DNA of 64,000 nucleotides from a virus, in the IMG/VR virus record IMGVR_UViG_3300046010_009647, positions 1 to 64,000 of that record. One strand, 5' to 3'. Shown piece after piece: positions 1-64,000 of the stretch. The position numbers and the translations under genes are program-made. Numbering within the stretch: the first letter of the stretch is position 1; each line of letters begins with the position of its first letter. The notes under the pieces are model-generated. The model had not been told where the DNA came from. It saw only the letters and a program-made list of their open reading frames with translations, and did not search any database.

Positions 1-114
1 TACCAAGGTATCGACCAGTCCAAGCTTGTGCCTCTGCTGACGGCTGCGCTGCAGGAGGCTATTGGTCGCATCGAAACCCTTGAAGCTGACGTAGCAGCTC
101 TCAAGGGCGTGTAG
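1..114 (+). CDS. C-terminal end of a tail fibre protein (partial)
   Basis: The reading frame is open from the window edge to the TAG at 112-114 and ends in a short heptad-like stretch, IETLEADVAALKGV. It matches the C-terminus of the fibre gene at 23683-25137, which shares YQGIDQSKLVPLLTAALQEA. This is the usual end of a peptidase S74-type intramolecular chaperone: a self-cleaving domain followed by a small coiled coil that helps fibre trimers fold. The start lies outside the window. It is the third fibre gene of this family here. Confidence 0.75.
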   Translation, partial: YQGIDQSKLVPLLTAALQEAIGRIETLEADVAALKGV

Positions 115-127
115 TCCTACTCACTAA
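111..127 (+). repeat. 17-bp direct repeat, copy 1 (3' of fibre gene)
   Basis: GTAGTCCTACTCACTAA starts inside the stop codon of the first fibre gene. It recurs exactly at 17574-17590, just after the stop of the second plus-strand fibre gene. It suggests that fibre 3' ends were duplicated or swapped by recombination. Confidence 0.8.
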
Positions 128-171
128 TCTCTTTTATTACTGCTAAGGTAAGTAAGTCATTACTCCAAGGA

Positions 172-366
172 ATGAAAACCGTTCCCGTTCCCAAATTGAC
201 CTTGTCATTTGAGGTTGATATTGAAGTAGAGTACAACTCTTTTGGCGGCAAAACTGCCGACGAAATTGCAGAAGCTCTTCAAGATGAACTCCACAACTTA
301 GTCTTTGAGTTGGACCAGGTTATTGGGATGGAATCCCACTGCACATCCATTGCACCCCACAACTAA
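172..366 (+). CDS. Small hypothetical protein
   Basis: A 64-residue acidic protein that I do not recognise. The ATG at 172 follows the purine-rich stretch CCAAGGA. The sequence alternates beta-like segments (LTLSFEVDIEVEY) with one amphipathic helix (TADEIAEALQDELHNLVFEL). The next gene begins 2 nt after its stop, so the two are probably co-transcribed. There is no membrane segment or signal peptide. Confidence 0.6.
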   Translation: MKTVPVPKLTLSFEVDIEVEYNSFGGKTADEIAEALQDELHNLVFELDQVIGMESHCTSIAPHN

Positions 367-367
367 C

Positions 368-613
368 ATGATGAACACTGATTACCTCGCCGGCTGGGAC
401 GTTAAGGCTGAGCAACGCAAAGCTGATTTTATGGAGCACATGTACCAATGCAGCGGGCGTGCCAAGGGTGGTCCCGGTATTGTTGGCCTTTACACTGGGC
501 TATGGGAAAACTTCTGTCTTCGGGAAGCTGGTCCCATCATGCGGGATCGGTACTTTGAAATGATGGAAGCTGTCCGTCTTTACGAGGAAGGCAAGCTCGA
601 ACCTGTTTCTTAA
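368..613 (+). CDS. Small hypothetical protein
   Basis: An 81-residue protein beginning MMNTDYLAGWDVKAEQRKAD. The ATG at 368 is preferred over an earlier in-frame start that would lie inside the preceding gene. The sequence is mainly helical and contains a conserved-looking GGPGIVGLYTGL segment. It resembles small cyanophage proteins of unknown function. A terminator-like hairpin follows the stop by about 30 nt. Confidence 0.6.
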   Translation: MMNTDYLAGWDVKAEQRKADFMEHMYQCSGRAKGGPGIVGLYTGLWENFCLREAGPIMRDRYFEMMEAVRLYEEGKLEPVS

Positions 614-642
614 GGTTTACACTGAACACACTTTTGTTGTTG

Positions 643-677
643 GACGTGCCACACTAGTGGTACGTCTCTTTTTATTT
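643..677 (+). terminator. Rho-independent terminator-like hairpin
   Basis: A ten-pair stem (643-652 with 657-666, one G-T pair) closes a 4-nt loop and is followed by TCTTTTTATTT. The next start codon, ATG 678, comes directly after the T-rich run, so the element may also act as the 5' leader of that gene. Confidence 0.7.
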
Positions 678-1040
678 ATGGACACCACACAAGAACCTAT
701 AGACAGCGTTCAAAGCTGGCAAGATTGGTACCGCAAACACCGTATTATTGCTCAAACGGACAAACCTTTGGCAACCAAAGACTTACGCGAAGCCATGCAC
801 GACACCACCAACGCAGTTGAAACTTTGGTTGACACTGATCCAAAAACAATGTGGATTGAAAAAGCACGTGAGCATTTTGCTGACACACTTGCTGAATATC
901 AATACGAATTGAGTGGCAAAGACTTCTACAAAGCTTTTTACCAGGCAGCGGTAGAAGCAATGGACCATTCAGAAAAAGAATATCAACGCACCAAAGAACT
1001 AGTTGATATGCTGCGTTACCACCACCTTGGTCAAGACTGA
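678..1040 (+). CDS. Hypothetical helical protein
   Basis: A 120-residue, mostly helical charged protein starting MDTTQEPIDSVQSWQDWYRK. An earlier in-frame GTG at 657 lies within the preceding hairpin, so ATG 678 is preferred. No Shine-Dalgarno sequence is visible. The stop overlaps the next ATG by one base (TGATG), indicating translational coupling. I do not recognise the family. Confidence 0.6.
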   Translation: MDTTQEPIDSVQSWQDWYRKHRIIAQTDKPLATKDLREAMHDTTNAVETLVDTDPKTMWIEKAREHFADTLAEYQYELSGKDFYKAFYQAAVEAMDHSEKEYQRTKELVDMLRYHHLGQD

Positions 1041-1279
1041 TGTCTCGCTCCAAAGATCCTGAATACCCTCAATGGATATGTCATTGCTGTGGTGAAAACT
1101 ATGGCACGTGGTACAAACGTGGTACTTATGTAGGACCGCCGCATCACTATGCCACCTACCACCAAGGTACGTGTGGTGTCTGTGGAGCAAAAGATGTAGC
1201 GGTTACTGAGCCACGTGATTACGGCCATCTACATGCAAAGTGGAGGACTGCAATAATAAAGAAAGATAACAGTAACTAG
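1040..1279 (+). CDS. Small zinc-ribbon protein
   Basis: A 79-residue protein with two CxxC knuckles, CHCC near residue 15 and CGVC near residue 46, which together look like a zinc ribbon. It is coupled to the upstream gene through TGATG. The C-terminus is Lys-rich. A nucleic-acid or protein-binding role is an inference from the knuckles only. Confidence 0.6.
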   Translation: MSRSKDPEYPQWICHCCGENYGTWYKRGTYVGPPHHYATYHQGTCGVCGAKDVAVTEPRDYGHLHAKWRTAIIKKDNSN

Positions 1280-1283
1280 TGCA

Positions 1284-2603
1284 ATGCCGGTATATAGAGA
1301 AGCAGGTGAACCTCTTCTATATGAAGTAATTAAAGTACAGACATGTAGTGGTCAACCACTTGAAGTAACAACAGCAAGTGGTACGAACATTTACGTCCAA
1401 CCTGCTGGCATGGCAGGTGATGCCTTTGGGCGTACACGTGTATCAGCCCCTCTAACTCTCTTTGATTCAAGCCATCGTTATAACGACAATGGTTTGTGGG
1501 CTACCTCCAGTGGTGCTGGTGGTACGTTTGCATTCAATGCAAACCAAGGTCTTGTTGATCTCAACGTAACCACTACATCTGGTTCCGAGATCATCAGGGA
1601 AACCACTAAGGTTTGCTCGTATCAACCAGGGAAATCCTTGTTGTTTATGTCGACCTTTGTAATGAATGCACCAAAAGCTAACCTGCGGCAACGCGTTGGT
1701 TACTATGGTGCTTCTAATGGTTTGTATCTAGAGGTTAGTGGTACCACGGGGCCTGTCTTTGTTGAACGCAGTGCTGTAACTGGAAGTGTTACTGAGACAC
1801 GTGTAGCACAAACCAACTGGAACATTGACAAACTAGATGGCAATGGACCTTCAGGTTTTACGCTTGATCTTACCAAGGCTCAAATCCTTTGGTTTGATAT
1901 CGAATGGCTTGGCCTTGGTACTGTACGTGCAGGGTTTGTAATCAACGGTGCATTCATTCATTGCCATTCATTCCATCACGCTAACCTAATCACATCTACT
2001 TACATCACAACGGCATCTTTGCCGTTGCGTTATGAAATTACTAATGTAGGTACGACGGCAAGCAGCAGTACATTAAAGCAAGTTTGTTCGACAGTCCTAT
2101 CGGAAGGTGGATACGAACTACGTGGAGCACAGTCTGCCATTGGTACTCCTATCGCATCACCACGTGATCTAACAAACGTATCTACTGAGTACCCTGTTAT
2201 CTCTATTCGTCTTAAATCAACTCGTCTTGATGCAATTGTTATCTTGACCGCCTTATCAATTATGGGTATTACTAACAATGCAAACTACAACTGGAAAGTA
2301 ATTGTAGGCGGTACAACCACAGGTGGATCATGGGATACCACTGGAGCAACTTCTTCCGTTGAGTACAACATCACTGGCACATCCTTTGCACTTGGAACAG
2401 GACGTATCTTAGCCAGTGGTTTTGCTACGGGTTCTAACCAGGGATCCACCGTTATTGATATCCTAAAAGAAGCTTTGTTTTCATTTCAGTTAGAGCGTAA
2501 TGGTCTTACCAGCACTGCAATAGAATTGACCTTGGCATGCAGCAGTGCATCTGCTGGAGCTGATGTCCTTTCTTCCATGGACTGGGAAGAAATATCTCGC
2601 TGA
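1284..2603 (+). CDS. Probable virion structural protein
   Basis: A 439-residue protein rich in Thr, Ser, Gly and beta-strand stretches, without low-complexity repeats. The N-terminus is MPVYREAGEPLLYEVIKVQT. Composition and length fit a fibre-, decoration- or baseplate-like virion protein, and it follows a fibre gene. Segments such as AFGRTRVSAPLTLFDSSHRY and GFVINGAFIHCHSFHHAN recall a protein family found widely in phages of aquatic bacteria. No enzymatic motif was found. Exact function unknown. Confidence 0.6.
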   Translation: MPVYREAGEPLLYEVIKVQTCSGQPLEVTTASGTNIYVQPAGMAGDAFGRTRVSAPLTLFDSSHRYNDNGLWATSSGAGGTFAFNANQGLVDLNVTTTSGSEIIRETTKVCSYQPGKSLLFMSTFVMNAPKANLRQRVGYYGASNGLYLEVSGTTGPVFVERSAVTGSVTETRVAQTNWNIDKLDGNGPSGFTLDLTKAQILWFDIEWLGLGTVRAGFVINGAFIHCHSFHHANLITSTYITTASLPLRYEITNVGTTASSSTLKQVCSTVLSEGGYELRGAQSAIGTPIASPRDLTNVSTEYPVISIRLKSTRLDAIVILTALSIMGITNNANYNWKVIVGGTTTGGSWDTTGATSSVEYNITGTSFALGTGRILASGFATGSNQGSTVIDILKEALFSFQLERNGLTSTAIELTLACSSASAGADVLSSMDWEEISR

Positions 2604-2620
2604 GGGGTTGATTTGTTTTT

Positions 2621-2630
2621 GGTAAACTAG
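2621..2630 (+). promoter_or_regulatory. Shared upstream motif GGTAAACTAG
   Basis: GGTAAACTAG lies 18 nt before ATG 2649. The nearly identical GTTAAACTAG at 11378-11387 lies 21 nt before ATG 11409. TAAACT could serve as a -10 element. No -35 is obvious. Confidence 0.35.
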
Positions 2631-2648
2631 AACTATTGATTAAAAGCT

Positions 2649-3191
2649 ATGTATACCCCTGGTCCTCAAACGCAACAACCACTCAATTCTGGGGTAACTC
2701 CAGAGCCTCAAGCAAAGCCCAAGGCTCCTGGTAAATCAAAGAACGGTGACGTCGGGGCCTTCATCCAGCAATGCATCTCCCTTTCCTCCTACCTCAAGGA
2801 ACTTGAGACACAAGCCCATCTCATTCACCTGAACCACGAGGGGTCTAACTTCCTCGGGGTGCATGGGTTCCTTAAAGACCAATATGAAGCTCATTTGAAA
2901 CAGTTCGATACGTTAAGTGAGTTCATTCGCAGCATGGACTACCTGATGCCTATGTGCGCCAGGGGGCTAGCTGATGCTGGTCCTGGCATTCAACACGTTA
3001 CCAGCTACAAGGGAACAGAGATGCTCGCCACGTACTACAAGAACCTTGAAGAACTTGGTATGAAGACCAAAAAGCTGGAGCCTGTTGCGGCCAAGGTGGG
3101 TGCCATTGATATTCAAAACTACATGGCTGAGTTGTGTGGTCAAGCCTTTAAGGCTGCTTGGTTTATTAAAGCTACGTTGCGGAATGGCTGA
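2649..3191 (+). CDS. Dps/ferritin-like protein
   Basis: A 180-residue helical protein with a disordered Pro/Lys-rich N-terminus (about 1-30). Residues 40-100 match the Dps core. IHLNHEGSNF (His60) corresponds to the HWN.RGANF motif of Dps. VHGFLKDQY supplies His72 and Asp77. FDTLSEFI gives Asp87 and Glu91 in the spacing of the ferroxidase D-x3-E. The Asp normally four residues after the second His is Lys here, with Asp one position later, so the iron site may be altered. Dps proteins oxidise iron and protect DNA from peroxide. A phage copy could shield DNA or bind iron during infection. Its stop overlaps the next ATG (TGATG). Confidence 0.6.
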   Translation: MYTPGPQTQQPLNSGVTPEPQAKPKAPGKSKNGDVGAFIQQCISLSSYLKELETQAHLIHLNHEGSNFLGVHGFLKDQYEAHLKQFDTLSEFIRSMDYLMPMCARGLADAGPGIQHVTSYKGTEMLATYYKNLEELGMKTKKLEPVAAKVGAIDIQNYMAELCGQAFKAAWFIKATLRNG

Positions 3192-4111
3192 TGCCTGGCG
3201 TATTTCAACACTTACTTAATCAAGTAAGCCGAGGATACGGTCAACTTGATAAAAAAGTATTTAAAGGCGTGTTGCCAGGGGGAGCATCTATTTCTTCTAG
3301 TCTTGCTCCTGATATTCGGAATATCTCACAGTCCCCAATTTATAAAACCGTACGAGATAAAGTTGCTGTTCCCCTTTTAGATAAAGGAATGGAAGCAGGT
3401 ATTGTTCCTGCTAAAGAAGGGATGTTTGCAAGGTTTCTTTCAGGCACTTCGCAACCTTTAACACGCATTCCTGCTGATACCAAAGCTGCAGAAGCTTTAC
3501 TTAACAAAGAACTAACACAACAAGTAACTGTAAATCCTTTGCGATTAACAGCTGAAAAAACTTTTGGTGATTGGATGAATGCCTCTAGAGCAGTAAACAG
3601 TCAAAACGAAATGTATAACATGTATGGCAAAGGTTCACCTGCAACTCAAGAACAACTAAATCAAGTAAGCACCCTGGACCAAAAAGTAAACGAATACGTA
3701 GCGCAACTAGGATTAAAAAATCGAAATGATTTAGTTGTCCCAACAACAGAGCAAAGCATTAAACAAAGACAGCAAGGATATACGCCATCTAATTACGTTG
3801 TTAGTGATTATGCGAACATTGGTGCACAAGGCTTGGGTTTAAATCAAGAACAAACGGCTCTTGTCAATAAAGGATTGGTTAATACTTTAGGGCGTTATAA
3901 GGTGCAAGACGGTCAAACTGCAGATGAAAGATATGATTTTAATTCCTACAACGTAGGTACACCTTTGTTTGCGCCAGGCTCTATGGTTGGTGGTGTGGTA
4001 GGTGAACAAGACAGCAGCCGAGTACTTGCGGATAGAGCTTTGTCCTTAGCCGATAAGTTTGGTTTTATCCAACCAGGGGCTGGTTATCCTGTTCAATTTA
4101 AATTCCGTTAA
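3191..4111 (+). CDS. Hypothetical protein, possibly virion-associated
   Basis: A 306-residue Ala/Gln-rich protein starting MPGVFQHLLNQVSRGYGQLD. The start is coupled to the Dps-like gene by one-base overlap. There are no transmembrane segments or catalytic motifs. The A+T-rich codon use differs from the preceding gene. The C-terminus is compact (FGFIQPGAGYPVQFKFR). Its position beside structural genes suggests a virion or internal protein, but this is inference. The gene ends convergently with the HNH gene, overlapping it by 4 nt. Confidence 0.5.
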   Translation: MPGVFQHLLNQVSRGYGQLDKKVFKGVLPGGASISSSLAPDIRNISQSPIYKTVRDKVAVPLLDKGMEAGIVPAKEGMFARFLSGTSQPLTRIPADTKAAEALLNKELTQQVTVNPLRLTAEKTFGDWMNASRAVNSQNEMYNMYGKGSPATQEQLNQVSTLDQKVNEYVAQLGLKNRNDLVVPTTEQSIKQRQQGYTPSNYVVSDYANIGAQGLGLNQEQTALVNKGLVNTLGRYKVQDGQTADERYDFNSYNVGTPLFAPGSMVGGVVGEQDSSRVLADRALSLADKFGFIQPGAGYPVQFKFR

Positions 4112-4362
4112 CTAGCCCAGTGCTCAAGCCTATGACAGTTGCAGCATAGCGGAATACACTTACTGATCTCTTGCTCAACCCTGCTCCAGGCGTAACCATG
4201 GTTCACCATGGATGAGATGTTATTGTCCTTGTCACCTATGTGGTGGAACTCAAGGACACGATGATCATCCAACCCACACTTCTTGCACTGCAAAGTCTTC
4301 TTGTACTCCAGAAGCTTTTGTCGATTCTTATCGATACGTTTTTTAGCAGTGCTCCAGGTCAC
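4108..4362 (-). CDS. Small HNH endonuclease
   Basis: An 84-residue protein with the zinc-stabilised HNH layout: CKKCG, then LEFHHIGDKD as the catalytic His region, then PLCCNCHRLEH. The N-terminus is a Lys/Arg-rich helix. Starts at GTG. Free-standing HNH genes of this size act as homing-type nickases, and this one sits at the edge of the tRNA region, a common insertion site. Specificity unknown. Confidence 0.75.
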   Translation of the reverse strand: MTWSTAKKRIDKNRQKLLEYKKTLQCKKCGLDDHRVLEFHHIGDKDNNISSMVNHGYAWSRVEQEISKCIPLCCNCHRLEHWAS

Positions 4363-4436
4363 GTATAGTTTTTGTGCACGTGTACCTATAATTTATCAGT
4401 TTTCTCAATAAACGTGGTTTATTGAGATTCTTAATA

Positions 4437-4512
4437 GCACCTGGGTAGGAGTCGAACCTACATCGTCCTGCAGCGGCAGTAACCGTCTTATCCAATTAGC
4501 TCGGACCAGGTG
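4437..4512 (-). tRNA. Degenerate tRNA or tRNA-like element, isotype uncertain
   Basis: The minus-strand 76-mer folds with a perfect 7-bp acceptor stem (CACCTGG/CCAGGTG) and a canonical T arm, GTAGG-TTCGACT-CCTAC. A D-loop-like AATTGGATA is present, but the D stem pairs only two bases. The anticodon stem is weak: three of five pairs in the canonical layout, where CCG would be the anticodon. No CCA is encoded. It follows the neighbouring tRNA with no spacer. It may be a decaying tRNA-Arg, or a tRNA-like RNA with another use. Confidence 0.45.
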
Positions 4513-4585
4513 ATCGGGATGGAAGGTACTGCCCCTTCTCCTTTGCGTCCCAAACGCAATGTGATACTTTTCTACTACATCCCGA
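4513..4585 (-). tRNA. Candidate tRNA-Pro(TGG) with unusual T loop
   Basis: The minus-strand fold has an acceptor TCGGGAT/ATCCCGA and a perfect 5-bp anticodon stem, TTGCG-TTTGGGA-CGCAA, placing anticodon TGG at 4552-4550. The T stem GAAGG/CCTTC is intact, but its loop is GGCAGTA instead of the TTCGAAT type, with one extra base before the acceptor. The D stem is poor. It is directly abutted by the next tRNA-like element. It could read CCA proline codons or be a relic. Confidence 0.5.
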
Positions 4586-4837
4586 GTGACCCCCTGGTTT
4601 GTGCATCATCCTGAAAACCATTTTGTTGACGTCAACAAAATGGTCTACGTATAGGAGCTAAGCATAGGAGGTGTTGCTAATAGATGGATGCAGTGTAACT
4701 GGCTTACCGACAATCGGGCTGTGAGTTAACCAGGCGTATCCAGACAGTGACTGCACCTCTATCTTGGGCTCTCCTTCTAGGCTATTTGCCTAACGAGTCA
4801 CCCCAGCTGCCCCATCAGAAAGAGAGGGGGAACAAAA
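4586..4837. other. Non-coding stretch downstream of tRNA region
   Basis: About 250 bp without a credible gene. It holds the 28-bp palindrome at 4617-4644 and a weak hairpin AGGC-TATTT-GCCT near 4780. A third tRNA was sought on both strands and not found. Confidence 0.5.
4617..4644. repeat. Perfect 28-bp palindrome
   Basis: The half-site ACCATTTTGTTGAC is followed directly by its reverse complement, with no loop. No T-run follows on either strand, so a simple terminator is unlikely. It could be a protein-binding site or a cruciform upstream of the two tRNAs. Confidence 0.7.
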
Positions 4838-5467
4838 TTATTCTACATGCTTTACCTCATACATGTAATGGTCTGATGTCTCCAGCTTCCTTTTGTTTTC
4901 TACCGAATACACCGTCATATCAATCTCATACCCTGGGTTCTGTTTGATACGGTTAAAGGTCCAGGCGTTGTCGTACCAAATGATTCGGTTGTTGGGATAT
5001 GCATAGTAATTACCGCTCTCCATTTTGAAAAGATGGGCGCACTTATGCTCAGGTGTCTCTGAGAAATTAAAGTCGGTCGTACCCTTGTTTTCCCATGACC
5101 AATCAAGCGTAAACATGTAGGAGCCAAGAGCCTTCTCACCGCTGGGCTTGATCAATTCAGCTTGCAACCCGGCAAGTCGTGCACGTTTTTGAACGTCAAT
5201 ATAAGGTGAGAAGCAGTCCCAGTACATCACGTCTTCCAACGGCTCAACGGGTGCATCAGGCTTCCAGCAGAACGCATGTAGGGGACGCCGTGTCCAATTT
5301 ACGCCATTCTCAAGGAAGGCTTCAAAGAGAGGTACACGCTTCTCAATACTGGCAACACAGTGCACATCACACTTGGTCACCTCGCCATGACCTTGCTTGT
5401 GGTTGTAAAGAAACTCGTTGCGGATGTAGCACGACCAATCGGGAAGGTTGTGATTCAAATACGCCAC
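4838..5467 (-). CDS. Conserved-type hypothetical protein
   Basis: A soluble protein of about 209 residues rich in Trp, Tyr and His (LDWSWENK, NNRIIWYDNAW). GTG 5467 is the likely start. A TTG at 5473 lies inside the T-run of the upstream terminator and is less credible. There are no membrane segments or known catalytic motif. It is separated from the upstream basic-protein genes by a terminator, so it probably has its own expression. Function unknown. Confidence 0.55.
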   Translation of the reverse strand: MAYLNHNLPDWSCYIRNEFLYNHKQGHGEVTKCDVHCVASIEKRVPLFEAFLENGVNWTRRPLHAFCWKPDAPVEPLEDVMYWDCFSPYIDVQKRARLAGLQAELIKPSGEKALGSYMFTLDWSWENKGTTDFNFSETPEHKCAHLFKMESGNYYAYPNNRIIWYDNAWTFNRIKQNPGYEIDMTVYSVENKRKLETSDHYMYEVKHVE

Positions 5468-5471
5468 GTAC

Positions 5472-5498
5472 AAAAAATCCCGGTTGTTATACCGGGAT
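5472..5498 (-). terminator. Rho-independent terminator (minus strand)
   Basis: An 8-bp stem (5491-5498 with 5477-5484) closes a 6-nt loop. On the minus strand it is followed by six T residues (5477-5472). The next gene starts within about 10 nt. Confidence 0.75.
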
Positions 5499-5550
5499 CA
5501 TACTTCCTTCCCACTCAGACTGTTGCTAAGCACTACATTCGTAACGTGAA

Positions 5551-5589
5551 GGAGCTTTCGACTATTAGCTCCGGAGCGGTATTGCTCCG
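5551..5589. other. Two adjacent hairpins in intergenic region
   Basis: GGAGCT/AGCTCC (551-556 with 567-572 of the 5-kb block) is followed at once by GGAGC/GCTCC (5573-5577 with 5584-5588). They lie between the small basic gene and the terminator at 5472-5498, so transcripts leaving that gene end in three successive hairpins. Confidence 0.5.
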
Positions 5590-5604
5590 TATGTCAGGAT
5601 ATCA

Positions 5605-5769
5605 CTATTTTTTCTTCTTTGCGGCTGCAGCTTTCTTTGCTTCGATCATTGCTTTGAACTTGTCGCGGGCAGCAGCTTGCTTGTCGGTGCCACCTGCTTT
5701 GCCTTTAGCCGGAGCTTCTTTGCCCTTGGGAGGAACAGCTTTGCCTTTAGGGGGAACTGCTTTAGCCAT
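5605..5769 (-). CDS. Small Lys/Ala/Pro-rich basic protein
   Basis: A 54-residue protein starting MAKAVPPKGKAVPPKGK, with two to three VPPKGK/APAKGK repeats, then a short amphipathic helix (DKFKAMIEAKKAAAAKKKK). Composition resembles the basic tails of histone H1- or HU-like proteins. It sits downstream of the DUF5872-related genes, which are also strongly basic. A DNA- or RNA-binding role is inferred from charge only. Confidence 0.65.
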   Translation of the reverse strand: MAKAVPPKGKAVPPKGKEAPAKGKAGGTDKQAAARDKFKAMIEAKKAAAAKKKK

Positions 5770-5799
5770 AATCGTTAAGTATCTTTATTGATTATAAAG

Positions 5800-6000
5800 T
5801 TACTTACCTTGTTTATAACGACGGGCGGCACGTCCGGCTTTTTTGGCACGTTCAGTGTTAGCTACAAATTGTTTACCTTCTCTACTACCAGCTCTTTTCT
5901 TTTGGTCAGTCTCCTCACGTTCTTCTTTAGACAGTGAAGCCCACGCTTTTTCTGGTAGGTAACGCTTAGTGTAACCCTTTTGAATTGCTTTGTCTGCCAT
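5800..6000 (-). CDS. Small basic protein, second half of a split DUF5872-type protein
   Basis: A 66-residue Lys/Arg-rich protein with YLPEKAWASLSKEEREETD and KKRAGSREGKQFVANTE. In related proteins of phages and large algal DNA viruses this block follows a DUF5872 domain in one polypeptide. Here it is a separate ORF whose ATG overlaps the stop of the upstream DUF5872-like frame (TAATG), consistent with a recently split gene. Function of the family is unknown. The family assignment is from memory of the pattern. Confidence 0.6.
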   Translation of the reverse strand: MADKAIQKGYTKRYLPEKAWASLSKEEREETDQKKRAGSREGKQFVANTERAKKAGRAARRYKQGK

Positions 6001-6311
6001 TATTTGCTTTCCTTGTACTTCTTAGCAGCAGACTTAGCCTTGCTACGTTTCTCATACTCATCTTTGGTTTGCCACTTTTCTTTGCCCCACTTCTCTAAAG
6101 ACTTTTGTTTATCACCTTTACCCCCTTTATATCCACCACCAGCTTCTTTGTACTCACTAGCAACAAGCTGAGCTTTTCTAGCCGAAATAATTAGTTAGCC
6201 TTACGGCTACGACCATTCTCCCGGTTTGCCACCACGGCCTTCACGCATAACTTTGTTTTTAATGCGCTCACGCAGGTCTGGTTTGGTGTACTTGCTTTTG
6301 TCTTCAGCCAT
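6000..6311 (-). CDS. DUF5872-like gene interrupted by a 27-nt in-frame element (possible bypass)
   Basis: ATG 6311 opens a 34-codon frame ending GGKPGEWS, followed by TAG at 6209-6207. After 27 nt containing TAG, TAA and TAA in frame, the same frame resumes with ARKAQLVASEYKEAGGGYKG and runs 60 codons to TAA 6002-6000. Joined, the product is a 94-residue DUF5872-type protein, contiguous at the family's KPGxWSARK motif. The downstream part has no ATG, GTG or TTG in frame, so it cannot start on its own by normal rules. The SD-like GAGG precedes ATG 6311, which overlaps the end of the upstream endonuclease gene. The alternatives are translational bypassing or a recent pseudogene. Confidence 0.6.
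6183..6212 (-). other. Candidate translational bypass element
   Basis: On the minus strand a TCG codon (6212-6210) is followed at once by a TAG stop. The stop begins a 5-bp hairpin, TAGCC-GTAA-GGCTA, with a GNRA-type loop. Ten bases later comes a second TCG (6185-6183) in the same frame. Identical take-off and landing codons, a stop next to the take-off codon and a hairpin at the gap entrance are the features of the T4 gene 60 bypass. Confidence 0.5.
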
Positions 6312-6912
6312 AACTTCCTCGCTCTTTAAGATAAGTGACTGCGTTTGTCAATACTTCTATATTATCACCAAATAAACCTAAAGCTCTGTTGCATTCTTTG
6401 CACAACAAACCCCTAAACTCATTAGTTTTATGGTTATGGTCCATTGCTAAAGATTGTTTGTCTTTAGGAGGATCTTGGCAAATTGCGCATAAACCTTCCT
6501 GTGCCTCAAACACAACATCATATTGTGCTTTTGTTATTCCTCTGCGTTCGTATTTTTTGTGGTTGTGATGCAATAAATCTTGCCCTTGTTTTTTAACTTT
6601 TTGATAATGTTCTTTGTTATTATCTACCCATTTATTCCAGGTTATTCTGTTACAGGTTTTGCATGAAGAATGAAGATATAATTTCCCATCTTGTTTGCGT
6701 CTTCTAAAGCAATCCCAATCTAAATAATGAGCACATTTAGAACATTGTTTTTGGCCGTCTGCTCCATACAAAAGCCTAAATCGACGATTGACTAAAGATC
6801 TGCAATCCTTGCATACGCTGTCTCTTTTTATATTGCCGGCTGAGTTGTACCCTTTGTTTGCAAAATTTTCATACGGCTTTCTAGTTCCGCATTCCCGGCA
6901 AAGCTTTTGCAT
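6304..6912 (-). CDS. Endonuclease VII-type HNH endonuclease with zinc knuckles
   Basis: 202 residues from ATG 6912; a GTG at 6951 is an alternative start. Three CxxC-type zinc knuckles occupy the first 105 residues: CREC, CKDC, and CSKC with CKTC. They are followed by the endonuclease VII core: YDVVFEAQEGLCAICQDPP, MDHNHKTNEFRGLLC and NRALGLFGDNIEVL. A hairpin TTGTGCT/AGCACAA lies between the alternative starts and may limit translation, as in homing genes. The gene sits between a truncated and an interrupted copy of the same DUF5872 N-terminus, strongly suggesting that it is a homing endonuclease of that site. Confidence 0.8.
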   Translation of the reverse strand: MQKLCRECGTRKPYENFANKGYNSAGNIKRDSVCKDCRSLVNRRFRLLYGADGQKQCSKCAHYLDWDCFRRRKQDGKLYLHSSCKTCNRITWNKWVDNNKEHYQKVKKQGQDLLHHNHKKYERRGITKAQYDVVFEAQEGLCAICQDPPKDKQSLAMDHNHKTNEFRGLLCKECNRALGLFGDNIEVLTNAVTYLKERGSYG

Positions 6913-6947
6913 TGGTTGGTTTGTGCTTTTCTTACTATAGCACAAAA

Positions 6948-7046
6948 TCACTGACCAGGCTTGCCACCTTTGGAGCCAGCCATCACGCGATCTTTGATTC
7001 GTTCACGTAACTCAGGTTTTGAGTACTTGCTATCATCCTGCGCCAT
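6948..7046 (-). pseudogene. Truncated DUF5872 N-terminal copy
   Basis: A 32-codon frame, MAQDDSKYSKPELRERIKD then a GGKPGQ end, is closely similar to the N-terminus of the gene starting at 6311. It stops (TGA) exactly at the KPGQ-W position, where the endonuclease gene begins. It appears to be the left half of a DUF5872 gene broken by the endonuclease insertion. It may still be translated as a short peptide. Confidence 0.65.
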
Positions 7047-7200
7047 CAGGATCTTTATTACGTTCTTTTAATATTTTAGCCCACTTACATGGACGTGATA
7101 ATACTTGCTCTAGCTCCTTAGCAGTTGGGTAAGGAATAGGAAGACTGAGCAAATATTTTTCGAGGCGTTCAGCCTCGGTAACGATTCGTCTTTTCGTCAT
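7033..7200 (-). CDS. Small hypothetical protein
   Basis: A 55-residue basic protein beginning MTKRRIVTEAERLEKYLL. AAGAAGG lies immediately before the ATG. It overlaps the upstream gene by 32 nt and the truncated DUF5872 copy by 14 nt, a compact polycistronic arrangement. The segment PTAKELEQVLSRPCKWAKIL is helical. Function unknown. Confidence 0.5.
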   Translation of the reverse strand: MTKRRIVTEAERLEKYLLSLPIPYPTAKELEQVLSRPCKWAKILKERNKDPDGAG

Positions 7201-7381
7201 CCTTCTTGGCAAATTGATGCATCAAATCATCAACCTGCTCCAGGGATTCAAGACGGCACAAGATGTCAGAGATGGTTGTAATCGTAATGGGATGCTCTGT
7301 ACGTGCAGCAAATGCCAGGGCATCACGCATACAACTAGCTGCATTCTCAACGGACTCTTTAACTTGAGTAGAAAGAGACAT
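7169..7381 (-). CDS. Small hypothetical protein
   Basis: 70 residues from ATG 7381, beginning MSLSTQVKESVENAASCMRD. It is helical, with the segment TEHPITITTISDILCRLESL. It resembles a small conserved cyanophage protein of unknown role. It follows the aminotransferase-like gene on the same strand. No membrane or catalytic features. Confidence 0.6.
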   Translation of the reverse strand: MSLSTQVKESVENAASCMRDALAFAARTEHPITITTISDILCRLESLEQVDDLMHQFAKKDDEKTNRYRG

Positions 7382-7450
7382 CTCTGATTCTTTTGGTGTT
7401 CTTAGTATAGGACCAATCAACAACATGTGTAGAGCATGTACGTGTAACAA

Positions 7451-8707
7451 CTATAGGCTAAAGCCACAGTTGTAACCATCACATGAGATTGGTGTATTCA
7501 CCATAAAAGAATGGATGGTTTCCCCTACATAAGAGATGTCGTCATAGGTAAGGGCTGGGGATGTACCAAGGAAGAAGACACGTTTAAGGACTTCGTACGC
7601 ATTGGGGAAGTCTTTAGCACTGCCCAAGTGCCGATATGCAGGATGGAGCAGCAAGTTACCAGCAAAATAATTTCGAGTTTGTATGCCATTACCTTCGAGA
7701 TGTTGTTGTAAAGCCTGCTTGACATTGGAGTTGTCGCAGACAATAGGCACACCAAACCATGACGTTTCTGCTTGTAATTTTTCGCCTACAATTTGTACCT
7801 CATCGGGATAATCCTGGAAGTAGTTAACAATCGTTTGATAATTCAATCGGCGGATCGTATGTACTTCATCAAACTTTTCCAGTTGAACCAAGCCGACTGC
7901 ACCTTGTAGATCCAATGGCTTGAGGTTGTAGCCAATCTGACTAAAGACATACTTGTGATCAACGACCACATCATAGTCAGGTAGCCACGTATCAAAGCGT
8001 TTGCCACACATGCCCTTAGCCAGCATGTTGCATTCACCAACGCAATAACAGTCGCGCCCCCACCAGGCGAACTGGCGTGCAAGTGAGGTCAAACCGGGAA
8101 GGTTTGAGGACACCATCCCACCTTCAAGAGTAGTAATATGATGCGCCGGATAAAAAGAACACGACGCGGCAACGGCTTCCTTTGTTAAGTAATTGTCATT
8201 CCACTTGGAGCCAAGGGAGTCGCAGTTGTCCGCAATATACTTCAGCGAATGCCGCTCACAGATGTCGAGTAGGCGATCCAAGTCATAACTATTACCCAAA
8301 ACAGGGCTACTAAAAACTGCAACTGTTTTGTCCGTGATTGCATCTTCTACCTGCGATAGATCCCAATTTAAGTCATCCCAGGTGATGTCCACAAACCTAG
8401 GGGTCAATCCATTCTGAATAATGGGATTGATCGTGGTCGGGAAACCGACGACGCTAACAATAATCTCAGCACCATCGGGCCACTCGAAGTATTTCTTCAA
8501 GGCGGCAAGCATCACCAAATTGGCAGAGCTACCACTATTCACCATAAGGGATGAATCAAATCCAAACTTACGAGAAAACGCGCGTTCAAATTTGTCAACC
8601 TCTTTACCGGCTGGATACCAGGCTCCTTCTTTAAGGGTCGTAATCGCTGCTTCTATTTCACGACCGTCAAAGTACGGACCGGAGTACAAAACTTTTGATC
8701 GCGACAT
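7451..8707 (-). CDS. rfbH: RfbH/E1-type CDP-4-keto-6-deoxyhexose 3-dehydrase
   Basis: A 418-residue DegT/DnrJ/EryC1 fold protein, close to the length of RfbH. The usual PLP lysine is replaced by His190 in FYPAHHITTLEGG, the signature of the 3-dehydrase group. Iron-sulfur cysteines are present: Cys162 (DNCDSLGS), then exactly 57 residues to Cys220, Cys222 one residue on, and Cys234 before GKRF. The last spacing is 11 rather than 7 residues because of a short insertion that carries Cys226. E1 enzymes remove the C3 hydroxyl of CDP-4-keto-6-deoxyglucose, with a reductase partner, on the way to 3,6-dideoxyhexoses. No reductase is visible here. The gene overlaps the epimerase gene upstream by 55 nt. 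Confidence 0.8.
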   Translation of the reverse strand: MSRSKVLYSGPYFDGREIEAAITTLKEGAWYPAGKEVDKFERAFSRKFGFDSSLMVNSGSSANLVMLAALKKYFEWPDGAEIIVSVVGFPTTINPIIQNGLTPRFVDITWDDLNWDLSQVEDAITDKTVAVFSSPVLGNSYDLDRLLDICERHSLKYIADNCDSLGSKWNDNYLTKEAVAASCSFYPAHHITTLEGGMVSSNLPGLTSLARQFAWWGRDCYCVGECNMLAKGMCGKRFDTWLPDYDVVVDHKYVFSQIGYNLKPLDLQGAVGLVQLEKFDEVHTIRRLNYQTIVNYFQDYPDEVQIVGEKLQAETSWFGVPIVCDNSNVKQALQQHLEGNGIQTRNYFAGNLLLHPAYRHLGSAKDFPNAYEVLKRVFFLGTSPALTYDDISYVGETIHSFMVNTPISCDGYNCGFSL

Positions 8708-9510
8708 AAGTCCTCAAGACCTTCTTGTAATGTCAGCGTTGGTCTGTAACCAAGGTTGTAAAGCTTGGTGCAATCAAGGCTGAATCTAATGGCTTGATTA
8801 TAGTCTTCTCGTGGAGCAATGCGTTTAATCTTGCTGCGTGATTTCAAAATATCTTTGGCATCTGCGATGCAATCAAACAAAAAAGTTTCGATGCCTGTGC
8901 CAACGTTGTAGATCTGGTTGTGTTCACCATAAGTAACGAGGAAATTCAAGGCTCTGCATACGTCAAAGATATGGATGTAGTCGCGGGAAAGGTTTGCGTA
9001 CACATCAACATCTTCATCTTTTTTTAAGGATTCAATAATACGGTGAAGGGCATTGCGCTTTTCTGTGCCCTTATCTGGGCCACCGTAGACATTACCCAGG
9101 CGGAAGATGCGCCACTTCATCCCATGGGCTTGGCAATACTCCATGACCAACTTCTCGGCGGCATACTTGGTCACCGAATAAAAGCCATTGGGATTGCAAA
9201 TGGATTGTTCGGTGGGCTTCACATGAGTGGGGCCGTAAACAAACCAGCTGCTAACGAAGTTAAACGTATCGATGCCAAAGTCACGGCAGTAGTCCAGGCG
9301 ATTGGCAAGCACTGAAAGATTAGTGTGAATATCAAGTTGAGGACTGGTATAGATATTAGTGTTGTCGGTAGTACTAATGAGGTACAGCACGTCCTCTGTC
9401 AATGGACAGCAGTGGTCTCGCTCGACATACTGAGATGGATACATGCCCCTGTAGTATGTCCCAATGATGCCGGTGCCTCCATACAGAGTCAGCTTCACAT
9501 CATTTGACAT
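8653..9510 (-). CDS. NAD-dependent epimerase/dehydratase (extended SDR)
   Basis: 285 residues from ATG 9510. The Rossmann motif GGTGIIG is at the N-terminus, a Ser/Tyr/Lys active site follows (SSWFVYG, then YSVTKYAAEK), and RLGNVYGGPDKG is typical of nucleotide-sugar epimerases. It overlaps the genes on both sides (11 nt with the upstream GT, 55 nt with the RfbH-type gene), so one operon is certain. Likely works on the same nucleotide sugar as the dehydrase. Exact substrate cannot be read from sequence. Confidence 0.8.
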   Translation of the reverse strand: MSNDVKLTLYGGTGIIGTYYRGMYPSQYVERDHCCPLTEDVLYLISTTDNTNIYTSPQLDIHTNLSVLANRLDYCRDFGIDTFNFVSSWFVYGPTHVKPTEQSICNPNGFYSVTKYAAEKLVMEYCQAHGMKWRIFRLGNVYGGPDKGTEKRNALHRIIESLKKDEDVDVYANLSRDYIHIFDVCRALNFLVTYGEHNQIYNVGTGIETFLFDCIADAKDILKSRSKIKRIAPREDYNQAIRFSLDCTKLYNLGYRPTLTLQEGLEDLCRDQKFCTPVRTLTVVK

Positions 9511-10210
9511 ACAAATCTTGGGTGTACCAAAGATCATTGTAGTTGTTTACACCGGTAGCGCCAAGAGTTTCTAGGTCTCCGCCATGGGATGGTTTCTTCA
9601 TGGCAAAGATCATTCCATCAGGTAGCACCAGGGCTTTGTTTTTGTGTGGGTGGTTGGGTGTCAACTCGACTGAATCACCAAAGATCACCTTGTTATCAAT
9701 GTTGCTAACAGCAATTGCCTTGCCCCATGCAGTGGGACCTGTCGGACACAATGGTGTTAAGCCGTAATAATCATCCTCAATGTTGCGAACAATCTGAAAG
9801 ATTGCTTCGTCCAAAATTTCGTTGTCTGCTGGAGCGTAGAAAGCAGCACCATCGCATGCCCACGACACATTGGTGTAACGATTGATGTCGCGGAATGCAA
9901 GCAGCTTGCAATCAAAAGGAACCTTGATTCCTGTCAAGCAACGCAAGCTAATGTCAAAGTACCAACCACCAAGGATGTTGACGATACAGTAACGTGCCAA
10001 GTCGCACTTGTAGGAGTAAGGTTTGACTTTACGGTAAGCACAAAGCACAGCCTCACCGTAGTGTTCCTCCAGGAATTCTTCTACTTCTTTGTTGTTGTAG
10101 ATCTTGTGTTCCCACGTAGGAAAACAATTGACAACACTCTGTGTTGTGTCGGCAAGGAACGGAGGCAGATCTGAATCATTATCCGTTAAGAAGATTTGAG
10201 TGATCTGCAT
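9500..10210 (-). CDS. GT32-type glycosyltransferase (Och1/capsule-like)
   Basis: A 236-residue protein with the GT32 nucleotide-sugar binding region YKCDLARYCIVNILGGWYFD. The usual DxD is represented by FDIS, so one metal-binding acid may be missing or supplied elsewhere. There is no signal or membrane segment, hence a cytoplasmic enzyme acting on a lipid- or protein-linked sugar. It is the second gene of the sugar operon. Confidence 0.7.
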   Translation of the reverse strand: MQITQIFLTDNDSDLPPFLADTTQSVVNCFPTWEHKIYNNKEVEEFLEEHYGEAVLCAYRKVKPYSYKCDLARYCIVNILGGWYFDISLRCLTGIKVPFDCKLLAFRDINRYTNVSWACDGAAFYAPADNEILDEAIFQIVRNIEDDYYGLTPLCPTGPTAWGKAIAVSNIDNKVIFGDSVELTPNHPHKNKALVLPDGMIFAMKKPSHGGDLETLGATGVNNYNDLWYTQDLYVK

Positions 10211-10212
10211 CG

Positions 10213-10875
10213 TTAGCGATAAACAACAAAGGGAAGCTCTTGGATCTTTTGCTTACCGAAGAAGTGTTCCTTATTGAGAAAGACTGCAGTAAGCAGGCGC
10301 TCCATCAGGAAAGCTGGGCCGCGTTTATTGTACCCTCCACGGTCCAGGAAGTAATCCTTTTCTTCCTCCCAAATTGGTAGCAAGATCTCAAAGACAAGAT
10401 CAAAGTACTTCTGCATGGCAGCGTTAGGACCCATCACTTGAAGAGTTTCAAAAAACTTGGGCTGGCTCCACATCTCAAGTAGCATCTCCTCTGTTAAAGG
10501 AATGCGCTTGTTACGGGCTAGCTCCAGGGACATCTCAACCGTTTCATCAAGACCGCCTCCATGTCCTTGGGAAAACTGCTGCTGAACAGAGAACGGAAAG
10601 GTGACGTGACGTGGAATGTATAAGGTGTCATCCTCCAGTCGAGATAGGTAGTACTCTTCCCAATTGCGACGATAGTTAACGATGCCAAAAAAAGGATGGT
10701 TGCAGTCGTTCCAGAGGGTATACATGCAGCTCATTTCACCCCAATAGGGATTAACGTCGGCATGCTCGCCTTCATCCCCGTAAAACGGTATGACTTTTGC
10801 GTTGGTATCAAAACGTACGTGCAGATCCTTTAAGCAGACTGCATAGAGGACCACATCTTTGGCAGCCAGCTTCAC
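10213..10875 (-). CDS. DUF4422-type glycosyltransferase-like protein
   Basis: A 220-residue protein. The run NPYWGEMSCMYTLW...GIVNYRRNW matches the DUF4422 signature (an E-x-YW/WKN region followed by G-x-x-HYRRYF), a family usually found in capsule and O-antigen clusters. Starts at GTG, 3 nt before the GT32 gene. Probably transfers a sugar together with its neighbours. Confidence 0.65.
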   Translation of the reverse strand: MKLAAKDVVLYAVCLKDLHVRFDTNAKVIPFYGDEGEHADVNPYWGEMSCMYTLWNDCNHPFFGIVNYRRNWEEYYLSRLEDDTLYIPRHVTFPFSVQQQFSQGHGGGLDETVEMSLELARNKRIPLTEEMLLEMWSQPKFFETLQVMGPNAAMQKYFDLVFEILLPIWEEEKDYFLDRGGYNKRGPAFLMERLLTAVFLNKEHFFGKQKIQELPFVVYR

Positions 10876-10883
10876 AAAGGAAC

Positions 10884-11045
10884 CTACAGATCTACTCGAG
10901 TATAAGCAATTTCTTTTTCTTGTAATTCATATTCGTACCCATCAGCTTCAATAGTTTCTACATCAGCAAAAGCCAAGCCTTCAAAACAACCGGTACGACG
11001 GTCATCATCAAAGTCAAAATAGAAGCGCGTTAAGTTTGATCCCAT
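10884..11045 (-). CDS. Small acidic hypothetical protein
   Basis: A 53-residue protein starting MGSNLTRFYFDFDDDRRTG and ending YTRVDL. Its start lies 32 nt inside the high-light-inducible gene, so the two are read from one message. The acidic N-terminal FDFDDD segment is notable. Not recognised. Confidence 0.6.
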   Translation of the reverse strand: MGSNLTRFYFDFDDDRRTGCFEGLAFADVETIEADGYEYELQEKEIAYTRVDL

Positions 11046-11256
11046 GGGTTGTGCACCAGATAAAGAGGAAGGTTAATCCGAGCATGGCAAGACGACCATT
11101 GACACGCTCGGCATACCAAAGGTGATCATCAAGGTTTGTGTGCCACTTCCAGAAGCGGAGATCAGGTGACATCTCTAGAATCCACTCCCAAAGGGCGGGG
11201 AAGAGCCAGCCAAGGCACGACACATAACCCTGGATGCCAAGCAGGAATTTGTTCAT
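11014..11256 (-). CDS. hli: High-light-inducible (Hli/HLIP) protein
   Basis: An 80-residue protein whose C-terminal half holds ERVNGRLAMLGLTFLFIW, the ExxNGRxAMxG chlorophyll-binding helix of one-helix LHC-like proteins. A second hydrophobic stretch precedes it (FLLGIQGYVSCLGWLFPALW), so it is longer than minimal phage HLIPs. HLIPs bind chlorophyll and protect photosystem II assembly. Phage copies are thought to sustain photosynthesis during infection. Its ATG overlaps the stop of the 34-residue membrane peptide gene (ATGA). Confidence 0.85.
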   Translation of the reverse strand: MNKFLLGIQGYVSCLGWLFPALWEWILEMSPDLRFWKWHTNLDDHLWYAERVNGRLAMLGLTFLFIWCTTHGIKLNALLF

Positions 11257-11357
11257 TGACGAGATGCAACTTCCATGAAGAACAGGTAGGCATCCATGCT
11301 AATCACGACGAGCATGGCGCCAAGGATGGAAGCGATTGCGTAATTGAATCCGTCCAT
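11253..11357 (-). CDS. 34-residue single-span membrane peptide
   Basis: MDGFNYAIASILGAMLVVIS is followed by MDAYLFFMEVASRQ, a single hydrophobic helix. The stop overlaps the hli start (ATGA), so the two are translationally coupled. Size and topology recall small photosystem or cytochrome b6f subunits, but no specific family is matched. Confidence 0.55.
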   Translation of the reverse strand: MDGFNYAIASILGAMLVVISMDAYLFFMEVASRQ

Positions 11358-11377
11358 TACACACGGTTGATTCATCT

Positions 11378-11387
11378 GTTAAACTAG
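11378..11387 (+). promoter_or_regulatory. Shared upstream motif GTTAAACTAG
   Basis: Second copy of the motif at 2621-2630, 21 nt before ATG 11409. It lies in the 51-bp divergent region between the minus-strand hli operon and the plus-strand replication operon. Confidence 0.35.
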
Positions 11388-11408
11388 CAGCAATATACAA
11401 AACCATCA

Positions 11409-12263
11409 ATGGTTGCTAAGATAAATACATCGGATCCTTGGATCAAAGCCAAGGACGAGCAACCAAAAATCATGCGGGACCTGAACAGGACCGCAGCCAG
11501 AATTACGCTTAACGGAAAACGTCACTATACAACTCCGTTACCCACTGGGCCTGCACCATCCGTAACTACTATTATTGGTGAGACAGCTTCCGAAGCAAAC
11601 AAGCGGAAGCTCGAAATGTGGTCCAAAAATAATCCAGGTGTTAAAGAAGCTGCTGCCGAAAGGGGTACCGCCATCCACTATGGCATGGAACAGTACCTCA
11701 AAGGGAATAAAACCCCTGAAATCAAAGAGGATTATGCGGACTTTTGGGCGGGTATGCCAGCAATTCTTGATCAGTTTCAGGAAGTTCTCTGGGCTGAATC
11801 TCCCGTGCTGGACAAATTTAATTTTACTATTGGTGCTGATGACGTGGCTCGCGTCTGGGGTTGCGATTCCGAGGGCCGTGCTTGGGCTGGTGCTCCTGAT
11901 ATTATTGCTGTCGCCAATAACAAACTGACGCTTGCTGACCTGAAGACCAGCGTTAAACCATATAGCCGCAAGTGGCCAAAAGATTTGGAAAAGGGGTCCC
12001 AAGAGTGGAGGGATCTATTGGGTGGTCACATGAAGTTTAAAAAAACCTGTAAACAACTCGCGGCATATGACATTGCTATCGAGCAGACCCTTGGCATGAC
12101 CGTACAACAAGCGGCAATCTTGGTGTCGACGCCTGTCCGCACGCAGATTTTTAAAATCTCCAGGAGATTCTTAGATTCGTTGCGGGAAGATTGGTACAAA
12201 ATTGTAGATGAGTACTATAAACAAATTGAAAATTGTAACGTTTATGATCCGGATCTTATTTAA
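11409..12263 (+). CDS. RecB/Cas4-like PD-(D/E)XK nuclease
   Basis: A 284-residue protein with AGAPDIIAV followed by LTLADLKTS (the PD...DxK core at about residues 160-183) and a downstream KQLAAYDIA (QxxxY). This is the RecB-like exonuclease fold common in phages. First gene of the replication operon, so it probably processes DNA ends or supports recombination. No helicase motifs of its own. Confidence 0.75.
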   Translation: MVAKINTSDPWIKAKDEQPKIMRDLNRTAARITLNGKRHYTTPLPTGPAPSVTTIIGETASEANKRKLEMWSKNNPGVKEAAAERGTAIHYGMEQYLKGNKTPEIKEDYADFWAGMPAILDQFQEVLWAESPVLDKFNFTIGADDVARVWGCDSEGRAWAGAPDIIAVANNKLTLADLKTSVKPYSRKWPKDLEKGSQEWRDLLGGHMKFKKTCKQLAAYDIAIEQTLGMTVQQAAILVSTPVRTQIFKISRRFLDSLREDWYKIVDEYYKQIENCNVYDPDLI

Positions 12264-12555
12264 CGACATCATCCAAGCCGCAATCAAGTGGTGGAAACAA
12301 GTTTGGTTTGAAGCTAAACTGAAGGCCAGGCTTACCATGATTGAGTGGGATAATCGGATTGAATCCGAGTTAGAACGGAAAATTGAACAAAAACCGATCT
12401 ACAAGGAACATCCGATTGATCCCGTGCTTCAGACCGGTGAATCCCAGAAGTTGGGTGGAGCCATGCAACTAACCGCACCTTGGTACAATGATGGCCTACA
12501 ACCCCCAAGGAACGATGGAGTGTCGGAAGCGCCTAGCATGGACGATCGCCTGTGA
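12244..12555 (+). CDS. Hypothetical protein
   Basis: 103 residues from ATG 12244, overlapping the nuclease gene by 20 nt. An N-terminal amphipathic helix (FNDIIQAAIKWWKQVWFEAKL) is followed by a charged middle and a disordered C-terminus. Perhaps a membrane-peripheral or replication accessory protein. No family recognised. Confidence 0.5.
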   Translation: MIRILFNDIIQAAIKWWKQVWFEAKLKARLTMIEWDNRIESELERKIEQKPIYKEHPIDPVLQTGESQKLGGAMQLTAPWYNDGLQPPRNDGVSEAPSMDDRL

Positions 12556-12679
12556 GCGCGCTGTTGTCACAAAAGAAGATGCCGTTGATTTATATCACAA
12601 GATGATGAAAGAATTTGATGCGATAGATAAACGAAATGAATACAAAAGGACTGAGTCTAATAAGACTCAAGTAACTTAA
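12488..12679 (+). CDS. Small hypothetical protein
   Basis: A 63-residue protein beginning MMAYNPQGTMECRKRLAW. It overlaps the previous gene by 68 nt in another frame. The middle reads as one helix (TKEDAVDLYHKMMKEFDAID). Position in the replication operon is the only functional hint. Confidence 0.5.
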   Translation: MMAYNPQGTMECRKRLAWTIACERAVVTKEDAVDLYHKMMKEFDAIDKRNEYKRTESNKTQVT

Positions 12680-12746
12680 GGATTGCTTGATGGCCTCCAT
12701 GGATTGGGCAGCGTAGGATTAAGAGACACACAACCAGGCCCTCCCC

Positions 12747-12932
12747 ATGGACGTACACGTCGGCTTGGGTGAGTGGATGAATAGTCTCACGAGTCGCATG
12801 CTAAGTGCGATGGACGGGGACTGTTTTTATCTGCCCACCCTTATGCATCTTCATGCGTACACAATCTTAAAAGAGGCCTCCTTCCCCGACCGGGACTTTA
12901 AAGTAGTAATCAAGAACTCCACAGAAGTATGA
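12747..12932 (+). CDS. Small hypothetical protein
   Basis: A 61-residue protein starting MDVHVGLGEWMNSLTSRMLS. Its stop overlaps the start of the primase-helicase gene (ATGA), so it is translationally coupled to it. Not recognised. Confidence 0.5.
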   Translation: MDVHVGLGEWMNSLTSRMLSAMDGDCFYLPTLMHLHAYTILKEASFPDRDFKVVIKNSTEV

Positions 12933-15583
12933 CGAACCAGAATTTGAAAGCTCTTAAGCCAGGCGAAATCCGACTAGATTACATCCCACTTGATTGGCCC
13001 CTTACTCCCCTTGGACCCAACAAAGATCCCTACATCCAAGGTTGGCAGAACAAACCATTCAGTGTACGTGAAATTGAAGAAGAGCTGGCAACAGGGGATT
13101 GTCGTGCAATTGGCCTATTGGGAGGTCCTGCTTATAACCATCCCTATGGCTTGGTTTGGGTTGATGTTGATGGTCCTAGCGTCTACCCCCTCATCGAACA
13201 AATCTCTGAACTCCCCCTCCAAGACGCGCTGCCTGCCACCCTTACCATCTTCAGTGGTAAAGTCGGCCGCGAACGTAAGCTCTACAAATTAAACCGCGAT
13301 AAACACAAGCATTTCCTACGCAATAAATACACCTGGCACGGGGAAGAAAACAAAGAAAAGCTTGAGATCCTTTGGAAGAAACACCAAGGTGTCTTGATGG
13401 GTGTTCACCCAGAGACCGATGGTTATTACACAGGTGAGGGGCTTGGGTTTGAGTGGTCTGATTCGCTGCCCGAACTACCGGACTGGATCCTCAATAACAT
13501 CATCACCAAGAACGCCAAGCAAGGAAGTCCCGCACAAGAAGTATCACGTGTGATCGGCGGTAACTTCGCCATCCAAAGTGTCATTGGACTGGATCGTGAT
13601 ATCCAACTTGCGTCCGAAGCAATGTGGGGTATGCCTCCAGAAGCGACGGATGACTATGACATCTGGATCATGGTTGGTCAGTCGCTCCATAGTTTGGATG
13701 AATCGTTGCTGGATGAATGGGATGAATGGTCCAAGCAGAGCGATAAGTACAAAGATGGTGAATGCCACAGGCGTTGGCTCTCCTTTAGTAAAGGCGGTGG
13801 TCGTGGTATCGGATCACTCGTTCATATTGCCAAAGAGAACGGGTGGGTTCCTTCTCAAGACTACCGAGTACAAAGCCCTGATGATGCAACGCTAGAAGCT
13901 GTTGCTGCCATCCTACCAAACCTTGAACAAGATATCTTAGATCATATGGAAGGCCTCGCATCCCTTGGTTCTGCTGCAGTAACAAACGTAAAAACACCAC
14001 CTAAAAAAACAACGTTTACTCAGAAACCAAAAGAAAACGTTGATGAGGAAGAAATAAAAGATTCCAAAGGTCGTAACCAGCCTTCCCATATCATTGCTGA
14101 TCAAGTGCTTGGTATGTACGCCGGCAACCTGTTGTTTAGTCAGCCGCACAACCAGTTTTTTCTCTATGACGCACGCAAAGGTCTGTGGGAGAAAAAGACC
14201 AAGATCGAGATGTATGGCAGCATCCGAGAAAAAATGAAAGTACTGACTTTCTCTGATTGGCTGCCCAAAGGTTTTAACCACGCCATGATGGAAGACATTT
14301 ACAAACAGCTCCAAGCATTGGTGCCGTTTGATGAGTGGTATGACGATATGGATTACCTCTTGTTTACCAATGGTTTGTTAGAGGTCAGCACCAGGGAACT
14401 GCAACCTTTCCAACGGGATCTGTACATGACGCAACAGATGCCGTACGAATACGATCCATCGGCTACTTGTGAAGAAATCATTAAGTGGTTGAAGCATACA
14501 CAACACAATTCCTGGAACCGTACGCAAGTACTTAGGGCATGGCTTAGAGCAACACTGCTTGGTAACTACGAAATCCAAAAGTTTCTGGAGATTGTTGGCC
14601 CAGGTAAGTCTGGTAAATCAACCTACGCAAACCTGGCGGTGGCATTGGTAGGACGTAGTAACACCTACTCCACAGACTTTGAAAACATGGAGAAAAACAG
14701 GTTTGAAGCAGCAGCCTACATGGGTAAAAAACTTCTCCTGTTCCAGGATGCTGATCGTTGGGGTGGTTCCGTATCAAGACTGAAAGCAATCACTGGTAAT
14801 GACTGGATTCGTTCTGAGCGCAAGTACCAAGGCGAAGCGTTAGATCCATTTCAATACCATGGAATGGTCATTATTACGGCTAACGAAGCTATTCAGTCTA
14901 CCGACTACACTTCTGGTTTAGCTCGTCGCCGTCTCACTATTCCGTTTGATCGTCCATTCACTGGAGGACAAGCGGAACAAAAGGAACTAATCAAGTTTGA
15001 TAACAAGGGCAATCCGCAAGGTGAGTTTGCGCCTCTACTGCCAGGGCTGGTGAACTGGCTACTGGATATGCCAGAAGCTGATATGCGTTCCTACCTGATG
15101 GAGACCGCACAACATGTGGACTTCTTCCAGAAGTATGAGAAGGAACAAAGCCTGCGTTCTAACCCTGTCTTGGATTGGATGAGTCAACATGTGGTCTACG
15201 ATCCTGGGGCTAAGTCTGTTGTTGGTACCTGTAAAAGTGCGCAAGGTTCCAATAACTTCTATCAAAATTGGCAACAATGGCTTTATCCGAGCTATGCCGA
15301 ATTCTGCCGTAGCTGTAATGTCGGATTCGTTGGACGTGGTCGATTTGAAGTTCTCTTCTTTGATATCTGTAAGCACCAGCTAAAACTTAATGTCTTTAGT
15401 AAGAAGACCAATAAGGGCCTACTGGTGTTTAATGCGGTTAATCGTGAATCCAATCCCAAGTACGAGACCTATCCATCCATTGTTGAGGTCGCCTCTAACC
15501 CACAAAAATACCTTCCTCTTTACGGAATGGACATTACTACGTCCACTAATGCGACAATGGAGGATATTGCGGAAGTCATGTGA
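12929..15583 (+). CDS. Bifunctional prim-pol primase and SF3/D5 helicase
   Basis: 884 residues. The N-terminal prim-pol domain has VWVDVDG (Asp78-Asp80) and LMGVHPETDGYY. A PriCT-2-like linker follows (DYDIWIMVGQSLHSL to HIAKENGW, about 235-305). The C-terminal D5/SF3 helicase has Walker A GPGKSGKST near residue 557, Walker B KLLLFQDAD near 602 and sensor VIITANE near 645, then an Arg-finger-like LARRRLTIPFDRPF. It primes and unwinds the phage origin. The start overlaps the small gene before it, and GTG of the AdoMet decarboxylase overlaps its stop. Confidence 0.9.
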   Translation: MTNQNLKALKPGEIRLDYIPLDWPLTPLGPNKDPYIQGWQNKPFSVREIEEELATGDCRAIGLLGGPAYNHPYGLVWVDVDGPSVYPLIEQISELPLQDALPATLTIFSGKVGRERKLYKLNRDKHKHFLRNKYTWHGEENKEKLEILWKKHQGVLMGVHPETDGYYTGEGLGFEWSDSLPELPDWILNNIITKNAKQGSPAQEVSRVIGGNFAIQSVIGLDRDIQLASEAMWGMPPEATDDYDIWIMVGQSLHSLDESLLDEWDEWSKQSDKYKDGECHRRWLSFSKGGGRGIGSLVHIAKENGWVPSQDYRVQSPDDATLEAVAAILPNLEQDILDHMEGLASLGSAAVTNVKTPPKKTTFTQKPKENVDEEEIKDSKGRNQPSHIIADQVLGMYAGNLLFSQPHNQFFLYDARKGLWEKKTKIEMYGSIREKMKVLTFSDWLPKGFNHAMMEDIYKQLQALVPFDEWYDDMDYLLFTNGLLEVSTRELQPFQRDLYMTQQMPYEYDPSATCEEIIKWLKHTQHNSWNRTQVLRAWLRATLLGNYEIQKFLEIVGPGKSGKSTYANLAVALVGRSNTYSTDFENMEKNRFEAAAYMGKKLLLFQDADRWGGSVSRLKAITGNDWIRSERKYQGEALDPFQYHGMVIITANEAIQSTDYTSGLARRRLTIPFDRPFTGGQAEQKELIKFDNKGNPQGEFAPLLPGLVNWLLDMPEADMRSYLMETAQHVDFFQKYEKEQSLRSNPVLDWMSQHVVYDPGAKSVVGTCKSAQGSNNFYQNWQQWLYPSYAEFCRSCNVGFVGRGRFEVLFFDICKHQLKLNVFSKKTNKGLLVFNAVNRESNPKYETYPSIVEVASNPQKYLPLYGMDITTSTNATMEDIAEVM

Positions 15584-15936
15584 GCAATGGCCGGCACCTG
15601 ATCCTGGATCTTTACGACTGTGATCAAGAAATCCTGAATGATTATGAGGAGCTTCAACGATTGCTTGAGGCTTCTCTCGTCATGGCAAAAGCAAATGTCC
15701 TACGGATCTTTGGGGAAAAGTTCCAGCCACAGGGTGTAACGCTCTTGGCATTACTGTCTGAATCACATGCATCAATCCATACATGGCCAGAGATTGGCTA
15801 TTGTGCTATCGATCTTTATACATGTGGTAATACGACACAGACGCATCGAGCGGCTGAGTTTTTGAAAACAAAACTTAAGGCAAAAACATCAGAAGAAAAA
15901 GAGTTGGTAAGGTCAATAACACCTACAGCTGTCTGA
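15580..15936 (+). CDS. speD: S-adenosylmethionine decarboxylase proenzyme
   Basis: A 118-residue class 1 bacterial-type SpeD. LLSESHASIHTWPE contains the Glu-Ser autocleavage site that makes the pyruvoyl cofactor. CAIDLYTCGN carries the catalytic Cys. Decarboxylated AdoMet feeds spermidine synthesis. speD is a known auxiliary gene of cyanophages. GTG 15580 overlaps the primase-helicase stop (GTGA), so it is in the replication operon. Confidence 0.9.
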   Translation: MSNGRHLILDLYDCDQEILNDYEELQRLLEASLVMAKANVLRIFGEKFQPQGVTLLALLSESHASIHTWPEIGYCAIDLYTCGNTTQTHRAAEFLKTKLKAKTSEEKELVRSITPTAV

Positions 15937-15964
15937 GTAATAGTGTTAACAGGGCTGAGCAATT

Positions 15965-15970
15965 TATAAT
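15965..15970 (+). promoter_or_regulatory. -10 element TATAAT upstream of fibre gene
   Basis: A perfect TATAAT lies 26 nt before ATG 15997. No good -35 is seen at 16-18 nt. TTAACA occurs with a spacer of 13. Confidence 0.4.
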
Positions 15971-15996
15971 AAAGAAATCAAAGTAGTTGTAAAAAG

Positions 15997-17568
15997 ATGG
16001 CGGGCACTCTACGGCTCAGCAACACTGGTACTGGTAACGGTCAAAGTACAATCACCACTGCAGCATCAGGTGATACCACGTACACCTTACCCAGTGGTGG
16101 TGGTACCTTTGTAACAACTTCTTCTACACAAGCATTAACCGTACCTTTTGCTTCTGGTACTGTTAGTGCACCTTCTGTTACATTTCTTGGGGATAGTAAT
16201 ACTGGTATTTATTCCCCAGCTGCAGATACAATTGCATTCACAGAAGGTGGTGTTGAATCCTTAAGGATTGACTCCTCAGGCCGAGTAGGGATTGGCACTA
16301 CTAGCCCTTTGGCTCCGCTTCACATAAATAGCGCTGGCGCTGACAACATTGCAGTTCGCATGTCGAACTCGCTGAACACTTGTGTAGTAGGGCCGATCGC
16401 CGACGGCACTCTAAATGTTTTTAGCAACTCTGCGCTTCCAATTGTCTTTTCTACAAGCGCAATCGAACGCGCCCGCATCGACAGCTCGGGACGCCTGTTA
16501 GTTGGCACGTCTACAAGCATTACCTCGGCCGGCACAAGCGGTGGTGGTGCTGGATCTACCCCAGCTTTGCAAGTAGTTCACCCTTATCAAAACATTAATC
16601 TTGCTGGTATTAGTCTTTCTCGCTTCCAAGCGTCCAACCCGTACGGAGCCGTTTTTACCATACAAAAAAGCAAAAATGATACTATTGGTAGCCATGCAGT
16701 AGTTGCTAGCGGTGATGAGCTAGGTGTCATTTCCTTTGATGGAAGCAACGGCACAGCTTTTAATACGGCAGCCACTATTAGCGCTGTTGTAGACGGCACC
16801 CCCGGCGCCAACGACATGCCGGGCAGGTTAGTGTTCTCCACTACCGCCGACGGAGCGAGCAGCCCGACGGAGCGGATGAGGATTGATAAAGATGGAAACG
16901 CAGTTTTTAAGACGGACAACTTTAGTAGGACTCGTTTTGACAATATTAGCGGGAATGTTTACGGTATTCTGCTCGGAGCGTCCACTAGTGGTATTATTCA
17001 GGCCGCAAAGAATGACGGCCCTGTTATCTCATTAAACCGCACAAATTCAGACGGAAGTGTTGTAGACATCATCCAAGACGGCACAGTTGAAGGCACAATC
17101 TCTGTATCCGGCACCACCGTCAGCTACAACGGTGCTCACCTCTCCCGCTGGTCACAACTCCCCGGTGGCACAGAGCGCACTGAAATCATGCGCGGCACTG
17201 TACTAAGCAACATCGACGAGATGTGCGAGTGGGGCGAGGAAAACAACGAACAGCTCAACCGCATGAAGGTGAGTGACGTTGAAGGTGATCCCAACGTGTC
17301 CGGTGTGTTCCAAGTCTGGGACGATGACGGCGACACTTACACCGACGACTTCTACTGCGCGATGACGGGTGACTTCATCATCCGCATTGCCGAAGGTGTC
17401 ACCGTGCAGCGTGGACAGCTTCTTATGTCAGCGGGTGACGGAACTGCAAAGCCACAAGGTGATGGCTTTGTTCAAGACAAAACAATAGCCAAAGTCACAT
17501 CAACTCATGTCACATGTACCTACGATGATGGCAGCTACTGCGTGCCTTGCGTGCTGATGGCTTGCTAA
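15997..17568 (+). CDS. Tail fibre protein with peptidase G2-like C-terminus
   Basis: A 523-residue protein. The N-terminus MAGTLRLSNTGTGNGQSTIT is followed by modules of the type GDSNTGIYSP...LRIDSSGRVGIGTTSP, typical of triple-beta fibre shafts. The C-terminal 130 residues (from about SRWSQLPGGTERTEIMRGTV to YCVPCVLMAC) resemble the peptidase G2/intramolecular-chaperone end of cyanophage fibres. It shares exact DNA blocks with the minus-strand fibre gene at 23683-25137. Role: receptor binding. Confidence 0.8.
   Translation: MAGTLRLSNTGTGNGQSTITTAASGDTTYTLPSGGGTFVTTSSTQALTVPFASGTVSAPSVTFLGDSNTGIYSPAADTIAFTEGGVESLRIDSSGRVGIGTTSPLAPLHINSAGADNIAVRMSNSLNTCVVGPIADGTLNVFSNSALPIVFSTSAIERARIDSSGRLLVGTSTSITSAGTSGGGAGSTPALQVVHPYQNINLAGISLSRFQASNPYGAVFTIQKSKNDTIGSHAVVASGDELGVISFDGSNGTAFNTAATISAVVDGTPGANDMPGRLVFSTTADGASSPTERMRIDKDGNAVFKTDNFSRTRFDNISGNVYGILLGASTSGIIQAAKNDGPVISLNRTNSDGSVVDIIQDGTVEGTISVSGTTVSYNGAHLSRWSQLPGGTERTEIMRGTVLSNIDEMCEWGEENNEQLNRMKVSDVEGDPNVSGVFQVWDDDGDTYTDDFYCAMTGDFIIRIAEGVTVQRGQLLMSAGDGTAKPQGDGFVQDKTIAKVTSTHVTCTYDDGSYCVPCVLMAC
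16470..16513 (+). repeat. 44-bp inverted repeat, copy 1 (fibre gene)
   Basis: Identical, in reverse orientation, to 24666-24709. Encodes the RIDSSGRLLVGTS module in both fibre genes. Confidence 0.85.
16843..16884 (+). repeat. 42-bp inverted repeat, copy 1 (fibre gene)
   Basis: Identical, in reverse orientation, to 24310-24351. Encodes the TADGASSPTERMRI module. Confidence 0.85.
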
Positions 17569-17573
17569 GCCGC

Positions 17574-17590
17574 GTAGTCCTACTCACTAA
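17574..17590 (+). repeat. 17-bp direct repeat, copy 2
   Basis: GTAGTCCTACTCACTAA, identical to 111-127, again directly after a fibre gene stop. Confidence 0.8.
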
Positions 17591-17604
17591 AAACTGTCAT
17601 ATAA

Positions 17605-17640
17605 ACTCTCGATTTGTGTATAGTAAATCGAGAGTATTTT
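17605..17640 (+). terminator. Strong hairpin with T-run
   Basis: An 11-bp stem (17605-17615 with 17625-17635) and a 9-nt loop, followed by ATTTTATT. It ends the fibre transcript. The next gene's TTG start is only 12 nt downstream. Confidence 0.75.
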
Positions 17641-17646
17641 ATTACC

Positions 17647-18924
17647 TTGAAAAAGAAGACTAAGGTGTTGTGGTGTGGTGATATCGTCGCCATGACCGGT
17701 TTTGCTCGTGTAACTGAAAATGTCATCTACCGTCTAAAAGACGACTTTGATATCGTCGTACTTGCTCACAACTGGTGGGGTGATCCATGTGAGCAGCAGA
17801 AGGACTTCAAGATGTATCCTTCTTCTAATCGTTTTCAAACCGCACCATTTGGTGAACAACGCATTCGTGAGATCGTTGAGCGTGAACAACCCGACATCGT
17901 CTTCACGATCAATGACATGTGGATCATTAACGCACAGTACCAGCAGATCCAAGACCTTCATAAACAAGGTAAATTCAAGTTCGTGGGTTATGCACCCATG
18001 GATTCGTATGGTTGGATTGGTTGTTTAGCAGATACAGCCAACGAGTGGGATGCCATCATTTCTTACACGGAATTTGGTGCGCACGAATTTGTGAAAGGTG
18101 GTATCCGTAAACCAATCGCCGTCATCCCCCATGGTGTAACACCAGGGCAGTTCTATCCCATGGATAGGGATGAGTGCCGCCGCAAGCTTGGGTTGGATGA
18201 AGACCTGTTTATTGTGTTCAACGGGAATAGGAATCAGTTTCGGAAACGACAGGACATTACGATCCAGGCCTTTGCCAAATTTGCAGTTGGTAAACCAGAA
18301 GCACGGTTGTACCTCCATATGGGACTGAAGGATCAAGGTTGGGATGTGATGGGTGTTTTCGGTAGGGAGATGTCAAAGGTGGGGCTCGATCCCAATGGAC
18401 GCATCATCATGACCACGCAGACGGATGGTCCGCCAAACGTATCGGTGGAAATGCTCAATATCATCTACAACGCATGTGATGTGGGCGTTAATACCTGCAA
18501 GGGTGAGGGATGGGGGCTTGTCAACTTTGAACACGCCGCATGTGGTGTGCCGCAAGTGGTGCCCGACCACACGTCTTGCAAGGAGATCTTCGAGGGCTAT
18601 GGCGAACTGATCCGTTGCGACCACGTTGATGTGGACACCAACTACGCAAGGGAGATGCCATGCCCATCCTCCGAGCACCTTACCGAGATCTTGGAGTACC
18701 TGTACCAAGACAAGGGTATTCGTGAATGGGTTGGCACACGCTGCCGGGAACGCGTGATGGATCCACAGTTCTCATGGGACACTGTTGCGTCTCAATTTGG
18801 TGGCATCTTTGAGGACGTGATGAACGAAGTGGATCATTCGGTCCCAACTGAGATCAGTGAGAAGCCACGAAAGCAGAAGAAAAGCAAAAGTCTGCGGAAG
18901 GAAAAGGCAAGTGCGATAGCCTGA
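17647..18924 (+). CDS. Glycosyltransferase, GT4 family
   Basis: About 425 residues from TTG 17647, which directly follows a terminator hairpin. An N-terminal Rossmann half (VLWCGDIVAMTGFARVTENV) is joined to a C-terminal half with VIPHGV, VFNGNRNQFRKRQD and GEGWGLVNFEHAACG, the E-x7-E donor site of GT4 enzymes. The tail is Lys-rich (EKPRKQKKSKSLRK), possibly binding nucleic acid or membrane. It may glycosylate a virion protein or a host surface polymer. A strong terminator follows. Confidence 0.85.
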   Translation: MKKKTKVLWCGDIVAMTGFARVTENVIYRLKDDFDIVVLAHNWWGDPCEQQKDFKMYPSSNRFQTAPFGEQRIREIVEREQPDIVFTINDMWIINAQYQQIQDLHKQGKFKFVGYAPMDSYGWIGCLADTANEWDAIISYTEFGAHEFVKGGIRKPIAVIPHGVTPGQFYPMDRDECRRKLGLDEDLFIVFNGNRNQFRKRQDITIQAFAKFAVGKPEARLYLHMGLKDQGWDVMGVFGREMSKVGLDPNGRIIMTTQTDGPPNVSVEMLNIIYNACDVGVNTCKGEGWGLVNFEHAACGVPQVVPDHTSCKEIFEGYGELIRCDHVDVDTNYAREMPCPSSEHLTEILEYLYQDKGIREWVGTRCRERVMDPQFSWDTVASQFGGIFEDVMNEVDHSVPTEISEKPRKQKKSKSLRKEKASAIA

Positions 18925-18945
18925 TCAAGCGTCAAGGGGAACCAG

Positions 18946-18971
18946 GCCTCTGCTTCGGCAGGGGCTTTTTT
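18946..18971 (+). terminator. Rho-independent terminator
   Basis: An 8-bp stem GCCTCTGC/GCAGGGGC (one G-T pair) with a TTCG tetraloop, followed by six T residues. It ends the GT4 transcript. Confidence 0.9.
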
Positions 18972-19295
18972 GTGCCCATAAGTAGGTATGTGCAGCCAGT
19001 AGATGCGACAACCGTCTTCTAGACCCTTTTAACAGGTGCTACTACGTCCGTATTTATCTTACGTAAGCCGTGCGCGGTTTTTGATCAAAAGTGTCATTGT
19101 TGAGAACAGTTCTCAGTCTTATGTAAGACAAAAATAAGACAATCAAGAGAGTGAGACACTTTTAAACAAAACATGCTCATGACTTAGATATAGTAAATAA
19201 GTATGTAGTAGCACCTATCTCAAGGTGATTTGACCGTGCATACCTTGCATATATGTGCTTGATGGTCTATGCTGCCCTGGTACGCCCTGGTCCCA
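18972..19295. other. Non-coding regulatory region with nested palindromes
   Basis: About 320 bp without a credible gene. It contains the inverted-repeat cluster at 19087-19163, a CTTACGTAAG palindrome near 19058, and a -10-like TATAGT at 19189-19194. It separates the GT4 terminator from the HNH genes. Confidence 0.5.
19087..19163. repeat. Nested inverted repeats (possible operator or origin)
   Basis: The outer arms AAAAGTGTC (19087-19095) and GACACTTTT (19155-19163) are exact inverses. Between them lie two adjacent palindromes, TGAGAACAGTTCTCA (19101-19115) and GTCTTATGTAAGAC (19116-19129), and a partial repeat ATAAGAC (19134-19140). Confidence 0.6.
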
Positions 19296-19721
19296 ATGGC
19301 CCGCACATATCAAGAGATGCCACCCCTGTGGTGGGTCCAGGAAAATTTGGAGCTTGGCTCTGATCATCCTTGTGGTCTCAAGTGGAAAACGTCTGACCGC
19401 TACCACGATGCCGGTGATGCTGCGGGAAAAACCACTAGCCACGGCAGGTTTTACACCGTATCCATGCTTGGTATTCGGTATCCAGCGCACCGTGTGGTGT
19501 ATTACTTGCGTACTGGTGACGACCCAAAGGATGCGGATGTTCTTCACGACAAAGACAACATTGCTCGTGACAACCGTTTAAACCTGACGTTGTATAAACG
19601 ACGTACACGCCCAGCGCCTAAGTACAGGCGTCGTGTCCGGGACGAAGAAGGTAATCTTGTCTTCAGAGATCCCCATACCAATTACCGCTTTATTGACAAA
19701 GGAGATTTCTCAAATGGCTGA
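19296..19721 (+). CDS. HNH_3-type endonuclease
   Basis: 141 residues from ATG 19296. AHRVVYYLRTGDDPKD, then VLHDKDNIARDNRLNL, matches the H...(D)H...N..N layout of phage HNH_3 proteins, although the usual DH pair is LH here. The C-terminus is Arg/Lys-rich. It overlaps the next gene by 8 nt. Probably a homing-type endonuclease. Confidence 0.65.
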   Translation: MARTYQEMPPLWWVQENLELGSDHPCGLKWKTSDRYHDAGDAAGKTTSHGRFYTVSMLGIRYPAHRVVYYLRTGDDPKDADVLHDKDNIARDNRLNLTLYKRRTRPAPKYRRRVRDEEGNLVFRDPHTNYRFIDKGDFSNG

Positions 19722-20454
19722 TATCACCAAGCAACTTCTTAATGCAGCAAAATCAATTTCCATTATTCCTTTTATTCCCAACATCAATGAACTATCTGAT
19801 GGTGAACTCGCCCTTCACGGTTTATATCGTGGGTATTACTGTGCTCATGGACACCGCATCCGTGATCAAGACAAGCATTGGTGCTATGAATGCGTCCGTA
19901 AAATCCAAAACAACAACTGTGGATTTGACATCAACTACCTCAACAAAAACTACAAGTCCAGATTGTTTATGCTCTGGAATCAAATTTCTGTTGGTGAGTG
20001 GGATGACTGCTGGGAAGTACCTTGGCTTGCTACAAAACGTACGAGGTTTCCTTCTTACCGCACATTAAACAACTCAAAGACCAATGACAATGTCAATATC
20101 CACAAGGTGATCTACCAATGTGCCTGGGGAGACGTTGGCAAGATGTTTGTCACACGCACGTGCAAAAACAAGAACTGTCTCAATCCTCTTCATTTAGTTT
20201 CAAGTTGGAATCGCACATTCCCTCCTAAGACTATCCATCCATTCTGTGTTGAGTTTGATCCAGCAAAGGCAATGCAACATGCGCAGAATCAACTGAGAAA
20301 TAAACCCATCCCTATTATTGAGCAGCAATACAAAAACACAATACAACATCCGTTGGTACACAAAAATACCCCGGATTATGATGATATACAGGAGTTGTAT
20401 TACGGTTCATATGTCCAGGAGTTCGGTAAGTCAGCCACAAAGAACTCAGAATAA
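19714..20454 (+). CDS. His-Cys box/zinc HNH-like protein
   Basis: 246 residues from ATG 19714, with GGAG 10 nt upstream. YYCAHGHRIRDQDKHWCYEC forms one Cys/His cluster. CKNKNCLNPLHLVS matches the zinc-binding C-x4-C-x-NP-x-HL loop of His-Me finger homing endonucleases. A DNA endonuclease or DNA-binding function is likely. It overlaps the next gene's start by 44 nt. Confidence 0.6.
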   Translation: MADITKQLLNAAKSISIIPFIPNINELSDGELALHGLYRGYYCAHGHRIRDQDKHWCYECVRKIQNNNCGFDINYLNKNYKSRLFMLWNQISVGEWDDCWEVPWLATKRTRFPSYRTLNNSKTNDNVNIHKVIYQCAWGDVGKMFVTRTCKNKNCLNPLHLVSSWNRTFPPKTIHPFCVEFDPAKAMQHAQNQLRNKPIPIIEQQYKNTIQHPLVHKNTPDYDDIQELYYGSYVQEFGKSATKNSE

Positions 20455-21349
20455 TCCTTTAAATCTCGGTACGTTTAGTCAAACGTCACTGCGTTATCTC
20501 AAAGGAACTCTTGGACCTCAGTGGAAAGTCATTGGTCGCGCTGATACCAGCCAAACATCTAATGGTGGTATTGGCGGAGGGACCTTCAATCATTGGTTCC
20601 TGATCAATATCACGAGCCCTGCTTGGATTATCTTGACAAAAGGACCGCCGCGTCCTCAGTACATTCAAGTATCTGCTTATGACCTAAATAAATCACCTAT
20701 CCAAGGTGATTCAATTTTTGATGCGGATTCGGTCCAGGTTGTTTCTGGTAATGAAATCTACATCCCGTATTTAGATACGGTGATGAATACACAATCAGAT
20801 CTATACAATACATTTTCACGTTATCGTTTAGATCGAGGAGATGATCGTTACTATCCTTTATCTGCAGGTAGCTATCTCATTTGTGTTTCATCTACACGTA
20901 ATGAAACGCTTAACTACGAACTTGGTGTTGTCATTGAGTTTCCTTCCAACGAAGTTTTTATTGCACTAGAAGATTTTGACGGCAGTGTCTTTTTAACCGA
21001 GACACAACCTGACCCAGATAAAGAAATTTTAATTAAATCTCCTATTACAACAAATACAACAATTAGTACAGATCCAGAGCGCCCCAATGCTTATAGCCCA
21101 TCACTTGCATCAATCGATGCAGGCGTTATTGTCACCGTCCTCAATGGATCAACCTGGTTTGTAGGCGTGCCTATTCCAGATGACATTGCCCAAGACGACT
21201 CAAAAATTATTGCAGAACCAGGAAATGACGTTTATTATGATACATTCCATGATCATTCATTATCAGAATGGCGTACTGCATGGGAGCGTGAACACCAAGA
21301 TACCGATAAATTCCCCGATGTATTTGTTCCTTTAGTTAATAGACCATGA
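20411..21349 (+). CDS. Probable virion-associated protein
   Basis: 312 residues from ATG 20411 (MSRSSVSQPQRTQNN). Beta-rich, with AGSYLICVSSTRNETLNYEL and an acidic C-terminal third. No enzymatic motif or membrane segment. It precedes the candidate lysis genes, and its stop overlaps the next ATG (ATGA). A structural or adsorption role is inferred from composition. Confidence 0.5.
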   Translation: MSRSSVSQPQRTQNNPLNLGTFSQTSLRYLKGTLGPQWKVIGRADTSQTSNGGIGGGTFNHWFLINITSPAWIILTKGPPRPQYIQVSAYDLNKSPIQGDSIFDADSVQVVSGNEIYIPYLDTVMNTQSDLYNTFSRYRLDRGDDRYYPLSAGSYLICVSSTRNETLNYELGVVIEFPSNEVFIALEDFDGSVFLTETQPDPDKEILIKSPITTNTTISTDPERPNAYSPSLASIDAGVIVTVLNGSTWFVGVPIPDDIAQDDSKIIAEPGNDVYYDTFHDHSLSEWRTAWEREHQDTDKFPDVFVPLVNRP

Positions 21350-21468
21350 TTAAACAACTCCTTGCTTTGTTTCGTAAAACTCCACCCAAGCATTCCCCGC
21401 AAGTTGCTTGGTTGCGTTATTGTATAGAAAATCCTGAAGCCCCAGGATGCCGCATTTATGACGTATGA
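21346..21468 (+). CDS. 40-residue basic protein
   Basis: MIKQLLALFRKTPPKHSPQV with a C-terminal CIENPEAPGCRIYDV; two Cys. It is linked by ATGA overlaps to the genes on both sides. Not recognised. The overlaps support real translation. Confidence 0.55.
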   Translation: MIKQLLALFRKTPPKHSPQVAWLRYCIENPEAPGCRIYDV

Positions 21469-21605
21469 CAAAAACAAACGACAAGCCTGAAGAAAAAAAG
21501 AAAAAATGTCAGGAAAATAACACACGGATTTACGCTGCTACCGAGAAAGATTGGGAAGACTTCTTTGCTGCACAAGAAGATCTAGATTATTTATTTGATC
21601 GTTGA
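21465..21605 (+). CDS. 46-residue charged protein
   Basis: MTKTNDKPEEKKKKCQENNT, then an acidic helix, DWEDFFAAQEDLDYLFDR. Start coupled by ATGA to the previous gene. Function unknown. Confidence 0.55.
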   Translation: MTKTNDKPEEKKKKCQENNTRIYAATEKDWEDFFAAQEDLDYLFDR

Positions 21606-21608
21606 TAT

Positions 21609-21633
21609 CCCGTTTTACAATAAAAGAAACGGG
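21609..21633 (+). promoter_or_regulatory. Hairpin overlapping the ribosome binding site
   Basis: CCCGTTT (21609-21615) pairs with AAACGGG (21627-21633). The last GGG is part of GGGAGA, the SD of the candidate holin gene at 21642. It could delay its translation. Confidence 0.5.
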
Positions 21634-21641
21634 AGATACCC

Positions 21642-21806
21642 ATGTCTAAACTTAACGAATACATTGAAGTGGCTCTTGCCATTCACGCAGCTGCGTCTGC
21701 TATCTGTGCATTGACTCCTACACCAAAGGATGATGACATCCTGCGTAAAGCCTATAAAGTCCTGGAGTTCCTGGCACTGAACATTGGTCGTGCCAAAGAG
21801 CGTTGA
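21642..21806 (+). CDS. Candidate holin
   Basis: 54 residues: one hydrophobic helix (YIEVALAIHAAASAICALTP), then TPKDDDILRKAYKVLEFLA and a basic end. The HAAASAI.ALTPTPKDD pattern occurs in predicted holins of phages. It sits next to the endolysin gene, which converges from the other strand, and its SD (GGGAG) is partly held in a hairpin. Holin function is inferred from topology and neighbours. Confidence 0.55.
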   Translation: MSKLNEYIEVALAIHAAASAICALTPTPKDDDILRKAYKVLEFLALNIGRAKER

Positions 21807-21968
21807 TTAATCAGGCAATGCCTGAAACCAGAACACGCACCCGCCTTGTTCTTCTACCCAATCTCTGGTTTCATATGCGTGCTCCTTTGGTAGGGTCACG
21901 CATTTTTTCTCATCTCCAATTTGCCAGCACATATTGACGCGGATGCGCGGCTCTTTGTATTTTTTCAC
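21807..21968 (-). CDS. Small hypothetical protein
   Basis: 53 residues from GTG 21968, one base after the endolysin stop. VNMCWQIGDEKKCVTLPKEH and DWVEEQGGCVFWFQ resemble a small conserved cyanophage protein. A longer frame reaching back into the endolysin gene is possible but needs no separate start. Confidence 0.6.
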   Translation of the reverse strand: MKKYKEPRIRVNMCWQIGDEKKCVTLPKEHAYETRDWVEEQGGCVFWFQALPD

Positions 21969-21969
21969 G

Positions 21970-22980
21970 TCAGTAATCCCAGCGCACGCGTGGCTTGCCT
22001 TCTCTGATGCCAAGATGGATGAATCCTTTTGGTGCACCATAGCCTAGCGAGTAAGGCCAATTTTTGTCACACCAGTCTTGCACAGTGTAGACATCGACTC
22101 CATCCACGTAAAAGTCAACGGCACCTTTAGATGGGGCGTTGTAAGTGTGCTCACTGTTCTTAGCACCTCCTACTTGCGTATTGATGGGTTCCGGACGAGC
22201 AGCACTAGTGATAATCAATGGTTTATTGCCAAACTGTTTACGTACTTTCTCAAGGAATAAACACAGTTCTTTTGCTGTGTCGCATTGGTATTGTTTTGTA
22301 AAACGACGTGCTTCCTGATTTAAAGTTAATTCACCGTACGTGATGTTAGGTGTGATCTTGTACGTGAATGGGCTCCAAGGATTGAAGTTGTTGTTGTGTG
22401 GGTTTTGATCTTCTTTCTCTCCAATGTTTTGGAGCTGTCGATCCATGATTTGAATTAATTTGGTGCTGTAGTCAGGATCTGTGGCGTATCCTTCCTTTAC
22501 CAATAGACGAGCACATTCATTCCTACTAGTAGCACGATTCACACCTTTAAAACGACCGAAGTCTTTGTACCAGCGATCAACGAGGTAACAAACACAGGTT
22601 TGTATGTTGGGAAAATCAATAAAGCCAGCCTTGATTGTGACCCATTGACCATTAATGAATTCTTGAGTACTGACATTAGAGCCAGATCCCTTTAAACCAA
22701 AGTAATTATTGACACCTGATGTGTGCTTGCCCCAGCCTGACTCGAGTGCCCACTGTGCAGCGACACATTCAGGCCATTTAGCGCCAGCTTGTTTTGCGGC
22801 CGCAAGAACACCGTCCCAAGTATTGGAGGTTTCTGGTTGTGGTTTTGGCTTATTGCGATATTTAACGGCAAAAGACTCCAGTGTCTCAGGTGTTAACTGA
22901 GACTGGAGCCATTCCCATGCGTCAATTTGATGCAGCTCTTTCGTAAAGAACTCAGCAGCATCCGTTAGTTTGATTGACAT
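21970..22980 (-). CDS. Endolysin: glucosaminidase (GH73-like) plus M15 peptidase-like domain
   Basis: 336 residues. The middle domain (about 55-190) has WALESGWGKHTSGVNNYFGLKG, with the catalytic Glu of GH73 glucosaminidases, and a YATDPDYSTKLIQI end. The C-terminal domain (about 210-336) has SEHTYNAPSKGAVDFYVDG and FIHLGIRE, the H-x-D and HxH zinc sites of M15-type peptidases. No signal peptide, so export would need the holin. ATG lies only 3 nt after a 9-bp hairpin. Confidence 0.85.
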   Translation of the reverse strand: MSIKLTDAAEFFTKELHQIDAWEWLQSQLTPETLESFAVKYRNKPKPQPETSNTWDGVLAAAKQAGAKWPECVAAQWALESGWGKHTSGVNNYFGLKGSGSNVSTQEFINGQWVTIKAGFIDFPNIQTCVCYLVDRWYKDFGRFKGVNRATSRNECARLLVKEGYATDPDYSTKLIQIMDRQLQNIGEKEDQNPHNNNFNPWSPFTYKITPNITYGELTLNQEARRFTKQYQCDTAKELCLFLEKVRKQFGNKPLIITSAARPEPINTQVGGAKNSEHTYNAPSKGAVDFYVDGVDVYTVQDWCDKNWPYSLGYGAPKGFIHLGIREGKPRVRWDY

Positions 22981-22983
22981 ATC

Positions 22984-23011
22984 GACCTAGAGCTTTTTAT
23001 TACTCTAGGTC
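22984..23011 (-). other. 9-bp hairpin abutting the endolysin start
   Basis: GACCTAGAG (22984-22992) and CTCTAGGTC (23003-23011) close a 10-nt loop. On the minus strand it ends 3 nt before ATG 22980. No T-run follows, so it looks like a leader structure rather than a terminator. Confidence 0.65.
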
Positions 23012-23021
23012 AGGTCAATAA

Positions 23022-23207
23022 TCAAGCAGGTACGGCTTCTTTTACTTCAGTTTCTTCCACTGCTTCTTCCTCTGGAGCAAACTCAAGAGTATCGATCAGT
23101 TGACCAATGAGGTTAGCAGAGAAGGCAATGAGGTTGCCGTCACCAGTGGCACGTGCAGAACCAAAGGAATTAATGGCCGAAACTAGCTGAGACTTTGTGC
23201 AAGCCAT
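23022..23207 (-). CDS. Small hypothetical protein
   Basis: 61 residues, MACTKSQLVSAINSFGSARA, with a hydrophobic helix (LIAFSANLIGQLIDTLEF) and an acidic tail rich in Glu. Resembles a small protein often found near cyanophage fibre genes. Function unknown. Confidence 0.65.
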   Translation of the reverse strand: MACTKSQLVSAINSFGSARATGDGNLIAFSANLIGQLIDTLEFAPEEEAVEETEVKEAVPA

Positions 23208-23241
23208 AAAGAACAGATAACTTCAAAAAGTATAACAAAAA

Positions 23242-23565
23242 TCACCAGGGAACGCCAGATTCAGAAGTTGGGTGCAGCTTTGCTTGGATCTGATTGTGTA
23301 GTGCTTCTTCAATTGAAACAACTTGATCAACACCAAGTGCAGCCAAGGTCCACTCAACAACTTGTTCCTTGGTTAAAGAGCTGAAAGGTGTGAAAGAATT
23401 TGGATTCGGTTTACCAAGACCTACGCTGCCATAACAACCGGCAGTTTTACCGTCTTCTTCTAAAGATGCAGTCCAGTGGACAGTGTACACCGCACCATCA
23501 GGATAGGTATCACCATCGGGAAGATGGCGCTCAAGCTGAGCAATATCCCAAATTGCGTTAGCCAT
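23242..23565 (-). CDS. Small fibre-associated hypothetical protein
   Basis: 107 residues: WDIAQLERHLPDG, AVYTVHWTASLEEDG and FSSLTKEQVVEWTLAALG. Matches a conserved cyanophage family that follows tail fibre genes (DUF7936-like, from memory). It may be a fibre assembly or tip protein. A TAGAAT element lies 18 nt upstream. Confidence 0.65.
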   Translation of the reverse strand: MANAIWDIAQLERHLPDGDTYPDGAVYTVHWTASLEEDGKTAGCYGSVGLGKPNPNSFTPFSSLTKEQVVEWTLAALGVDQVVSIEEALHNQIQAKLHPTSESGVPW

Positions 23566-23683
23566 AACAGATGTTTTTTCTTATTCTAGATGCAGTCCAC
23601 TTTGTACCATCCCAGACGTAGTTAACATTACCACTTGAGAAGGTTTGGTTTAATGTTGGTGATGCGGGAAAATTAATAGCCAT
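23558..23683 (-). CDS. 41-residue fibre-type domain protein
   Basis: MAINFPASPTLNQTFSSGNV then NYVWDGTKW, a motif common in phage fibre ends and small fibre accessory proteins. Its ATG overlaps the fibre stop (TAATG), so it is coupled. It overlaps the next gene by 8 nt. Confidence 0.6.
   Translation of the reverse strand: MAINFPASPTLNQTFSSGNVNYVWDGTKWTASRIRKNICYG
23583..23588 (-). promoter_or_regulatory. Recurrent -10-like TAGAAT (site 1)
   Basis: CTAGAATAAG on the minus strand, 18 nt before ATG 23565. One of six similar sites before minus-strand genes. Confidence 0.4.
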
Positions 23684-25137
23684 TAGTTGGTTCCTCCTTC
23701 AAGGGCGGTGAGTCGGTCTGCCAAAGCAGAGATTTGATAGTGCTGCTCATCAATCGTCATGTTGTTGACGGCCACCATGCCTTGTAGGGTTTCGATGCGC
23801 TCCATTGCTTCCTGCAGCGCAGCCGTCAGCAGGGGCACCAGCTTGGATTGGTCGATGCCTTGGTAGACGGGATTGCCGTCAGCATCTACTTCATCCTTGG
23901 TGCCAGTGACACACTCAGGGACTATCGCCTGTACCTCATGGGCCAAAAAGCCGTCAACCGTGGCATCAGACCCGATGAAATTGAATCGATGGACTGGGAT
24001 CTGCGACAGCCGCTCAGTTGCTCCAGCTAATAGCTCGACGTTTTCTTTCAGCCGATAGTCGGACGTTGTGTTGTAGGAGGTAGAAGACGCATTGGTTGTA
24101 ATGCTTCCCCGTGCCGTGCCGCCGCCATCCATGAAGAGGATCTGGTTTATTGTCCCACTTGCTGCGGTGTTCCAACAACGGATTGGCCACTGGCTTGCTC
24201 CTCCAGTGACATTAAACATTGAAAGCGTGCCGTTGCTCCCTTGAAAACTGAACAGCTCATTCTCGGCCGATGGGGCTGTAGCGCCAAAAAGTACACGACC
24301 TGCATTCGTAATCCTCATCCGCTCCGTCGGGCTGCTCGCTCCGTCGGCGGTGGTAGAGAATACTAGTCTTGTCGGAACGTCATTAGCCGATGTCGCCGCA
24401 TCGGCTACAGCTTCTATCCGAGCGCCTTCAACAAACTCAGTTCCATCCGAACCTTGAAAAGAAACAGCGCCTAAGCTGTCCCCATTGGTAACAGCTTGGT
24501 TACCGCCGATAGATCCATTAATTTGGCGGGCCAGCAATAAATACGCGCCATTACCCGCTGCACTTGTATCGCTTGAAATAATTGCGACTCTTCGAGTGTC
24601 GCTACTCGTTCCTTCTACTTGAAACGCTGCTGATACGGATCCGTTAAAGAAGTTGCTACGCGCACTAGACGTGCCAACTAACAGGCGTCCCGAGCTGTCG
24701 ATGCGGGCGGATTCTGAAGGAGATCCACCAGCAACCGTAAAAGCGATTGCCGACTCTGACAGGATTCGGAGATTTCCTGAATCACTGTAAATTGCACCTA
24801 CAGACGATCCGTTTTTATACCAACGAATACGGCTTTCAGTAGAACTATCGGATGAATCAACAATGACCTGTGGGTTGGTACTTTTGACGTGTAGAGGTGC
24901 GCTAGGGCTACTAGTCCCCAGACCTAAGCGGCCACTGGAGTCGATGAACAACCGCCCCGTGCCGTTAGTCGAGATGGCTACTTGGTCTGCGCCGGGGGAG
25001 TAGATGCCGGTGTTGCTATCACCTGTAAAACTAAATGCAGGAGCAGATGCGCTGCCCACAGGAACACCACTAATACCTGGAGCACTAATAGAAGTAAGGC
25101 CAGTAATAGAGCCAGTGCCGTTAAGATTAATTGCCAT
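23683..25137 (-). CDS. Tail fibre protein with peptidase S74 chaperone domain
   Basis: 484 residues. N-terminal shaft modules (FTGDSNTGIYSPGADQ, LGLGTSSPSAPLHV, RLVFSTTADGASSPTERMRI) are followed by an S74-type domain from SDYRLKENVELLAGA to FNFIGSDATVDGFLAHEV, and a C-terminal coiled coil. The domain trimerises the fibre and then self-cleaves. Shares inverted DNA repeats with the plus-strand fibre gene at 15997. Confidence 0.85.
   Translation of the reverse strand: MAINLNGTGSITGLTSISAPGISGVPVGSASAPAFSFTGDSNTGIYSPGADQVAISTNGTGRLFIDSSGRLGLGTSSPSAPLHVKSTNPQVIVDSSDSSTESRIRWYKNGSSVGAIYSDSGNLRILSESAIAFTVAGGSPSESARIDSSGRLLVGTSSARSNFFNGSVSAAFQVEGTSSDTRRVAIISSDTSAAGNGAYLLLARQINGSIGGNQAVTNGDSLGAVSFQGSDGTEFVEGARIEAVADAATSANDVPTRLVFSTTADGASSPTERMRITNAGRVLFGATAPSAENELFSFQGSNGTLSMFNVTGGASQWPIRCWNTAASGTINQILFMDGGGTARGSITTNASSTSYNTTSDYRLKENVELLAGATERLSQIPVHRFNFIGSDATVDGFLAHEVQAIVPECVTGTKDEVDADGNPVYQGIDQSKLVPLLTAALQEAMERIETLQGMVAVNNMTIDEQHYQISALADRLTALEGGTN
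24310..24351 (-). repeat. 42-bp inverted repeat, copy 2
   Basis: Reverse complement identical to 16843-16884. Confidence 0.85.
24666..24709 (-). repeat. 44-bp inverted repeat, copy 2
   Basis: Reverse complement identical to 16470-16513. Confidence 0.85.
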
Positions 25138-25148
25138 TTGTCAGTACC

Positions 25149-26057
25149 TCAAACAATTGCCCAGTTTTGGTCATCACCCACGATGACTTCAACGCCATCA
25201 TTAATTGTGATAGGTCCACAACTTGTGGCGTTATTGCCACTCGGAAGTGTATAACTTGTTGTTACTACTTGTTCATTTAACACAAAAACCTGATCCCCAC
25301 CTGAGCCGGTTGCGCCACCACCTCCGCCAATCTCGGACCAATCGCCGTCTTTATACCCTTCATATCTAATGAGGGTTGTGTTAAAACGCAACATGCCTGT
25401 TAAGGCAGTTGTTGGTCGAGCTGCCGTTGTACCTGTAGGAACTTGAACTGCTCCAGATCCATATGTATATATAGATCCATCTCCACTAACGCGCCAACGT
25501 TCCGTACCCGAAACAGTAATAGATAAGGTATTGGCTGCTCCAGTAAATAAACCAGTATCTGGATCAACGACAAACGTAATGCTTGGATTAGCAGCTGTAC
25601 CGGATGCAAAAATACCTGTTGCAGTGGTGATACTTGCACCGCTAATTGCGTTTCCAGTAATTGAAGCTCCGCTAATTACTTGCCCTGTAATTGTATTCGC
25701 ACTTACATTGGCACCGGTAATCGTTGTTCCGCTAACTGTTTGACCGGTGACAAATAAAGCATTAACAGAGTTTCCGGTAATAGAAGCACCACTGACGGTC
25801 TGTCCAGTTACGTAAAACGCGCTAACACCATTCCCTGTGATTGTTGCTCCGCTTACCGTTTGACCTGTAATATATACTGCATTTACGGATGTACCGGTAA
25901 TAGTGGCGCCAGATAGGGTGCCAGTGACCGTTACATTCCCGCTAAAAGTGGGCGATATAACCAGGCCCGAAACAGGGACAGTTACATTAGCTTCACTTGG
26001 GGCAACGCCTGTTGTGAAGGTAATAAAATCTAAGCGAACTTCGCCAAATTGGGCCAT
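25149..26057 (-). CDS. Fibre protein with 20-residue ITG repeats
   Basis: 302 residues. After a short N-terminus (MAQFGEVRLDFITFTTGVAP) come about four and a half 20-residue repeats of the form GATITGNGVSAFYVTGQTVS, suggesting a beta-helical shaft. The C-terminus has LRFNTTLIRYEGYKDGDWSE, a fibre-tip module. A minus-strand TAAAAT lies 34 nt upstream. Confidence 0.7.
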   Translation of the reverse strand: MAQFGEVRLDFITFTTGVAPSEANVTVPVSGLVISPTFSGNVTVTGTLSGATITGTSVNAVYITGQTVSGATITGNGVSAFYVTGQTVSGASITGNSVNALFVTGQTVSGTTITGANVSANTITGQVISGASITGNAISGASITTATGIFASGTAANPSITFVVDPDTGLFTGAANTLSITVSGTERWRVSGDGSIYTYGSGAVQVPTGTTAARPTTALTGMLRFNTTLIRYEGYKDGDWSEIGGGGGATGSGGDQVFVLNEQVVTTSYTLPSGNNATSCGPITINDGVEVIVGDDQNWAIV

Positions 26058-26098
26058 GCGTTTTTAATTTCACCCGCTAGCGTTATTAGTATTTTAAC

Positions 26099-27502
26099 TC
26101 ACGATCCCCAAATAGTGAGTATCATACCATTTACACCTGAGGAAATGGTTACTCCACGAGAGCCGCCAATGGCAACACTAAAAGTATCAGTTGTATCAGA
26201 GTAAGCACCTGTATTTAAATCAGCAACAAAAACAACCGAGGGATTGCTTACGGTTCCCGATGCAAACACACCAGTAGCTGTCCTTAAAGAAGCGCCACTA
26301 ATTACACCTGTAACATTAATTCCCGAACTAAAGTACCCGGAGCCAGAAACAATTAAATTGCCATCGTAAATAACAAAATCACCACCGGCATATCCTCCGC
26401 CACCACTGTTTGCTACCCAAGTAGTCGTACCATCCCCATTAGTACTTAAAATACGGCCTGATACGCCAACAATAGTGGGAAAAGAAAACAGACCATAAGG
26501 ACGGACATCTCCCGATCCACTAACAAAAGTAACTCCGCCTGCACGATAAGTATTACCTGAAACAGTTCCAAACGTACCGCTGGTTGCTTGTATCGTTACA
26601 CCAGAAATATCGCTTGTAAAAACGCCGCTAACTCCAGTGATGGTTGTTGCTTGTACCGTGGTACCTGTTATTGTTGCTCCGCTAAGAAAACTAGTAAATA
26701 CACCTGATACTCCTGTAACAGAAGTAAAAATACCTCTTTCTCCAGTGATTGTCTGCCCAGATAATTGGCTTGTAAAAACACCTGTAATTCCTGTAACAGT
26801 ACCAAAGCTGCCGGTATTTCCTGTTATGGTACCTCCGCTAAGAGATGTAAAAGCACCAGAGACAAAAGAGCCGCTTGTGCCTGTGATTGTTTGTCCGCTT
26901 ACCGTGCCAGTAACACTAATACCAGATGCAAAGAACCCTGAACCACTAACGTAAAGATTTCCTGAAACAGTGTGATTCCCTGCTATTAATGTTGCAAACG
27001 TACCTGTTGTAAAACTGGCATTAGTACCGGTTACTGTAGTGCCAGACACCTGGCCAGTGAAAACGCCTGAAACACCAGTAATTGTTGCTGCTTGAACGCT
27101 GTTCCCAGTAATTGTCTGCCCACTTAAAGAGGATGTAAAAACCCCTGTTGCACTGGTTACAGAAGAAAAGGTTCCTGCGTTACCACTGATAGATCCACTC
27201 GTGGTTAAGTTGTTTTGTATAACAACACCACTGAAGGTCGCAAGACCAGAACTGGTTACAGTATTAAAGCTACTGGAACCTAAAACAGTGAGATTGCCAT
27301 TGATCGTTACGTTACCAGTGATTGTTTCACCGGTCACATTTGCGTAATATTGATCTAAATAATTGCGAAATTCTGTAAACGTAATTTTTTTGTTACGCAG
27401 AACAGGGTCCACTTCAAAGACGTGAACCAGGGTCAGTAGATCCTGTTCATCAATCTCGTTCCCATTAATCGCAGGGAACTCACTGATTCTCCTGTTTGCC
27501 AC
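26099..27502 (-). CDS. Large repeat-rich fibre protein
   Basis: 467 residues starting at GTG. The N-terminal 60 residues (MANRRISEFPAINGNEIDEQ, LTLVHVFEVD) look like a virion-attachment domain. The rest is made of repeats such as TITGVSGVFTS and LSGQTITG, again a predicted beta-helix. The C-terminal VTISSGVNGMILTIWGS may be a tip. Paired with the next gene, which uses the same repeat type. Confidence 0.7.
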   Translation of the reverse strand: MANRRISEFPAINGNEIDEQDLLTLVHVFEVDPVLRNKKITFTEFRNYLDQYYANVTGETITGNVTINGNLTVLGSSSFNTVTSSGLATFSGVVIQNNLTTSGSISGNAGTFSSVTSATGVFTSSLSGQTITGNSVQAATITGVSGVFTGQVSGTTVTGTNASFTTGTFATLIAGNHTVSGNLYVSGSGFFASGISVTGTVSGQTITGTSGSFVSGAFTSLSGGTITGNTGSFGTVTGITGVFTSQLSGQTITGERGIFTSVTGVSGVFTSFLSGATITGTTVQATTITGVSGVFTSDISGVTIQATSGTFGTVSGNTYRAGGVTFVSGSGDVRPYGLFSFPTIVGVSGRILSTNGDGTTTWVANSGGGGYAGGDFVIYDGNLIVSGSGYFSSGINVTGVISGASLRTATGVFASGTVSNPSVVFVADLNTGAYSDTTDTFSVAIGGSRGVTISSGVNGMILTIWGS

Positions 27503-27547
27503 CTACGTTTATGCTCAATTCTTTCTCTTAATTATAAATCGGCTTAT

Positions 27548-27847
27548 TTAGCGCACCTTAATCTCGACACGAGGCAAAATATTGGTTACAATATTCCAAG
27601 TCCATTGGACTCCGGTGACAATTCCGCAGGAAAGCAAGATAACCAGCAGTACTTCAGCAACCGTAAGATTACGCCTTACGTAAACAACTTGAGGTTGTTG
27701 CTGTGGCATTGCTGCTTGCTGAGCAATGGCTTGTTGAACGGCAAGCTCACGTGCCCTAGCTTTCATCTGAGCCAAAAGCTCAGGCGTAATTTGGCCTTCA
27801 GGAGCCTGAGGCATGGGTTGTTGGCTAGGGGGAATCTGCTCTTCCAT
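27548..27847 (-). CDS. Small membrane protein
   Basis: 99 residues from ATG 27847. Gln/Pro/Ala-rich N-terminal half (MEEQIPPSQQPMPQAPEGQI), then one transmembrane helix (VAEVLLVILLSCGIVTGVQW) and a short basic end. Could be a lysis accessory or virion membrane protein. No family recognised. Confidence 0.5.
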   Translation of the reverse strand: MEEQIPPSQQPMPQAPEGQITPELLAQMKARARELAVQQAIAQQAAMPQQQPQVVYVRRNLTVAEVLLVILLSCGIVTGVQWTWNIVTNILPRVEIKVR

Positions 27848-27899
27848 GGTCGCAAATTGTTTTCCCAAAGACTAACATACAAGCAAAGGATGTGCAGGT

Positions 27900-28310
27900 A
27901 TGCGGTACGGATTACGCAAAAGCTTAGAGGATATTGCGTACGAGCTTAAAGGGATCAAGAATATCCTTGGTTCCATGTGGCACAGTCGTTACTCAAACGG
28001 AGAAACGGACGCACTAAATCCAGAAGCTTTTGCCGATGAGTACATCTCGACAGAAGAATGCGGTAAACGCCTGGGGGTCTCGGACCAAACCATCCGCAAT
28101 TGGATTGCTATTGGTAGGAAGACCCCAGATAAAGGCTGGGTAGAGGGCATTCATTATGTCAACATCTCCCCTGACGTGCACCGTAAAGCAGTATTACGCA
28201 TCCCCTGGAACCGACTGATCCAGTCCTTTGCCAAAAACGAAAACATTGATTTAAAAAATCTACGCGGAAATTATGACCAATATCGCAATAAACAGGAGTT
28301 CCTGGCGTAA
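27900..28310 (+). CDS. Helix-turn-helix DNA-binding protein
   Basis: 136 residues. YISTEECGKRLGVSDQTIRN then WIAIGRKTP is an excisionase/MerR-type HTH, with a wing leading to RIPWNRLI. First gene of a short operon of DNA-modifying and nucleotide genes, so probably a transcriptional regulator. Its stop overlaps the next ATG (TAATG). Confidence 0.65.
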   Translation: MRYGLRKSLEDIAYELKGIKNILGSMWHSRYSNGETDALNPEAFADEYISTEECGKRLGVSDQTIRNWIAIGRKTPDKGWVEGIHYVNISPDVHRKAVLRIPWNRLIQSFAKNENIDLKNLRGNYDQYRNKQEFLA

Positions 28311-28777
28311 TGGCGCATCGTTTCCAGGGGATTGATATTGGTTCTATAACAGTTGAGAACCATGAGGAGCTGTTGCCTGAATCGTTGATCAGGCAAGTAG
28401 AAATGTTCTTGCCTCCTAGTGGATCATTCGATGACGGGTGTCTTCGTCGGTACCTTGAAAATCTAAGGAACTACGAAGAAGAAGACGCTAACTCCGGCAT
28501 GACACTTGCTAATCGGTTGCGTCTTGCGTTCCATGATCTGAGTGCGGATACAATCTGCGGTAAATTCCCACAGGCAGAGTTGCCTTTGAAACGAAGGTTA
28601 CGTTGCGTAGCCGAATACCTTATCCGGTCCGGAGAATTTGATAAGGTAAGGGATGAAAACGGAAAACTTGTCAAAAAACGCGGAGTGCTGGGCAAGTTAG
28701 TTGTACTGTATCAACCAACGCCTAAGCTTCTGGAATCACTACACCGCCAAGGATTATTAAAAGATGGATCGACGTGA
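28310..28777 (+). CDS. Hypothetical protein
   Basis: 155 residues, MAHRFQGIDIGSITVENHEE, mostly helical and charged. The segment KRRLRCVAEYLIRSGEFDKV resembles a small winged-helix region, suggesting nucleic-acid binding. Overlaps the next gene by 14 nt. Confidence 0.5.
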   Translation: MAHRFQGIDIGSITVENHEELLPESLIRQVEMFLPPSGSFDDGCLRRYLENLRNYEEEDANSGMTLANRLRLAFHDLSADTICGKFPQAELPLKRRLRCVAEYLIRSGEFDKVRDENGKLVKKRGVLGKLVVLYQPTPKLLESLHRQGLLKDGST

Positions 28778-29147
28778 AAAACTAATTGCTTCTGTTATTG
28801 GTCCTGAGCTGGATCAAACGAAAGCACGGATGCTTGATGCCACAATCAAGTTAATCCTTGGTGATATGGGCGAGCAGTACTGCAAGATGTGGGAGTTAGA
28901 AGGCCCAGGTGTTATGGTGTTCCAACCACGGAACAAAGAACGTTCTATGTTCTTCTGGACTTTAAAAGAAATCCACGCTGCACAAGAAGATTGCGAGCGC
29001 AGCAACTCTGGAGATCTTGCTGAGACTTTTAGGCGCATCCTTGGTGCAGCACAAAAGATTGATCCAACGGAAAAGGCTGGTTACATCATCAATGATGATG
29101 AGGGAATGCGTTATCTCGAGATTGATTACAATAAGGCGGCTGCGTAA
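28764..29147 (+). CDS. Hypothetical protein
   Basis: 127 residues, MDRREKLIASVIGPELDQTK. Soluble, mixed alpha/beta with FQPRNKERSMFFWTLKEIHA. One-base overlap with the methylase-like gene indicates coupling. Not recognised. Confidence 0.5.
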   Translation: MDRREKLIASVIGPELDQTKARMLDATIKLILGDMGEQYCKMWELEGPGVMVFQPRNKERSMFFWTLKEIHAAQEDCERSNSGDLAETFRRILGAAQKIDPTEKAGYIINDDEGMRYLEIDYNKAAA

Positions 29148-29743
29148 TGGCTGAGAAAGGACTGCGTGGTGTTGCATCACGTAATGAAGGCGCTGAGCTA
29201 ATCACAAATCAAGACTTGGTTCATGCGGCCAACGAGCTTTTGGGCGGCATTACTCTTGACGTGGCTAGTTCCAGGATTGCAAATGAGTACGTACAAGCAG
29301 AAAACTATTACACACCAACGGATGATGGACTAAATGCACAACAGTGGTACGGAAGCTGTTACCTGTTTCCACCAGCGGGCTCCTACTTTTGGGATCAAAA
29401 GCATGAAAAATGGAAAATGACAAGGGCTTCTTCACTGACCCTTTCGTCATCCCATGCTGTATGGTTCCGGCGAATGTACCATGCATGGCTTGCAAAAGAA
29501 ATAAAGGAAGGTCTTTATTTCAGCAACTGCCCTGACATGATTCGTTATGAGCCAAAAATCTTCAAGTTCCCAATGTGCATTTTGAGAACTGCACCTTTTC
29601 TCATGTGCCATAAAGATGGTGAGGTAAATAAAAAGCAGACGTGCACTTCGTTTGTTGTGTACCTGCCGCCCCAGGATTCCTCGATTGATGCCGTGGATTC
29701 TTTCGTAAAGATCTACGGTGAGCGCGGGCATCTTCTTGTGTAA
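29147..29743 (+). CDS. Dam-like N6-adenine methyltransferase family protein, motif IV altered
   Basis: 198 residues. LLGGITLDVASSRIANEYVQ and ENYYTPTDDGLNAQQW match the phage Dam family region before motif IV. Where NPPY is expected the sequence reads FPPAG, and the C-terminal part is Cys-rich. The catalytic asparagine is therefore missing, and activity is doubtful or changed. It lies between regulators and dCTP deaminase, a usual place for a phage DNA-modification gene. Confidence 0.6.
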   Translation: MAEKGLRGVASRNEGAELITNQDLVHAANELLGGITLDVASSRIANEYVQAENYYTPTDDGLNAQQWYGSCYLFPPAGSYFWDQKHEKWKMTRASSLTLSSSHAVWFRRMYHAWLAKEIKEGLYFSNCPDMIRYEPKIFKFPMCILRTAPFLMCHKDGEVNKKQTCTSFVVYLPPQDSSIDAVDSFVKIYGERGHLLV

Positions 29744-29776
29744 TCTCTGTATACTGGAGGACGATTACGGGGATTT

Positions 29777-30364
29777 ATGAGCGTCCTGGCCGATTGGGAG
29801 ATCAAGCAACTGGCAGAAGAAGAGCAGATGATCGAACCCTTTGTGGATCATCTGATTAGCAAGGAAGATGGCCGCAAGCTTCTGAGCTATGGACTCAGTT
29901 CTTACGGATATGACATCCGTTTGTCTCCTGCCCAATGCTTGATTTTTGGCAAGGTACAAGCTGGGGATTGTGACCCAAAGAACTTTGATCCTGACATCTT
30001 GAAACCTGCTGACCTCTTGGAGGACGAACGCGGTCAGTACTTCTTGCTTCCTCCATATGGCTATTGCCTGGGCGTTGCACAAGAACGTCTGAAGCTTCCT
30101 CGTGATGTCACTGTTGTGGCTGTAGGTAAATCTACTTACGCACGTTCAGGCATTCTGGTCAACATCACGCCAGCTGAAAGTGGTTGGGAAGGTTACCTGA
30201 CGCTTGAGATCAGTAATTGCACTGGCCTTTTCAATCGCATCTATGCGAATGAGGGGATTACGCAATTGCTGTTCTATCGTGGTAATCCCTGTCATACCAC
30301 GTATCAAGATCGGAAAGGTAAGTACCAAGACCAACCAAACAACGTTGTGTTCTCGCAGGTCTAG
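29777..30364 (+). CDS. dcd: dCTP deaminase
   Basis: 195 residues. GLSSYGYDIRL, VAVGKSTYARSGI and TPAESGWEGYLTLEISN are the conserved blocks, including the catalytic Glu in WEGYLTLE. It converts dCTP to dUTP, feeding dTTP synthesis during phage replication. It could also be a bifunctional DCD-DUT type, but sequence alone does not decide. Confidence 0.9.
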   Translation: MSVLADWEIKQLAEEEQMIEPFVDHLISKEDGRKLLSYGLSSYGYDIRLSPAQCLIFGKVQAGDCDPKNFDPDILKPADLLEDERGQYFLLPPYGYCLGVAQERLKLPRDVTVVAVGKSTYARSGILVNITPAESGWEGYLTLEISNCTGLFNRIYANEGITQLLFYRGNPCHTTYQDRKGKYQDQPNNVVFSQV

Positions 30365-30732
30365 AAACCTTTACCAAACTGAGCAGCCGGTTTACGGGCG
30401 TATCCAATGGCACCGGTACGCCCACCGGAATCACCTGTACTTGGCAGCTCAACCCCAGCAATCTCTGCTCTAGTACGTGGAACTTCACCTCGCACTAATG
30501 GTTCATCAATGCTTGCCCTTTGTCTGTATGCACCAGCGGTCTTTGCTGCACGCATGAACTTGGCAACACGATCTTGATCGTTATTGACGGACTCTGCAGA
30601 AGGACGTGCAGTTTCATCAACACGTCGCATGTCAGTGTCATAAGCCTGTTCAGGCCTTAGGTCCGATACCTCGGCTCCTGAGGTACCAGAGCTGACACCC
30701 TGGTTGTAAGTAGCATTAAATCTATTGGCCAT
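30361..30732 (-). CDS. Hypothetical hydrophilic protein
   Basis: 123 residues from ATG 30732, MANRFNATYNQGVSSGTSGA. Arg/Ala/Ser-rich and probably disordered. Converges with dcd, overlapping by 4 nt. Composition resembles small virion-associated proteins. Function unknown. Confidence 0.5.
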   Translation of the reverse strand: MANRFNATYNQGVSSGTSGAEVSDLRPEQAYDTDMRRVDETARPSAESVNNDQDRVAKFMRAAKTAGAYRQRASIDEPLVRGEVPRTRAEIAGVELPSTGDSGGRTGAIGYARKPAAQFGKGF

Positions 30733-30770
30733 AATACAATTGTAGAAGCAGTAAATCAATTATTCCCGTG

Positions 30771-31112
30771 ATGCACTCCGCTGCAGGCTTCTTAGATGCC
30801 TTTGTTCAAGACGAGGTTAAGTCCCGCTGCATTGATGAAGGAGATTTCGGTGCTCCTCTCGATAATGAAGAAAATGATGTACCCTTATATGATATGTACA
30901 ACCGAGGTTTGGTCGCATGCGAGCAGGGGCTAGAAAGGAATCCGTTGAATCTCGAGGGAGCACGGCCTGGAATGACGGGCTATATCCCCTCAATGGAGCA
31001 GGGTTTGGCGATGGGAGCGTCTCCGAAACCAAGGACTCTGGTGTTGGAACTGGAGGGACCGGAGGAAAAGGAGCAGATGCTGTCAGCAAAACGTCGTGGT
31101 TTGCTCCGGTAG
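30771..31112 (+). CDS. Hypothetical protein overlapping the DUF3310 gene
   Basis: 113 residues from ATG 30771, MHSAAGFLDAFVQDEVKSRC. It overlaps the DUF3310 frame (30917-31408) by 196 nt in another frame. The overlapped part of the DUF3310 protein is Gly/Ser-rich, so one of the two frames there may be an overprint. Confidence 0.45.
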   Translation: MHSAAGFLDAFVQDEVKSRCIDEGDFGAPLDNEENDVPLYDMYNRGLVACEQGLERNPLNLEGARPGMTGYIPSMEQGLAMGASPKPRTLVLELEGPEEKEQMLSAKRRGLLR

Positions 31113-31408
31113 ACGAAGTGAGTGACTGCCCTGGAGGTGTCTGCCCAGTCCCCTGGGCCACCAAAGAAGAGCCTCCTGTGGTCCAAGAGGATGTGGTTAA
31201 TCACCCATCTCACTACACAGATGGCGGCATTGAGTGTATTGAAGCCATTGAAGCAGCTTTGACCGCCGAAGAATTCCGTGGTTACTGTAAAGGCAACAAT
31301 TTAAAGTACACCTGGCGTGAACGCCACAAAGGCGGTACAGAATCACTGAAGAAAGCTCAGTGGTATCTGGACCGCCTCATTCAACTTGACGAAGCTCAGA
31401 AGGGCTGA
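30917..31408 (+). CDS. DUF3310 family protein with N-terminal extension
   Basis: 163 residues. The C-terminal 75 residues carry the DUF3310 signature: VVNHPSHYTDGGIECIEAIE, GNNLKYTWRERHKGG and KKAQWYLDRLI. DUF3310 proteins are small phage proteins annotated as nucleotide kinase-like. The first 85 residues are Gly/Ser/Thr-rich and coincide with the overlap, so a later start is possible. Confidence 0.7.
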   Translation: MRAGARKESVESRGSTAWNDGLYPLNGAGFGDGSVSETKDSGVGTGGTGGKGADAVSKTSWFAPVDEVSDCPGGVCPVPWATKEEPPVVQEDVVNHPSHYTDGGIECIEAIEAALTAEEFRGYCKGNNLKYTWRERHKGGTESLKKAQWYLDRLIQLDEAQKG

Positions 31409-31701
31409 AGTTCATCGTCATCATCATCGTCGTCGTCTCGATATCCACAGGCGGCGGCGAGTTCTGCTAACTCGAGATCGGTTGGATGATCCCAGTCGAT
31501 CTCAATATTTTCTGACGCCATGATATCTTTGATAGCATGCCACTCCATCAAACGTTGGTGATAGAGACTTAGCAGAGCAAAACGGAGTTCTTCCCAAGTC
31601 ATCTCCTCGGACTGGAGTTCAGCTTTGCGCATGGCAAATTGAAGCTCAAGAGGAAGTTCAAACTCCCGTGGCTCGACCGAACGCTCCATTCCACTCTGCA
31701 T
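31396..31701 (-). CDS. NblA-like phycobilisome degradation protein with poly-Asp tail
   Basis: 101 residues. FELPLELQFAMRKAELQSEE, MTWEELRFALLSLYHQRLME and WHAIKDIM fit the NblA layout (L.LEQEF.LR..E..., MS.EQAQE.L..LY.QMM.RE..Y). NblA triggers phycobilisome breakdown, and freshwater cyanophages are known to carry nblA. A C-terminal extension ends RDDDDDDDDELQPF, encoded by a GAC/GAT-type run. A TAGAAT element lies 16 nt upstream. Confidence 0.6.
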   Translation of the reverse strand: MQSGMERSVEPREFELPLELQFAMRKAELQSEEMTWEELRFALLSLYHQRLMEWHAIKDIMASENIEIDWDHPTDLELAELAAACGYRDDDDDDDDELQPF

Positions 31702-31716
31702 TTGCTAGCTGCAATT

Positions 31717-31722
31717 ATTCTA
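31717..31722 (-). promoter_or_regulatory. Recurrent -10-like TAGAAT (site 2)
   Basis: TTAGAATAAT on the minus strand, 16 nt before the NblA-like start. Confidence 0.4.
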
Positions 31723-31725
31723 ATG

Positions 31726-32385
31726 CTAGCCGTTGAATATCAGATCGATGGACTCATCGGCAAAGTCCTGCCATAGATCGTCATCGATACGAAAACTATT
31801 GGCAAATTCGGAAAGGATATAAGGATTGATGCGCTCTTCCAGGGCACGGATTGCGCGTACTTCATGGGGAGCAGCGCTGTAGTTACGGAATGCAGTCAAC
31901 AAGACTTCTGTTGATGCCCAAGGGCTGGTGTCTACATCACGGAGGAAAAGACCCATCTCTTCCCGCCTGCGTTCCAGGAGACCACCAACGACCTTATGGT
32001 TTTGATCAAAGATCCAACGGCTCATCTCCGTGGTGGCACTAGCAAAATCCTCTGCCTCCACATGATCAATGATGTGGCTGTACAAGAAGGACTCCCAACC
32101 AACGGAATGAATGAACGATACTAGAGCCTGGCGCATGTTGTCGTCAAGCCCAAGGTTCTGCCGCTGGAGCTGGGACTCAATGACGCTGACCTCATGGAAG
32201 AGGTACTCAAGAGCTTTCTCCTGGCTGCAACGCTGACCTTGCTTGACGGGAGAACCATCGGGATAGAATTGGGTTCCAAACCCGATGGTGTATGGCTCTG
32301 CACCAGTGTGTGGATCTGCGTATGCCTTTTCGTTAAACCCTTCGTATTTACGAATTAAGTTAATGGCACGCGAAAGATCCGACAT
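31726..32385 (-). CDS. GH24-type lysozyme
   Basis: 219 residues from ATG 32385. IRKYEGFNEKAYADPHTGAE then YTIGFGT gives the E-x8-D-x5-T type active site of T4-like lysozymes. LVSFIHSVGWESF and HKVVGGLLERRREEMGLF complete the fold. The 50-residue C-terminal extension has no known match. It cleaves peptidoglycan. Because a separate endolysin exists, it may be a virion or accessory lysozyme. Confidence 0.8.
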   Translation of the reverse strand: MSDLSRAINLIRKYEGFNEKAYADPHTGAEPYTIGFGTQFYPDGSPVKQGQRCSQEKALEYLFHEVSVIESQLQRQNLGLDDNMRQALVSFIHSVGWESFLYSHIIDHVEAEDFASATTEMSRWIFDQNHKVVGGLLERRREEMGLFLRDVDTSPWASTEVLLTAFRNYSAAPHEVRAIRALEERINPYILSEFANSFRIDDDLWQDFADESIDLIFNG

Positions 32386-32421
32386 GGAGATAACTATTGT
32401 TATCCCCAATATACATAATTT

Positions 32422-32544
32422 TTATTTACCTTGGCCCCTCATCTTTTTACGGCCGTGGCTAGGCAAGGAGTTTCTGCCCTGCCCTTGTCTGGTGCGCTTC
32501 GGTTTGGACTCAAGTCGGACTGTGGTTGATTTGGGTTTGGCCAT
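32422..32544 (-). CDS. 40-residue basic protein
   Basis: MAKPKSTTVRLESKPKRTRQ, ending GRKKMRGQGK. Strongly basic, resembling a short conserved cyanophage protein of unknown role, likely RNA or DNA binding. Found by reading the minus strand in the gap between lysozyme and the next gene. Confidence 0.6.
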   Translation of the reverse strand: MAKPKSTTVRLESKPKRTRQGQGRNSLPSHGRKKMRGQGK

Positions 32545-32580
32545 GGTGTTGTGAAAGCAACGTCAAAAGCTTAGCCCGAA

Positions 32581-32853
32581 TTACCAGGCTTTGCACGACC
32601 AGTAGCCGGCTGTCAGCTTGCTCTTGGGTTCGTCGCAGTTATGTCTAGCGCGAAAATTTTTACGTCGTTCTGGATTGTCTCGTTTGATTTCCATATTGGC
32701 ATCACCAAAGCGTACGATTTTTTCTTCACCATTTTCACACGCTTTTACGACAGACTTTTTACCGCCTTGGATATCACGGCGCGGCTTATTGCACTCCATC
32801 TTATCCTTAGCAATTTTAGACGCTTTTACAGCTTTCTTATGTTGTTCAGACAT
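32581..32853 (-). CDS. DUF6321-like small protein
   Basis: 90 residues. VRFGDANMEIKRDNPERRKN, FRARHNCDEP and AGYWSCKAW match a motif-rich family seen in phages and algal viruses. Two Cys and many basic residues suggest zinc or nucleic-acid binding. ATG overlaps the stop of the 939-residue gene (TAATG). Function unknown. Confidence 0.65.
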   Translation of the reverse strand: MSEQHKKAVKASKIAKDKMECNKPRRDIQGGKKSVVKACENGEEKIVRFGDANMEIKRDNPERRKNFRARHNCDEPKSKLTAGYWSCKAW

Positions 32854-35669
32854 TAACTAAATCCTTTAAAGAGAGATGTAAATTCACCAAGAATCTTTTG
32901 ACCAGACTTAGATTTGTAATCTTCGTCTTTTGTTTCATCTTCAAATAGTTTAAAATAACTAGGCGCAGGTTTTTCTTTTGTTCCAGTAGTACTGGTTTTT
33001 TCTGTATCAAGAAGATTTTGAATGGACAGTAAAGATTCAAAAGGATCCTTACTTGTTAATCCGGCATAACCACCACCCAACTCCAATCCTTTACCACTCT
33101 TACTGAGAAGCTCCATCTCACCTCTATCTATGTCGGGCATAAACTCGGTATAAAAATTATCTTCACTACCTTGGTACCCAGCGCCTTTAAATATCTTGTA
33201 AAGATCTGTCTCATATTTTGAACTTGCTTCTTTTTTGTCTTCCGGACGTTCAATGTATTCAACACCCAGCTCTTCTTGGCTAGGTGTAACTTTCTTTTCG
33301 TTCAAATACTTGATTGATTCACGTATTTGTTTGGCAGCTCCTGTCCTAAAAAATTCAATGATGTACTCCTTGACTTGATCAATCCCCATGTCTTTACTAC
33401 TTAAACCTAATGTTTCAAGCAGCTTGTCCCACTCTTCTTTGTGCTGTTCTGGATCAATTCCTTCAAGTAAACGATCTGCAAATTCTTCTGGTGTGACAAA
33501 GTTTAAAAATGTAACGTCACCAATATTCAATTTTTCATTTGTAATTTCTGGAAGGATTTTGTTTTGGATGTAATCATCGGCATCTTTTAAAGTGATTAAA
33601 TCTTTTGCCGGATCAAACCCATTGGCTGCTCCCTTAACTTGATAGTGGAGTTTTGCGAATTGATTTTTGTCATTGATGTTGAGACCATAATGGTACGCCC
33701 ATTGATTCCACGTCCAGTTGGTACCAGGTACCAGGCTGGTAGCACCTTTGTTTCTTGCTTCTTCCCAGTCTTTATTTATTTGTTCTTTTTGCGTTGTATA
33801 TTTTGTTAACTTTGGGTCATCTTTTTCAAAATTACCTGTGGGATTCCAGTAAAAATCAGCATTGAAGTTCAAAGGCGCAGTACTACGGACGCCATCTAGG
33901 TAAGCCTTGGCCCTTACATCAGCAATGTCTCTTAAAGAATCAAGGGCACTTTGTGTTTGGAAAACGTTTTGTTCATTTTGCTTTACATCCATGTAGCTAA
34001 TGAATTCACTCATTGAACGTGAAGTATCAAACCTTGGTTTCAAGTAGCGATCAATATAGTCTTTTGCAAATTCTGCGTCGACAGTATACGTTTTACTTGG
34101 ATCTAATGGATCAGTAACGGTCATGCCTCCTTCATAACCTTTTGTTAGTTCACCATCAAACCATTTTTGCCAGTTATAGACTGCCGTGCTTCTGCTTGGT
34201 ATCCCTGTTGCTCTTTCTAGACTCTTTTCTAAACCTTCTTGAATATCTTCTGGATCTCCCATCCAGCCCAATACGCCACCGATACCAGTGTCACCAAGTA
34301 AAGAATTTGCTAAAGACTCATTAACGGCAACGACTTCTTTTAGTCCAGGCAAATTTGTATACATATCAAACGCCTGTTCTTTTTGTTTTGCAATCCTTAG
34401 TTGATTGGCAGCTTTCTTCAGAGAATCGCTTGTTAAAGAACCAAATACTTGCTGTTGTTGTTGTTCCTTTTCCCCTAAAACGCCGGAGAGTCTTCCTTCT
34501 AAATAGGTTGTTCCTTTGTTGACTTTTATCTTGTCACGTAAACGATCAGGAATATAGTCAAGTGTTGGAACAGCTAATGTTCCATTGTCATATTCTTTCT
34601 TTTGATCGCTGGGCAAAGAGCTGTACCATTCTTTTAAAACAGCAGGGTCTTGCGCTTTAGCCCAGTCTTTTATGTTGTCAAACCTATCTGCTAAGCCAAG
34701 AACTTGATCACGATATTGTTGATAATCAGCATCTGTTAGATACTCTTTATAGTTCTCAGTTATGTTTGGACGTTCTGCAGCATTACCGCGATCTCCTGCA
34801 GCCTTTCCTTGTGTTGTGTAGTACCAGTGCAGGTAAGAATCCCTGTTGAATCTACCAACAACATCTAAATCCGGAATGTATTGACCTGCGACGTATAGCG
34901 ACGTTTGAGCCTGGTCCCATTGACGTTGCGCTTCTTGTCCACCGTTTGTATTTAGACGATAGTAAGAGGCATCAAAACCACCCGTAGGTGGTTGAGCACC
35001 TTGTGATCTGCCGTCCCAAGGCGTTACTTTCTTTTGGTAAGAAGCTGATAAGACATTAATTCCATTGTTCTGTACAAGATCAGCAAATTTAACATCTCCA
35101 AGGGAGGATCCAACTCCTTCCATCAGGGACTTGTAATTCCCTGGTTTAGCATTATTAAACTTTGCTACTACATTGTTATAGCTTGAAAGGGCTCCTTGGC
35201 CGATTAAAGAAGAATTAGCAATGAATACATTACCATTACCATCAACGCTTAGTTTTGCACCAGGGAGTACGCGGTCTTCGTTGGAACCTCCCCTTTTGGT
35301 CCAGTGATCTGACCCGTACGCATCGGAAGCGCTTTCATTACTTGCAGGATAACCATTGCGATCCTGGTAGACCATGACAGTGGTATATGAACCACGGCCA
35401 TTTACGCCTGGTTGATCAGGAAAACCATTTGTATTTACAACTTTGGGAGTCGCTCTTCCCTCTCGTGTGCCATAGTCTTGGTAATGCTTGTAACCCCAAT
35501 CCCATTTAGCTACACCTGTTTTTGCGTTTTCGGCTTGCCATGCCGCACTTAAGTCAGGATTTACATCAACATATTGCGCCCAATGAATATTATTTCTATC
35601 GTTTAACCAGCTATTGTATCCATTCCTAAGATCGCCATAAGTAGATACGTATTCACTAAATAAGCCCAT
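32853..35669 (-). CDS. Large virion structural protein
   Basis: 939 residues from ATG 35669. The N-terminal part has repeats of the type HWAQYVDVNPDLSAAWQAEN and KHYQDYGTREGR, recalling bacterial DUF4214/hemolysin-like YxxxNPDL motifs. The middle and C-terminus are helical and charged, ending FTSLFKGFS. No enzymatic motif. Size and place in the late operon suggest an internal or tail-tip protein. TAATG overlaps join it to the genes on both sides. Confidence 0.65.
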   Translation of the reverse strand: MGLFSEYVSTYGDLRNGYNSWLNDRNNIHWAQYVDVNPDLSAAWQAENAKTGVAKWDWGYKHYQDYGTREGRATPKVVNTNGFPDQPGVNGRGSYTTVMVYQDRNGYPASNESASDAYGSDHWTKRGGSNEDRVLPGAKLSVDGNGNVFIANSSLIGQGALSSYNNVVAKFNNAKPGNYKSLMEGVGSSLGDVKFADLVQNNGINVLSASYQKKVTPWDGRSQGAQPPTGGFDASYYRLNTNGGQEAQRQWDQAQTSLYVAGQYIPDLDVVGRFNRDSYLHWYYTTQGKAAGDRGNAAERPNITENYKEYLTDADYQQYRDQVLGLADRFDNIKDWAKAQDPAVLKEWYSSLPSDQKKEYDNGTLAVPTLDYIPDRLRDKIKVNKGTTYLEGRLSGVLGEKEQQQQQVFGSLTSDSLKKAANQLRIAKQKEQAFDMYTNLPGLKEVVAVNESLANSLLGDTGIGGVLGWMGDPEDIQEGLEKSLERATGIPSRSTAVYNWQKWFDGELTKGYEGGMTVTDPLDPSKTYTVDAEFAKDYIDRYLKPRFDTSRSMSEFISYMDVKQNEQNVFQTQSALDSLRDIADVRAKAYLDGVRSTAPLNFNADFYWNPTGNFEKDDPKLTKYTTQKEQINKDWEEARNKGATSLVPGTNWTWNQWAYHYGLNINDKNQFAKLHYQVKGAANGFDPAKDLITLKDADDYIQNKILPEITNEKLNIGDVTFLNFVTPEEFADRLLEGIDPEQHKEEWDKLLETLGLSSKDMGIDQVKEYIIEFFRTGAAKQIRESIKYLNEKKVTPSQEELGVEYIERPEDKKEASSKYETDLYKIFKGAGYQGSEDNFYTEFMPDIDRGEMELLSKSGKGLELGGGYAGLTSKDPFESLLSIQNLLDTEKTSTTGTKEKPAPSYFKLFEDETKDEDYKSKSGQKILGEFTSLFKGFS

Positions 35670-36007
35670 TAGCACTCACCAAAAATAAAAACAGCTTCTT
35701 GTTTGATCCAGGCTTCAATCCTATCAAGGTTTACAGAAGAAAAGAACTCTTGTCTTTCAAACCAATTCTTCATATCTTCTGATCCTTTGTGTGCGTTGCA
35801 GCGACGACAGCAAGGAAGTAAGTTATGTCGGTTAGAAGAGCCGGACTTAAAGCGTGGGATGATGTGATCCAGGCTTGTGGCAGCATCGCCACAATAACCA
35901 CACTTATGATCCCAGGCTTGATATATACTTTCTCTGAAACGTTTCTTGGCAAGTTTGGGTGTTAATTCAACTAGCAGGGCGAGGGGCTCGTGCTCGTTGC
36001 AAAACAT
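35669..36007 (-). CDS. HNH endonuclease
   Basis: 112 residues. CGYC, LDHIIPRFKSGSSNRHNLLP and CCRRCNAHKG form a classic zinc-bound HNH nuclease. It is wedged in the virion operon, its stop overlapping the next ATG (TAATG), typical of a free-standing homing endonuclease. A TAGAAT element is 22 nt upstream. Confidence 0.85.
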   Translation of the reverse strand: MFCNEHEPLALLVELTPKLAKKRFRESIYQAWDHKCGYCGDAATSLDHIIPRFKSGSSNRHNLLPCCRRCNAHKGSEDMKNWFERQEFFSSVNLDRIEAWIKQEAVFIFGEC

Positions 36008-36029
36008 GCTCTTCGATTGCCGTTAATTT

Positions 36030-36035
36030 ATTCTA
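36030..36035 (-). promoter_or_regulatory. Recurrent -10-like TAGAAT (site 3)
   Basis: TTAGAATAAA on the minus strand, 22 nt before ATG 36007. Confidence 0.4.
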
Positions 36036-36091
36036 ATTTCCCTACACAGTTTCGCGGTCACAACAAAGAGATAAAACTTTTCTTAAGACCG

Positions 36092-36119
36092 TTGACAGGG
36101 CCTTGACTCGCGATAGGGT
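36092..36119 (+). promoter_or_regulatory. Candidate promoter of the HTH gene
   Basis: TTGACA at 36092-36097, a 16-nt spacer, then TAGGGT at 36114-36119, 24 nt before ATG 36144. This is one of the few full -35 boxes seen in the window. Confidence 0.45.
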
Positions 36120-36143
36120 ATGTAGGTAACGACTGCCACACCA

Positions 36144-36362
36144 ATGGCTAAGCACCCTGGCTGGGTCTCTGCTCAGCAACTTGAAGAACTCCTTGGGGTT
36201 GACCGCAAGACGCTCTTCAAGTACCGCGACGACGGCACCTTGAAGCTTGGTCCACACTACGCGGCATTTCCGGAGACCCGTTCCAGGGACAGCTATCGTT
36301 GGAATGTGACAGCAGTCAGGCGACACCTGCAAAAGCAGGGTATGATGCCGGTAGCCGCTTGA
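36144..36362 (+). CDS. Small HTH (excisionase/MerR-like) regulator
   Basis: 72 residues. WVSAQQLEELLGVDRKTLFK then YRDDGTLKLGPHYAAF is a helix-turn-helix with wing, followed by SYRWNVTAVRRHL. A lone plus-strand gene with its own promoter inside the minus-strand late block, so probably a regulator. It converges with the integrase-like fragment, overlapping by 47 nt. Confidence 0.7.
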   Translation: MAKHPGWVSAQQLEELLGVDRKTLFKYRDDGTLKLGPHYAAFPETRSRDSYRWNVTAVRRHLQKQGMMPVAA

Positions 36363-36738
36363 CCCGCCTATAGTGATTCTTGCGCATTTTGTGAGCAATG
36401 ACTAAGTCAGTAATGTTGAGTTCAACATTCTGAAAAGCCATTGCCTCATACATGGACGAACTGATGGACGGCAAGCAGCTCTGCAAATCGCAGGGCTGTT
36501 TTTCTTTTAGACCAAACAAGAAAACCCACTGTGGATGTAGTGGGCGGACAAGTCGCTTTTTACCGGGGACAGATATGGAAAGATCTGGTCCCCAATCAAG
36601 GTCAATTAGTTCTTCTGGTTTAAGGCCATAGGTTGCAACCATGCCGTAAAGCCAGGCAATCTCTTTTGTTTTTCTGCTGGATGCTAAGCGGAAATATTCA
36701 TCCACAATCCGCTGATCCAGGGGCGGTTGGTGGTTCAT
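36316..36738 (-). CDS. Integrase-like fragment (tyrosine recombinase fold?)
   Basis: 140 residues. WLYGMVATYGLKPEELIDLD resembles the first catalytic-domain helix of tyrosine recombinases, but Lys stands where the catalytic Arg of G(L/M)R is expected, and neither the HxxR box nor a terminal Tyr is evident. The part GKKRLVRPLHPQW fits the next strand. Probably an inactive relic or a DNA-binding derivative. Assignment is tentative. Confidence 0.4.
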   Translation of the reverse strand: MNHQPPLDQRIVDEYFRLASSRKTKEIAWLYGMVATYGLKPEELIDLDWGPDLSISVPGKKRLVRPLHPQWVFLFGLKEKQPCDLQSCLPSISSSMYEAMAFQNVELNITDLVIAHKMRKNHYRRVKRLPASYPAFAGVA

Positions 36739-36850
36739 GTGTTGTATGAGCTAAGTACCTGCACCATATCGAACGGTGGGCTTGGCTCGCAAGGGGTAAA
36801 GAAAACCTTAATAAGTCTCGTGAGACTTAAATACAAGTATAACGTAAGTG

Positions 36851-38380
36851 TTATGGTTTGTAAGGAAGGCCGTTCTTGTCGAACATCGTGAAACCTTGCA
36901 TCACAATAAATTGAGTTGGGACATTGAATAGTTTTTGCATCATTGGCATCATCATTGGAGATTGGCAGTTATATGGCGGTACATCCATTTGGGATAATGA
37001 AAAACGATTCAAGTCGGATGCCAGTGCTTCTTTCTGCTCATTCTCTGTTTGATCAACAAGTTTTTGTTCCCACGCTGCCATGCTCCCAACACCTACAGGG
37101 AAATCAGAAGGCTCGGGCGGGAATGTATTATCTGCAAACTTAAGTGCGTAGATGTGTTTGCAATAACGTAATTCATCGAGCAGTGGTTCCCAATTATCTG
37201 TTAAAGATGTGACGGTTCCTCTGTCACTACTGTAATCTTGATAGGCAGGCATTCCATCTGACGCAGTACCAGGGATGGCGGGGTTTGGTGTCTTCCTAGT
37301 GTAAGTTGCGCCAAAATCTCTGTATACACCAGGGTTGTCGCGTGTTGCGTTACGATCCACCTTGGATGGGGCAACGTCAAAAGGAAGTGTAAAACCACTA
37401 GGTGCATAGACAGTCATCTGCCTGTTTACGGCTGCAACCGTCATGGCACTGTTGTTTAAGACACCTGCCAGTGTGGTTTCTTCGTAACGACCGGGCTTGA
37501 TTGAAGAAGCACCACTGCGTGGATACAGTTTCTTGATGGGTTTGGTGATGTCACGCATGAAGGCAAAATCACGGTGCGTAAAGTCTTGACACGAACAACA
37601 AAACCTTGCACCTGTAATGAGATAACGCCCAATCGTAAAGGGCTGTGGAGCAGGGGAAATATACTCTTTGTCTGGTGTAACTTGAACAGATCCCGATTTG
37701 CGTACCGTTAATACACCCGTCGTTGGGTTTGTAGCAACCAAGACGGCCTGGATATAGCCATATCGCTTTTGCGTTTGTGGGTCAATAGTGTCGCGATCAA
37801 TGATTTCTCCGTCAACAGAAATGACACGATCTTCAAGGATCTCACTATTTAACGGTGTCAAACCACCTGGTACCCCTGGAACCGCAACAAAGAATGGCGG
37901 AGGAAGTGGGTTGCCTGCACTCCAGGAACCAGCAAGTTTTACGTACCAGTTATTTGCATCTTCTGTAATTGATTCAACGAATAGCCTTTGATTGGTAATG
38001 GGATCTTTTAGTTTGTCGCTACGCATGGATCCGGCATAACGCCAGCCAGCCCAGTGCATACCCATCTCTTTGTTCCTAGTCGGGAACCCGACAAAAGTCC
38101 CGGATACAACAGGAGATGGATTAACAACAGAACTTGGCGTGCCAGATGGCACGGGAATTTGATATTGGAATGGGTAATTGTATCCGTTGTCGAAGAAAGT
38201 TGCTGTTGCTAGTTCATAGCCACGGCGCCAACGAGACCACGCAGACTCTCTATTGGCAGAGTAAATAGAATCTGGAACTGAGCCCTTAGAGAATTCAGTC
38301 GTTATCGGTTTAACGGACCGTGGATCAAAAACCTCGGACCGACTGAAATTACCAAAAGAGCTTCCACTCTTTTTGGCCAT
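36851..38380 (-). CDS. Virion structural protein with Cys cluster
   Basis: 509 residues. Beta-rich, with repeated GTP/PVPSG turns. FCCSCQDFTHRDFAFMRDIT is a SWIM-like CxC...H motif near residue 270 that could bind zinc. The C-terminus is helical and Met-rich (SPMMMPMMQKLF). Separated by 2 nt from the next gene. A tail or baseplate-like role is inferred from position. Family not recognised. Confidence 0.6.
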   Translation of the reverse strand: MAKKSGSSFGNFSRSEVFDPRSVKPITTEFSKGSVPDSIYSANRESAWSRWRRGYELATATFFDNGYNYPFQYQIPVPSGTPSSVVNPSPVVSGTFVGFPTRNKEMGMHWAGWRYAGSMRSDKLKDPITNQRLFVESITEDANNWYVKLAGSWSAGNPLPPPFFVAVPGVPGGLTPLNSEILEDRVISVDGEIIDRDTIDPQTQKRYGYIQAVLVATNPTTGVLTVRKSGSVQVTPDKEYISPAPQPFTIGRYLITGARFCCSCQDFTHRDFAFMRDITKPIKKLYPRSGASSIKPGRYEETTLAGVLNNSAMTVAAVNRQMTVYAPSGFTLPFDVAPSKVDRNATRDNPGVYRDFGATYTRKTPNPAIPGTASDGMPAYQDYSSDRGTVTSLTDNWEPLLDELRYCKHIYALKFADNTFPPEPSDFPVGVGSMAAWEQKLVDQTENEQKEALASDLNRFSLSQMDVPPYNCQSPMMMPMMQKLFNVPTQFIVMQGFTMFDKNGLPYKP

Positions 38381-38382
38381 AA

Positions 38383-39162
38383 TCAGAAGAAGCCGCCTTG
38401 GGCAAGGATATGAGCCCCTGGGATGTAGCCGGAAACGTTGGGACCATCAGGGAACACACCAACGTAAATGCGGTCACCTCGCTCCAGGTAAACACCTTTA
38501 TTGCGTAACGGAGCAGTAGGACCTAATCCAGTGGTATTACCAGCTTGTGCAACAGGAGCGGCAAGTTGTGGCATCAGATCTGAGCAGTCAACTGTGCCAC
38601 TGTTGGCAGGGAGAGTCTTGGCGAAGAGTACGCGGTAATCACCTGACGCAGGGATAGGTACGGTCGTACCACGGGTTTGGTAGAACACAAAAGTTACCGC
38701 CGGCTGGTAGCCGTAAGCAACACCATTGAACAGGAAACCGCTCGATGTACCACCAGAGTACACAAGAGACGTATTAACGCCCGTTAGTGTTGCACCACCA
38801 GTATATGTGTAATAGCCGTAACCACTTGCGGCAGGAGTGGTCAAGACCCCAGTGGCAGCAACAAACACAACCTGACCACTGACAAGAGATACAACAGTGC
38901 CAGAAGTCGAAGCGTTAACGGTGTAATCTGGGCCACGATAGAAATCATTGCGGCTGATCGTAATGGAATCAACAATACCGCCGTTGTTATTATCCTCTTG
39001 CAGAGCAGCATCCATATCGACCAAGATCGATGGAGCCTGGCCGCCCTGTACAAAAAGGGTATTGGCAGTAGAACTACCAACTGTCTGTGTCGTTACACGA
39101 ACCGAATCGAATAACGGACGATCAATAAGCAATGGTTGCTTGTTGGTGCTAGTCGACGCCAA
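38383..39162 (-). CDS. Virion structural protein
   Basis: 259 residues starting at a TTG. Thr/Ser/Val-rich beta protein with VVSLVSGQVVFVAATGVLTT and GYGYYTYTGGATL. Composition matches the gene at 42743-43534 next to the capsid gene, so the two may be decoration or tail-tube type proteins. A TAGAAT element lies 30 nt upstream. Confidence 0.55.
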   Translation of the reverse strand: MASTSTNKQPLLIDRPLFDSVRVTTQTVGSSTANTLFVQGGQAPSILVDMDAALQEDNNNGGIVDSITISRNDFYRGPDYTVNASTSGTVVSLVSGQVVFVAATGVLTTPAASGYGYYTYTGGATLTGVNTSLVYSGGTSSGFLFNGVAYGYQPAVTFVFYQTRGTTVPIPASGDYRVLFAKTLPANSGTVDCSDLMPQLAAPVAQAGNTTGLGPTAPLRNKGVYLERGDRIYVGVFPDGPNVSGYIPGAHILAQGGFF

Positions 39163-39191
39163 TGTTCTACTGCGCTTTTACTGATTCGTTT

Positions 39192-39197
39192 ATTCTA
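39192..39197 (-). promoter_or_regulatory. Recurrent -10-like TAGAAT (site 4)
   Basis: TTAGAATAAA on the minus strand before the gene ending at 38383. Confidence 0.4.
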
Positions 39198-39204
39198 ACT
39201 TGTT

Positions 39205-39918
39205 TTACTCGTAAAGATTTGTGTTTAAAAACATTTGGAAGGGATCGATTAAAAGATTTGAACGCGGCGGATTAAATGCCTGGCTCATAAGTTCTTGTTT
39301 GAACATATCTTTAACGGAGAGTTCTTTTGGTTGATTAGCAGCCAAGGCTGCCATCAGTCCCTGGAACAAGCCAGATGTTTGTTCGGGTGTACTCTGTGAA
39401 GTAGAAGTGGAAGCAGACGTAGGAGAAGCTTGTGGTGTTTGTCCATAAACTTTCTGCAGCTCGGAAAGCTTTTTAACGGGTTGGCCGTAATAGCTTTGAC
39501 CACTTTCTGTTGGCAGAGAAGCCCACTCAGGTGCTAGGGCAGCAGAAACCTTTGGACTAAAACCTTCCTTTTCTAAAACTGATAAACCACCAATCGGCAT
39601 CAAACGATTGCGCATCAGACGTACTGCAGCAAGATCTTGGCTTTGTTGACCAAAATCAGACAGTCCTAAAGCTTTTGCTTGGGCTTCCCAAGTGAACGGC
39701 ATGAGCTGATAAGCGCCTGCTGCAGCGCTTGAATATTTACCGCCTTTAATGACTTTATCTGGATGGCGCTTTAAGTCTGGAGCAAGACCGCCACCAAACA
39801 TCACGCGATAAGAATCCGGTCCACCACGTTCAGTACCTTCTGCAAAACGAATTACTCGTAAAGCATTCTGAATGGCGGGTTTTGGTACGAAGCTTTGAAG
39901 TAATTCGCGTTCTGTCAT
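39205..39918 (-). CDS. Lysozyme-like (GH104-type) virion peptidoglycan hydrolase
   Basis: 237 residues. LRVIRFAEGTERGGPDSYRV, SSAAAGAYQLMPFTWEAQAK and FGQQSQDLAAVRLM match GH104/lambda R-type transglycosylase-like lysozymes, with the catalytic Glu in FAEGT. The C-terminal 50 residues (PKELSVKDMFKQELMSQ to LFQ-like end) resemble the tail of the M15-like protein at 41574. It lies among virion genes, so an entry enzyme is likely. RBS GGAG upstream. Confidence 0.75.
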   Translation of the reverse strand: MTERELLQSFVPKPAIQNALRVIRFAEGTERGGPDSYRVMFGGGLAPDLKRHPDKVIKGGKYSSAAAGAYQLMPFTWEAQAKALGLSDFGQQSQDLAAVRLMRNRLMPIGGLSVLEKEGFSPKVSAALAPEWASLPTESGQSYYGQPVKKLSELQKVYGQTPQASPTSASTSTSQSTPEQTSGLFQGLMAALAANQPKELSVKDMFKQELMSQAFNPPRSNLLIDPFQMFLNTNLYE

Positions 39919-39928
39919 TTTTATTGCC

Positions 39929-40045
39929 TCATTCTCCTACCCAATTTGAACTCGCTTTGAGACCAGGAATAAATACAGCTTGTAATGCAACAACGAGGCT
40001 GAGCTTGGTCGCAAGGCGTTTAACAAAATTAGGGCAGAGAATCAT
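39929..40045 (-). CDS. 38-residue hydrophobic peptide
   Basis: MILCPNFVKRLATKLSLVVA then LQAVFIPGLKASSNW, a possible single membrane span. It ends 10 nt before the hydrolase start. No SD is visible. It fills an otherwise empty 213-bp gap. Confidence 0.35.
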   Translation of the reverse strand: MILCPNFVKRLATKLSLVVALQAVFIPGLKASSNWVGE

Positions 40046-40131
40046 GGGTCTAAAGCAACAACACTGGCCCCCGTGAATCAAGGATTCGTGTCCAGTAGGT
40101 TGGGCTTACATGCTAAGCAATGCCAAAGATT

Positions 40132-41070
40132 TTACTTATTGGTAAGAATACGTGCAAGCATTGCCTGTCTGTAGGCTTCTGCAAGATCTTGTGCTTGTGT
40201 CTGAGGAGTTGGCGCTGTCTGCGGCATAGGAGTAACCAAAGACCCGCCACCTGTTACAGCATTAAACATAGACTCTGTTGCAGAACCAAAAGAAGGCAAC
40301 TGCCCGGGCATTGGTGTCACATCGGGACGAACACCAAATTCATTAGCGGGAGCAACGGCATTTAACATTGCTTCTGATTCAGCCGGGAGAGCAGGCACTG
40401 GTGCGCCACCAGGGTACAACGTACGTTGTATAGCTTCATAACCAGATTGACCGGGCTTCACTTGCTTGGCAAGACCGCCATATTTTGCAGCCCAAATCTC
40501 CATGCCTTTATCACGTAGATCATTGCGCAATTGACCAACGTTTTGGAACTCAGGATTTTGTGCGGTTAACTGAGCAATACGACTACGTTCTGCGTTATAA
40601 GCTTGTTCTTCTGGTGAAAGTTTGACGGGAGGTGTTACAGAAGGTGGACGTGTCCCACCAGGTGCTGCTGGTTGGCGTGCAGGTTCTGCAGCAGCAAGTG
40701 CTAGTTGATCAGCGGAAAATAAACTACCGTACTGTCCACCGACGTTCCCGGGAGCACGTTTATAAACAAGATCTTGACCACTTTGTGCAGGATACCAAGT
40801 CTGACCGCCTACGTTAATGGGACCAGTTGCTGCAGTCGTTTGATTCCAACCACCTTTGCCTAGTAAAACTTCTTGACCACCAAGTTTAGCGCCATAGAGA
40901 TTAGGCACTGCTCCGCCGCCAACTCCTGAAAGGTTTTGAAGCATTCCAATAAACGGGTTGGCAGGCTTAGCGCCCGTAATTGCCCCTCCTGAACGAAGCC
41001 TGTTGAGGACGGCTTGTTGCTCCCTTGCACGTTGCTGGGCAGCAGCGCTCGTAGTTGGTTTACGATTCAT
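40132..41070 (-). CDS. Virion-associated protein
   Basis: 312 residues from ATG 41070, which follows GGAGGTAATT, the best SD in this operon. Ala/Gln/Pro-rich with disordered linkers (ARQPAAPGGTRPPSVTPP). The helical middle has LRNDLRDKGMEIWAAKYGG. The C-terminus (AEAYRQAMLARILTNK) is a short helix. Probably a structural or internal head protein. Not recognised. Confidence 0.55.
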   Translation of the reverse strand: MNRKPTTSAAAQQRAREQQAVLNRLRSGGAITGAKPANPFIGMLQNLSGVGGGAVPNLYGAKLGGQEVLLGKGGWNQTTAATGPINVGGQTWYPAQSGQDLVYKRAPGNVGGQYGSLFSADQLALAAAEPARQPAAPGGTRPPSVTPPVKLSPEEQAYNAERSRIAQLTAQNPEFQNVGQLRNDLRDKGMEIWAAKYGGLAKQVKPGQSGYEAIQRTLYPGGAPVPALPAESEAMLNAVAPANEFGVRPDVTPMPGQLPSFGSATESMFNAVTGGGSLVTPMPQTAPTPQTQAQDLAEAYRQAMLARILTNK

Positions 41071-41072
41071 AA

Positions 41073-41534
41073 TTACCTCCAAACCTCATGTAAATAAATG
41101 CGTGATCCCACAGCCGTATCGGCAGGGCCAGGTAAAGCCTGGATAAATTCAGCACCAGAGCGTTCGTAACGATATCTGGCTTGGAACGGATCCTTGTAGT
41201 TGGGAACGTAAAGGATGCCGGCTAAACGGTTGGTTTCGTAGAGATAAATCTCATCCCAAACCTTGAGTGCCTCTTTGGCATTACTGGATCTGATCGTACG
41301 ATCAACGTCACCAACAATACTTTCAAGGCGGGTAGAAGGTGAAGTAGCAACTTCAGTCTTCTTTTCAGCTGTGTCGCAGCGACCAATCTGAATAACGATC
41401 TTGTCGTAAAAGTACGAATCTGGGACCGTATTCATTGCTTCTTCCAGACGGGCATAGTCACCCGCTGGCACGGAAACCGTGAAGTAGCCCAGATGATACC
41501 GGACTCTACTTTTATCAAAGTCGCTGAGCTGCAC
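41073..41534 (-). CDS. Hypothetical virion-type protein
   Basis: 153 residues, GTG start. VRYHLGYFTVSVPAGDYARL, YDKIVIQIGRCDTAEKKTEV and FQARYRYERSGAEFIQ. The size and mixed fold recall neck or head-completion proteins, but there is no firm match. Its stop region holds the SD of the next gene. Confidence 0.5.
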   Translation of the reverse strand: MQLSDFDKSRVRYHLGYFTVSVPAGDYARLEEAMNTVPDSYFYDKIVIQIGRCDTAEKKTEVATSPSTRLESIVGDVDRTIRSSNAKEALKVWDEIYLYETNRLAGILYVPNYKDPFQARYRYERSGAEFIQALPGPADTAVGSRIYLHEVWR

Positions 41535-41573
41535 AGCTTATTTCCGTATGTTCTCAATTATAAATGAACTGAA

Positions 41574-42206
41574 TTAAGCAAGATAAGGATTCAGCTCGGA
41601 CGAAAGAAGAGTATTGAATAAATCTGGTGTAGCACTTGGGCGCAACATTTGCTGAACCATTTCACGTTTAAATTGTGTTTTGGGACTTTCTTTTTGTTGT
41701 CCCATAAGTAGCGAGCCGAGTAAATAACCAACCATCTGATCTTGTTCATTGGATTGATTGGAAACAGAGCCAGGATTCTCTGACGAGACTGCTGCTGTAC
41801 TTGCTGTCGGCATTACATCGGTTAGCTTGCCATCTGGTGCTTTGTAACGACCAGTAGCAAGCCATTCAAGTTGTGGGTCAGTAATGAATTTTTTCCCTGC
41901 TAGTGCCAGGTGTACATGTGTGTCATGACCAGGATCACCGGGGCCGAGGGCTTCGTTAAATAAACCAAGCTGCTTAGCTCGCCAACTTAATTCACCCGTG
42001 CGCTGCTTCCAAGGGATTGCTTTCCCCCCTTCGTAGGCAGGGGCAACATCTGGACGCCAATCGGTAACGTCAATTGCCAAACCCTTGGGATGATAGCCCG
42101 TAGGTGAATGCCCACTTCCTACACCACCAAAGGCAGGGTTTTCACCAACACGTAAACCAAAACGCTGGAGGTATTTACCAATATCGACAATTGATCTTTC
42201 AGCCAT
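41574..42206 (-). CDS. M15-like peptidase domain protein, virion-associated
   Basis: 210 residues. SGHSPTGYHPKGLAIDVTDW gives the H-x6-D zinc motif and GHDTHVHLAL the HxH motif of M15/VanY-type peptidases. The first 115 residues form the domain. A Ser/Thr-rich linker then leads to a C-terminal tail (ESPKTQFKREMVQQMLRPSA) similar to that of the GH104-type protein. Peptidoglycan peptide cleavage during entry is likely. Confidence 0.7.
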   Translation of the reverse strand: MAERSIVDIGKYLQRFGLRVGENPAFGGVGSGHSPTGYHPKGLAIDVTDWRPDVAPAYEGGKAIPWKQRTGELSWRAKQLGLFNEALGPGDPGHDTHVHLALAGKKFITDPQLEWLATGRYKAPDGKLTDVMPTASTAAVSSENPGSVSNQSNEQDQMVGYLLGSLLMGQQKESPKTQFKREMVQQMLRPSATPDLFNTLLSSELNPYLA

Positions 42207-42234
42207 CGTATGTTTTATTTTTAATTGTAAGACT

Positions 42235-42258
42235 AAAAAACCCCTGGTTTCCCAGGGG
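42235..42258 (-). terminator. Rho-independent terminator (minus strand)
   Basis: CCCCTGG (42241-42247) pairs with CCAGGGG (42252-42258) over a 4-nt loop. On the minus strand six T residues follow (42240-42235). It ends the head-gene transcript after the HhH protein gene. Confidence 0.85.
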
Positions 42259-42278
42259 CTTTATGGGGAGATGAGTAA

Positions 42279-42707
42279 TCAAACTCTGATCAGGTCGGCT
42301 GCCAGGACTGAGTCCCAGTCAACACGTTTGATTTGTTTTAACTGTTCGAGATTGTTGAACCTTTCACCCGATAAGGACATCTGAAGATCTTTAATCTCTC
42401 GGGCTGTTTTCAATCCAATACCCTTAATATGATCAGCAATCATTTGGGCGGTAGCTGAATTGATATTTAAACGGTTGTCCGGGGGGAAAGTCCGTGGCTC
42501 TTCCTGTGCAGCTTTATCTTTTACTTGAAGCGTTTTTACCGTTTTGGTAGCAGCTTCATCAGGTGTAAGTTCAGTTCTGTAAGCGGTATAAAGGCGACCG
42601 TCTTGGTCTTCGACCATGTACCAATCGCCGTTATCCCATTCGCTTACAATCTTGACTCTTGCACCTGTTTTTTTGTGTTGATAAAGCATTGCTGCAGTGG
42701 TTGACAT
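42279..42707 (-). CDS. Helix-hairpin-helix (ComEA-type) protein
   Basis: 142 residues. N-terminal SH3-like segment (GARVKIVSEWDNGDWYMVED), then LNINSATAQMIADHIKGIGL, KTAREIKDLQ and FNNLEQLKQIKRV, a ComEA-like HhH pair that binds DNA. It lies in the capsid operon. The start codon directly abuts an 8-bp hairpin. Possibly packaged or bound to phage DNA. Confidence 0.7.
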   Translation of the reverse strand: MSTTAAMLYQHKKTGARVKIVSEWDNGDWYMVEDQDGRLYTAYRTELTPDEAATKTVKTLQVKDKAAQEEPRTFPPDNRLNINSATAQMIADHIKGIGLKTAREIKDLQMSLSGERFNNLEQLKQIKRVDWDSVLAADLIRV

Positions 42708-42730
42708 AAGACCAGTTTGTTACTGGTCTT
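42708..42730 (-). other. Hairpin directly adjoining a start codon
   Basis: AAGACCAG (42708-42715) pairs with CTGGTCTT (42723-42730). On the minus strand the stem ends at the base before ATG 42707, leaving no room for an SD. No T-run follows. Upstream is GGTTAAACTAAG, like the plus-strand GTTAAACTAG motif. Confidence 0.6.
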
Positions 42731-42742
42731 AGTTTAACCTAA

Positions 42743-43534
42743 TCAGCTAACAGTGCGGCCCAGGAGGTAGCCATCGATATCTTCGTAGCCGGCAGCGGTA
42801 TCAGGCTGCAGGTAGCACACTTCAACCACGAAGTAACCAGTACGGCCAGCAGATGCATCACCACTGGAGATGTACCAACCACCAGAGGTGGAGGTAGCGG
42901 TCTGCGAACCACGTGCCTGGACGGTATAGGTGGTAGCAGCAGTGATCTGCTTGTACACGTTATTGACGGTCACACCAGCGGCACCGGTAGCAGTCAGGAA
43001 AGGCTGAGTGCTGTAGGCGGCAGCGCCAGCGGTGAAGAAGATTTCACCAGGCTGTGCACCAGAGGTGGTGGAGGTCAGGTTGGCTTGAGCCACGGCTTCA
43101 CCAACGGTGCCGGTGGAAGTAAGGCCAGGACCAAAGGTGATCACGTTGCCAGTGGCAGCGTAGATACCAGAAGCCACACGACCATCACCCCAGCCAGAAG
43201 CCACGGAAGCGGTAGCGCGATACACATAGGCAGGAATGGTGGCATCACCAGAGATCACCATGCCGGTGATGTCGGGACGGGTGTCATCATTCCGATAAGG
43301 GGAAGGAACAATCACACTGCCGGAAGCAACTGCACCACCACCAGAGGTAGCGGTAACAGCCACGTAACCACGCTGCTGGAAATAACGGTAGCCAGGGACG
43401 GCCAGCACAGAAGTGGGGCCACCCTTGGAACCATCATTAACACCTGCATAGTCGGCATCAATATTCTTGTACCAACCGTTCAGAGGTTCTGCCCAGTTAC
43501 CTGGGAAGATTTTTTTAGCGGACAAATAGGTCAT
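42743..43534 (-). CDS. Probable capsid decoration or minor structural protein
   Basis: 263 residues, Ala/Gly/Thr/Val-rich beta protein with almost no Lys, starting MTYLSAKKIFPGNWAEPLNG. Codon use favours C/G third positions like the capsid gene, a sign of very high expression. It lies just downstream of the major capsid gene, where decoration proteins usually sit. Confidence 0.55.
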   Translation of the reverse strand: MTYLSAKKIFPGNWAEPLNGWYKNIDADYAGVNDGSKGGPTSVLAVPGYRYFQQRGYVAVTATSGGGAVASGSVIVPSPYRNDDTRPDITGMVISGDATIPAYVYRATASVASGWGDGRVASGIYAATGNVITFGPGLTSTGTVGEAVAQANLTSTTSGAQPGEIFFTAGAAAYSTQPFLTATGAAGVTVNNVYKQITAATTYTVQARGSQTATSTSGGWYISSGDASAGRTGYFVVEVCYLQPDTAAGYEDIDGYLLGRTVS

Positions 43535-43567
43535 TTATCTTTTCCTATGTTGTTTATACGTTAGTTA

Positions 43568-44737
43568 TCAGATAGAGCCGTCATCTTGAACGAAGCTGTA
43601 GGCAGTGGTCACGAAGTCCTTGTTCAGGATCTCGAAGCCAGCGTACAGTTGCCAAATCAGGATGATAAAGCGGCTGAAGTCATCGTTGTTGTTGATCAGC
43701 ACCTGAGCATTCGGGCCGCCGATGCCAACGCCAACAGACTGAGGACCGAAGAAGAAGCCTTGGGCCACTTCTTTCGAGGAGTAGGTGTTACCGGTACCAA
43801 CATCAAAGGATGCAGTAACGCTCTTGGTCGGGAAGTTGGTCGACTCGAAGAACTTCACACCTTCGAACTGAACACCAGTCGGCATCACAGGCTCACCAGC
43901 CAGGAAGTAACCCTGACCAGCTTGGGGACCCATGTAGAAGCTGGAGTTGTTAGGCATCATGGGGTTACCCATGTACATGCCTTGACCAGGATTGCCGCTA
44001 TAACGGGCGATCTCACGGAAGTCGGGATCACGACGCAGGTGCATCATGAAGGTAGGATCGCAGATGCAGCGATACAGACCATCAGCGAAGGTCGGGGTGT
44101 TACGCTTGCGCAGATCCTTAACAACGGTCAGCAGGTCGGTACGCACCTGGAACTGCTGCACTTCATTGCCGTATTCAGTGGCAGTATAGCCAATACGACC
44201 AGAAGCATCTTTGGTCTTACCACCAGCGAAGTAGTAACCGCCTTGGGTGGTAGAAGCAGCGCCATTAGCTTCTGCTTTCGACAGTTCGTCAATGAAGACG
44301 CGGTCACGCCAACGGCGATAGTCGTCAAGCAGCGTCAGGCTACCGATCGACTGGTGGAACATATTCAGGTTACCGGTGTCCAGCAGCAGACGCTGGGCGG
44401 TAATCAGAGTTTCACGAGCGATCTTGAAGGTCGAAGGCTGGGTCGGATCACCCGGATCTGCAGGACCAGTGTATTCCTTAAGCACCACCAGGACTTTCTC
44501 CTTGGTGATGTTACGGCTGTTAGCGGTACCGATGGTTTGGTCGGCAATACGCTCACGGCTGTCCTTAGTACCAGGGGTACCCCAGAACTTATAGCGGTCT
44601 AACTGAACGGTTTGACCAGGCTGACGAGTGAAGTCGTGAACAACCACGGGCTCGACTGCCATTTCTGCGATATACGCAGGGTGGGGACGGTAAAGTTCCG
44701 CACCCAAAATCTTTGGAAAATCGTTATCAATGAACAC
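43568..44737 (-). CDS. Major capsid protein
   Basis: 389 residues, GTG start with GGAGG upstream. VDFTRQPGQTVQ-type N-terminus (VHDFTRQPGQTVQLDRYKFW), GLYRCICDPTFMMHLRRDPD and a C-terminal NKDFVTTAYSFVQDDGSI fit the N4 gp56-like HK97-fold capsid group. Position between scaffold-like and decoration-like genes, and the strongest codon bias of the window, support this. A long open frame on the opposite strand is a codon-bias shadow. Confidence 0.8.
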   Translation of the reverse strand: MFIDNDFPKILGAELYRPHPAYIAEMAVEPVVVHDFTRQPGQTVQLDRYKFWGTPGTKDSRERIADQTIGTANSRNITKEKVLVVLKEYTGPADPGDPTQPSTFKIARETLITAQRLLLDTGNLNMFHQSIGSLTLLDDYRRWRDRVFIDELSKAEANGAASTTQGGYYFAGGKTKDASGRIGYTATEYGNEVQQFQVRTDLLTVVKDLRKRNTPTFADGLYRCICDPTFMMHLRRDPDFREIARYSGNPGQGMYMGNPMMPNNSSFYMGPQAGQGYFLAGEPVMPTGVQFEGVKFFESTNFPTKSVTASFDVGTGNTYSSKEVAQGFFFGPQSVGVGIGGPNAQVLINNNDDFSRFIILIWQLYAGFEILNKDFVTTAYSFVQDDGSI

Positions 44738-44841
44738 TTTGTTTTATCCTCCAGTGTCGCAGGAAGTGTTTTATCGGGTGAAAGAGTCAGACATGAGTAT
44801 GTCTTATCTAACACAAATTTTAGCAGTGCGTAATTTATTTA

Positions 44842-45582
44842 TTACACGTACTGCATGGTTGTCATCCCAAGTCCTCGAGGGTTTTGGGAAACGTATGGAT
44901 CCTCAGGGTCAAGTACAGGTTGCTGGACGAAACCTGGGACGCCCGCCATCTGTGCAAGACTAGCCGTACCTCCGCCAACAAGACCACCAAGACCTGCAAC
45001 AACAGGAAGACCTGCCATATACAAACCTTGTTTTACACGATTGCCCTCAACAGCAGATAAAGCCTTTTGCTGGGCAGCCATGATTTGGTTCCCATATTCA
45101 GTGGCTTTATCTAAAGCTGCTCGAGCCGTAGATGTCGCGCCTGCTTCTGCTGCTTTAACTCCACGATTTAAGTAAGGGAGCGCAGCCTCGCCATAACCTT
45201 GGGCAATATCCTGGAAGTTTGCTCTGGCAATATTAGAAGATTGGCCTAAAGCACCAATACGGGATCCTACTAAAGCACCAAGGCCGCCTGCACCTGCTGC
45301 TTCTAGGAGAATACGCCCAGGATCCTTTTCCTCTTCTCCAAGAAGATTCCCGGCTACTGATCCACCGGCACCAATAAGACCATATGCTAAAGGTGCATAT
45401 TGAGTAGTCTTAGTAGGACTCAAATATTCAGGTAACTTACCTAAATACTTGCCAGCAAGGAGGTCTTGCGTTTTATCAAGACCTCCTTCGAGAGCGTTAA
45501 ATAAACGCTCTCTTGTGGATCCTTTGGGAACGGCGGCTCGCGCATCACTGAGTAAATTTGCACCGCGCGTTAAAATTCCCAC
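44842..45582 (-). CDS. Ala/Gly-rich structural protein
   Basis: 246 residues, GTG start. Several Gly/Ala hydrophobic stretches (PLAYGLIGAGGSVAGNLLG, LLEAAGAGGLGALVGSRIGA) could insert in membranes or form head cores. The C-terminus is short and acidic. Similar Gly-rich patterns occur in the genes at 52814 and 54470. Perhaps an internal protein that is ejected with DNA. Confidence 0.5.
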   Translation of the reverse strand: MGILTRGANLLSDARAAVPKGSTRERLFNALEGGLDKTQDLLAGKYLGKLPEYLSPTKTTQYAPLAYGLIGAGGSVAGNLLGEEEKDPGRILLEAAGAGGLGALVGSRIGALGQSSNIARANFQDIAQGYGEAALPYLNRGVKAAEAGATSTARAALDKATEYGNQIMAAQQKALSAVEGNRVKQGLYMAGLPVVAGLGGLVGGGTASLAQMAGVPGFVQQPVLDPEDPYVSQNPRGLGMTTMQYV

Positions 45583-45586
45583 GACC

Positions 45587-46555
45587 TCACTCCATCACAA
45601 ACAGTTTGTTTGCAACAACTTGAGGCTGCGCTTGGTTAAGGAGACGCCAAGCTTGTGCAGGATCCACATCCATTTGTTGCTTGAAGCTGCCCCAGAAGTT
45701 TTCAGGTTGCTGAGGAGCAGAAGCAGAAGGAGGAGCAGGGAACTGGCCCAGCATCGGATTCACTGCTTCAGTGCGATAACCAGGGGTTTCAAGCTCGGTC
45801 TCGCTTTCGTACACAGGGTACGGACCTTCAGGACCAAAGAACTTCAGGGTGTAATCGCTGAGAACATCGGGGTTCGTCAGGATTTCGTTGTAAGCCAGGT
45901 TCTCTTGGTGCTCGTTGACCGCAAACTCAGCATAGTTTTCGATCAGACCTTTGGCTTGAGTGCCCCAGGCAACAGCACTATCCAGCATGCCTTCCAGTTG
46001 AAGGGCGTAGTTGTTGAGAATAGCTGGTGCTTCAACGCCGTACGCGCTTACCACGTGGCGGGTTTCTGGACTCCACTGGAGCAGGTCCGCTACGTCCTCC
46101 AAGGATTGAACCGAGAAGGTTTGGGAAGAGTTGGGCGAGGATGTCGGGTTGGCTTGCCAAGTCTGCGGAGCCGATTGTGGCGTAACTTGGGGCGCTTGCT
46201 GGCCGTAATTGGCCGGGGCGTACTGTGTCGTCGGAGCTGATGGTTGACCCTGGAACGGGGATTGAACTGGTGCGCTCAGCAGGTTCACCACCTTGTTGAA
46301 CGCCGATTCCCATGGGTTGCCCTGACTCTCCGATGGGGATTGGGGGGCGTACTGAGACGGGGCGGATTGGTAATTGGGGGCCGCCTGAGGTACCGCTTGG
46401 GGGTAGCTCGTACCCACCTGATACTGGACCGGAGCTGCCACTGGAGCCTGGGCTGCTGGTGCTGCCTGGTAACTGGGCACCACGTAGCTGCTGGGAGCCA
46501 CCGCTGCCGGAGTCGGGCTCGTCTGTGGGATCGATTGGACGGTAGCGTCCTGCAT
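45587..46555 (-). CDS. Scaffold-like protein; N-terminal half overlaps portal gene
   Basis: 322 residues. The first 150 are Pro/Gln/Ala/Ser-rich and disordered. The rest is helical (LEDVADLLQWSPETRHVVSA, WGTQAKGLIENYAEFAVNEH) and ends in a short basic helix, as in head scaffolds located between portal and capsid genes. ATG 46555 has a strong SD (AAGGAGA) that lies within the portal frame. Its first 524 nt overlap the portal C-terminus in another frame. Confidence 0.7.
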   Translation of the reverse strand: MQDATVQSIPQTSPTPAAVAPSSYVVPSYQAAPAAQAPVAAPVQYQVGTSYPQAVPQAAPNYQSAPSQYAPQSPSESQGNPWESAFNKVVNLLSAPVQSPFQGQPSAPTTQYAPANYGQQAPQVTPQSAPQTWQANPTSSPNSSQTFSVQSLEDVADLLQWSPETRHVVSAYGVEAPAILNNYALQLEGMLDSAVAWGTQAKGLIENYAEFAVNEHQENLAYNEILTNPDVLSDYTLKFFGPEGPYPVYESETELETPGYRTEAVNPMLGQFPAPPSASAPQQPENFWGSFKQQMDVDPAQAWRLLNQAQPQVVANKLFVME

Positions 46556-48302
46556 AACTCATCTCCTTTTGTAGAGCTTCTAATGTTCGATACAGATATG
46601 GAGTTAAGTCCAATCTTGGGTCCGCAGCCATCGGAAGATCCGGTGCTTGCGGGTGGGGAGTCTGCATCATTCCCCCCACTAACCTGGCAAATGCAGAGTA
46701 TGCACCCTGTAATTCATTCACCATCCTGAATGGGAACCCAGATAACATCTCGGCCCGCTCCTCATCCGTCTTAGACGGGAAGAGGTACTTCAATGCTTCA
46801 ATGCTATCAACACCTAATTCTTGTAGGTTTCTTACAACAATTGAGTTGTTGAGAATATCTTGGGTAGAGTCCTCATAAACAGGGCCTAACCAACGCCATA
46901 GAACGGTGACATCTCCATCGGGAATAAGACCCATGACTCCTGGCGGAATCATCTGAGTCTCGATACAAGCCATCATAATCTTTTTGAGCTTGTCGTTATA
47001 CATTTGCATCGCTTGCTTATATGCTTCTTCTTCTTCCGGTGGGGCACCAGGGGCAAGTGACACAGGCTTCTCAAGTCCTGCTGCAGCAGCAAGAGTTGAC
47101 TTAAACAATTGCTCTTCCTGGTAAATAATTAATTCCAGACAACGACAAAGACCATGAGTGTAAATGGCATTTGCTTTTTTCTTCGACGTTGCAGATACAC
47201 GTCCAAACAACGACTTGTACTCTGTTGCTGTTACACCAGCAGAAATAGATAGTTCATCCACGCCGCCAAGGGCAGTACGGATCTCTTCTCGATACTGACG
47301 AGCAAATGCGTTTTGGTCACCAGTAATTGCATCTGGAACAATATAACCAACACGGTCGTTTGGCTCCAGGTTTGCAATAACGCGTGGAACACGGATCTGA
47401 CCATCAATACCACGGCTGACAGGGTCAGCCTTAAACATCGAACGGCTTAACGGAGAAGGACTTGTAAAGCCTGAGTTAGCAGCAATAGAGGGACGTTGTA
47501 CTGTAACATCGCCTCCAGCCTCCATAAGGTCTGTCTTGGGGCGAGACGACAACAGTGTTGGGTTACCAAAGAAGGTGATGTTTTTGCGCATGGTGCGCAT
47601 CAAATCATCATGCGTACAAATATGATTGGCCATTGCATCGAATTCACCGATGCCTTCTGTCGAAAATCCTTGTGGATTATTAAGAATTTCAACGCAAGGA
47701 ATAAAGCCAAGACTATTGGTTAACTGTTTTGTATTTCCTGTCAACGCATAGGTTGGCATATCAAAGTTCATCTCCGAATCGGAGTGAGTTTCTTCAATCT
47801 CAGTTGTTTTGATTGAAAGGCGAATATAGCGCTTAGCTCCAGGGCTATATGTGCTTTGATTCCCGGTCAGGTTTGTTGTATTAATATTCTCGCCAAAGCC
47901 ATTACCACGGCGCACCTTATAGCTGTAGATGATTACAACTTCATCCAGCTCGCCATCAACGTTGTAATAAGCACGATATTCGTGCTCACGAAAATAGTAG
48001 AGACGGTAATTATTTTTGGTTGGACGAATGTAAAAAAGACCTTTGCCATCACAGAGGAAATACTCCCAGATTGAATCCAGGCGCGTATCCATCTTGTTGT
48101 ACTTCATCACGCGATCAAGGAAATCCTTGCGCTGTGCACCGAAGTTGTCTTGAGATGGAAAGAATTCTACCCCTTGGCGAATGCCAAAGAGTTTCATCTG
48201 AGCAATATGAGACGCAACGATGCCCGTATCAACAACAATATTGCTGTCCTTATCCAGGTAAGCGTTGATGATTTCTTGTAAACGGGCCTTAGCGTCAGCC
48301 AT
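46032..48302 (-). CDS. Portal protein with long disordered C-terminal extension
   Basis: 756 residues. DKDSNIVVDTGIVASHIAQM, LDSIWEYFLCDGKGLFYIRP, NITFFGNPTLLSS and YREEIRTALGGVDELSIS are portal-type blocks, in the size class of N4-like portals. Residues 583-756 are Gly/Ser/Pro-rich with a basic end (NPPRGKRVRR) and coincide with the overlapping scaffold-like gene. Portals form the DNA entry dodecamer at one capsid vertex. Confidence 0.85.
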   Translation of the reverse strand: MADAKARLQEIINAYLDKDSNIVVDTGIVASHIAQMKLFGIRQGVEFFPSQDNFGAQRKDFLDRVMKYNKMDTRLDSIWEYFLCDGKGLFYIRPTKNNYRLYYFREHEYRAYYNVDGELDEVVIIYSYKVRRGNGFGENINTTNLTGNQSTYSPGAKRYIRLSIKTTEIEETHSDSEMNFDMPTYALTGNTKQLTNSLGFIPCVEILNNPQGFSTEGIGEFDAMANHICTHDDLMRTMRKNITFFGNPTLLSSRPKTDLMEAGGDVTVQRPSIAANSGFTSPSPLSRSMFKADPVSRGIDGQIRVPRVIANLEPNDRVGYIVPDAITGDQNAFARQYREEIRTALGGVDELSISAGVTATEYKSLFGRVSATSKKKANAIYTHGLCRCLELIIYQEEQLFKSTLAAAAGLEKPVSLAPGAPPEEEEAYKQAMQMYNDKLKKIMMACIETQMIPPGVMGLIPDGDVTVLWRWLGPVYEDSTQDILNNSIVVRNLQELGVDSIEALKYLFPSKTDEERAEMLSGFPFRMVNELQGAYSAFARLVGGMMQTPHPQAPDLPMAADPRLDLTPYLYRTLEALQKEMSYAGRYRPIDPTDEPDSGSGGSQQLRGAQLPGSTSSPGSSGSSGPVSGGYELPPSGTSGGPQLPIRPVSVRPPIPIGESGQPMGIGVQQGGEPAERTSSIPVPGSTISSDDTVRPGQLRPASAPSYATIGSADLASQPDILAQLFPNLLGSILGGRSGPAPVESRNPPRGKRVRR

Positions 48303-48336
48303 TATTCACCTTGTTCTTTAATTAAATACTAGCAGC

Positions 48337-48681
48337 TCAGGAGACGTACTTAGCATCAAAGCTAGAAGGAACATCAGCCTGTCTACCCAATGGATTTTGT
48401 CTGTTGTAATCACGAATATATTGACGAAAATCACCACGATTTGGGAACATGTTTTTAAAACGTAGCTCCTCTACTTCATTGAGGAATTGTCCTTGTGTCA
48501 TGGGAAGACGAGGGTCTTGTCCCACAGGAATACCCTGGGAGAGCAACTGGACATCCATACCACCACCCTGATAAGGTAACGGCATCATTTGACCAAATCC
48601 GCCACGATAGACGAGATCACTTACTGCACTTCCGTTGCCTGGCATTCCAGGAACTCCATATCCGCCATCTGTTCTAATCAT
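48337..48681 (-). CDS. Small head-region protein
   Basis: 114 residues from ATG 48681, preceded by GAGGTGG. Gly/Met-rich N-terminus (MIRTDGGYGVPGMPGNGSAV) and a helical C-terminal part (EELRFKNMFPNRGDFRQYIR). Between AbrB-like and portal genes. May be a head completion protein. Not recognised. Confidence 0.55.
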   Translation of the reverse strand: MIRTDGGYGVPGMPGNGSAVSDLVYRGGFGQMMPLPYQGGGMDVQLLSQGIPVGQDPRLPMTQGQFLNEVEELRFKNMFPNRGDFRQYIRDYNRQNPLGRQADVPSSFDAKYVS

Positions 48682-48703
48682 TGCATGCCACCTCAATCCG
48701 TTT

Positions 48704-48709
48704 ATTCTA
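48704..48709 (-). promoter_or_regulatory. Recurrent -10-like TAGAAT (site 5)
   Basis: GTAGAATAAA on the minus strand, 23 nt before ATG 48681, overlapping the end of the AbrB-like gene. Confidence 0.4.
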
Positions 48710-48889
48710 CTCTTCTATAACCTCGTAACCAGCAGCGTCATTAACCTTGGAAATGATAATACCAGTACCACGAACATCCCAATTAAGTACGTCACCTTCT
48801 TGCCAGCCCAGCTCTTCCGTCACCTCATCGGGAAGTACAATGTAAGGCTCTCCGTTCTCGTCCTCCTGGACTTCAAGGATGTAGCTCAT
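48707..48889 (-). CDS. AbrB/SpoVT-type DNA-binding protein
   Basis: 60 residues. YIVLPDEVTEELGWQEGDVL is the swapped-hairpin beta-alpha motif of AbrB/MazE proteins, followed by a WDVRGTGIIISKV strand. It usually binds operators as a dimer. Such small proteins are common in cyanophages. ATGA overlap with the upstream membrane protein gene. Confidence 0.75.
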   Translation of the reverse strand: MSYILEVQEDENGEPYIVLPDEVTEELGWQEGDVLNWDVRGTGIIISKVNDAAGYEVIEE

Positions 48890-49188
48890 TTTGACTCAAG
48901 TAATTTCTCAACTAGCTTATCAAGCTTTGCGTTGATCTGATTGAAGTTGTCATGCATCTGCTGGATTTCTCTCAGGAAGTCTACCTTGAGAACGTACTCC
49001 AAAGGCATACGTTTTAAATCGTCTTCCAAGACGTCAATCCTTCGTTTTTGCGAACCAATGTAATTAAAAGCTTGTTGAATCTGGTCGTTTTGCCTGCCAA
49101 GGATTTTACCTGCGACCCAACTGCCACCGGTAATGGCTGATACAACGGCCGTCAAACCGATAGCAATGTACTCAGGTCCCACGACCAA
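48886..49188 (-). CDS. Membrane protein with coiled coil
   Basis: About 100 residues; TTG 49188 or GTG 49182 start. One N-terminal membrane helix (EYIAIGLTAVVSAITGGSWV), then a coiled coil from GSQKRRIDVLEDDLKRMPLE to the end. The architecture fits a spanin-, holin-like or virion membrane protein. Coupled to the AbrB-like gene. Confidence 0.55.
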   Translation of the reverse strand: MVVGPEYIAIGLTAVVSAITGGSWVAGKILGRQNDQIQQAFNYIGSQKRRIDVLEDDLKRMPLEYVLKVDFLREIQQMHDNFNQINAKLDKLVEKLLESK

Positions 49189-49204
49189 ATTTCGCTTTTT
49201 TCTA

Positions 49205-49210
49205 ATTCTA
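49205..49210 (-). promoter_or_regulatory. Recurrent -10-like TAGAAT (site 6)
   Basis: TTAGAATTAG on the minus strand, 17 nt before the membrane protein gene. Confidence 0.35.
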
Positions 49211-49214
49211 ATGT

Positions 49215-50741
49215 TTAGTAATCAAGTTGCAATTTACCTTTGCGCATAAGACCATTAATCATCCAGACAAGGGCATCAACGCAGTCGTCATGGCTACTAA
49301 CGCCAAAGTTAGTCAGCTCTTCAAACATAGCGGTAAAGTTGCGATATCGATTGAAGATGATCTTACGGTCCTCAAAAAGACCCATGCAACCACGGAAGCG
49401 TGCCAATTTATCAGCACGGAATCCTTTGACGGGATGCCAATTTAAGTTGTAAAGACTCTCGTTATTTAGGCATACACGTTTGAAGTCAGCTTCCAGGGAA
49501 GCCTGGTACTGTACAGCTTCTGAATAGATGTCACACGTGGAGTAAGTCGGAAAGTAATTACCGTTTTCATCTCGACCAAGTACCGACCAATCATTAAGCA
49601 GTTCTTTGAGGGCATCTAGTTTTTCTAGGTTGCCCATCACGCGTAAACGACGGTAGTCAATAACGTGAATCTGGTCGCCAATGCGTCCACCAAGAACCAT
49701 CACAGTGTAATCATTCTTCTCTTTGGTACCAGCGGATAAATCAACGCCAATAGCAAGCGTATCAAACTCTGTAGAGATCTCGGCTTTAACAATTAGCTCA
49801 GGCGCAAGCGATAGTTCGTTTTGCCTGATGACTTGATTCATGTACTGGAAAGAGAAAGCAATTGGCGCTTGCCGTTTCTTTTCCTTAAGGTAATCCAGTG
49901 ACCACATATCAGGCCAATAAGATCGTTCATCCCCTGTTTTAGGATCGTTAAGGATTGCAGAAAGAACAATTTGTAACCAGTTGTTTTGCGTGTTGAATGT
50001 TGTTGCATGAATGTCATCATGTCGAAAGCGCGTACCAAGGCAGATTGCCCTAGCTCCTTCAAACATGGTGGGTGCGATCACAGCATTCCAGTTATCCTGC
50101 ATCTGCTTACGAATGTCAGGGTTAGAAATGTCTGCTGCTGATTTGATGGCGTCATCGATGATGACCAAGTGTGAACGCTTGGAGGTCACTGAGCCCTTAA
50201 GACCTGCTGCACAAAGCGTAAATTGTTCTTCACCTGTGGTGTCGATACCAGCAAACTTGTGATCAATAGACCAGTACTCATTACTGGTGACGTTCTTTAA
50301 AAGACGGACCGTTGGAAAAACTTCTTGGTAGCGTTTGCTTTCAATGATACGTTTGATGGTTGCTGACTTGGAACGCGCAATATCAACCGTGTAAGACAAA
50401 TAGAGGATCTGTAGCGGCTTCTTGGCTTGTGTATGGATACCAATGGCCCAAGCTGTAAACAAACCAAGGACCGTACTCTTGGCTGATCCCCTAGGCGCCA
50501 GGAGATCAACGTTTGGTCCTGCAATCTTTAAGAGGCAACTGCTGTCTTCACCTGTCACAAAGTGACGATGCCATTCTTTGTGATGATGAGCCGGAGGTTT
50601 ATCTGCTACATACTCACAGAAAAAACCAAAATCTTCCCTTGCTTTCTCCAGGGATTCAAGATTTCGGGGAACACGAATTTGCTGTCTGCGTGCCGCAGCT
50701 TGTGCATTACGTCGATACGCAAGATGTTGATACGCAGGCAC
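49215..50741 (-). CDS. terL: Terminase large subunit
   Basis: 508 residues, GTG start. ATPase: Walker A LLAPRGSAKST (about 80-90) and Walker B LVIIDDAI, with Asp in place of the more common Glu; motif III LGTRF. Nuclease: IGVDLSAG, then a C-terminal SHDDCVDALVW with the acidic metal ligands. It drives packaging and cuts concatemers. Confidence 0.9.
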   Translation of the reverse strand: MPAYQHLAYRRNAQAAARRQQIRVPRNLESLEKAREDFGFFCEYVADKPPAHHHKEWHRHFVTGEDSSCLLKIAGPNVDLLAPRGSAKSTVLGLFTAWAIGIHTQAKKPLQILYLSYTVDIARSKSATIKRIIESKRYQEVFPTVRLLKNVTSNEYWSIDHKFAGIDTTGEEQFTLCAAGLKGSVTSKRSHLVIIDDAIKSAADISNPDIRKQMQDNWNAVIAPTMFEGARAICLGTRFRHDDIHATTFNTQNNWLQIVLSAILNDPKTGDERSYWPDMWSLDYLKEKKRQAPIAFSFQYMNQVIRQNELSLAPELIVKAEISTEFDTLAIGVDLSAGTKEKNDYTVMVLGGRIGDQIHVIDYRRLRVMGNLEKLDALKELLNDWSVLGRDENGNYFPTYSTCDIYSEAVQYQASLEADFKRVCLNNESLYNLNWHPVKGFRADKLARFRGCMGLFEDRKIIFNRYRNFTAMFEELTNFGVSSHDDCVDALVWMINGLMRKGKLQLDY

Positions 50742-50771
50742 AGTAAGTATTGTTCAGTGTATTACTGAATA

Positions 50772-51131
50772 CTACCTCATTTGCCGTCTTCGTTGCTCTT
50801 CTTCTGTTCTTTGTACTTGCGAGCTTTGTCCAGGGCGGCCTTGCGCTTCTCCTTGTCCGACATCTCGCTGCCGTCCTCGTTCTTGGCCTCTTTCTTCTTG
50901 AAATGTTCCAGGAGTTCTGGAGGCATTTTGTTCTTGCTCATTTTGCTTATTATTACGGATAGCGTTTAAAACTTCAGCACCTTCAGATGCAGGGGATTCA
51001 CCACCAACGGGTGCTCCTTGTAAACGACGAATCCCGCCAAAGCGATTTTTCTGAAGCTGCTGAACAACGTTCATTAAACCACCAGCGAGGTTGGCGTCGG
51101 GAGCAGCTTGGGCTTGTGGTGCTGGGTTCAT
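50772..51131 (-). CDS. Hydrophilic Gln/Arg-rich protein
   Basis: 119 residues. The N-terminal part has MNPAPQAQAAPDANLAGGLM and a helix. The last 60 residues are almost only Gln, Glu, Arg and Gly and surely disordered. Upstream of terL. May be a DNA-binding packaging accessory, by composition only. Confidence 0.5.
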   Translation of the reverse strand: MNPAPQAQAAPDANLAGGLMNVVQQLQKNRFGGIRRLQGAPVGGESPASEGAEVLNAIRNNKQNEQEQNASRTPGTFQEERGQERGRQRDVGQGEAQGRPGQSSQVQRTEEEQRRRQMR

Positions 51132-51146
51132 GAGTTTTATTTTAAA

Positions 51147-51773
51147 TCAACTTTCCTCATACTGCATCTTTGCCCAGATGCTCATCGAGGCTTCTTCCAA
51201 GGGAATCTCAATGGGATCATCTTTGAAGATCACCATTAATTCACGAATGGCGCGGTCAGCACCAGCCATCAATAAACCTTTACGATCTCGACTAGAAGTA
51301 AATTGCTCAATCTGAGCAATCGTACCGCGTAATTCTTTTTGCATACCAGCGATGCGTGCAACGCCTGCATCACGTTTTACGACACCATTATCTACGTCGT
51401 CACGTAATTTACGGATATCTTCTTGCATCTCCTCAATTTCATAGAGGAGTTTCCTACGGTGATCCGGTTTAGGGTAGTGGCTTTTAACCCACTGCTCACA
51501 TGGAACAATACTTCCTTTGTAACCAAGAAACCTGGCGTATAGGTAGCACTCGATTATCGAAAAAGTTTCTTCAGCAAAACTAACGAAAGCGTCTTGTTCA
51601 GCAGAGTCGATATTATCAACCCACTGATCAAACAGCTCAATATCGATAAGCTCGTTGCGCCTGGTTGTAGTCGCGGGTTTCGTCAGCTTGCTTGAACTCC
51701 TGTCCTTGAGAAGCGGAAGTTCGTTGTTCTTCTGCGCCTTTACCGATGGTTTCACGTTCTTGGGTTCCGGCAT
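51147..51773 (-). CDS. Candidate terminase small subunit
   Basis: 208 residues. Charged disordered N-terminus, then helices including FDQWVDNIDSAEQDAFVSFA and a coiled coil EIEEMQEDIRKLRDDVDNG. Position one gene before terL and the helical, coiled-coil layout fit a small terminase, but no HTH is certain. The first 137 nt overlap the upstream gene in another frame. Confidence 0.45.
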   Translation of the reverse strand: MPEPKNVKPSVKAQKNNELPLLKDRSSSKLTKPATTTRRNELIDIELFDQWVDNIDSAEQDAFVSFAEETFSIIECYLYARFLGYKGSIVPCEQWVKSHYPKPDHRRKLLYEIEEMQEDIRKLRDDVDNGVVKRDAGVARIAGMQKELRGTIAQIEQFTSSRDRKGLLMAGADRAIRELMVIFKDDPIEIPLEEASMSIWAKMQYEES

Positions 51774-51885
51774 CTTCTAATTTCTTCTTAGAGAAACTAT
51801 AAGCCACTTCCGCAGCTTGCTTATATTTATCTAGATCAAACCAGTCATCGGCTTCGGTTTGACCTGCAGGCACGCTACTGGTCAT
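51637..51885 (-). CDS. Small hypothetical protein (paralogue pair, member 1)
   Basis: 82 residues, MTSSVPAGQTEADDWFDLDK. The first 20 residues closely match the next gene upstream (MTSSVPAGQSSADDYFDIDK), so the two arose by duplication. The remainder is Gln/Glu-rich and overlaps the candidate small terminase in another frame. Confidence 0.55.
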   Translation of the reverse strand: MTSSVPAGQTEADDWFDLDKYKQAAEVAYSFSKKKLEDAGTQERETIGKGAEEQRTSASQGQEFKQADETRDYNQAQRAYRY

Positions 51886-51906
51886 GACTCATTTCTCCTT
51901 AAGTGA

Positions 51907-52086
51907 TCAGAAGTTGCTCATCATGCTGGCAAGGCCCTGAGCAAAGATGTTGCGACGACCTTCCGTCGATTCTTGACGCTTTTGACGACCTTTAGAACCT
52001 TCTAGCTTATCAAGAAGTTGTTGAAACTTATCGATATCAAAGTAGTCGTCGGCAGAAGACTGCCCAGCGGGAACAGAAGAAGTCAT
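51907..52086 (-). CDS. Small hypothetical protein (paralogue pair, member 2)
   Basis: 59 residues, MTSSVPAGQSSADDYFDIDK, then a basic helix (LLDKLEGSKGRQKRQEST) and an end GLASMMSNF. N-terminus shared with the neighbouring 82-residue protein. Function unknown. The conserved N-terminus may bind a common virion partner. Confidence 0.6.
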   Translation of the reverse strand: MTSSVPAGQSSADDYFDIDKFQQLLDKLEGSKGRQKRQESTEGRRNIFAQGLASMMSNF

Positions 52087-52124
52087 TGTAATAACGCTTG
52101 GTTATGTATCTATTTTAAACAGTA

Positions 52125-52811
52125 TTAACCAAAGACTGAACCAATTAAACCATACATGGAGCCAGCTAACTGCATTTTGCCAATACTTTTATCTGCTGAT
52201 GTCCTTTGCTTCATGGATTCCAGACTGTACTTACCTGTTGTTTCGGCGACATCACGAGAAGCCTGGGCCTCAATACCTGCAACTTTTTCAAGCCCCGCAT
52301 TGATAATTGGCTGTAGATCCAGCTTGCCTTTAACTTCAATGTTGGCAACTGCCTGGCGCCATTCAGATTCTTTATCTGCGCCGTATTTAACACCTTCTAA
52401 ACCAAGGCTTGCTGCATATTTCTGTGCATCAGAGTAGGCACGGGCAACTTCTTTATCGGCATCAGCGCGAATACCAGCGGAACTAACTTGTGCGTTAGCG
52501 CCGATCTGCGCAGCGTTTTGAGACCATTGACCTTGGATGTTAGCAAGATTTTCTTGACCTGTTTGAAGGGTTTGAAAAATACCTGCATAGTCAGAAGCAC
52601 TAAGAGGATTTGTTGCAGCAGGATTAAAATCGCTAGGGGTATTGTTACTTTCTCTAGTAGGTTTTCCTATCCATGTATCCCTACCTTGGGAATACGATTT
52701 AATGTCGCCGTAATTAACGTTGTTATACTGCCTTGCAATTTGTTTGGCTTCTTGACGACTTACACCACCATCGGATGATGCAGCTTTTTTAACATCTTGC
52801 TTCCAGCCCAT
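52125..52811 (-). CDS. Helical virion protein
   Basis: 228 residues. N-terminal SSDGGVSRQEAKQIARQYNN, then long Ala/Gln-rich helices (ADADKEVARAYSDAQKYAAS) and a hydrophobic C-terminal MQLAGSMYGLIGSVFG. Suited to an internal ejection protein. No enzyme motif. Confidence 0.5.
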   Translation of the reverse strand: MGWKQDVKKAASSDGGVSRQEAKQIARQYNNVNYGDIKSYSQGRDTWIGKPTRESNNTPSDFNPAATNPLSASDYAGIFQTLQTGQENLANIQGQWSQNAAQIGANAQVSSAGIRADADKEVARAYSDAQKYAASLGLEGVKYGADKESEWRQAVANIEVKGKLDLQPIINAGLEKVAGIEAQASRDVAETTGKYSLESMKQRTSADKSIGKMQLAGSMYGLIGSVFG

Positions 52812-52813
52812 TG

Positions 52814-53497
52814 TTACGCTCCGTATTGATAGTTAATCGCCTGTACAGGAGAAGGACCCGCAGCTTTTGCAATAGTAGGATAACGATTGGTTAAACGTCC
52901 AGTTGCATCACGTTCTGGTGTTCCAAAGATGTTAGAAAGCATCTCTTGTTGAGGAGTCATCACTTTGCCAGATGAAATCAGATCTCTTTTCAACATGTCC
53001 GCAAATGCCTGAGGACTGCGGATGCCTAAGCTCTCAGCAGTCTTTCCGAATCCACTATATTCATCAGCGGTGTAACCAATACCCTGCTGACCATAAACAG
53101 ATTCTGCAAGATTACGGTAAGAAGGACTTGCATAGTCAACTTCTTTTTTGTAGCTTCTTGCGAGGCTTTTTTCAATAAATTCAGGATTAGAGAAACGATC
53201 GCGGTAAGCTTCTAAAAAGGCTTCAGCACCTCCTCGATTACCACCTTTTACAAGGCTTTTAAACTGCGATTTAATCGCTCTACGGCGTTGCGGAGAAGCC
53301 CTGACTTGATCAAGACCATAAGCGTTGAGCTTCTCCTGAAGAGGCGTCATTTGATACGCAGCAGGACCGCCTCCACTGACAGCACCACCAATGCCGCCAA
53401 GAAGACCACCAGCAACAGCACCAATCGGTCCAAAAACAGATCCTGCTGCTGCGCCGCTTACCCCTCCTCCAAGTAAACCTCCGATATCAAACGCCAT
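52814..53497 (-). CDS. Gly-rich membrane-active virion protein
   Basis: 227 residues. The first 45 are a glycine-zipper-like hydrophobic stretch (GSVFGPIGAVAGGLLGGIGG). The rest is soluble and helical (LNAYGLDQVRASPQRRRAIK). Glycine-zipper ends are seen in proteins that enter membranes during DNA ejection. The role is inferred. Confidence 0.5.
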   Translation of the reverse strand: MAFDIGGLLGGGVSGAAAGSVFGPIGAVAGGLLGGIGGAVSGGGPAAYQMTPLQEKLNAYGLDQVRASPQRRRAIKSQFKSLVKGGNRGGAEAFLEAYRDRFSNPEFIEKSLARSYKKEVDYASPSYRNLAESVYGQQGIGYTADEYSGFGKTAESLGIRSPQAFADMLKRDLISSGKVMTPQQEMLSNIFGTPERDATGRLTNRYPTIAKAAGPSPVQAINYQYGA

Positions 53498-53544
53498 TTG
53501 GGGATACGACCTTATCTAATGACTTTATTTTAACTGTAAGGAAT

Positions 53545-53988
53545 CTAAGCAACAAAGGAAGAGTAACGCCCAGCAAGACCAGGGTTTCTAATGCCTTGAA
53601 GCATTTGAGCCTGACGATAGTTTGGATCATTAACAGAAAATTTAGCTGCCCAACGAGGAGCATCTTTCTGTTCAAAAATATCTTTGTTCTGTGCAAAAAG
53701 ATTTGTACCAAAGTCAAGATCACGCATAATGCCGCCAAGCTGCTGCATCTGTTGGAAGGACTGATTGGTATTACTTGTGCCCATCATGCCAAGGCCAAGG
53801 TTGGCCAAGCCAAGAAGACCAGCCGCTTGTCCCATACCACCGCCAGCGCCGCCATAACTAGGAGCGGAACCACCAAAACCACCGACATTTAAAGACGCGC
53901 CACCAAAGGGATTGGAAGCTAACGAATCCCCAATTCCACCGAACGCACCGGCTGAATCAACGCCAAAGACAGGATTTGTAAAAGACAT
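53545..53988 (-). CDS. Gly-rich virion protein
   Basis: 147 residues. Gly/Ala/Ser-rich N-terminal half (FGGIGDSLASNPFGGASLNV), then a polar C-terminal half ending AGRYSSFVA. Member of a run of small internal or tail proteins. Not recognised. Confidence 0.5.
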   Translation of the reverse strand: MSFTNPVFGVDSAGAFGGIGDSLASNPFGGASLNVGGFGGSAPSYGGAGGGMGQAAGLLGLANLGLGMMGTSNTNQSFQQMQQLGGIMRDLDFGTNLFAQNKDIFEQKDAPRWAAKFSVNDPNYRQAQMLQGIRNPGLAGRYSSFVA

Positions 53989-53993
53989 TTTAT

Positions 53994-54467
53994 TTAGAGG
54001 TTTCCAATGTACTGCCTTTGGGTAAAGGGATTCGCCGCAGTGCGTTGAGACCCTTGTTTAATCATATCGACCATAGGCCCAGAGAAGCGGTACTTCTCTG
54101 ACATAGCCTCCTGCCACTTATTAGGAAGATTAAGCAAGCCAGCAAAGATATTTGATTCCATACCAAGACGCTGCTTTTCGCGTGCAACATCTTTCATGTA
54201 AGGGCCAAGGACTTCGAGTTGTTCACGAAGGCGTTGAGGATCGTTTTCACGTTGACGATTCATTTCACCCCAATAGATCAAGGGGCCATACTCCTCACCA
54301 AAAGCCTCTTTAAACTGTTTTACACCCTCTGGATCGATGTTGTAACGACCAGCTAAATTAGGCTGTGTAGCTTGATTACCAAAGCCCTGTACATTTAATT
54401 GGCCGCCATAGTTGGTATACAGCGAGGGAGTACTAGCTTGTCCTAGGCCAAAGATATTTGGGGCCAT
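53994..54467 (-). CDS. Hypothetical virion protein
   Basis: 157 residues from ATG 54467, MAPNIFGLGQASTPSLYTNY. Contains YGPLIYWGEMNRQRENDPQR and a helical segment. Starts 3 nt after the stop of the upstream gene. A TTG 6 nt earlier is an alternative start. Confidence 0.5.
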   Translation of the reverse strand: MAPNIFGLGQASTPSLYTNYGGQLNVQGFGNQATQPNLAGRYNIDPEGVKQFKEAFGEEYGPLIYWGEMNRQRENDPQRLREQLEVLGPYMKDVAREKQRLGMESNIFAGLLNLPNKWQEAMSEKYRFSGPMVDMIKQGSQRTAANPFTQRQYIGNL

Positions 54468-54469
54468 GA

Positions 54470-55375
54470 TCAACCAAAGCTAATTTGAGGAGCTTGCAGG
54501 GTGGAGCCTGCGTAAGGGTTGGCAGTTAACGCAGTACGTAGGTTGGCACCCGCTTGTTGCTGCGCACCAGTAGCAAGTTGACCAGCAGTTGAAATGGTGC
54601 CAAGCATTGCATAATTCTGACCCTGCGTATTGATCAAAGCTTGTTGACGGGCAAGTTGCTCATTCAAGCGTTGACGAAGAATAGGATCAATCCGCTTTTC
54701 AGATTGAATCATCATATCTACATCGTTTTGACGCAGATCTTGAACGGCTTGCAGAGTGGGCTGGAGATATGCACCACCATACTGCTGTGCAATCTGCGCC
54801 TGAACTTCTGCATCCTTCATCGCTTCTGCGCGTTCTTTCGCACGTTGTCCACGAGAAGCAGAAGAACCACCCTCCCTGCCAGCAATTTCTTCACCGGTTG
54901 CTTCAGCTTTTGCTTTTTCTGCCATGCCACCAAGACCTTGGGCCACAGCAGGAGCAAGTAAGCCGCCAGCTAAACCAATCGCAGCACCGGGGAGGCCGCC
55001 AACGCGAGCACCAAGGGCAGCTGCACCTAAGGCTGTTGGAATACCTACGCCAGCAGTGATGCCTGCTTCCAAGGTGCGTCCTTCTTGTGCTGAACCTACG
55101 GCGCTAAGAATAGAAGGGGCAGCAGCCAAGGCACCGCCTAGCAGTTGACCACGAGGAAATAATGCACCGGCTTGTTGCATAGCTTGAGCGCCTCTTTGCC
55201 CGCCTACGCCAAACATATTTCCAACATTCTGTGCTTGACGTTGCCCGTAAGCAGCAAACGAAGCTCTTGGATCTCGAGCGTAACCTTGAGCTGCGGTTAA
55301 GAGGTCATAAGGAACAATGGCACCGCCCTGTGCAATACGCTCAGAGGGACCGCCAGTAGAGCTGTAAGTCGCCAT
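54470..55375 (-). CDS. Ala/Gly-rich virion protein with membrane-like helices
   Basis: 301 residues. Hydrophobic Gly/Ala helices in the middle (GITAGVGIPTALGAAALGAR, GAAIGLAGGLLAPAVAQGLG) are followed by a long Gln-rich helix. Similar in style to the gene at 44842. Likely an internal core or ejection protein. Confidence 0.5.
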   Translation of the reverse strand: MATYSSTGGPSERIAQGGAIVPYDLLTAAQGYARDPRASFAAYGQRQAQNVGNMFGVGGQRGAQAMQQAGALFPRGQLLGGALAAAPSILSAVGSAQEGRTLEAGITAGVGIPTALGAAALGARVGGLPGAAIGLAGGLLAPAVAQGLGGMAEKAKAEATGEEIAGREGGSSASRGQRAKERAEAMKDAEVQAQIAQQYGGAYLQPTLQAVQDLRQNDVDMMIQSEKRIDPILRQRLNEQLARQQALINTQGQNYAMLGTISTAGQLATGAQQQAGANLRTALTANPYAGSTLQAPQISFG

Positions 55376-55411
55376 TAATTTATTGAATGTCTTTTATTTA
55401 AATAAATTCTA

Positions 55412-56308
55412 TCACTGCACGCCTTGTGTATATGCAGTGTATTCATTAGTTGTAGGAAGCGTTGGCCGATTACCCGCAGCAATTGCCTCATTAACAACAT
55501 TTCCTGTTAGTACACCGCCAAGGGATCCTGCAAGGCCCGCAACCACGGCTTTTGCAGCTCTACCTTTACCTGTAGCGGCACGAGCCGCAGCACCTCCTGC
55601 AATGGCACCACCAGCAATACCAAGGGCAGATGGAATCGTAACTGGGTAGCCCAGAAGACGAGCCTCTGGATAACCCTGTAAATTCTCAGGAGTTGCCTTA
55701 AGCACGCCAAGCATACCTTTGTCTTGGTAGTGACTCCTCAAGAAATTACCGTAACGTTCAGGGGTAAGATCTGGAATATCTTTTTTCGCTTCTTCGTAAG
55801 CAAGGGGTCTCCCTGTACGCCCAAGGAAGAAGCGTTCAAATAACTCAGGAACCGGTTGACTTGTTTGACGGCGATCTTCTGATCCTTCCTCTGCATAGGA
55901 TTGCGCAAAACCCTTGGGCCTGAACAGCTCACCAACATTGGTAATGTCATAGGCGCCAGATACAGCAATAGCAGGTGCAACAGCAGCTGCCATTACAAGA
56001 CCAGTACCAAGTACACCCATTTCCTTAGATGCTTCTTTACCGATTGCAACACGAGCTGCTTTATCAGCTAAAGCGTTGGGATGATTGAATGCCCACCAAA
56101 CAGCCCTGGTGCCATCGGTAACAATATCTGTGAGCAGACGTGCTGAATAAGCGCCAAGAAACTCTTGAGGTTTTTGACGAAGAGTAATACCTTCCTGTTG
56201 TAGTTCTTGTTTAAATTGAGGACCAAAGACTGTTACACGTTGATTTGGGCGTTTATCAATTAAACGCAATCCAGTTTTAGCGCCTGAAACAAAAGGAATG
56301 TCAGCCAT
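55412..56308 (-). CDS. Virion protein with membrane-like segments
   Basis: 298 residues. VTVFGPQFKQELQQEGITLR at the N-terminus, one hydrophobic helix (VLGTGLVMAAAVAPAIAVSG) and a Gly/Ala-rich C-terminal part. The next gene begins 1 nt away. Not recognised. Confidence 0.5.
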   Translation of the reverse strand: MADIPFVSGAKTGLRLIDKRPNQRVTVFGPQFKQELQQEGITLRQKPQEFLGAYSARLLTDIVTDGTRAVWWAFNHPNALADKAARVAIGKEASKEMGVLGTGLVMAAAVAPAIAVSGAYDITNVGELFRPKGFAQSYAEEGSEDRRQTSQPVPELFERFFLGRTGRPLAYEEAKKDIPDLTPERYGNFLRSHYQDKGMLGVLKATPENLQGYPEARLLGYPVTIPSALGIAGGAIAGGAAARAATGKGRAAKAVVAGLAGSLGGVLTGNVVNEAIAAGNRPTLPTTNEYTAYTQGVQ

Positions 56309-56309
56309 G

Positions 56310-56825
56310 TTACGCCACTCCTGGTTGTGAGAACAGCGCTAATTCTTCTGGTGAAAGGTAATTAGCTATGTTTGGCAGTTCTTTGTCGACGTAATCATTG
56401 AGGAATTCAATGCCAGCAGTTTGAAATTGTGTACCAGGTGCAACTGCTTGTACGTCAAGTTTATTGATTGCCGCACGTTGACCCATTTCCTGCATGATTT
56501 GCTGGGACTGCGACATATCCGTTGGTACCGGACGGTTCCCATACAAAAGATTAGACGCAGCAACGGTTGAACCAAGGGATGCGCCGATATTAGCGACGTT
56601 TTCTACAGTGCCCCGAACCAAGGGATTTTTAACATTACGCGTCAAACCACGAGCTGCCATGGTTGCAGGAAAAGCAGCTGCAAGATCCATCAAACCATAA
56701 GTAGCAGCGGCAGTTGGTCCTTCCAACAAACCGAAGCCGGCCGCTAGTGCGCTGCCAGGTACAACAGATTTTGCGACATCACCTGCGTTGCGTCCTACAA
56801 AACCTAATAAACGTTGGAAGTTCAC
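56310..56825 (-). CDS. Virion protein with glycine-rich hydrophobic region
   Basis: 171 residues, GTG start. FVGRNAGDVAKSVVPGSALA and AATYGLMDLAAAFPATMAAR form hydrophobic helices. The C-terminus is acidic (DYVDKELPNIANYLSPEELA). Probably interacts with the neighbouring internal proteins. Function unknown. Confidence 0.5.
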   Translation of the reverse strand: MNFQRLLGFVGRNAGDVAKSVVPGSALAAGFGLLEGPTAAATYGLMDLAAAFPATMAARGLTRNVKNPLVRGTVENVANIGASLGSTVAASNLLYGNRPVPTDMSQSQQIMQEMGQRAAINKLDVQAVAPGTQFQTAGIEFLNDYVDKELPNIANYLSPEELALFSQPGVA

Positions 56826-56856
56826 CTATCTACTCTTTTCTTTTTATTATAAAACG

Positions 56857-57417
56857 TTAGGCTTCTTCAATTTCTTCTGCGCTTGGTTTCTTGGTGTCTT
56901 CACCTTTGAGCAGCTGTGCTACCGAGACATTTCCTTCTGCTTCATTCTCGGCTTTATTTTCAGCTGTTGCCATTAAGTAGCCCTTGGGATCTGGGTTAGC
57001 AGCACGTGGCATTGGATTGCTAATACGATCATCAGGTTTAAGTGTGGGACTTAATGCATACATGTCCCGCCAAATAGGATTAAAGCCTGGTTGATCTTCT
57101 GGACGTTGTTTTGTTAACGCACGTCCCACGTTAAAGTCATAGTCTTCTTTGCGATTAAAACGTCCAATACCAGCAAAGATCTCTAAGTTTTGGGCATCCT
57201 CACCAACAAATTGAAGGCCTGGGTTGAAACGCAGTTTACGTGTCTGAATGCGCCGCAAAAGGTCTGTGTTATCAAACCGGTTTGGGGTCCAGGGTGCAGT
57301 GCCACTATCTGCTTTAGCAGAAAAAAGATCATCAAAATTTAGCTGACGCTTTTTAGCGAATACATCTTTTGTGTAATCAATGTATCTGCCAAGCTCTAAG
57401 CGATGATCTTTTGCCAT
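56857..57417 (-). CDS. Hydrophilic hypothetical protein
   Basis: 186 residues, soluble, with FNPGLQFVGEDAQNLEIFAG and an acidic C-terminal tail (KKPSAEEIEEA). Its ATG shares a base with the stop of the basic 75-residue gene. Role unknown. Confidence 0.5.
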   Translation of the reverse strand: MAKDHRLELGRYIDYTKDVFAKKRQLNFDDLFSAKADSGTAPWTPNRFDNTDLLRRIQTRKLRFNPGLQFVGEDAQNLEIFAGIGRFNRKEDYDFNVGRALTKQRPEDQPGFNPIWRDMYALSPTLKPDDRISNPMPRAANPDPKGYLMATAENKAENEAEGNVSVAQLLKGEDTKKPSAEEIEEA

Positions 57418-57644
57418 TAGTCTTCAGATTTACTGGTATCTTTTTTCTTTTTTAACCCTACCAGGGTTTGACGTAACCGTGCTTGCTTTACGGTCTTGTC
57501 ATCATATTTATCTGGACTAGCAAGGACATTAGCCTGGAGCTGAGCAGAGGTAATACCCTTCTTCTTAGCCTTGGCAGTGAAGGCGCCTTCCTTCATCTCC
57601 ATACCTTGAATCCACTTCTTGTCTTTCTTTTTCTTTTCAGCCAT
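57417..57644 (-). CDS. Small Lys-rich protein
   Basis: 75 residues from ATG 57644, MAEKKKKDKKWIQGMEMKEG. The segment KGITSAQLQANVLASPDKYD recalls a helix-forming domain found in phage and bacterial small basic proteins. Could bind packaged DNA. Overlaps the 1033-residue gene's end slightly (57647 region) without shared codons. Confidence 0.5.
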   Translation of the reverse strand: MAEKKKKDKKWIQGMEMKEGAFTAKAKKKGITSAQLQANVLASPDKYDDKTVKQARLRQTLVGLKKKKDTSKSED

Positions 57645-57646
57645 GA

Positions 57647-60600
57647 TCAACGACTCCGACGTTTACCAGCACGGCGTCCTGCTTGTGCCATAAGTTGTTG
57701 AGTTACAACTTCAAGGCCAGAGGGAAACCTTTGTGGTGAAAAAACAATTTTTTCTGGTTCAACTTTAGCAAGGGCTTGCCTTGTTGATTGCATCTCAGTG
57801 CCAATACGTTGCGGGTCAAGTGCTTGTAATTGTTGGCCGAGGTCACCAAAGCGAAGCGTCATCGGCTTCGAGGGTTGCTGTGTTGTGCCAAGTCGTGTTC
57901 CAACCGAAACTCCTGCTGGATATTGCTGAAGATTGGTTTCAGGTACCAAGTAGAATTCACGTGTGGGTCCAATAATCGGACCGCCGGTGTAAAGAGGTTT
58001 GTTGGCTGGACTGGTGAGCCTACGCTGCTGTTCTGGTGTTTGAGCAGATTTAAGCTCAACAGAACCGTAATAAGCAGACGGCCCTTCCTCTAAGTATGTA
58101 TCTACATCAACGATATCTTCGGAGCCGTAACCAACACGTTCACCCGTAGGTTTACCAGAAAGATCCTTGGGTGAGAACATGACATCCCTTGGAACAGGAC
58201 CCGAAACCCTACGTGTAAGAGAGGGGTCAGCTTGCGAAACACTCCGATAGTTTTTGGGCATTAAGCCTTCTTGTTGTGCAGCGATAAGATCTTCGTTTGT
58301 AATTGGATAAACTTCACCACTCTTGCCAAGGCTTACCAGGTGCCTTTGGGCTGCTGGATTTCCAGGGCGTCCAATAATGCCTTGGACAAATTCGTAAGCA
58401 GTAGGTGACTCAAGAACAGGAAGTTGAATTCCTTTTTCCGAGCGAAGCTCATTTTGAACACGACCCGCAATGCGCACGTTGGCCTGTGGAACCTGGACGC
58501 CTGCTTGGCGGGCAGCTTTAGCAACAGGATTCTCTTTAAGATTTCCACGGCCTGCGGCCATGTTTAAGAAATTATTAATAGACTGAATACTTTCAGTAGG
58601 TACGCCAATCTTGCTGAGGTTTGAAGCTTCACGTTTAGCTTTTGTCAATTCGTCGTTTAATTGACGTTGTGCGCGGATCATGGCATCTTCCATATCAGCG
58701 CGACGAACGCGAGCGGCATAACTGACAGGGTTACCTTCTGTATCTTCAACCTGGAGAGGAGCCTGAACAATTTCATCGGTTGCCTCATAAACATCCGAAA
58801 GGAAGTTATAAGGTTTGCCGTATTGTGAAACGCCTTGTTTCCTGACTTGGCCAACAGGTTGATTAATGGCTGCATTAAGTGCAGTCATTTCTTGTTCATA
58901 AGCATCGTTAGAAATTAATCCTTGCTTAAGTTGACGCTGTAGATTGCGCTCAGCGCGTTCAACGTTTTTAGATTTAGAAAGCAATCCAGGGATTGCTACA
59001 GGTTGCGTAGTAATGTAATCAGGATCGTAAGGCTTGCGTCCAATTTTGTATAGATACTCACCGGTTTCCTCACCAGTATCCGATAAACGTGTTAAGTCAA
59101 GATCAGAAACAGTTAAGTTCGTAAGCGTTGGTTCAGACTCTCCGGGGGCAAAAGTAACTCCTTGTGCAATTTTAGTTTGACGACCAGCCTTTGTGGTGTA
59201 AGGGCTGTACTGAATGTTGTACACTTCATCAGGAATTTCTATGTCAGGTGCCCCACCAACTAGGCGCCCTTTCTGAGAACCGCGTCCGGATTGGGGAGTA
59301 ATTACCTCACCCGTTGGCGCATCAAAGTACAATCCTTCCTGCAAACCTTCTTGTACATATTTGCTCTGCCCAAGATCACCAACGGTTCTTTCGTATACGT
59401 CGGTTAAAGTACGACCGGTGTCAATGTATTTTTGAGCTTTGACACGAAGTTCCGGCATTTGTTTGCCAAACGCTTCTGCATCTGCAATTGCACGTTCCTT
59501 GTTAACAAGGAAAGGAACTTCAACCTCTACTTTTTCACCTGCTTCAACGCGTCGGATGGTGTCTTCGTCAAGCATTTCGCGGAAGCGCTGTGTTGGATAC
59601 AAGTTACCATCATTGTCGGCTTCAATGCGAGTAGGTATATCTAGGTCATACGCATCAATAGGCCGCACTTCTCGAGAGGGAAAATAAATGCCGGTATCAG
59701 GACCTGCACGATGAAGTGTGTCCCATTCTGTTGCAAATTTATCAATGCCGTATTGATATTGTTCAGAAAGTTTTTCTTGTTTAATTCGACGCGTTTCAAG
59801 GTTTTCTGTCTGACGTGTCAAAAACTCTTGTGGATCAGTTAAAAGAGTTTTTCTAGAGGGGTCGACTGTTTCAACTACCTCAACACCTCCTTCAACGCCA
59901 AACAAATCTTGCAAAGGATCATAGTCGCCCTCTTTAAGTTCAAGAACAGATTCTTTTCCTCCACGGAAAGAACGCCGTACTTCACCTGTGGGATTTACCA
60001 AATCACCTGACACAATACGACCTGTGCGATCAACGTCTGCATTTACAACATTTAGTGCTCTAGCAAAAGCGGTTGGCCCTCCTTCAACAGTTGCAGCATT
60101 GTAAGAAGGATCCAAGAAGTCGCGGTTACCTGTGTTTGCAAAAGCTTCGATACGAGCATTGATTTCAAACTCAGGCAAGCCGGCTTCACTCAGTTGACTA
60201 AGGGCTGGGCTGACATATTGGGCTTTATCACGACGAGTTAATTGAGCTTCTTTAATATCTCGTTGTTCGTTTTCAACTGTGTTCCTGTAATCTTGTTGAT
60301 CAAAACCTGTGTCATTAGCTTTGTTCTGTTGAGACACAACAGAAGGTGCTTCTTTTTGCTGGAGAGTTGTTAAGTCAACTGTAGCTTGAGGAATTGCAGC
60401 GGGAGGTGCTGCAACTTTTGAAGGGGAAGGAGTCGCACGCAGTGGAGGAGTGGCAGCAACAGTAGAAAGATCAGCTTGCTTAACACCTAACCCTGTTTGT
60501 TTTGTTTGAGAAGGACGACGGCCAGCTAATTTCATAGCGCCATACGTACCAGCGCCCAAAACACCTAAGCCTGCTGCTACAGCACCAAGAATCCCTGGTA

Positions 60601-60748
60601 CATTTGACTCCTCTTGCGGTTGACGAAGCTGATTACGGCGGAATTCAAGTACCTGTGGTGCTAACTCAGCCTTTTCTTCCGGATCTTCGGGGTATGGAGT
60701 CCCAGTGGCACGGCTGTATGCGGCAAAATCGGCAGGTGATAACGCCAT
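57647..60748 (-). CDS. Very large virion protein
   Basis: 1033 residues, the largest gene here. N-terminal ALSPADFAAYSRATGTPYPE, then one membrane-like segment (GILGAVAAGLGVLGAGTYGA, about 50-70), then a long soluble body rich in Gln, Glu and Arg, ending AQAGRRAGKRRSR, a basic tail. Probably an ejected internal protein or tail-length protein. No lytic or polymerase motif was found. First gene of the late minus-strand run, 120 bp from the divergent plus-strand gene. Confidence 0.6.
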   Translation of the reverse strand: MALSPADFAAYSRATGTPYPEDPEEKAELAPQVLEFRRNQLRQPQEESNVPGILGAVAAGLGVLGAGTYGAMKLAGRRPSQTKQTGLGVKQADLSTVAATPPLRATPSPSKVAAPPAAIPQATVDLTTLQQKEAPSVVSQQNKANDTGFDQQDYRNTVENEQRDIKEAQLTRRDKAQYVSPALSQLSEAGLPEFEINARIEAFANTGNRDFLDPSYNAATVEGGPTAFARALNVVNADVDRTGRIVSGDLVNPTGEVRRSFRGGKESVLELKEGDYDPLQDLFGVEGGVEVVETVDPSRKTLLTDPQEFLTRQTENLETRRIKQEKLSEQYQYGIDKFATEWDTLHRAGPDTGIYFPSREVRPIDAYDLDIPTRIEADNDGNLYPTQRFREMLDEDTIRRVEAGEKVEVEVPFLVNKERAIADAEAFGKQMPELRVKAQKYIDTGRTLTDVYERTVGDLGQSKYVQEGLQEGLYFDAPTGEVITPQSGRGSQKGRLVGGAPDIEIPDEVYNIQYSPYTTKAGRQTKIAQGVTFAPGESEPTLTNLTVSDLDLTRLSDTGEETGEYLYKIGRKPYDPDYITTQPVAIPGLLSKSKNVERAERNLQRQLKQGLISNDAYEQEMTALNAAINQPVGQVRKQGVSQYGKPYNFLSDVYEATDEIVQAPLQVEDTEGNPVSYAARVRRADMEDAMIRAQRQLNDELTKAKREASNLSKIGVPTESIQSINNFLNMAAGRGNLKENPVAKAARQAGVQVPQANVRIAGRVQNELRSEKGIQLPVLESPTAYEFVQGIIGRPGNPAAQRHLVSLGKSGEVYPITNEDLIAAQQEGLMPKNYRSVSQADPSLTRRVSGPVPRDVMFSPKDLSGKPTGERVGYGSEDIVDVDTYLEEGPSAYYGSVELKSAQTPEQQRRLTSPANKPLYTGGPIIGPTREFYLVPETNLQQYPAGVSVGTRLGTTQQPSKPMTLRFGDLGQQLQALDPQRIGTEMQSTRQALAKVEPEKIVFSPQRFPSGLEVVTQQLMAQAGRRAGKRRSR

Positions 60749-60868
60749 TTGGAACTTATGAGCTATAGATTTCTTGTTATCTGTATTTTAACGGGAATAA
60801 TTTAGAAAAAGCTGCGTACGTTAGACTATTACCAAGAGAAAACGCTAAACACCTGGGGAAATACAGAC

Positions 60869-61078
60869 ATGCACCCTAAGAATCGCATGGAAAAAGCAAT
60901 TGCCCTAGAAGCAATTGCTGATGTAGCTGAAAAGATGGAACAATCAGGTGCCAGTGGGATGGATGTTGCAGCATTTACGTCTGGTGCGCGGCAAAAGCTG
61001 ACAGAAGAGCGGCCAGATCCGGATAAATACGCAAAAGCTGCGGTGTCTGCGGCCAAGTGGAGTAAAGCAAACGCCTAA
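60869..61078 (+). CDS. Small helical protein
   Basis: 69 residues, MHPKNRMEKAIALEAIADVA, ending AVSAAKWSKANA. Mostly helical. Divergent from the late operon and closed by a strong terminator at 61107, so it is a single-gene unit. Possibly a regulator of late genes, inferred from position. Confidence 0.55.
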   Translation: MHPKNRMEKAIALEAIADVAEKMEQSGASGMDVAAFTSGARQKLTEERPDPDKYAKAAVSAAKWSKANA

Positions 61079-61106
61079 ATAATAACGTCAAGTAGATTAA
61101 TGTACA

Positions 61107-61133
61107 GCCGGGGCTAAATACCCCGGCATTTTT
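61107..61133 (+). terminator. Rho-independent terminator
   Basis: GCCGGGG (61107-61113) pairs with CCCCGGC (61121-61127) over a 7-nt loop and is followed by ATTTTT. Confidence 0.9.
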
Positions 61134-61369
61134 GTCTGTATTCTTGGGCAAAACCTTTGTAACACCTACAAATTTTAGGTGTTATGTACAGTGTGATACA
61201 AAAAGACCGGCCCTATAGAGGTCAAAAAAGGGAAAAAATTTTACTGGCGCTTCTCCAACACCCCACGCGACGTGAATTGCGTATAGAAAAAAAGAAAGGG
61301 TGGGTGGGTTGAAATAGTTATCGGGGGCTGCGCATCCGTAGAACGCAGAGTTCCATTGTATTCGGTACC
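61134..61369. other. Non-coding region with hairpin, A-runs and G-tracts
   Basis: Contains AACACCTA/TAGGTGTT (61161-61168 with 61176-61183), GACC...GGTC around 61207-61225, runs of A6-A7, and GGGTGGGTGGG (61298-61308) followed 14 nt later by G5. The mixture suggests an origin or a control region. No gene is visible. Confidence 0.45.
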
Positions 61370-61636
61370 ATGACGACAGTAATGACGACGATTAGCACAG
61401 ATGAGATGACTAGCCGACTTGTCGATGCAGCGTTCGCGCTGCGAGCAGGCAAGAAGGTTGTCATGAAGCCTGGCGTGCTGCGAGCCAGTGGCTGGTCAGC
61501 TAGCCAAGTGATTAAGTTCTTGTTAGAGGAACTGTATGAGTGCGAAGTTTACATGGATAACGACGTGATGTGGAAGGTGTGGATTACACGCCGCCCCGAA
61601 GATCACGGATTAGTTATCGAAGGCAGTTGCCGTTGA
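61370..61636 (+). CDS. Small hypothetical protein
   Basis: 88 residues. MTSRLVDAAFALRAGKKVVM, ASGWSASQVIKFLLEEL and DVMWKVWITRRPEDHGLVIE. Mixed alpha/beta, no membrane segment. Lies between two non-coding blocks and is followed by a hairpin at 61649-61668. Not recognised. Confidence 0.55.
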   Translation: MTTVMTTISTDEMTSRLVDAAFALRAGKKVVMKPGVLRASGWSASQVIKFLLEELYECEVYMDNDVMWKVWITRRPEDHGLVIEGSCR

Positions 61637-61953
61637 CGATTGTAATTTACCCTGGTGAGAGCCAGGGTTTACTACAGCCCTCAATCCCTACATTCCCCAC
61701 CTAATTACCGTACAATCCTTGTCAATTCACTAGGTATTTATACCTTTTGATACGAATTCGTATCGCGCGCGACCTCATTTAGGCTACAGCTGGGGGTTGG
61801 TCTTACAGAACAGTTGCAGCATATACCCGACCTACAGACTCGGGATTAACCGTCAAGCTGGACGTTAAACGTAGCAGACAACTCGGCGGTCGGTCACGAC
61901 CTTGGCATCCACACTTCAGTGGTTTAAGTCCAAGCTCACCCTACGGAGTAACC
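61637..61953 (+). promoter_or_regulatory. Structured control region before the small-gene array
   Basis: Begins with a terminator-like hairpin ACCCTGG/CCAGGGT (61649-61655 with 61662-61668) followed by TT. Then GGTAT-TT-ATACC (61733-61744) and the perfect 16-bp palindrome GATACGAATTCGTATC (61749-61764). Further downstream several hairpins follow, e.g. CGTC-AAGCTG-GACG and GGTCG-GTCA-CGACC. TTGTCA at 61719-61724 could be a -35, but no well-spaced -10 is seen. CGGAG precedes GTG 61954. Confidence 0.45.
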
Positions 61954-62151
61954 GTGGACTACACCGTCAACATCATCGAGCGTAACGGTCAGTACTTCCT
62001 CCAAGAAGTCTTTGCAGTTACTGAGTTCCAGTATGTGGAACAAGTGACTGCAGGTCCGTTCCAAGCTCGATGGCAAGCAGACGTGCGACGCTCACAGGAG
62101 TATCCGGCATACCGGGGACTAACTGATGAGTACTGCCGTCTGCAACACTGA
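61954..62151 (+). CDS. Array gene A, hypothetical
   Basis: 65 residues from GTG 61954, with CGGAG 5 nt upstream. MDYTVNIIERNGQYFLQEVF, then WQADVRRSQEYPAYRGL. First ORF of the hairpin-separated array. Function unknown. Confidence 0.6.
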   Translation: MDYTVNIIERNGQYFLQEVFAVTEFQYVEQVTAGPFQARWQADVRRSQEYPAYRGLTDEYCRLQH

Positions 62152-62235
62152 TCCGTTAAAGCGGGTTGGGAGGTGCAAACCCTCCCACAGTTATTGCCCC
62201 CAGCGGAGATGGGCACCGCACACACGGAGAACACC
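62152..62235 (+). repeat. Intercistronic hairpin cassette R1
   Basis: TCCGTTAAAGCGG follows the stop, then a 7-bp stem TGGGAGG/CCTCCCA with loop TGCAAAC (62167-62187), then TGCCC/GGGCA (62195-62199 with 62211-62215), then a C/A-rich leader. Confidence 0.7.
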
Positions 62236-62316
62236 GTGACCTTCACCGTTACCGAAACACTCGCACTCGCCGCCATCTTTGTGGTGGCATGTGTGATCGG
62301 TTACGTTACCGACTGA
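62236..62316 (+). CDS. Array gene B, 26-residue membrane peptide
   Basis: GTG 62236 opens MTFTVTETLALAAIFVVACV then IGYVTD. The length is just one membrane span. GGAGAACACC precedes the GTG. Too short for normal gene callers, but the flanking cassettes mark it as a unit. Confidence 0.55.
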   Translation: MTFTVTETLALAAIFVVACVIGYVTD

Positions 62317-62393
62317 TCCGTCTAAGCGGGAGGCAGGGTGCAAACCCCTGCCCAGTCATTGCCACAATCCCGTGGCATCTACACCAAACGACA
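62317..62393 (+). repeat. Intercistronic hairpin cassette R2
   Basis: TCCGTCTAAGCGG, then a 7-bp stem GGCAGGG/CCCTGCC with loop TGCAAAC (62332-62352), then TGCCAC/GTGGCA with loop AATCCC (62360-62377), then a C/A-rich leader. Confidence 0.75.
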
Positions 62394-62573
62394 GTGACTC
62401 AACGCATTGCAACCTACGTGATCATCGCTGCTTCCATCATGGGTATTGGTGGGCAAGCCGTTATCTACTTCACAGATAAGGCAACTGCTCACCAATGCAT
62501 TAACCATGACTGGCCTAAGGAGCATGACACACTCCACCGTAACTGGTGCATCACCAACGGTTACGACATCTGA
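62394..62573 (+). CDS. Array gene C, small membrane protein
   Basis: 59 residues from GTG 62394: MTQRIATYVIIAASIMGIGG, a membrane span, then a Cys-containing outer part (CINHDWPKEHDTLHRNWC). No SD; the leader is CTACACCAAACGACA. Function unknown. Confidence 0.55.
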   Translation: MTQRIATYVIIAASIMGIGGQAVIYFTDKATAHQCINHDWPKEHDTLHRNWCITNGYDI

Positions 62574-62652
62574 GTCCGTTTAAGCGGCGTTCCAGGGTGC
62601 AATTCCCTGGTTCAGTATTGCCACAACTCAGTGGCATCTCACGACACTACCT
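62574..62652 (+). repeat. Intercistronic hairpin cassette R3
   Basis: TCCGTTTAAGCGG, then a 6-bp stem CCAGGG/CCCTGG with loop TGCAATT (62592-62610), then TGCCAC/GTGGCA with loop AACTCA (62619-62636), then a C/A-rich leader. Confidence 0.75.
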
Positions 62653-62814
62653 ATGACTTACTACGTCATCATCAAGAATCACGACGAATTCTCTCAGGCT
62701 TATCTCCAGGGCTGTGAGCAATCATTTAATACTGAGCAACAAGCTCAGGATTACATTCAAACATTTGAGGATTGGGAGCAAGATCTCCTGGAGATTGACT
62801 TCAATCCTTTCTGA
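62653..62814 (+). CDS. Array gene D, small acidic protein
   Basis: 53 residues: MTYYVIIKNHDEFSQAYLQG and an acidic helix (YIQTFEDWEQDLLEIDF). No SD; the leader is CTCACGACACTACCT. Function unknown. Confidence 0.55.
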   Translation: MTYYVIIKNHDEFSQAYLQGCEQSFNTEQQAQDYIQTFEDWEQDLLEIDFNPF

Positions 62815-62893
62815 GTAACAGGCGTGATGCCAGGGGATCAAATCCCCTACTCAGTATTGCCACAATCCCGTGGCATTTACTCAACTCAACACT
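62815..62893 (+). repeat. Intercistronic hairpin cassette R4
   Basis: AGGGG/CCCCT with loop ATCAAAT (62832-62848), then TGCCAC/GTGGCA with loop AATCCC (62858-62875), then a C/A-rich leader. The upstream CCGTTTAAGCGG part is replaced by GTAACAGGCGTGATGCC. Confidence 0.7.
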
Positions 62894-63142
62894 ATGCTGT
62901 GCTACTACCCATACGAAGGTGCAACCGAGCGCATCACCTGGCATGGAGGAGAATCAACCATGCTTCACTACCAAGTGCAGGTTGATGACTACAAGGGAGA
63001 TCCTGACTGGATCGACCGTTACTCCCAGACACTTGGCGGAGGTATCCCTTGTGGTACTAAGGAGTTATTAGCTGCTATGTCTGATTACTATCAGCACATC
63101 AGCCAACTCCATCTCGACACAATGGCTGGAACTATCTTCTGA
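62894..63142 (+). CDS. Array gene E, hypothetical
   Basis: 82 residues from ATG 62894, MLCYYPYEGATERITWHGGE, then YQVQVDDYKGDPDWIDRYS. Soluble, Tyr/Asp-rich. The leader CTCAACTCAACACT lacks an SD. Function unknown. Confidence 0.55.
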   Translation: MLCYYPYEGATERITWHGGESTMLHYQVQVDDYKGDPDWIDRYSQTLGGGIPCGTKELLAAMSDYYQHISQLHLDTMAGTIF

Positions 63143-63210
63143 TTCCTGCTCTAAGGGGCTTCGGCCCTTTACTGCAGGATTCAACTCCTGCTCCCATACC
63201 ACACAACACC
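63143..63210 (+). repeat. Intercistronic hairpin cassette R5
   Basis: AAGGGGC/GCCCTTT with a C(TTCG)G tetraloop (63153-63170), then GCAGGA/TCCTGC with loop TTCAAC (63174-63191), followed by TCCCATACCA and ACACAACACC before the ATG. The second hairpin is very close to a tRNA T arm. Confidence 0.65.
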
Positions 63211-63399
63211 ATGACTAAACTCAACATCCGTAAGAACCTTGCGTCAATCCTTGCCAATACTGCAGCAGCAGTTGAGAATGCCAAGGTACCTACCAAGGCA
63301 GGCATGACAGAGAAGCTGAACGAGTATCGTACTCGGGCGGCGGCACTCATCATGCCGAACGACATGGCATTCATCATCCAACCCAAGCAAGGTAACTGA
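63211..63399 (+). CDS. Array gene F, small basic helical protein
   Basis: 62 residues: MTKLNIRKNLASILANTAAA and KAGMTEKLNEYRTRAAALIM. Start preceded by CACACAACACC, no SD. Followed after 3 nt by gene G, the only pair in the array without a cassette between them. Confidence 0.55.
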   Translation: MTKLNIRKNLASILANTAAAVENAKVPTKAGMTEKLNEYRTRAAALIMPNDMAFIIQPKQGN

Positions 63400-63402
63400 T
63401 TC

Positions 63403-63618
63403 ATGCGACGCAACTACCAACGTAACTACTTCTCTGACTCCTGTGTTGCTATTGTTCTCGGCACTGGTCTTGGCTTATTCCTATCTGTTGGAGCACAGAA
63501 AGTTCTCAACAGACACTACAAGGCCACGTGCCACAACCAACCAGGACATAACCTGATCTACACCAAGTCTTTCCTTGGTGACACGTACTTTTGCATCAAT
63601 GCAAAGTACATGAACTGA
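63403..63618 (+). CDS. Array gene G, small membrane protein
   Basis: 71 residues: MRRNYQRNYFSDSCVAIVLG, one membrane helix (VAIVLGTGLGLFLSVGA), then a polar part with two Cys (TCHNQPG and YFCINAKYMN). N-terminus positively charged, so the C-terminal part is probably outside. Function unknown. Confidence 0.55.
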   Translation: MRRNYQRNYFSDSCVAIVLGTGLGLFLSVGAQKVLNRHYKATCHNQPGHNLIYTKSFLGDTYFCINAKYMN

Positions 63619-63698
63619 TCTCTGCACTTAAGCCTTCTCATCCTTGTGATGCGTGGCTTTTCTGCAGGGTTCTCCCTGCACTACACCAAACAACACCA
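63619..63698 (+). repeat. Intercistronic hairpin cassette R6
   Basis: AAGCC...GGCTT enclosing CATC/GATG (about 63630-63659), then TGCAGGG/CCCTGCA with loop TTCT (63663-63680), then CTACACCAAACAACACCA before ATG 63699. Confidence 0.65.
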
Positions 63699-63980
63699 AT
63701 GACAATCACGATCAGCCCCAGAGAAATTACAGATGCTCAACAGATGTTGAACATCGAACCAAACGACTGTTACCTGGAGTTTACGCAAGGTACTGTCTAT
63801 CTTTGTTGGGTTACCGACAAGGAGACAGCTCAGATGTATATCGACAACCTCTTCGAGTGTGTCGATGTCAAGTTGTACGGCAATTGGGTAGACATCTACG
63901 GACAACACGAACGTGAAGTCCCAGTGTCATTACCCGATGTCAAACTGTTTGACTGCCGTTACATCCTCGCTACTAACTGA
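63699..63980 (+). CDS. Array gene H, hypothetical
   Basis: 93 residues from ATG 63699, chosen because it follows the cassette and C/A-rich leader. MTITISPREITDAQQMLNIE, YLEFTQGTVYLCWVTDKETA. Mixed alpha/beta, acidic. Function unknown. Confidence 0.55.
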   Translation: MTITISPREITDAQQMLNIEPNDCYLEFTQGTVYLCWVTDKETAQMYIDNLFECVDVKLYGNWVDIYGQHEREVPVSLPDVKLFDCRYILATN

Positions 63981-63981
63981 C

Positions 63982-64000
63982 ATGAAGACAATCTACTCAA
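63982..64000 (+). CDS. Start of a further ORF, cut by the window end
   Basis: ATG at 63982, one base after the stop of gene H, opens MKTIYS and continues out of the window. Too short to judge. Confidence 0.35.

Follow-up and report, generated by a model that had tools for sequence, protein, structure and literature searches.

Can a phage gene that is cut in two by a stop codon and a 27-nt gap still yield a single protein? The question is raised by a locus on the minus strand of the window, i.e., the whole stretch of DNA analyzed here (64,000 nt), which corresponds to positions 1-64,000 of a 79.5-kb virus record. For the region concerned, the nearest named relative is Synechococcus phage S-EIV1. 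From 5' to 3', the locus consists of the native 5' half of a small phage gene, an endonuclease gene, a second 5' half, a TAG stop, a hairpin, a linker, a TCG codon, and the 3' half of the gene (Table 1). An earlier note had described a truncated copy of the gene (7046-6948), an endonuclease VII-type gene, and a second copy broken by 27 nt at the motif KPGxW-SARK, and had proposed that ribosomes hop over the break as they do in phage T4 gene 60. This layout is confirmed at those coordinates: from 6311, the second copy encodes ...KPGEWS up to a TAG (6209-6207). The 27 nt of the break, TAGCCGTAAGGCTAACTAATTATTTCG, include TAG, TAA, and TAA in frame, and every sequence detail reported for the break is right (TCG-TAG, a 5-bp hairpin with a GTAA loop, three in-frame stops, a second TCG). 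Likewise, the downstream SARKAQ... part (6185-6003) keeps the family pattern and has no start codon. If the two parts were joined, the product would have 34 + 60 = 94 residues.

Table 1. Features of the interrupted gene and its cassette, in window coordinates.
Feature	Position	Strand	Basis
Remnant of the native host gene 5' half, 32 aa, ...GGKPGQ then TGA	about 6948..7046	-	ORF and phrog_17747 match
Whole mobile cassette, about 766 nt	6183..6950	-	Block missing from uninterrupted relatives
Left-end hairpin TTGTGCT..AGCACAA, 7 bp, 5' of the endonuclease gene	6921..6945	-	Recurrence and fold
Endonuclease VII-type (His-Me finger, zinc-ribbon) homing endonuclease	6304..6912, ORF opens 6951	-	PF02945, PHROG
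ORF1, replacement N-part, 34 codons, MAEDKSKYTKP...KPGEWS	6210..6311	-	omega, profile match
Shine-Dalgarno-like GGAGAA just 5' of take-off, candidate stimulator	6216..6221	-	GGRGAR conservation
Take-off codon TCG (Ser34)	6210..6212	-	TCG conservation
Stop TAG adjoining take-off, first 3 bases of the hairpin stem	6207..6209	-	Sequence
Take-off hairpin UAGCC-GUAA-GGCUA, GNRA tetraloop, 5-bp stem, 14 nt	6196..6209	-	Fold, conservation
A/T-rich unstructured linker of variable length	6186..6195	-	Gap lengths in 49 loci
Landing codon TCG	6183..6185	-	First TCN after take-off
ORF2, C-part, 60 codons, ARKAQL...KESK, plus stop	6000..6182	-	omega, 0 in-frame stops, phrog_17747

As for the identity of the host gene, the family name phrog_17747 is better than DUF5872, the type to which it had first been assigned. 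The gene is indeed DUF5872-like, but its match to the Pfam family (PF19197) is below threshold (18.8 bits versus a cut-off of 27.5), whereas phrog_17747 fits both halves. The N-part matches this 63-position profile up to position 44 and the C-part matches it from position 44, which places the junction exactly on a shared Ser. In uninterrupted relatives, the sequence GQW-S-ARKAQ spans the junction, and S-EIV1 carries such an uninterrupted gene (L043, KJ410740, about 3051-3337) with the sequence KGQWSARKSQ. The annotated start of the S-EIV1 CDS (AHV82147.1) is an internal ATG, which leaves out the conserved 5' half. In the window, the gene downstream of the C-part begins at 6000. Directly upstream of the locus (7451-10875, minus strand) lie genes that, from their translations alone, resemble sugar aminotransferase, NAD-dependent sugar epimerase, and glycosyltransferase genes. 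A second nuclease-like ORF, of the HNH type (phrog_2255, E=3e-20), is found at 4108-4362 on the minus strand, at the convergent end of the 3191-4111 gene.

The same arrangement occurs in 49 other IMG/VR contigs, making about 50 in all, which come from uncultured, S-EIV1-like freshwater cyanophages. Searching IMG/VR by the endonuclease alone yielded 41 loci (endonuclease identities 100% to 51%), of which 36 have the ...GEWS-TAG...SARKAQ layout after the endonuclease. In the distant endonuclease relatives L038, L039, L041, and L042, the host gene does not come next. A 20-nt signature, TGGTCGTAGCCGNRAGGCTA, is present in 48 IMG/VR contigs, each time within the host gene, a recurrence far beyond chance, and has no match in 84,980 GTDB genomes. 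A wider take-off pattern, GGRGAATGGTCGTAG, added to the known loci only L173 (identical to L022), L198, and chance matches in unrelated contigs. L198 (IMGVR_UViG_3300049043_000164), an endonuclease-less split gene with several small indels, some in the N-part too, has the look of sequencing error and was excluded from all counts. The N-part/gap DNA has no match among 50,697 named phage records, and among named phages the closest relatives of the endonuclease stay below 60% identity, with 38% for the top full-length matches. A tblastn search with the C-part against named phages returned nothing, even for the copy in S-EIV1, probably owing to low-complexity filtering.

Comparison with related phages, a check that had been set beforehand, shows that the locus contains an insertion. 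About 100 uninterrupted relatives, together with their empty sites, define it: window positions 6949 and 6176/6182 are adjacent in these syntenic genes, with which the native remnant aligns up to 6949. The inserted block contains the left hairpin, the endonuclease gene, the replacement N-part, the gap, and the landing codon. The endonuclease ORF matches Pfam PF02945 (E=2e-22) and the PHROG endonuclease VII family (E=1e-33), and its likelier start is the ATG at 6912, since the residues before it are unconserved and stops occur there in several relatives. Compared with the free-standing phage endonucleases of PF02945, the cassette nuclease is an ordinary member. The suggestion of a cassette like that of T4 mobA and gene 60 was correct in that this is a mobile homing-endonuclease cassette, but the enzyme is EndoVII-type rather than MobA/HNH, which places the cassette outside the MobA family. 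Most intact cassettes have the left-end hairpin 5' of the endonuclease gene, whose expression it may control; L061 has a different, longer hairpin. The window's left-end hairpin also contains an extended -10-like sequence, TGTGCTATAGT.

The cassette moves as one unit from genome to genome. Its left junction, CAR/TRATTTTGTG... (slash at the boundary), is identical behind clearly different native remnants in 15 loci, 11 distinct remnants being joined at this one point. In the main class, pairwise distances for the endonuclease correlate with those of the N-part with a rho of 0.81, versus 0.39 for the C-part. In the C-part tree, gap-bearing and gap-free genes are interleaved, which involves 21 changes, 8 of them forced by starred branches. 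Together, the distance correlations and the interleaved tree indicate that the endonuclease, N-part, and gap move jointly and become attached to whichever 3' half is resident. On this comparison of sequences, the cassette brings an N-terminal half that replaces the one of the host gene.

We then consider the gap itself, measured from take-off to landing codon in 49 loci. It is 27 nt long in 22 loci, 24 in 12, 28 in seven, 29 in five, 23 in two, and 33 in one, so that all three phases (0, 1, and 2) are represented. In none of the 49 does a TCN triplet, in any frame, intervene between take-off and the landing codon, itself a TCN. The take-off/landing pair is TCG/TCG in 47 loci and TCG/TCT in the other two, and TAG directly follows take-off in every locus, a feature that the search did not impose in the endonuclease-based set. 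The codon preceding landing is ATT, TGA, ACT, AAT, TAT, CTA, ATA, TTT, TTA, or CAA. Among 40 distinct C-part regions, the frame of the landing codon contains no stops, versus 52 and 173 in the other two frames. A hop from TCG to the next TCN accounts for these frame data. At the junction of 100 uninterrupted relatives, Ser is encoded by TCT (49), TCA (18), AGT (14), TCC (10), TCG (5), or AGC (4). The sequence just 5' of take-off is also distinctive, with GGRGAR in 49/49 interrupted genes; at this site, a purine-ended Gly codon is found in 34/100 uninterrupted genes and the next residue is Gln in 94/100. Occupied sites thus read GEW, versus GQW in those 94 uninterrupted genes. The effect of this change may be to prevent cleavage, to provide a Shine-Dalgarno-like stimulator a few nt before take-off, or both; the gap, combined with the Q-to-E change, would then shield the occupied site from the endonuclease.

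The same geometry bears on the possibility of a split protein, in which translation would terminate at TAG to release a 34-residue N-part and restart near the landing site, producing a separate C-part that assembles with the N-part. Split genes are known beside phage homing endonucleases, as in nrdA of Aeh1 and gene 43 of phage 25 (PMC2988022), and re-initiation could make use of the Shine-Dalgarno-like GGRGAR upstream and, in the class with 28/29/33-nt gaps, of an in-frame ATG seven codons past landing. However, no start codon is kept before landing, none of the first codons (TCG-GCN-MGN) is a start, and an in-frame ATG is lacking in the first gap class. Nor would re-initiation lead one to expect TCG to be invariant on either side of the gap or landing to occur at the first TCN. 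We therefore regard a split protein as unlikely.

The hairpin that begins at the stop codon is strongly conserved. This was measured on the endonuclease-found set only, since loci L044-L091 were retrieved with the 20-nt pattern, which itself dictates the hairpin. Among the 31 distinct N-part/hairpin sequences of that set, the take-off TCG is present in all and the stem is kept in 30. The mean difference is 2.6% in the ten stem bases (all from one locus), 18% in the loop, and 48% at 4-fold sites of the N-part. Hairpin loops are of the GNRA type, and the window's hairpin alone has a predicted stability of -7.1 kcal/mol (z -2.3). L022 (also recorded as L173), whose gap is TAGCTATAATATTAAATAATTTCG, has an intact endonuclease, both halves, and both TCG codons, and is the only such locus without a stable take-off hairpin; it thus offers a natural experiment on the need for the hairpin.

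Other RNA or peptide signals were sought around the gap. There is no signal for a T4-like 5' stem-loop when the 60 nt preceding take-off are compared with synonymous shuffles (mean z -0.42). About 15-31 nt after landing, nearly all loci with 28/29/33-nt gaps carry a coding stem-loop, AUGCUC-GNNA-GAGCAU (L044, L050, L058, L068, L072, L077, L079, L086, L087, and L089), which is missing in the window's class and in the uninterrupted L202, L203, L205, and L209. In L072, its stem shows one compensated pair, C-G to U-A. This element is a possible counterpart of the 3' stem-loop of T4. In the N-part, a Lys/Tyr stretch, KSKYTK, precedes take-off by 24-29 residues. Uninterrupted relatives share the KYTKP motif, however, so that it gives no grounds for assigning a nascent-peptide signal of the KKYK type. 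The window contains no tRNA genes, so a phage Ser tRNA is unavailable as an explanation.

The conserved hairpin would also be compatible with removal of the gap from the RNA, as a mini-intron or by processing, and homing endonucleases often ride in introns. Nevertheless, Rfam returned no intron or ribozyme match at E<=1 over positions 5400-7600, and a group I or II intron was rejected on the same search, which found no catalytic RNA core. A gap of 23-33 nt is also much shorter than known self-splicing introns, and the only structure conserved across the junctions is the 5-bp hairpin. RNA-level removal is consequently very unlikely.

Next, we asked whether the C-part is maintained as coding sequence. 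Codon models (IQ-TREE, kappa fixed at 1) gave an omega of 0.056 for the N-part (39 distinct sequences), with a log-likelihood gain of 213 over omega = 1, and of 0.070 for the C-part (41 sequences), with a gain of 526. Because the cassette moves, the value for all C-parts includes time before insertion, and sister pairs were therefore counted apart. When both sisters carry the gap, the C-part shows 71 synonymous and 28 nonsynonymous changes (pN/pS 0.095), and in the class-B clade (28/29/33-nt gaps), composed mostly of gap carriers, C-part omega is 0.076. Both halves of the gene are thus under purifying selection, across gap insertions and deletions of every phase. Decay of the C-part, for which we looked in relatives, is not seen: none of the 49 C-parts has a frameshift or a stop, even though indels do occur in the gap. 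The split gene also outlives the endonuclease, of which only a 3' fragment is left in nine loci and nothing in two (L058 and L073), while N-part, hairpin, and C-part are intact in all 11. This persistence argues against a stem kept for the endonuclease's sake and against C-parts kept merely by recent arrival, for which decay would be expected.

These results contradict the pseudogene alternative considered in the earlier note, according to which the gene was recently broken and its untranslated C-part has yet to decay. Since the element is mobile, some insertions are young, and C-parts do group with uninterrupted relatives. Nevertheless, the low pN/pS and omega of gap carriers, the intact C-parts, and survival after endonuclease loss all speak against it. 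In contrast, two of 11 distinct copies of the true remnant (7046-6948 in the window) no longer have a start. A recent pseudogene is thus highly improbable. Finally, stop readthrough, frameshifting, or a reassigned stop codon in place of hopping has next to no probability, since the gap carries a stop (TAG, TAA, or TGA) in the C-part frame in 47/49 loci, often directly before landing, and its phase varies, so that no single readthrough event or shift would suffice; only at the two 23-nt loci (L047 and L055), whose gaps have no stop in that frame, could a frameshift or an internal ATG also reach the C-part.

Together, these findings support the homing/bypass interpretation first put forward for this locus. 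Its parts that can be tested on sequence, i.e., empty sites, mobility of the cassette, matched codons, a conserved hairpin, gap indels of three phases with the C-part frame kept, and purifying selection, were all borne out. Programmed bypassing appears by far the best explanation, and the locus is very probably a mobile homing cassette in which ribosomes pass from UCG to the first UCN to produce one full-length protein (94 residues here).

We propose the following mechanism. The EndoVII-type homing endonuclease would target the conserved CARTGG-TCN-GC in a phrog_17747 gene and copy the cassette in. The cassette would cut off the resident 5' half by an immediate stop and bring its own 5' half, ending in ...GEWS-UCG, which would be kept apart from the resident 3' half by a GNRA hairpin starting at UAG and by an A/T-rich linker. 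After 34 codons, the ribosome would stand at UCG with UAG, part of the stem-loop, in the A site, and would detach, helped by the hairpin and perhaps by GGRGAR as stimulators. It would then slide 23-33 nt until the peptidyl-tRNA-Ser pairs anew with the first UCN encountered, which is UCG in all but two loci (UCU there); ARK... would be read next, yielding one full-length protein.

An important implication concerns how bypassing evolves. Efficient bypassing in phages has so far rested on one secure case, T4 gene 60, and since its gap reportedly has no counterpart even in relatives of T4 (PMC3014915), the rules could not be read from evolution. A search of the non-subscription literature found no report of bypassing in cyanophages. 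The cassette described here quite likely represents a second, independent, and widespread lineage of homing-endonuclease-linked bypass, with its own replacement exon and a compact UCG-UAG hairpin hop signal, landing at the first UCN; the gap length would drift through three phases while the protein stays constant, even after endonuclease loss. Its roughly 50 natural variants separate what is fixed (UCG, UAG, 5-bp stem, GNRA loop, and GGRGAR) from what drifts (gap length and linker). They also provide an independent lineage in which to test whether homing endonucleases and bypass signals are linked, as has been proposed. A selfish element could in this way enter a coding gene without an intron or an intein. 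The compact hop signal would be of use for ribosome mechanics and synthetic biology, and gene callers will label such split genes broken.

How does this compare with known systems? The candidate bypass in the terminase gene of Streptomyces phage Hau3 also concerns a phage gene, with a Shine-Dalgarno-like sequence 5' of the gap and a Trp near take-off, but is UUA-related, has a much shorter gap, and no endonuclease cassette is mentioned for it (PMC5009743). The byps of Magnusiomyces capitatus mitochondria are likewise short inserts bypassed at many related sites, with some mismatched landing codons tolerated; however, they are mitochondrial, apparently independent of mRNA context, and found in many genes, versus one gene here, and a linked homing endonuclease is not described (PMC5009743). 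In T4 gene 60, roles in bypassing have been found for an A-site stem-loop, UAG, and matched codons (PMC11194080, PMC5009743). The cyanophage cassette shares with gene 60 and mobA the UAG right after take-off and the small tetraloop hairpin beginning at the stop (PMC5009743, PMC3014915, PMC11194080), a noncoding gap with further stops, a split host gene next to a homing endonuclease, and a short ORF1 (34 codons here versus 46 in T4). Of two further features of T4, a 5' stem-loop is missing here and a nascent-peptide signal cannot be assigned, the KYTKP stretch being shared with uninterrupted genes. T4 differs further in using Gly GGA and a 50-nt gap, versus Ser UCG, 23-33 nt, and a GNRA loop here; in its HNH endonuclease MobA and topoisomerase gene, versus an EndoVII-type enzyme and a small phrog_17747 gene; and in having one gap, versus about 50 uncultured cyanophage contigs with gap indels. 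In addition, only the cyanophage cassette carries a replacement N-terminal half. On this comparison, the cassette would work like T4 gene 60 bypassing, with an endonuclease of a different lineage and an exon of its own.

Follow-up and report, generated by a model that had tools for sequence, protein, structure and literature searches.

Why should eight tiny genes in a row, near the end of a viral DNA stretch of 64,000 nucleotides (the window, i.e. the whole stretch that was analysed), be separated by spacers able to fold, and what could such spacers do? Several unrelated families of folded RNA sit between these genes, one of them built like the end of a tRNA. An earlier note, made from the letters alone, had described eight consecutive plus-strand open reading frames (ORFs), with six related spacers (R1–R6) between them. 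The ORFs, of 65, 26, 59, 53, 82, 62, 71 and 93 aa, are indeed present (table 1) and all six spacers are structured, but they do not form a single family: R1–R4 belong to one (family A), and R5 and R6 to another (family F). Nor does every gap of the array hold an element, as none lies between ORF6 and ORF7. Three features go beyond that description, namely the junction formed by R1–R4 together with the stop codon, an element of family B before the first gene, and the continuation of the array of genes and elements past the end of the window (the virus record has 79,499 bases). The observation thus largely holds, with a larger extent than described; taken as a whole it is partly confirmed, and its interpretation partly supported. 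Beyond the window, further copies of family B and a pseudoknot family, C, were found (within the window, the scan for C covered position 60000 onward). No near match to the array region was found among phages, and a PHROGs search with ten frames gave nothing better than an E-value of 0.007. In 49 other loci, homologues were found of the four genes that border R5 and R6.

Table 1. Genes and structured elements of the array, in window coordinates.
Feature	Positions	Strand	Description
B element	61901..61934	+	P1 CTTGG/CCAAG; internal loop CAT / TTTAAGT; inner hairpin CCAC..GTGG
ORF1	61954..62151	+	65 aa; GTG start
A element 1 (R1)	62146..62193	+	ORF1 stop in closing stem; hairpin CCG..CGG; T-arm loop TGCAAAC; unpaired A
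R1 second domain	62196..62219	+	pseudoknot type GCCC / GCGG / GGGC / CCGC
ORF2	62236..62316	+	26 aa; GTG start; read from sequence
A element 2 (R2)	62311..62358	+	5 + 7 base pairs; loop TGCAAAC; unpaired A
R2 second domain	62361..62376	+	hairpin GCCAC..GTGGC
ORF3	62394..62573	+	59 aa; GTG start; read from sequence
A element 3 (R3)	62569..62617	+	T-arm loop TGCAATT; unpaired A
R3 second domain	62620..62635	+	hairpin GCCAC..GTGGC
ORF4	62653..62814	+	53 aa
A element 4 (R4)	62810..62856	+	closing stem CTGAGT/ACTCAG; hairpin GGC..GCC; T-arm AGGGG/CCCCT, loop ATCAAAT, then unpaired A
R4 second domain	62859..62874	+	hairpin GCCAC..GTGGC
ORF5	62894..63142	+	82 aa; homologues in 33 other loci
F element (R5)	63143..63191	+	strands CCTGC / GCAGG / CCTGC around central hairpin
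ORF6	63211..63399	+	62 aa; before its homologues, F in some loci, A in others
ORF7	63403..63618	+	71 aa; after its homologues, F, or C in S-EIV1 and two contigs
F element (R6)	63621..63680	+	family F
ORF8	63699..63980	+	93 aa; read from sequence; nested in longer listed frame

Family A is a three-way junction in which the T-arm and the closing stem together comprise about 12 pairs, followed by one unpaired base. In tRNA, the T and acceptor stems together also make 12 pairs. The T-arm-like hairpins with 7-nt loops that had been read in R1–R4 (TGCAAAC twice, TGCAATT and ATCAAAT) are all there, position 55 of the A T-loops being mostly G rather than U. The collected set holds 89 copies in 41 loci, which remain from 143 candidates after removal of copies whose loop differs, whose gap is longer or which have too few pairs. 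The upstream stop codon usually lies inside the stem; in 61 of the 89 copies its first base falls between stem positions +0 and +4 (no stop was found in four). Folded as single sequences, R2, R3 and R4 score z-values of −4.6, −3.0 and −4.7, and R5 and R6 −5.0 and −3.6, against −1.2 and −1.1 for two control stretches; R1 reaches only −0.9, no better than many shuffles. At minimum energy, R2 and R4 adopt the three-way junction, and R3 forms the hairpins without the closing stem.

With the length left free in the search, the distance from the T-loop to the motif TTGCC is 13 nt in 67 of the 89 copies and 14 nt in the other 22, which corresponds to 12 pairs and a discriminator-like base. Uninterrupted pairs number 12 in 47 copies, 11 in 13, 13 in 14 and 14 in two, and 13 copies have one bulged base. 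A less biased test is given by an anchor-free scan of the 41 A loci for T-loop folds with 11 or more pairs, which found 94 on the array strand, eight on the other strand and four in shuffled sequence. Among these 94, 12 pairs occur in 57, 11 in 20, 13 in 16 and 14 in one; the unpaired base is followed by TTGCC in 73 and by TTACC in 11, and the remaining 10 look unlike A. The 31 aligned relatives of R1 and R2, chosen with near-complete pairing required, have 99.1% of cells paired, and 11 of 15 pairs have changed on both sides (none of 500 shuffles was as high), consistent with the compensatory change in stems that the earlier note had suspected. Its tRNA reading of R1–R4 gained support from the T-loop-to-TTGCC ruler. 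RNase P, one of the two enzymes it had proposed, is the less likely, since its 5′-side cut would precede the stop codon in many copies, whereas a tRNase Z cut falls after the stem and would spare it. A T-loop on a coaxial 12-pair helix, the minimal substrate of tRNase Z and RNase P, was found in family A only. The RNase Z cut falls immediately behind the discriminator, and cytidines there repress cutting. In the anchor-free set, A conforms to the absence of a cytidine directly after the discriminator, with a C at this position in one of the 73 TTGCC folds and in three of the 10 that look unlike A (the 89-copy set, selected on TTGCC, cannot serve here).

Each A element of the array is followed by a second domain. 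The TGCCAC/GTGGCA hairpin announced for R2–R4 is present, and the variant announced for R1 proved to be a pseudoknot (GCCC..GCGG..GGGC..CCGC), whose pairing is found in 20 of 21 copies of this type, with six pair types.

R5 and R6 follow another plan, with three strands of which the middle one is complementary to both others; in R5 it is able to pair with either. The segment GCAGGA-TTCAAC-TCCTGC of R5 had also been likened to a T arm; its loop has 6 nt, and the hairpin differs from the minimum-energy fold. A first regular-expression scan for F gave 3703 matches and was too permissive to count; a stricter one at the borders of the four flanking genes found F in 37 of the 49 loci (figures without shuffle comparison, the ‘A’ labels at ORF5 homologues being unreliable and left out of the counts).

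Families B and C reach much further. The B pattern, with unpaired CAU / UGUAAGU nearly invariant and stems free to vary, matches at least 119 viral stretches, and its copies show compensatory change against shuffles, which is the less biased test for B. The window's own copy differs from the family plan (TTTAAGT for TGTAAGT) and folds weakly alone (z −1.5, no better than many shuffles). By BLAST, B gave in cultured phages two 17-nt matches within a coding gene, or nothing; S-EIV1 carries one B copy. No typical A copy was found in cultured phages, of which S-EIV1 alone was searched. Family C is a 28-nt H-type pseudoknot whose unpaired CU, U and UAAAC are nearly invariant and whose stems vary; its pattern matches at least 120 viral stretches. 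Phages that infect Staphylococcus, Bacillus, cyanobacteria, actinobacteria or Vibrio also have C, and a crAss-like phage carries it. All three stem pairs are formed in 77 of 98 viral copies (one stem base being fixed in the viral scan) and in 17 of 22 genome copies, against 39 and 12 in the best of 2000 shuffles; the C alignment comprises 88 of 143 unique copies, chosen with pairing required. Bacilli gave matches in six of 299 genomes including the seed, and a reversed control pattern in one of 299. In Vibrio, 27 records match; the single region inspected has a changed yet paired stem and was therefore counted as real rather than chance, the element of this phage lying under genes annotated on the other strand. 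One of the Bacteroidetes matches is a spacer flanked by CRISPR-like repeats. Among 17 annotated phage regions with C, the next gene is a scaffold gene in four, a hypothetical gene followed by a capsid gene in three, and a tRNA in three (at 3, 5 and 183 nt); Staphylococcus phage 80 and Bacillus phage poppyseed are examples with C before scaffold or capsid genes. Compensatory change against shuffles is thus seen in A, B and C: covariation among homologues had been set beforehand as a test able to refute the interpretation, and its outcome is in favour.

Do these families correspond to RNA classes already described? ARAGORN found no tRNA in the window, and the Rfam tRNA model (RF00005) matches at 4514–4584 and nowhere within the array, so that neither tool supports the array elements as tRNAs. 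Rfam 15 at gathering score returned only tRNAs and no element family from the window, L003 and eight relatives; with E-values up to 10, two stretches yielded one tRNA and otherwise weak matches that fell well short of the gathering score. At least three families with compensatory change (A, B and C) are without an Rfam model in the stretches scanned. Intrinsic terminators, defined by a GC-rich hairpin with a run of T behind it, were also considered, and a scan of 61600–64000 gave one site, on the minus strand, versus 1.8 expected. A literature search covering part of the matching papers found nothing on these elements. PMC8040213 reports thousands of unnamed candidate RNAs, and C may be among them.

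Position links the families. Copies of B start a median of 5 nt after the upstream stop (122 of 131 have such a stop) and those of C a median of 7 nt (212 of 220). Counting all copies, 79% of B and 65% of C lie within 15 nt after a stop, versus 16% and 12% of random positions; the nearby stop is on the same strand for 103 of 131 B and 142 of 220 C copies, and opposite-strand stops within 15 nt (30 of 131 and 72 of 220) also exceed random positions. The families moreover replace one another at homologous borders. In 150 copy pairs, B and C precede homologous genes, and in 72 they follow them; A and B exchange in five pairs downstream, and A and C in one downstream and one upstream; these pairs share loci and so are not independent events. 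At one border with both neighbours homologous (82% over 105 aa for the upstream pair and 58% over 584 aa for the downstream pair), locus L023 has B and L043 has C. Likewise, ORF6 homologues in 21 loci are preceded by A in eight and by F in at least 11, and ORF7 homologues in 36 loci are followed by C in three and by F in 20, with 13 lacking an assigned family. The presence of different families at homologous gene borders suggests one shared role.

From these folds, their position and their exchange, all directly observed, we propose that the elements could be RNA punctuation that keeps cistrons apart and protects them, with host tRNase Z cutting A. We regard this reading as a serious candidate that stops somewhat short of probable, the cutting, the protection and the common purpose being inferred. 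At most tiny-gene borders of a long phage message there would be a compact folded RNA, a few bases behind one stop and about 25–30 bases before the next start. These folds would set neighbouring cistrons apart as units whose ends are defended; the message of each tiny gene could then persist and be translated separately. Host tRNase Z would recognize the T-loop and 12-pair helix of A, as a tRNA mimic, and cut after the unpaired base following the helix; the upstream message would keep the tRNA-like fold as a 3′ cap, and the downstream message would receive the GCC..GGC hairpin or the pseudoknot as a 5′ cap. The archaeal RNase Zs studied in PMC7479834 required a mature 5′ end, whereas here the whole message lies 5′ of the A element. 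As B, C and F are devoid of the 12-pair ruler, tRNase Z cannot explain them; they would serve borders without the tRNA-like length, most simply as mechanical exonuclease barriers, and it is position and exchange that argue for their sharing a role with A.

Since a ribosome that terminates upstream would mask or unfold the first part of each element, translation insulation is a fair rival, if an unlikely one: the fold after the stop would block read-through or re-initiation, or change shape with a ribosome on the stop. The tight spacing to stop codons and the stop codon within the stem of most A copies fit this, as does family F, where the stop-adjacent strand and strand 3 are rivals for pairing with the middle one, R5 adopting one of the two alternative folds and R6 the other. 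However, a tRNA gene lies within 120 nt downstream in five of 131 B and five of 220 C copies, leaving no start to protect; some C copies come after a terminator-like hairpin (Javan271, L274 and L292, read by eye); and the 12-pair ruler of A is left unexplained.

Self-cleaving ribozymes, C and B first, could instead cut the message between genes, which we judge less likely still. Their compact structures, in which the unpaired bases hardly vary and the stems vary freely, and their spread across phages of many hosts would suit ribozymes, and the hairpin, pseudoknot and UUAAA of C presumably resemble part of the pistol ribozyme. However, C has only 28 nt and the remaining pistol stems are missing, no Rfam ribozyme model matches in the stretches scanned, and four unrelated folds would all need to be ribozymes or be replaceable by one.

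For C, a further and rather improbable explanation is an exonuclease-resistant RNA that would halt the host 5′–3′ exonuclease RNase J and stabilize the downstream message. RNase J as the sole target of C had early appeal from the matches in Staphylococcus, Bacillus, cyanobacteria, actinobacteria and alphaproteobacteria. In phage D6E and in phages of Firmicutes, C indeed lies upstream of genes for the scaffold or the capsid, RNase J scores over the cut-off in 16 of the 22 genomes that match C, and one query against 5,426 Escherichia coli genomes gave no C match. This appeal was weakened by the crAss-like and Vibrio phages and by the six genomes below the cut-off, which include all three Bacteroidetes, two of them metagenome bins; Vibrio is not known to have RNase J. 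Also in favour of this explanation, a flaviviral exoribonuclease-resistant RNA is reported to halt bacterial RNase J1 in vitro (PMC5760640). Finally, attC-like recombination points for cassette exchange at the DNA level would account for the reshuffling of genes and element types between relatives, but are very improbable, as compensatory changes keep RNA pairs, G–U included, while the sequence diverges, which points to the RNA level, and as orientation follows the genes in the strand counts above.

Should punctuation be the right reading, it would explain the separate expression of dozens of tiny genes on one phage message, and the folds would offer ready parts for gene separation in synthetic operons. 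Two families (B and C) occur in over 100 viral stretches each, and C also in cultured phages of many hosts; as it lies ahead of the scaffold or capsid genes in isolated phages, the idea can be put to a direct test. More broadly, and more tentatively, phages might hold a repertoire of unrelated, exchangeable folds as cistron punctuation, in which A would be an armless tRNA mimic with the stop in its acceptor-like stem, recruiting the host tRNA 3′-end enzyme, and C a pseudoknot common to phages of many bacterial phyla that may represent a new ribozyme or nuclease-blocking class.

Among known systems, flaviviral exoribonuclease-resistant RNAs are compact, pseudoknotted mechanical blocks, and C is also a compact pseudoknot, although a small one of DNA phages whose resistance is only putative. 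We take C to share the short-loop H-type plan of luteovirus frameshift pseudoknots, from which it differs in sitting after the stop codon. The tRNA-like substrates of RNase P and RNase Z (plant-virus ends, the C4 RNA of phages P1/P7, operon mRNAs) resemble A in mimicking T-arm and acceptor within another RNA; PMC11143913 describes phage RNAs, tRNA-like ends of viruses and mRNAs as RNase P substrates. Unlike these, A comes in serial copies at gene borders, with the stop in its stem, a second domain and a putative cleavage. In mitochondrial tRNA punctuation and in the mascRNA of MALAT1, a tRNA or tRNA-like fold marks where a long RNA is divided or ends. A is likewise tRNA-like at an RNA border, whereas here there is no complete tRNA and three other families occupy such borders. 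Phage T7 has RNase III sites between its early genes. Like these, the array elements are structured intercistronic sites that would split a message into stable units; however, their folds differ, and several interchangeable families take the place.

The array of eight plus-strand ORFs (26-93 aa), with six structured spacers between them (R1-R6), is present as first described, and the window makes up bases 1-64000 of a 79,499-base virus record, of which bases 60000-79499 (locus L003) were added in order to read beyond its end. The earlier note had treated the six spacers as a single family, which proved wrong: R1-R4 form one family (A) and R5 and R6 another (F), and two further folds, B and C, also occur at gene borders. 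These elements are real and widespread. No tRNA was found in the array by tRNA scan or Rfam; against Rfam, the array gave no family at the gathering score and only weak matches at E up to 10, and no Rfam model for the elements was found in the stretches scanned.

Features in the window and in the remainder of the virus record
Feature	Coordinates	Strand	Remark
tRNA	window 4514-4584	minus	Rfam, 42.3 bits; unreported by ARAGORN
Start codon preceded by small hairpin	window 61942-61956		by eye
Start codon preceded by small hairpin	window 62222-62238		by eye
ORF6	window 63211-63399	plus
ORF7	window 63403-63618	plus
Family C copies	record 66540, 68051, 74155, 77944, 79273
PcfJ-like protein	L003:8106-9821		presumed, by eye
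tRNA-Leu (taa)	L003:10071-10146
ThyX	L003:12350-13009		presumed, by eye
Family A DNA polymerase	L003:15601-17460		presumed, by eye

The S-EIV1 record (79,178 bp), annotated with a FAD-dependent thymidylate synthase and a family A polymerase, contains one B and four C elements. The small hairpins also precede start codons in relatives; by eye, they carry GGAG in or after the 5' arm and GTG or ATG at the 3' arm (e.g. ACGGAG..CCGTG, ACAGGAG..CCTGT, ACATGGAG..CCATG).

Comparison of the spacers with their relatives gave for family A a three-way junction. The stop codon lies within its closing stem; the other two arms are a small hairpin, for which one subtype has a link of 8 nt, and a T-loop hairpin. 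A single unpaired base follows the junction, and then TTGCC opens a second domain, either a GCC..GGC hairpin or a pseudoknot, the latter pairing in 20 of 21 copies with six pair types. Among the 89 copies in 41 loci retained from 143 candidates, the T loop lies 13 nt (67 copies) or 14 nt (22) from TTGCC. Pairs are divided between T arm and closing stem in several ways (7+5 in 25, 5+7 in 15, 6+6 in 7; the others differ by one pair or one bulge), with 12 uninterrupted pairs in 47 copies, 11 in 13, 13 in 14 and 14 in 2, and one bulged base in 13. On the array strand, a scan independent of TTGCC retrieved 94 folds with 11 or more pairs (57 with exactly 12), versus eight on the other strand and four in shuffled sequence. 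In an alignment of 31 copies, picked with near-complete pairing required, 99.1% of cells were paired and 11 of 15 pairs changed on both sides, a result equalled by none of 500 shuffles. A narrow A pattern matched 30 viral stretches; of the 41 loci carrying A, 25 also carry B or C.

Family B combines an outer stem, an internal loop CAU/UGUAAGU, which conforms to the T-loop rule U-N-N-R-A, and a free inner hairpin. Its pattern was found in at least 119 stretches; among 93 unique copies, the two free outer pairs formed in 81 and 62 copies (shuffle maxima 67 and 48); for the free inner pair the count was 87 (maximum 63).

Family C is an H-type pseudoknot of 28 nt whose three loops read CU, U and UAAAC. 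When all loci were scanned for the stems and for AAA in loop 3, 243 matches had this geometry, 214 of them with CU, 206 with U and 197 with UAAAC. The second most frequent geometry (95 matches) is probably the same element read in a shifted register; no other geometry exceeded 37 matches, and three shuffles gave at most 29. Where the search pattern did not constrain the first stem, apart from a single base specified for viral contigs, all three tested pairs of that stem formed in 77 of 98 copies from viruses and 17 of 22 from genomes (maxima of 2000 shuffles: 39 and 12). At least 120 viral stretches matched, and the 17 annotated phage regions inspected comprised Staphylococcus (three), Synechococcus (two), thermophilic phage D6E, a crAss-like phage and one each of Lactobacillus, Streptococcus, Bacillus, Moorella, Mycobacterium, Arthrobacter, Nostoc, Microcystis, Rhizobium and Vibrio. 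The third loop is altered in the Rhizobium, Bacillus and some other copies; Paracoccus, Lentibacter, Acaryochloris and Anoxybacillus appear in search tallies only. By eye, two of 23 species-genome stretches that match C are spacers between CRISPR-like repeats (L281, Saprospira grandis; L288, Oscillatoriaceae), and a terminator-like hairpin with a T run lies directly 5' of C in loci L242, L274 and L292. Some Firmicute phages and D6E (L242, L243, L245, L286) share a stretch between C and the next gene, TTATGCA followed by a GGAG-like site. A role of C as an RNase J block was not upheld by an indirect test: of the 22 C-matching genomes, 16 had RNase J above the cut-off, and the three Bacteroidetes did not. 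C may block some other target or may cleave itself.

Copies of B (131) and C (220) begin at a median of 5 and 7 nt past the upstream stop codon, the next ATG frame following at a median of 30 and 24 nt. A same-strand stop lies within 15 nt of 103/131 B (79%) and 142/220 C (65%), versus 16% and 12% for random positions and 30/131 and 72/220 on the opposite strand; a tRNA gene comes next within 120 nt in five copies of each family. At homologous borders the families replace one another. Pairs of copies with B or C ahead of homologous genes number 150, and those with B or C behind homologous genes 72; since the pairs share loci, they are not independent events. ORF6 homologues are preceded by A in 8/21 and by F in at least 11/21, and ORF7 homologues are followed by F in 20/36 and by C in 3/36 (S-EIV1, L227, L171). 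At borders of homologous genes, F itself shows strand sets such as CCTGC/GCAGG/CCTGC, GTTTG/CAGAC/GTCTG and ACTAC/GTAGT/GCTAC, and its plan matched in 37 of 49 loci in a scan without shuffle control.

We infer that a general border function fits the elements. The interchange of unrelated folds at equivalent borders makes a metabolite switch unlikely, and likewise a single site recognised by sequence. The recombination reading of the earlier note lacks support.

Of its other proposals, RNA processing is the best lead for family A. There, tRNase Z would cleave 3' of the unpaired base, and PMC7479834, in which RNase Z contacts the T arm and acceptor stem and cleaves after the discriminator, where cytidines repress it, fits this predicted cut; against it, the archaeal enzymes described there required a mature 5' end. 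In many copies an RNase P cut would fall 5' of the stop codon. These tRNA-processing enzymes are singled out by the ruler of family A: the T stem and acceptor stem of a tRNA together make 12 pairs, the same length as the 12-pair ruler found here.
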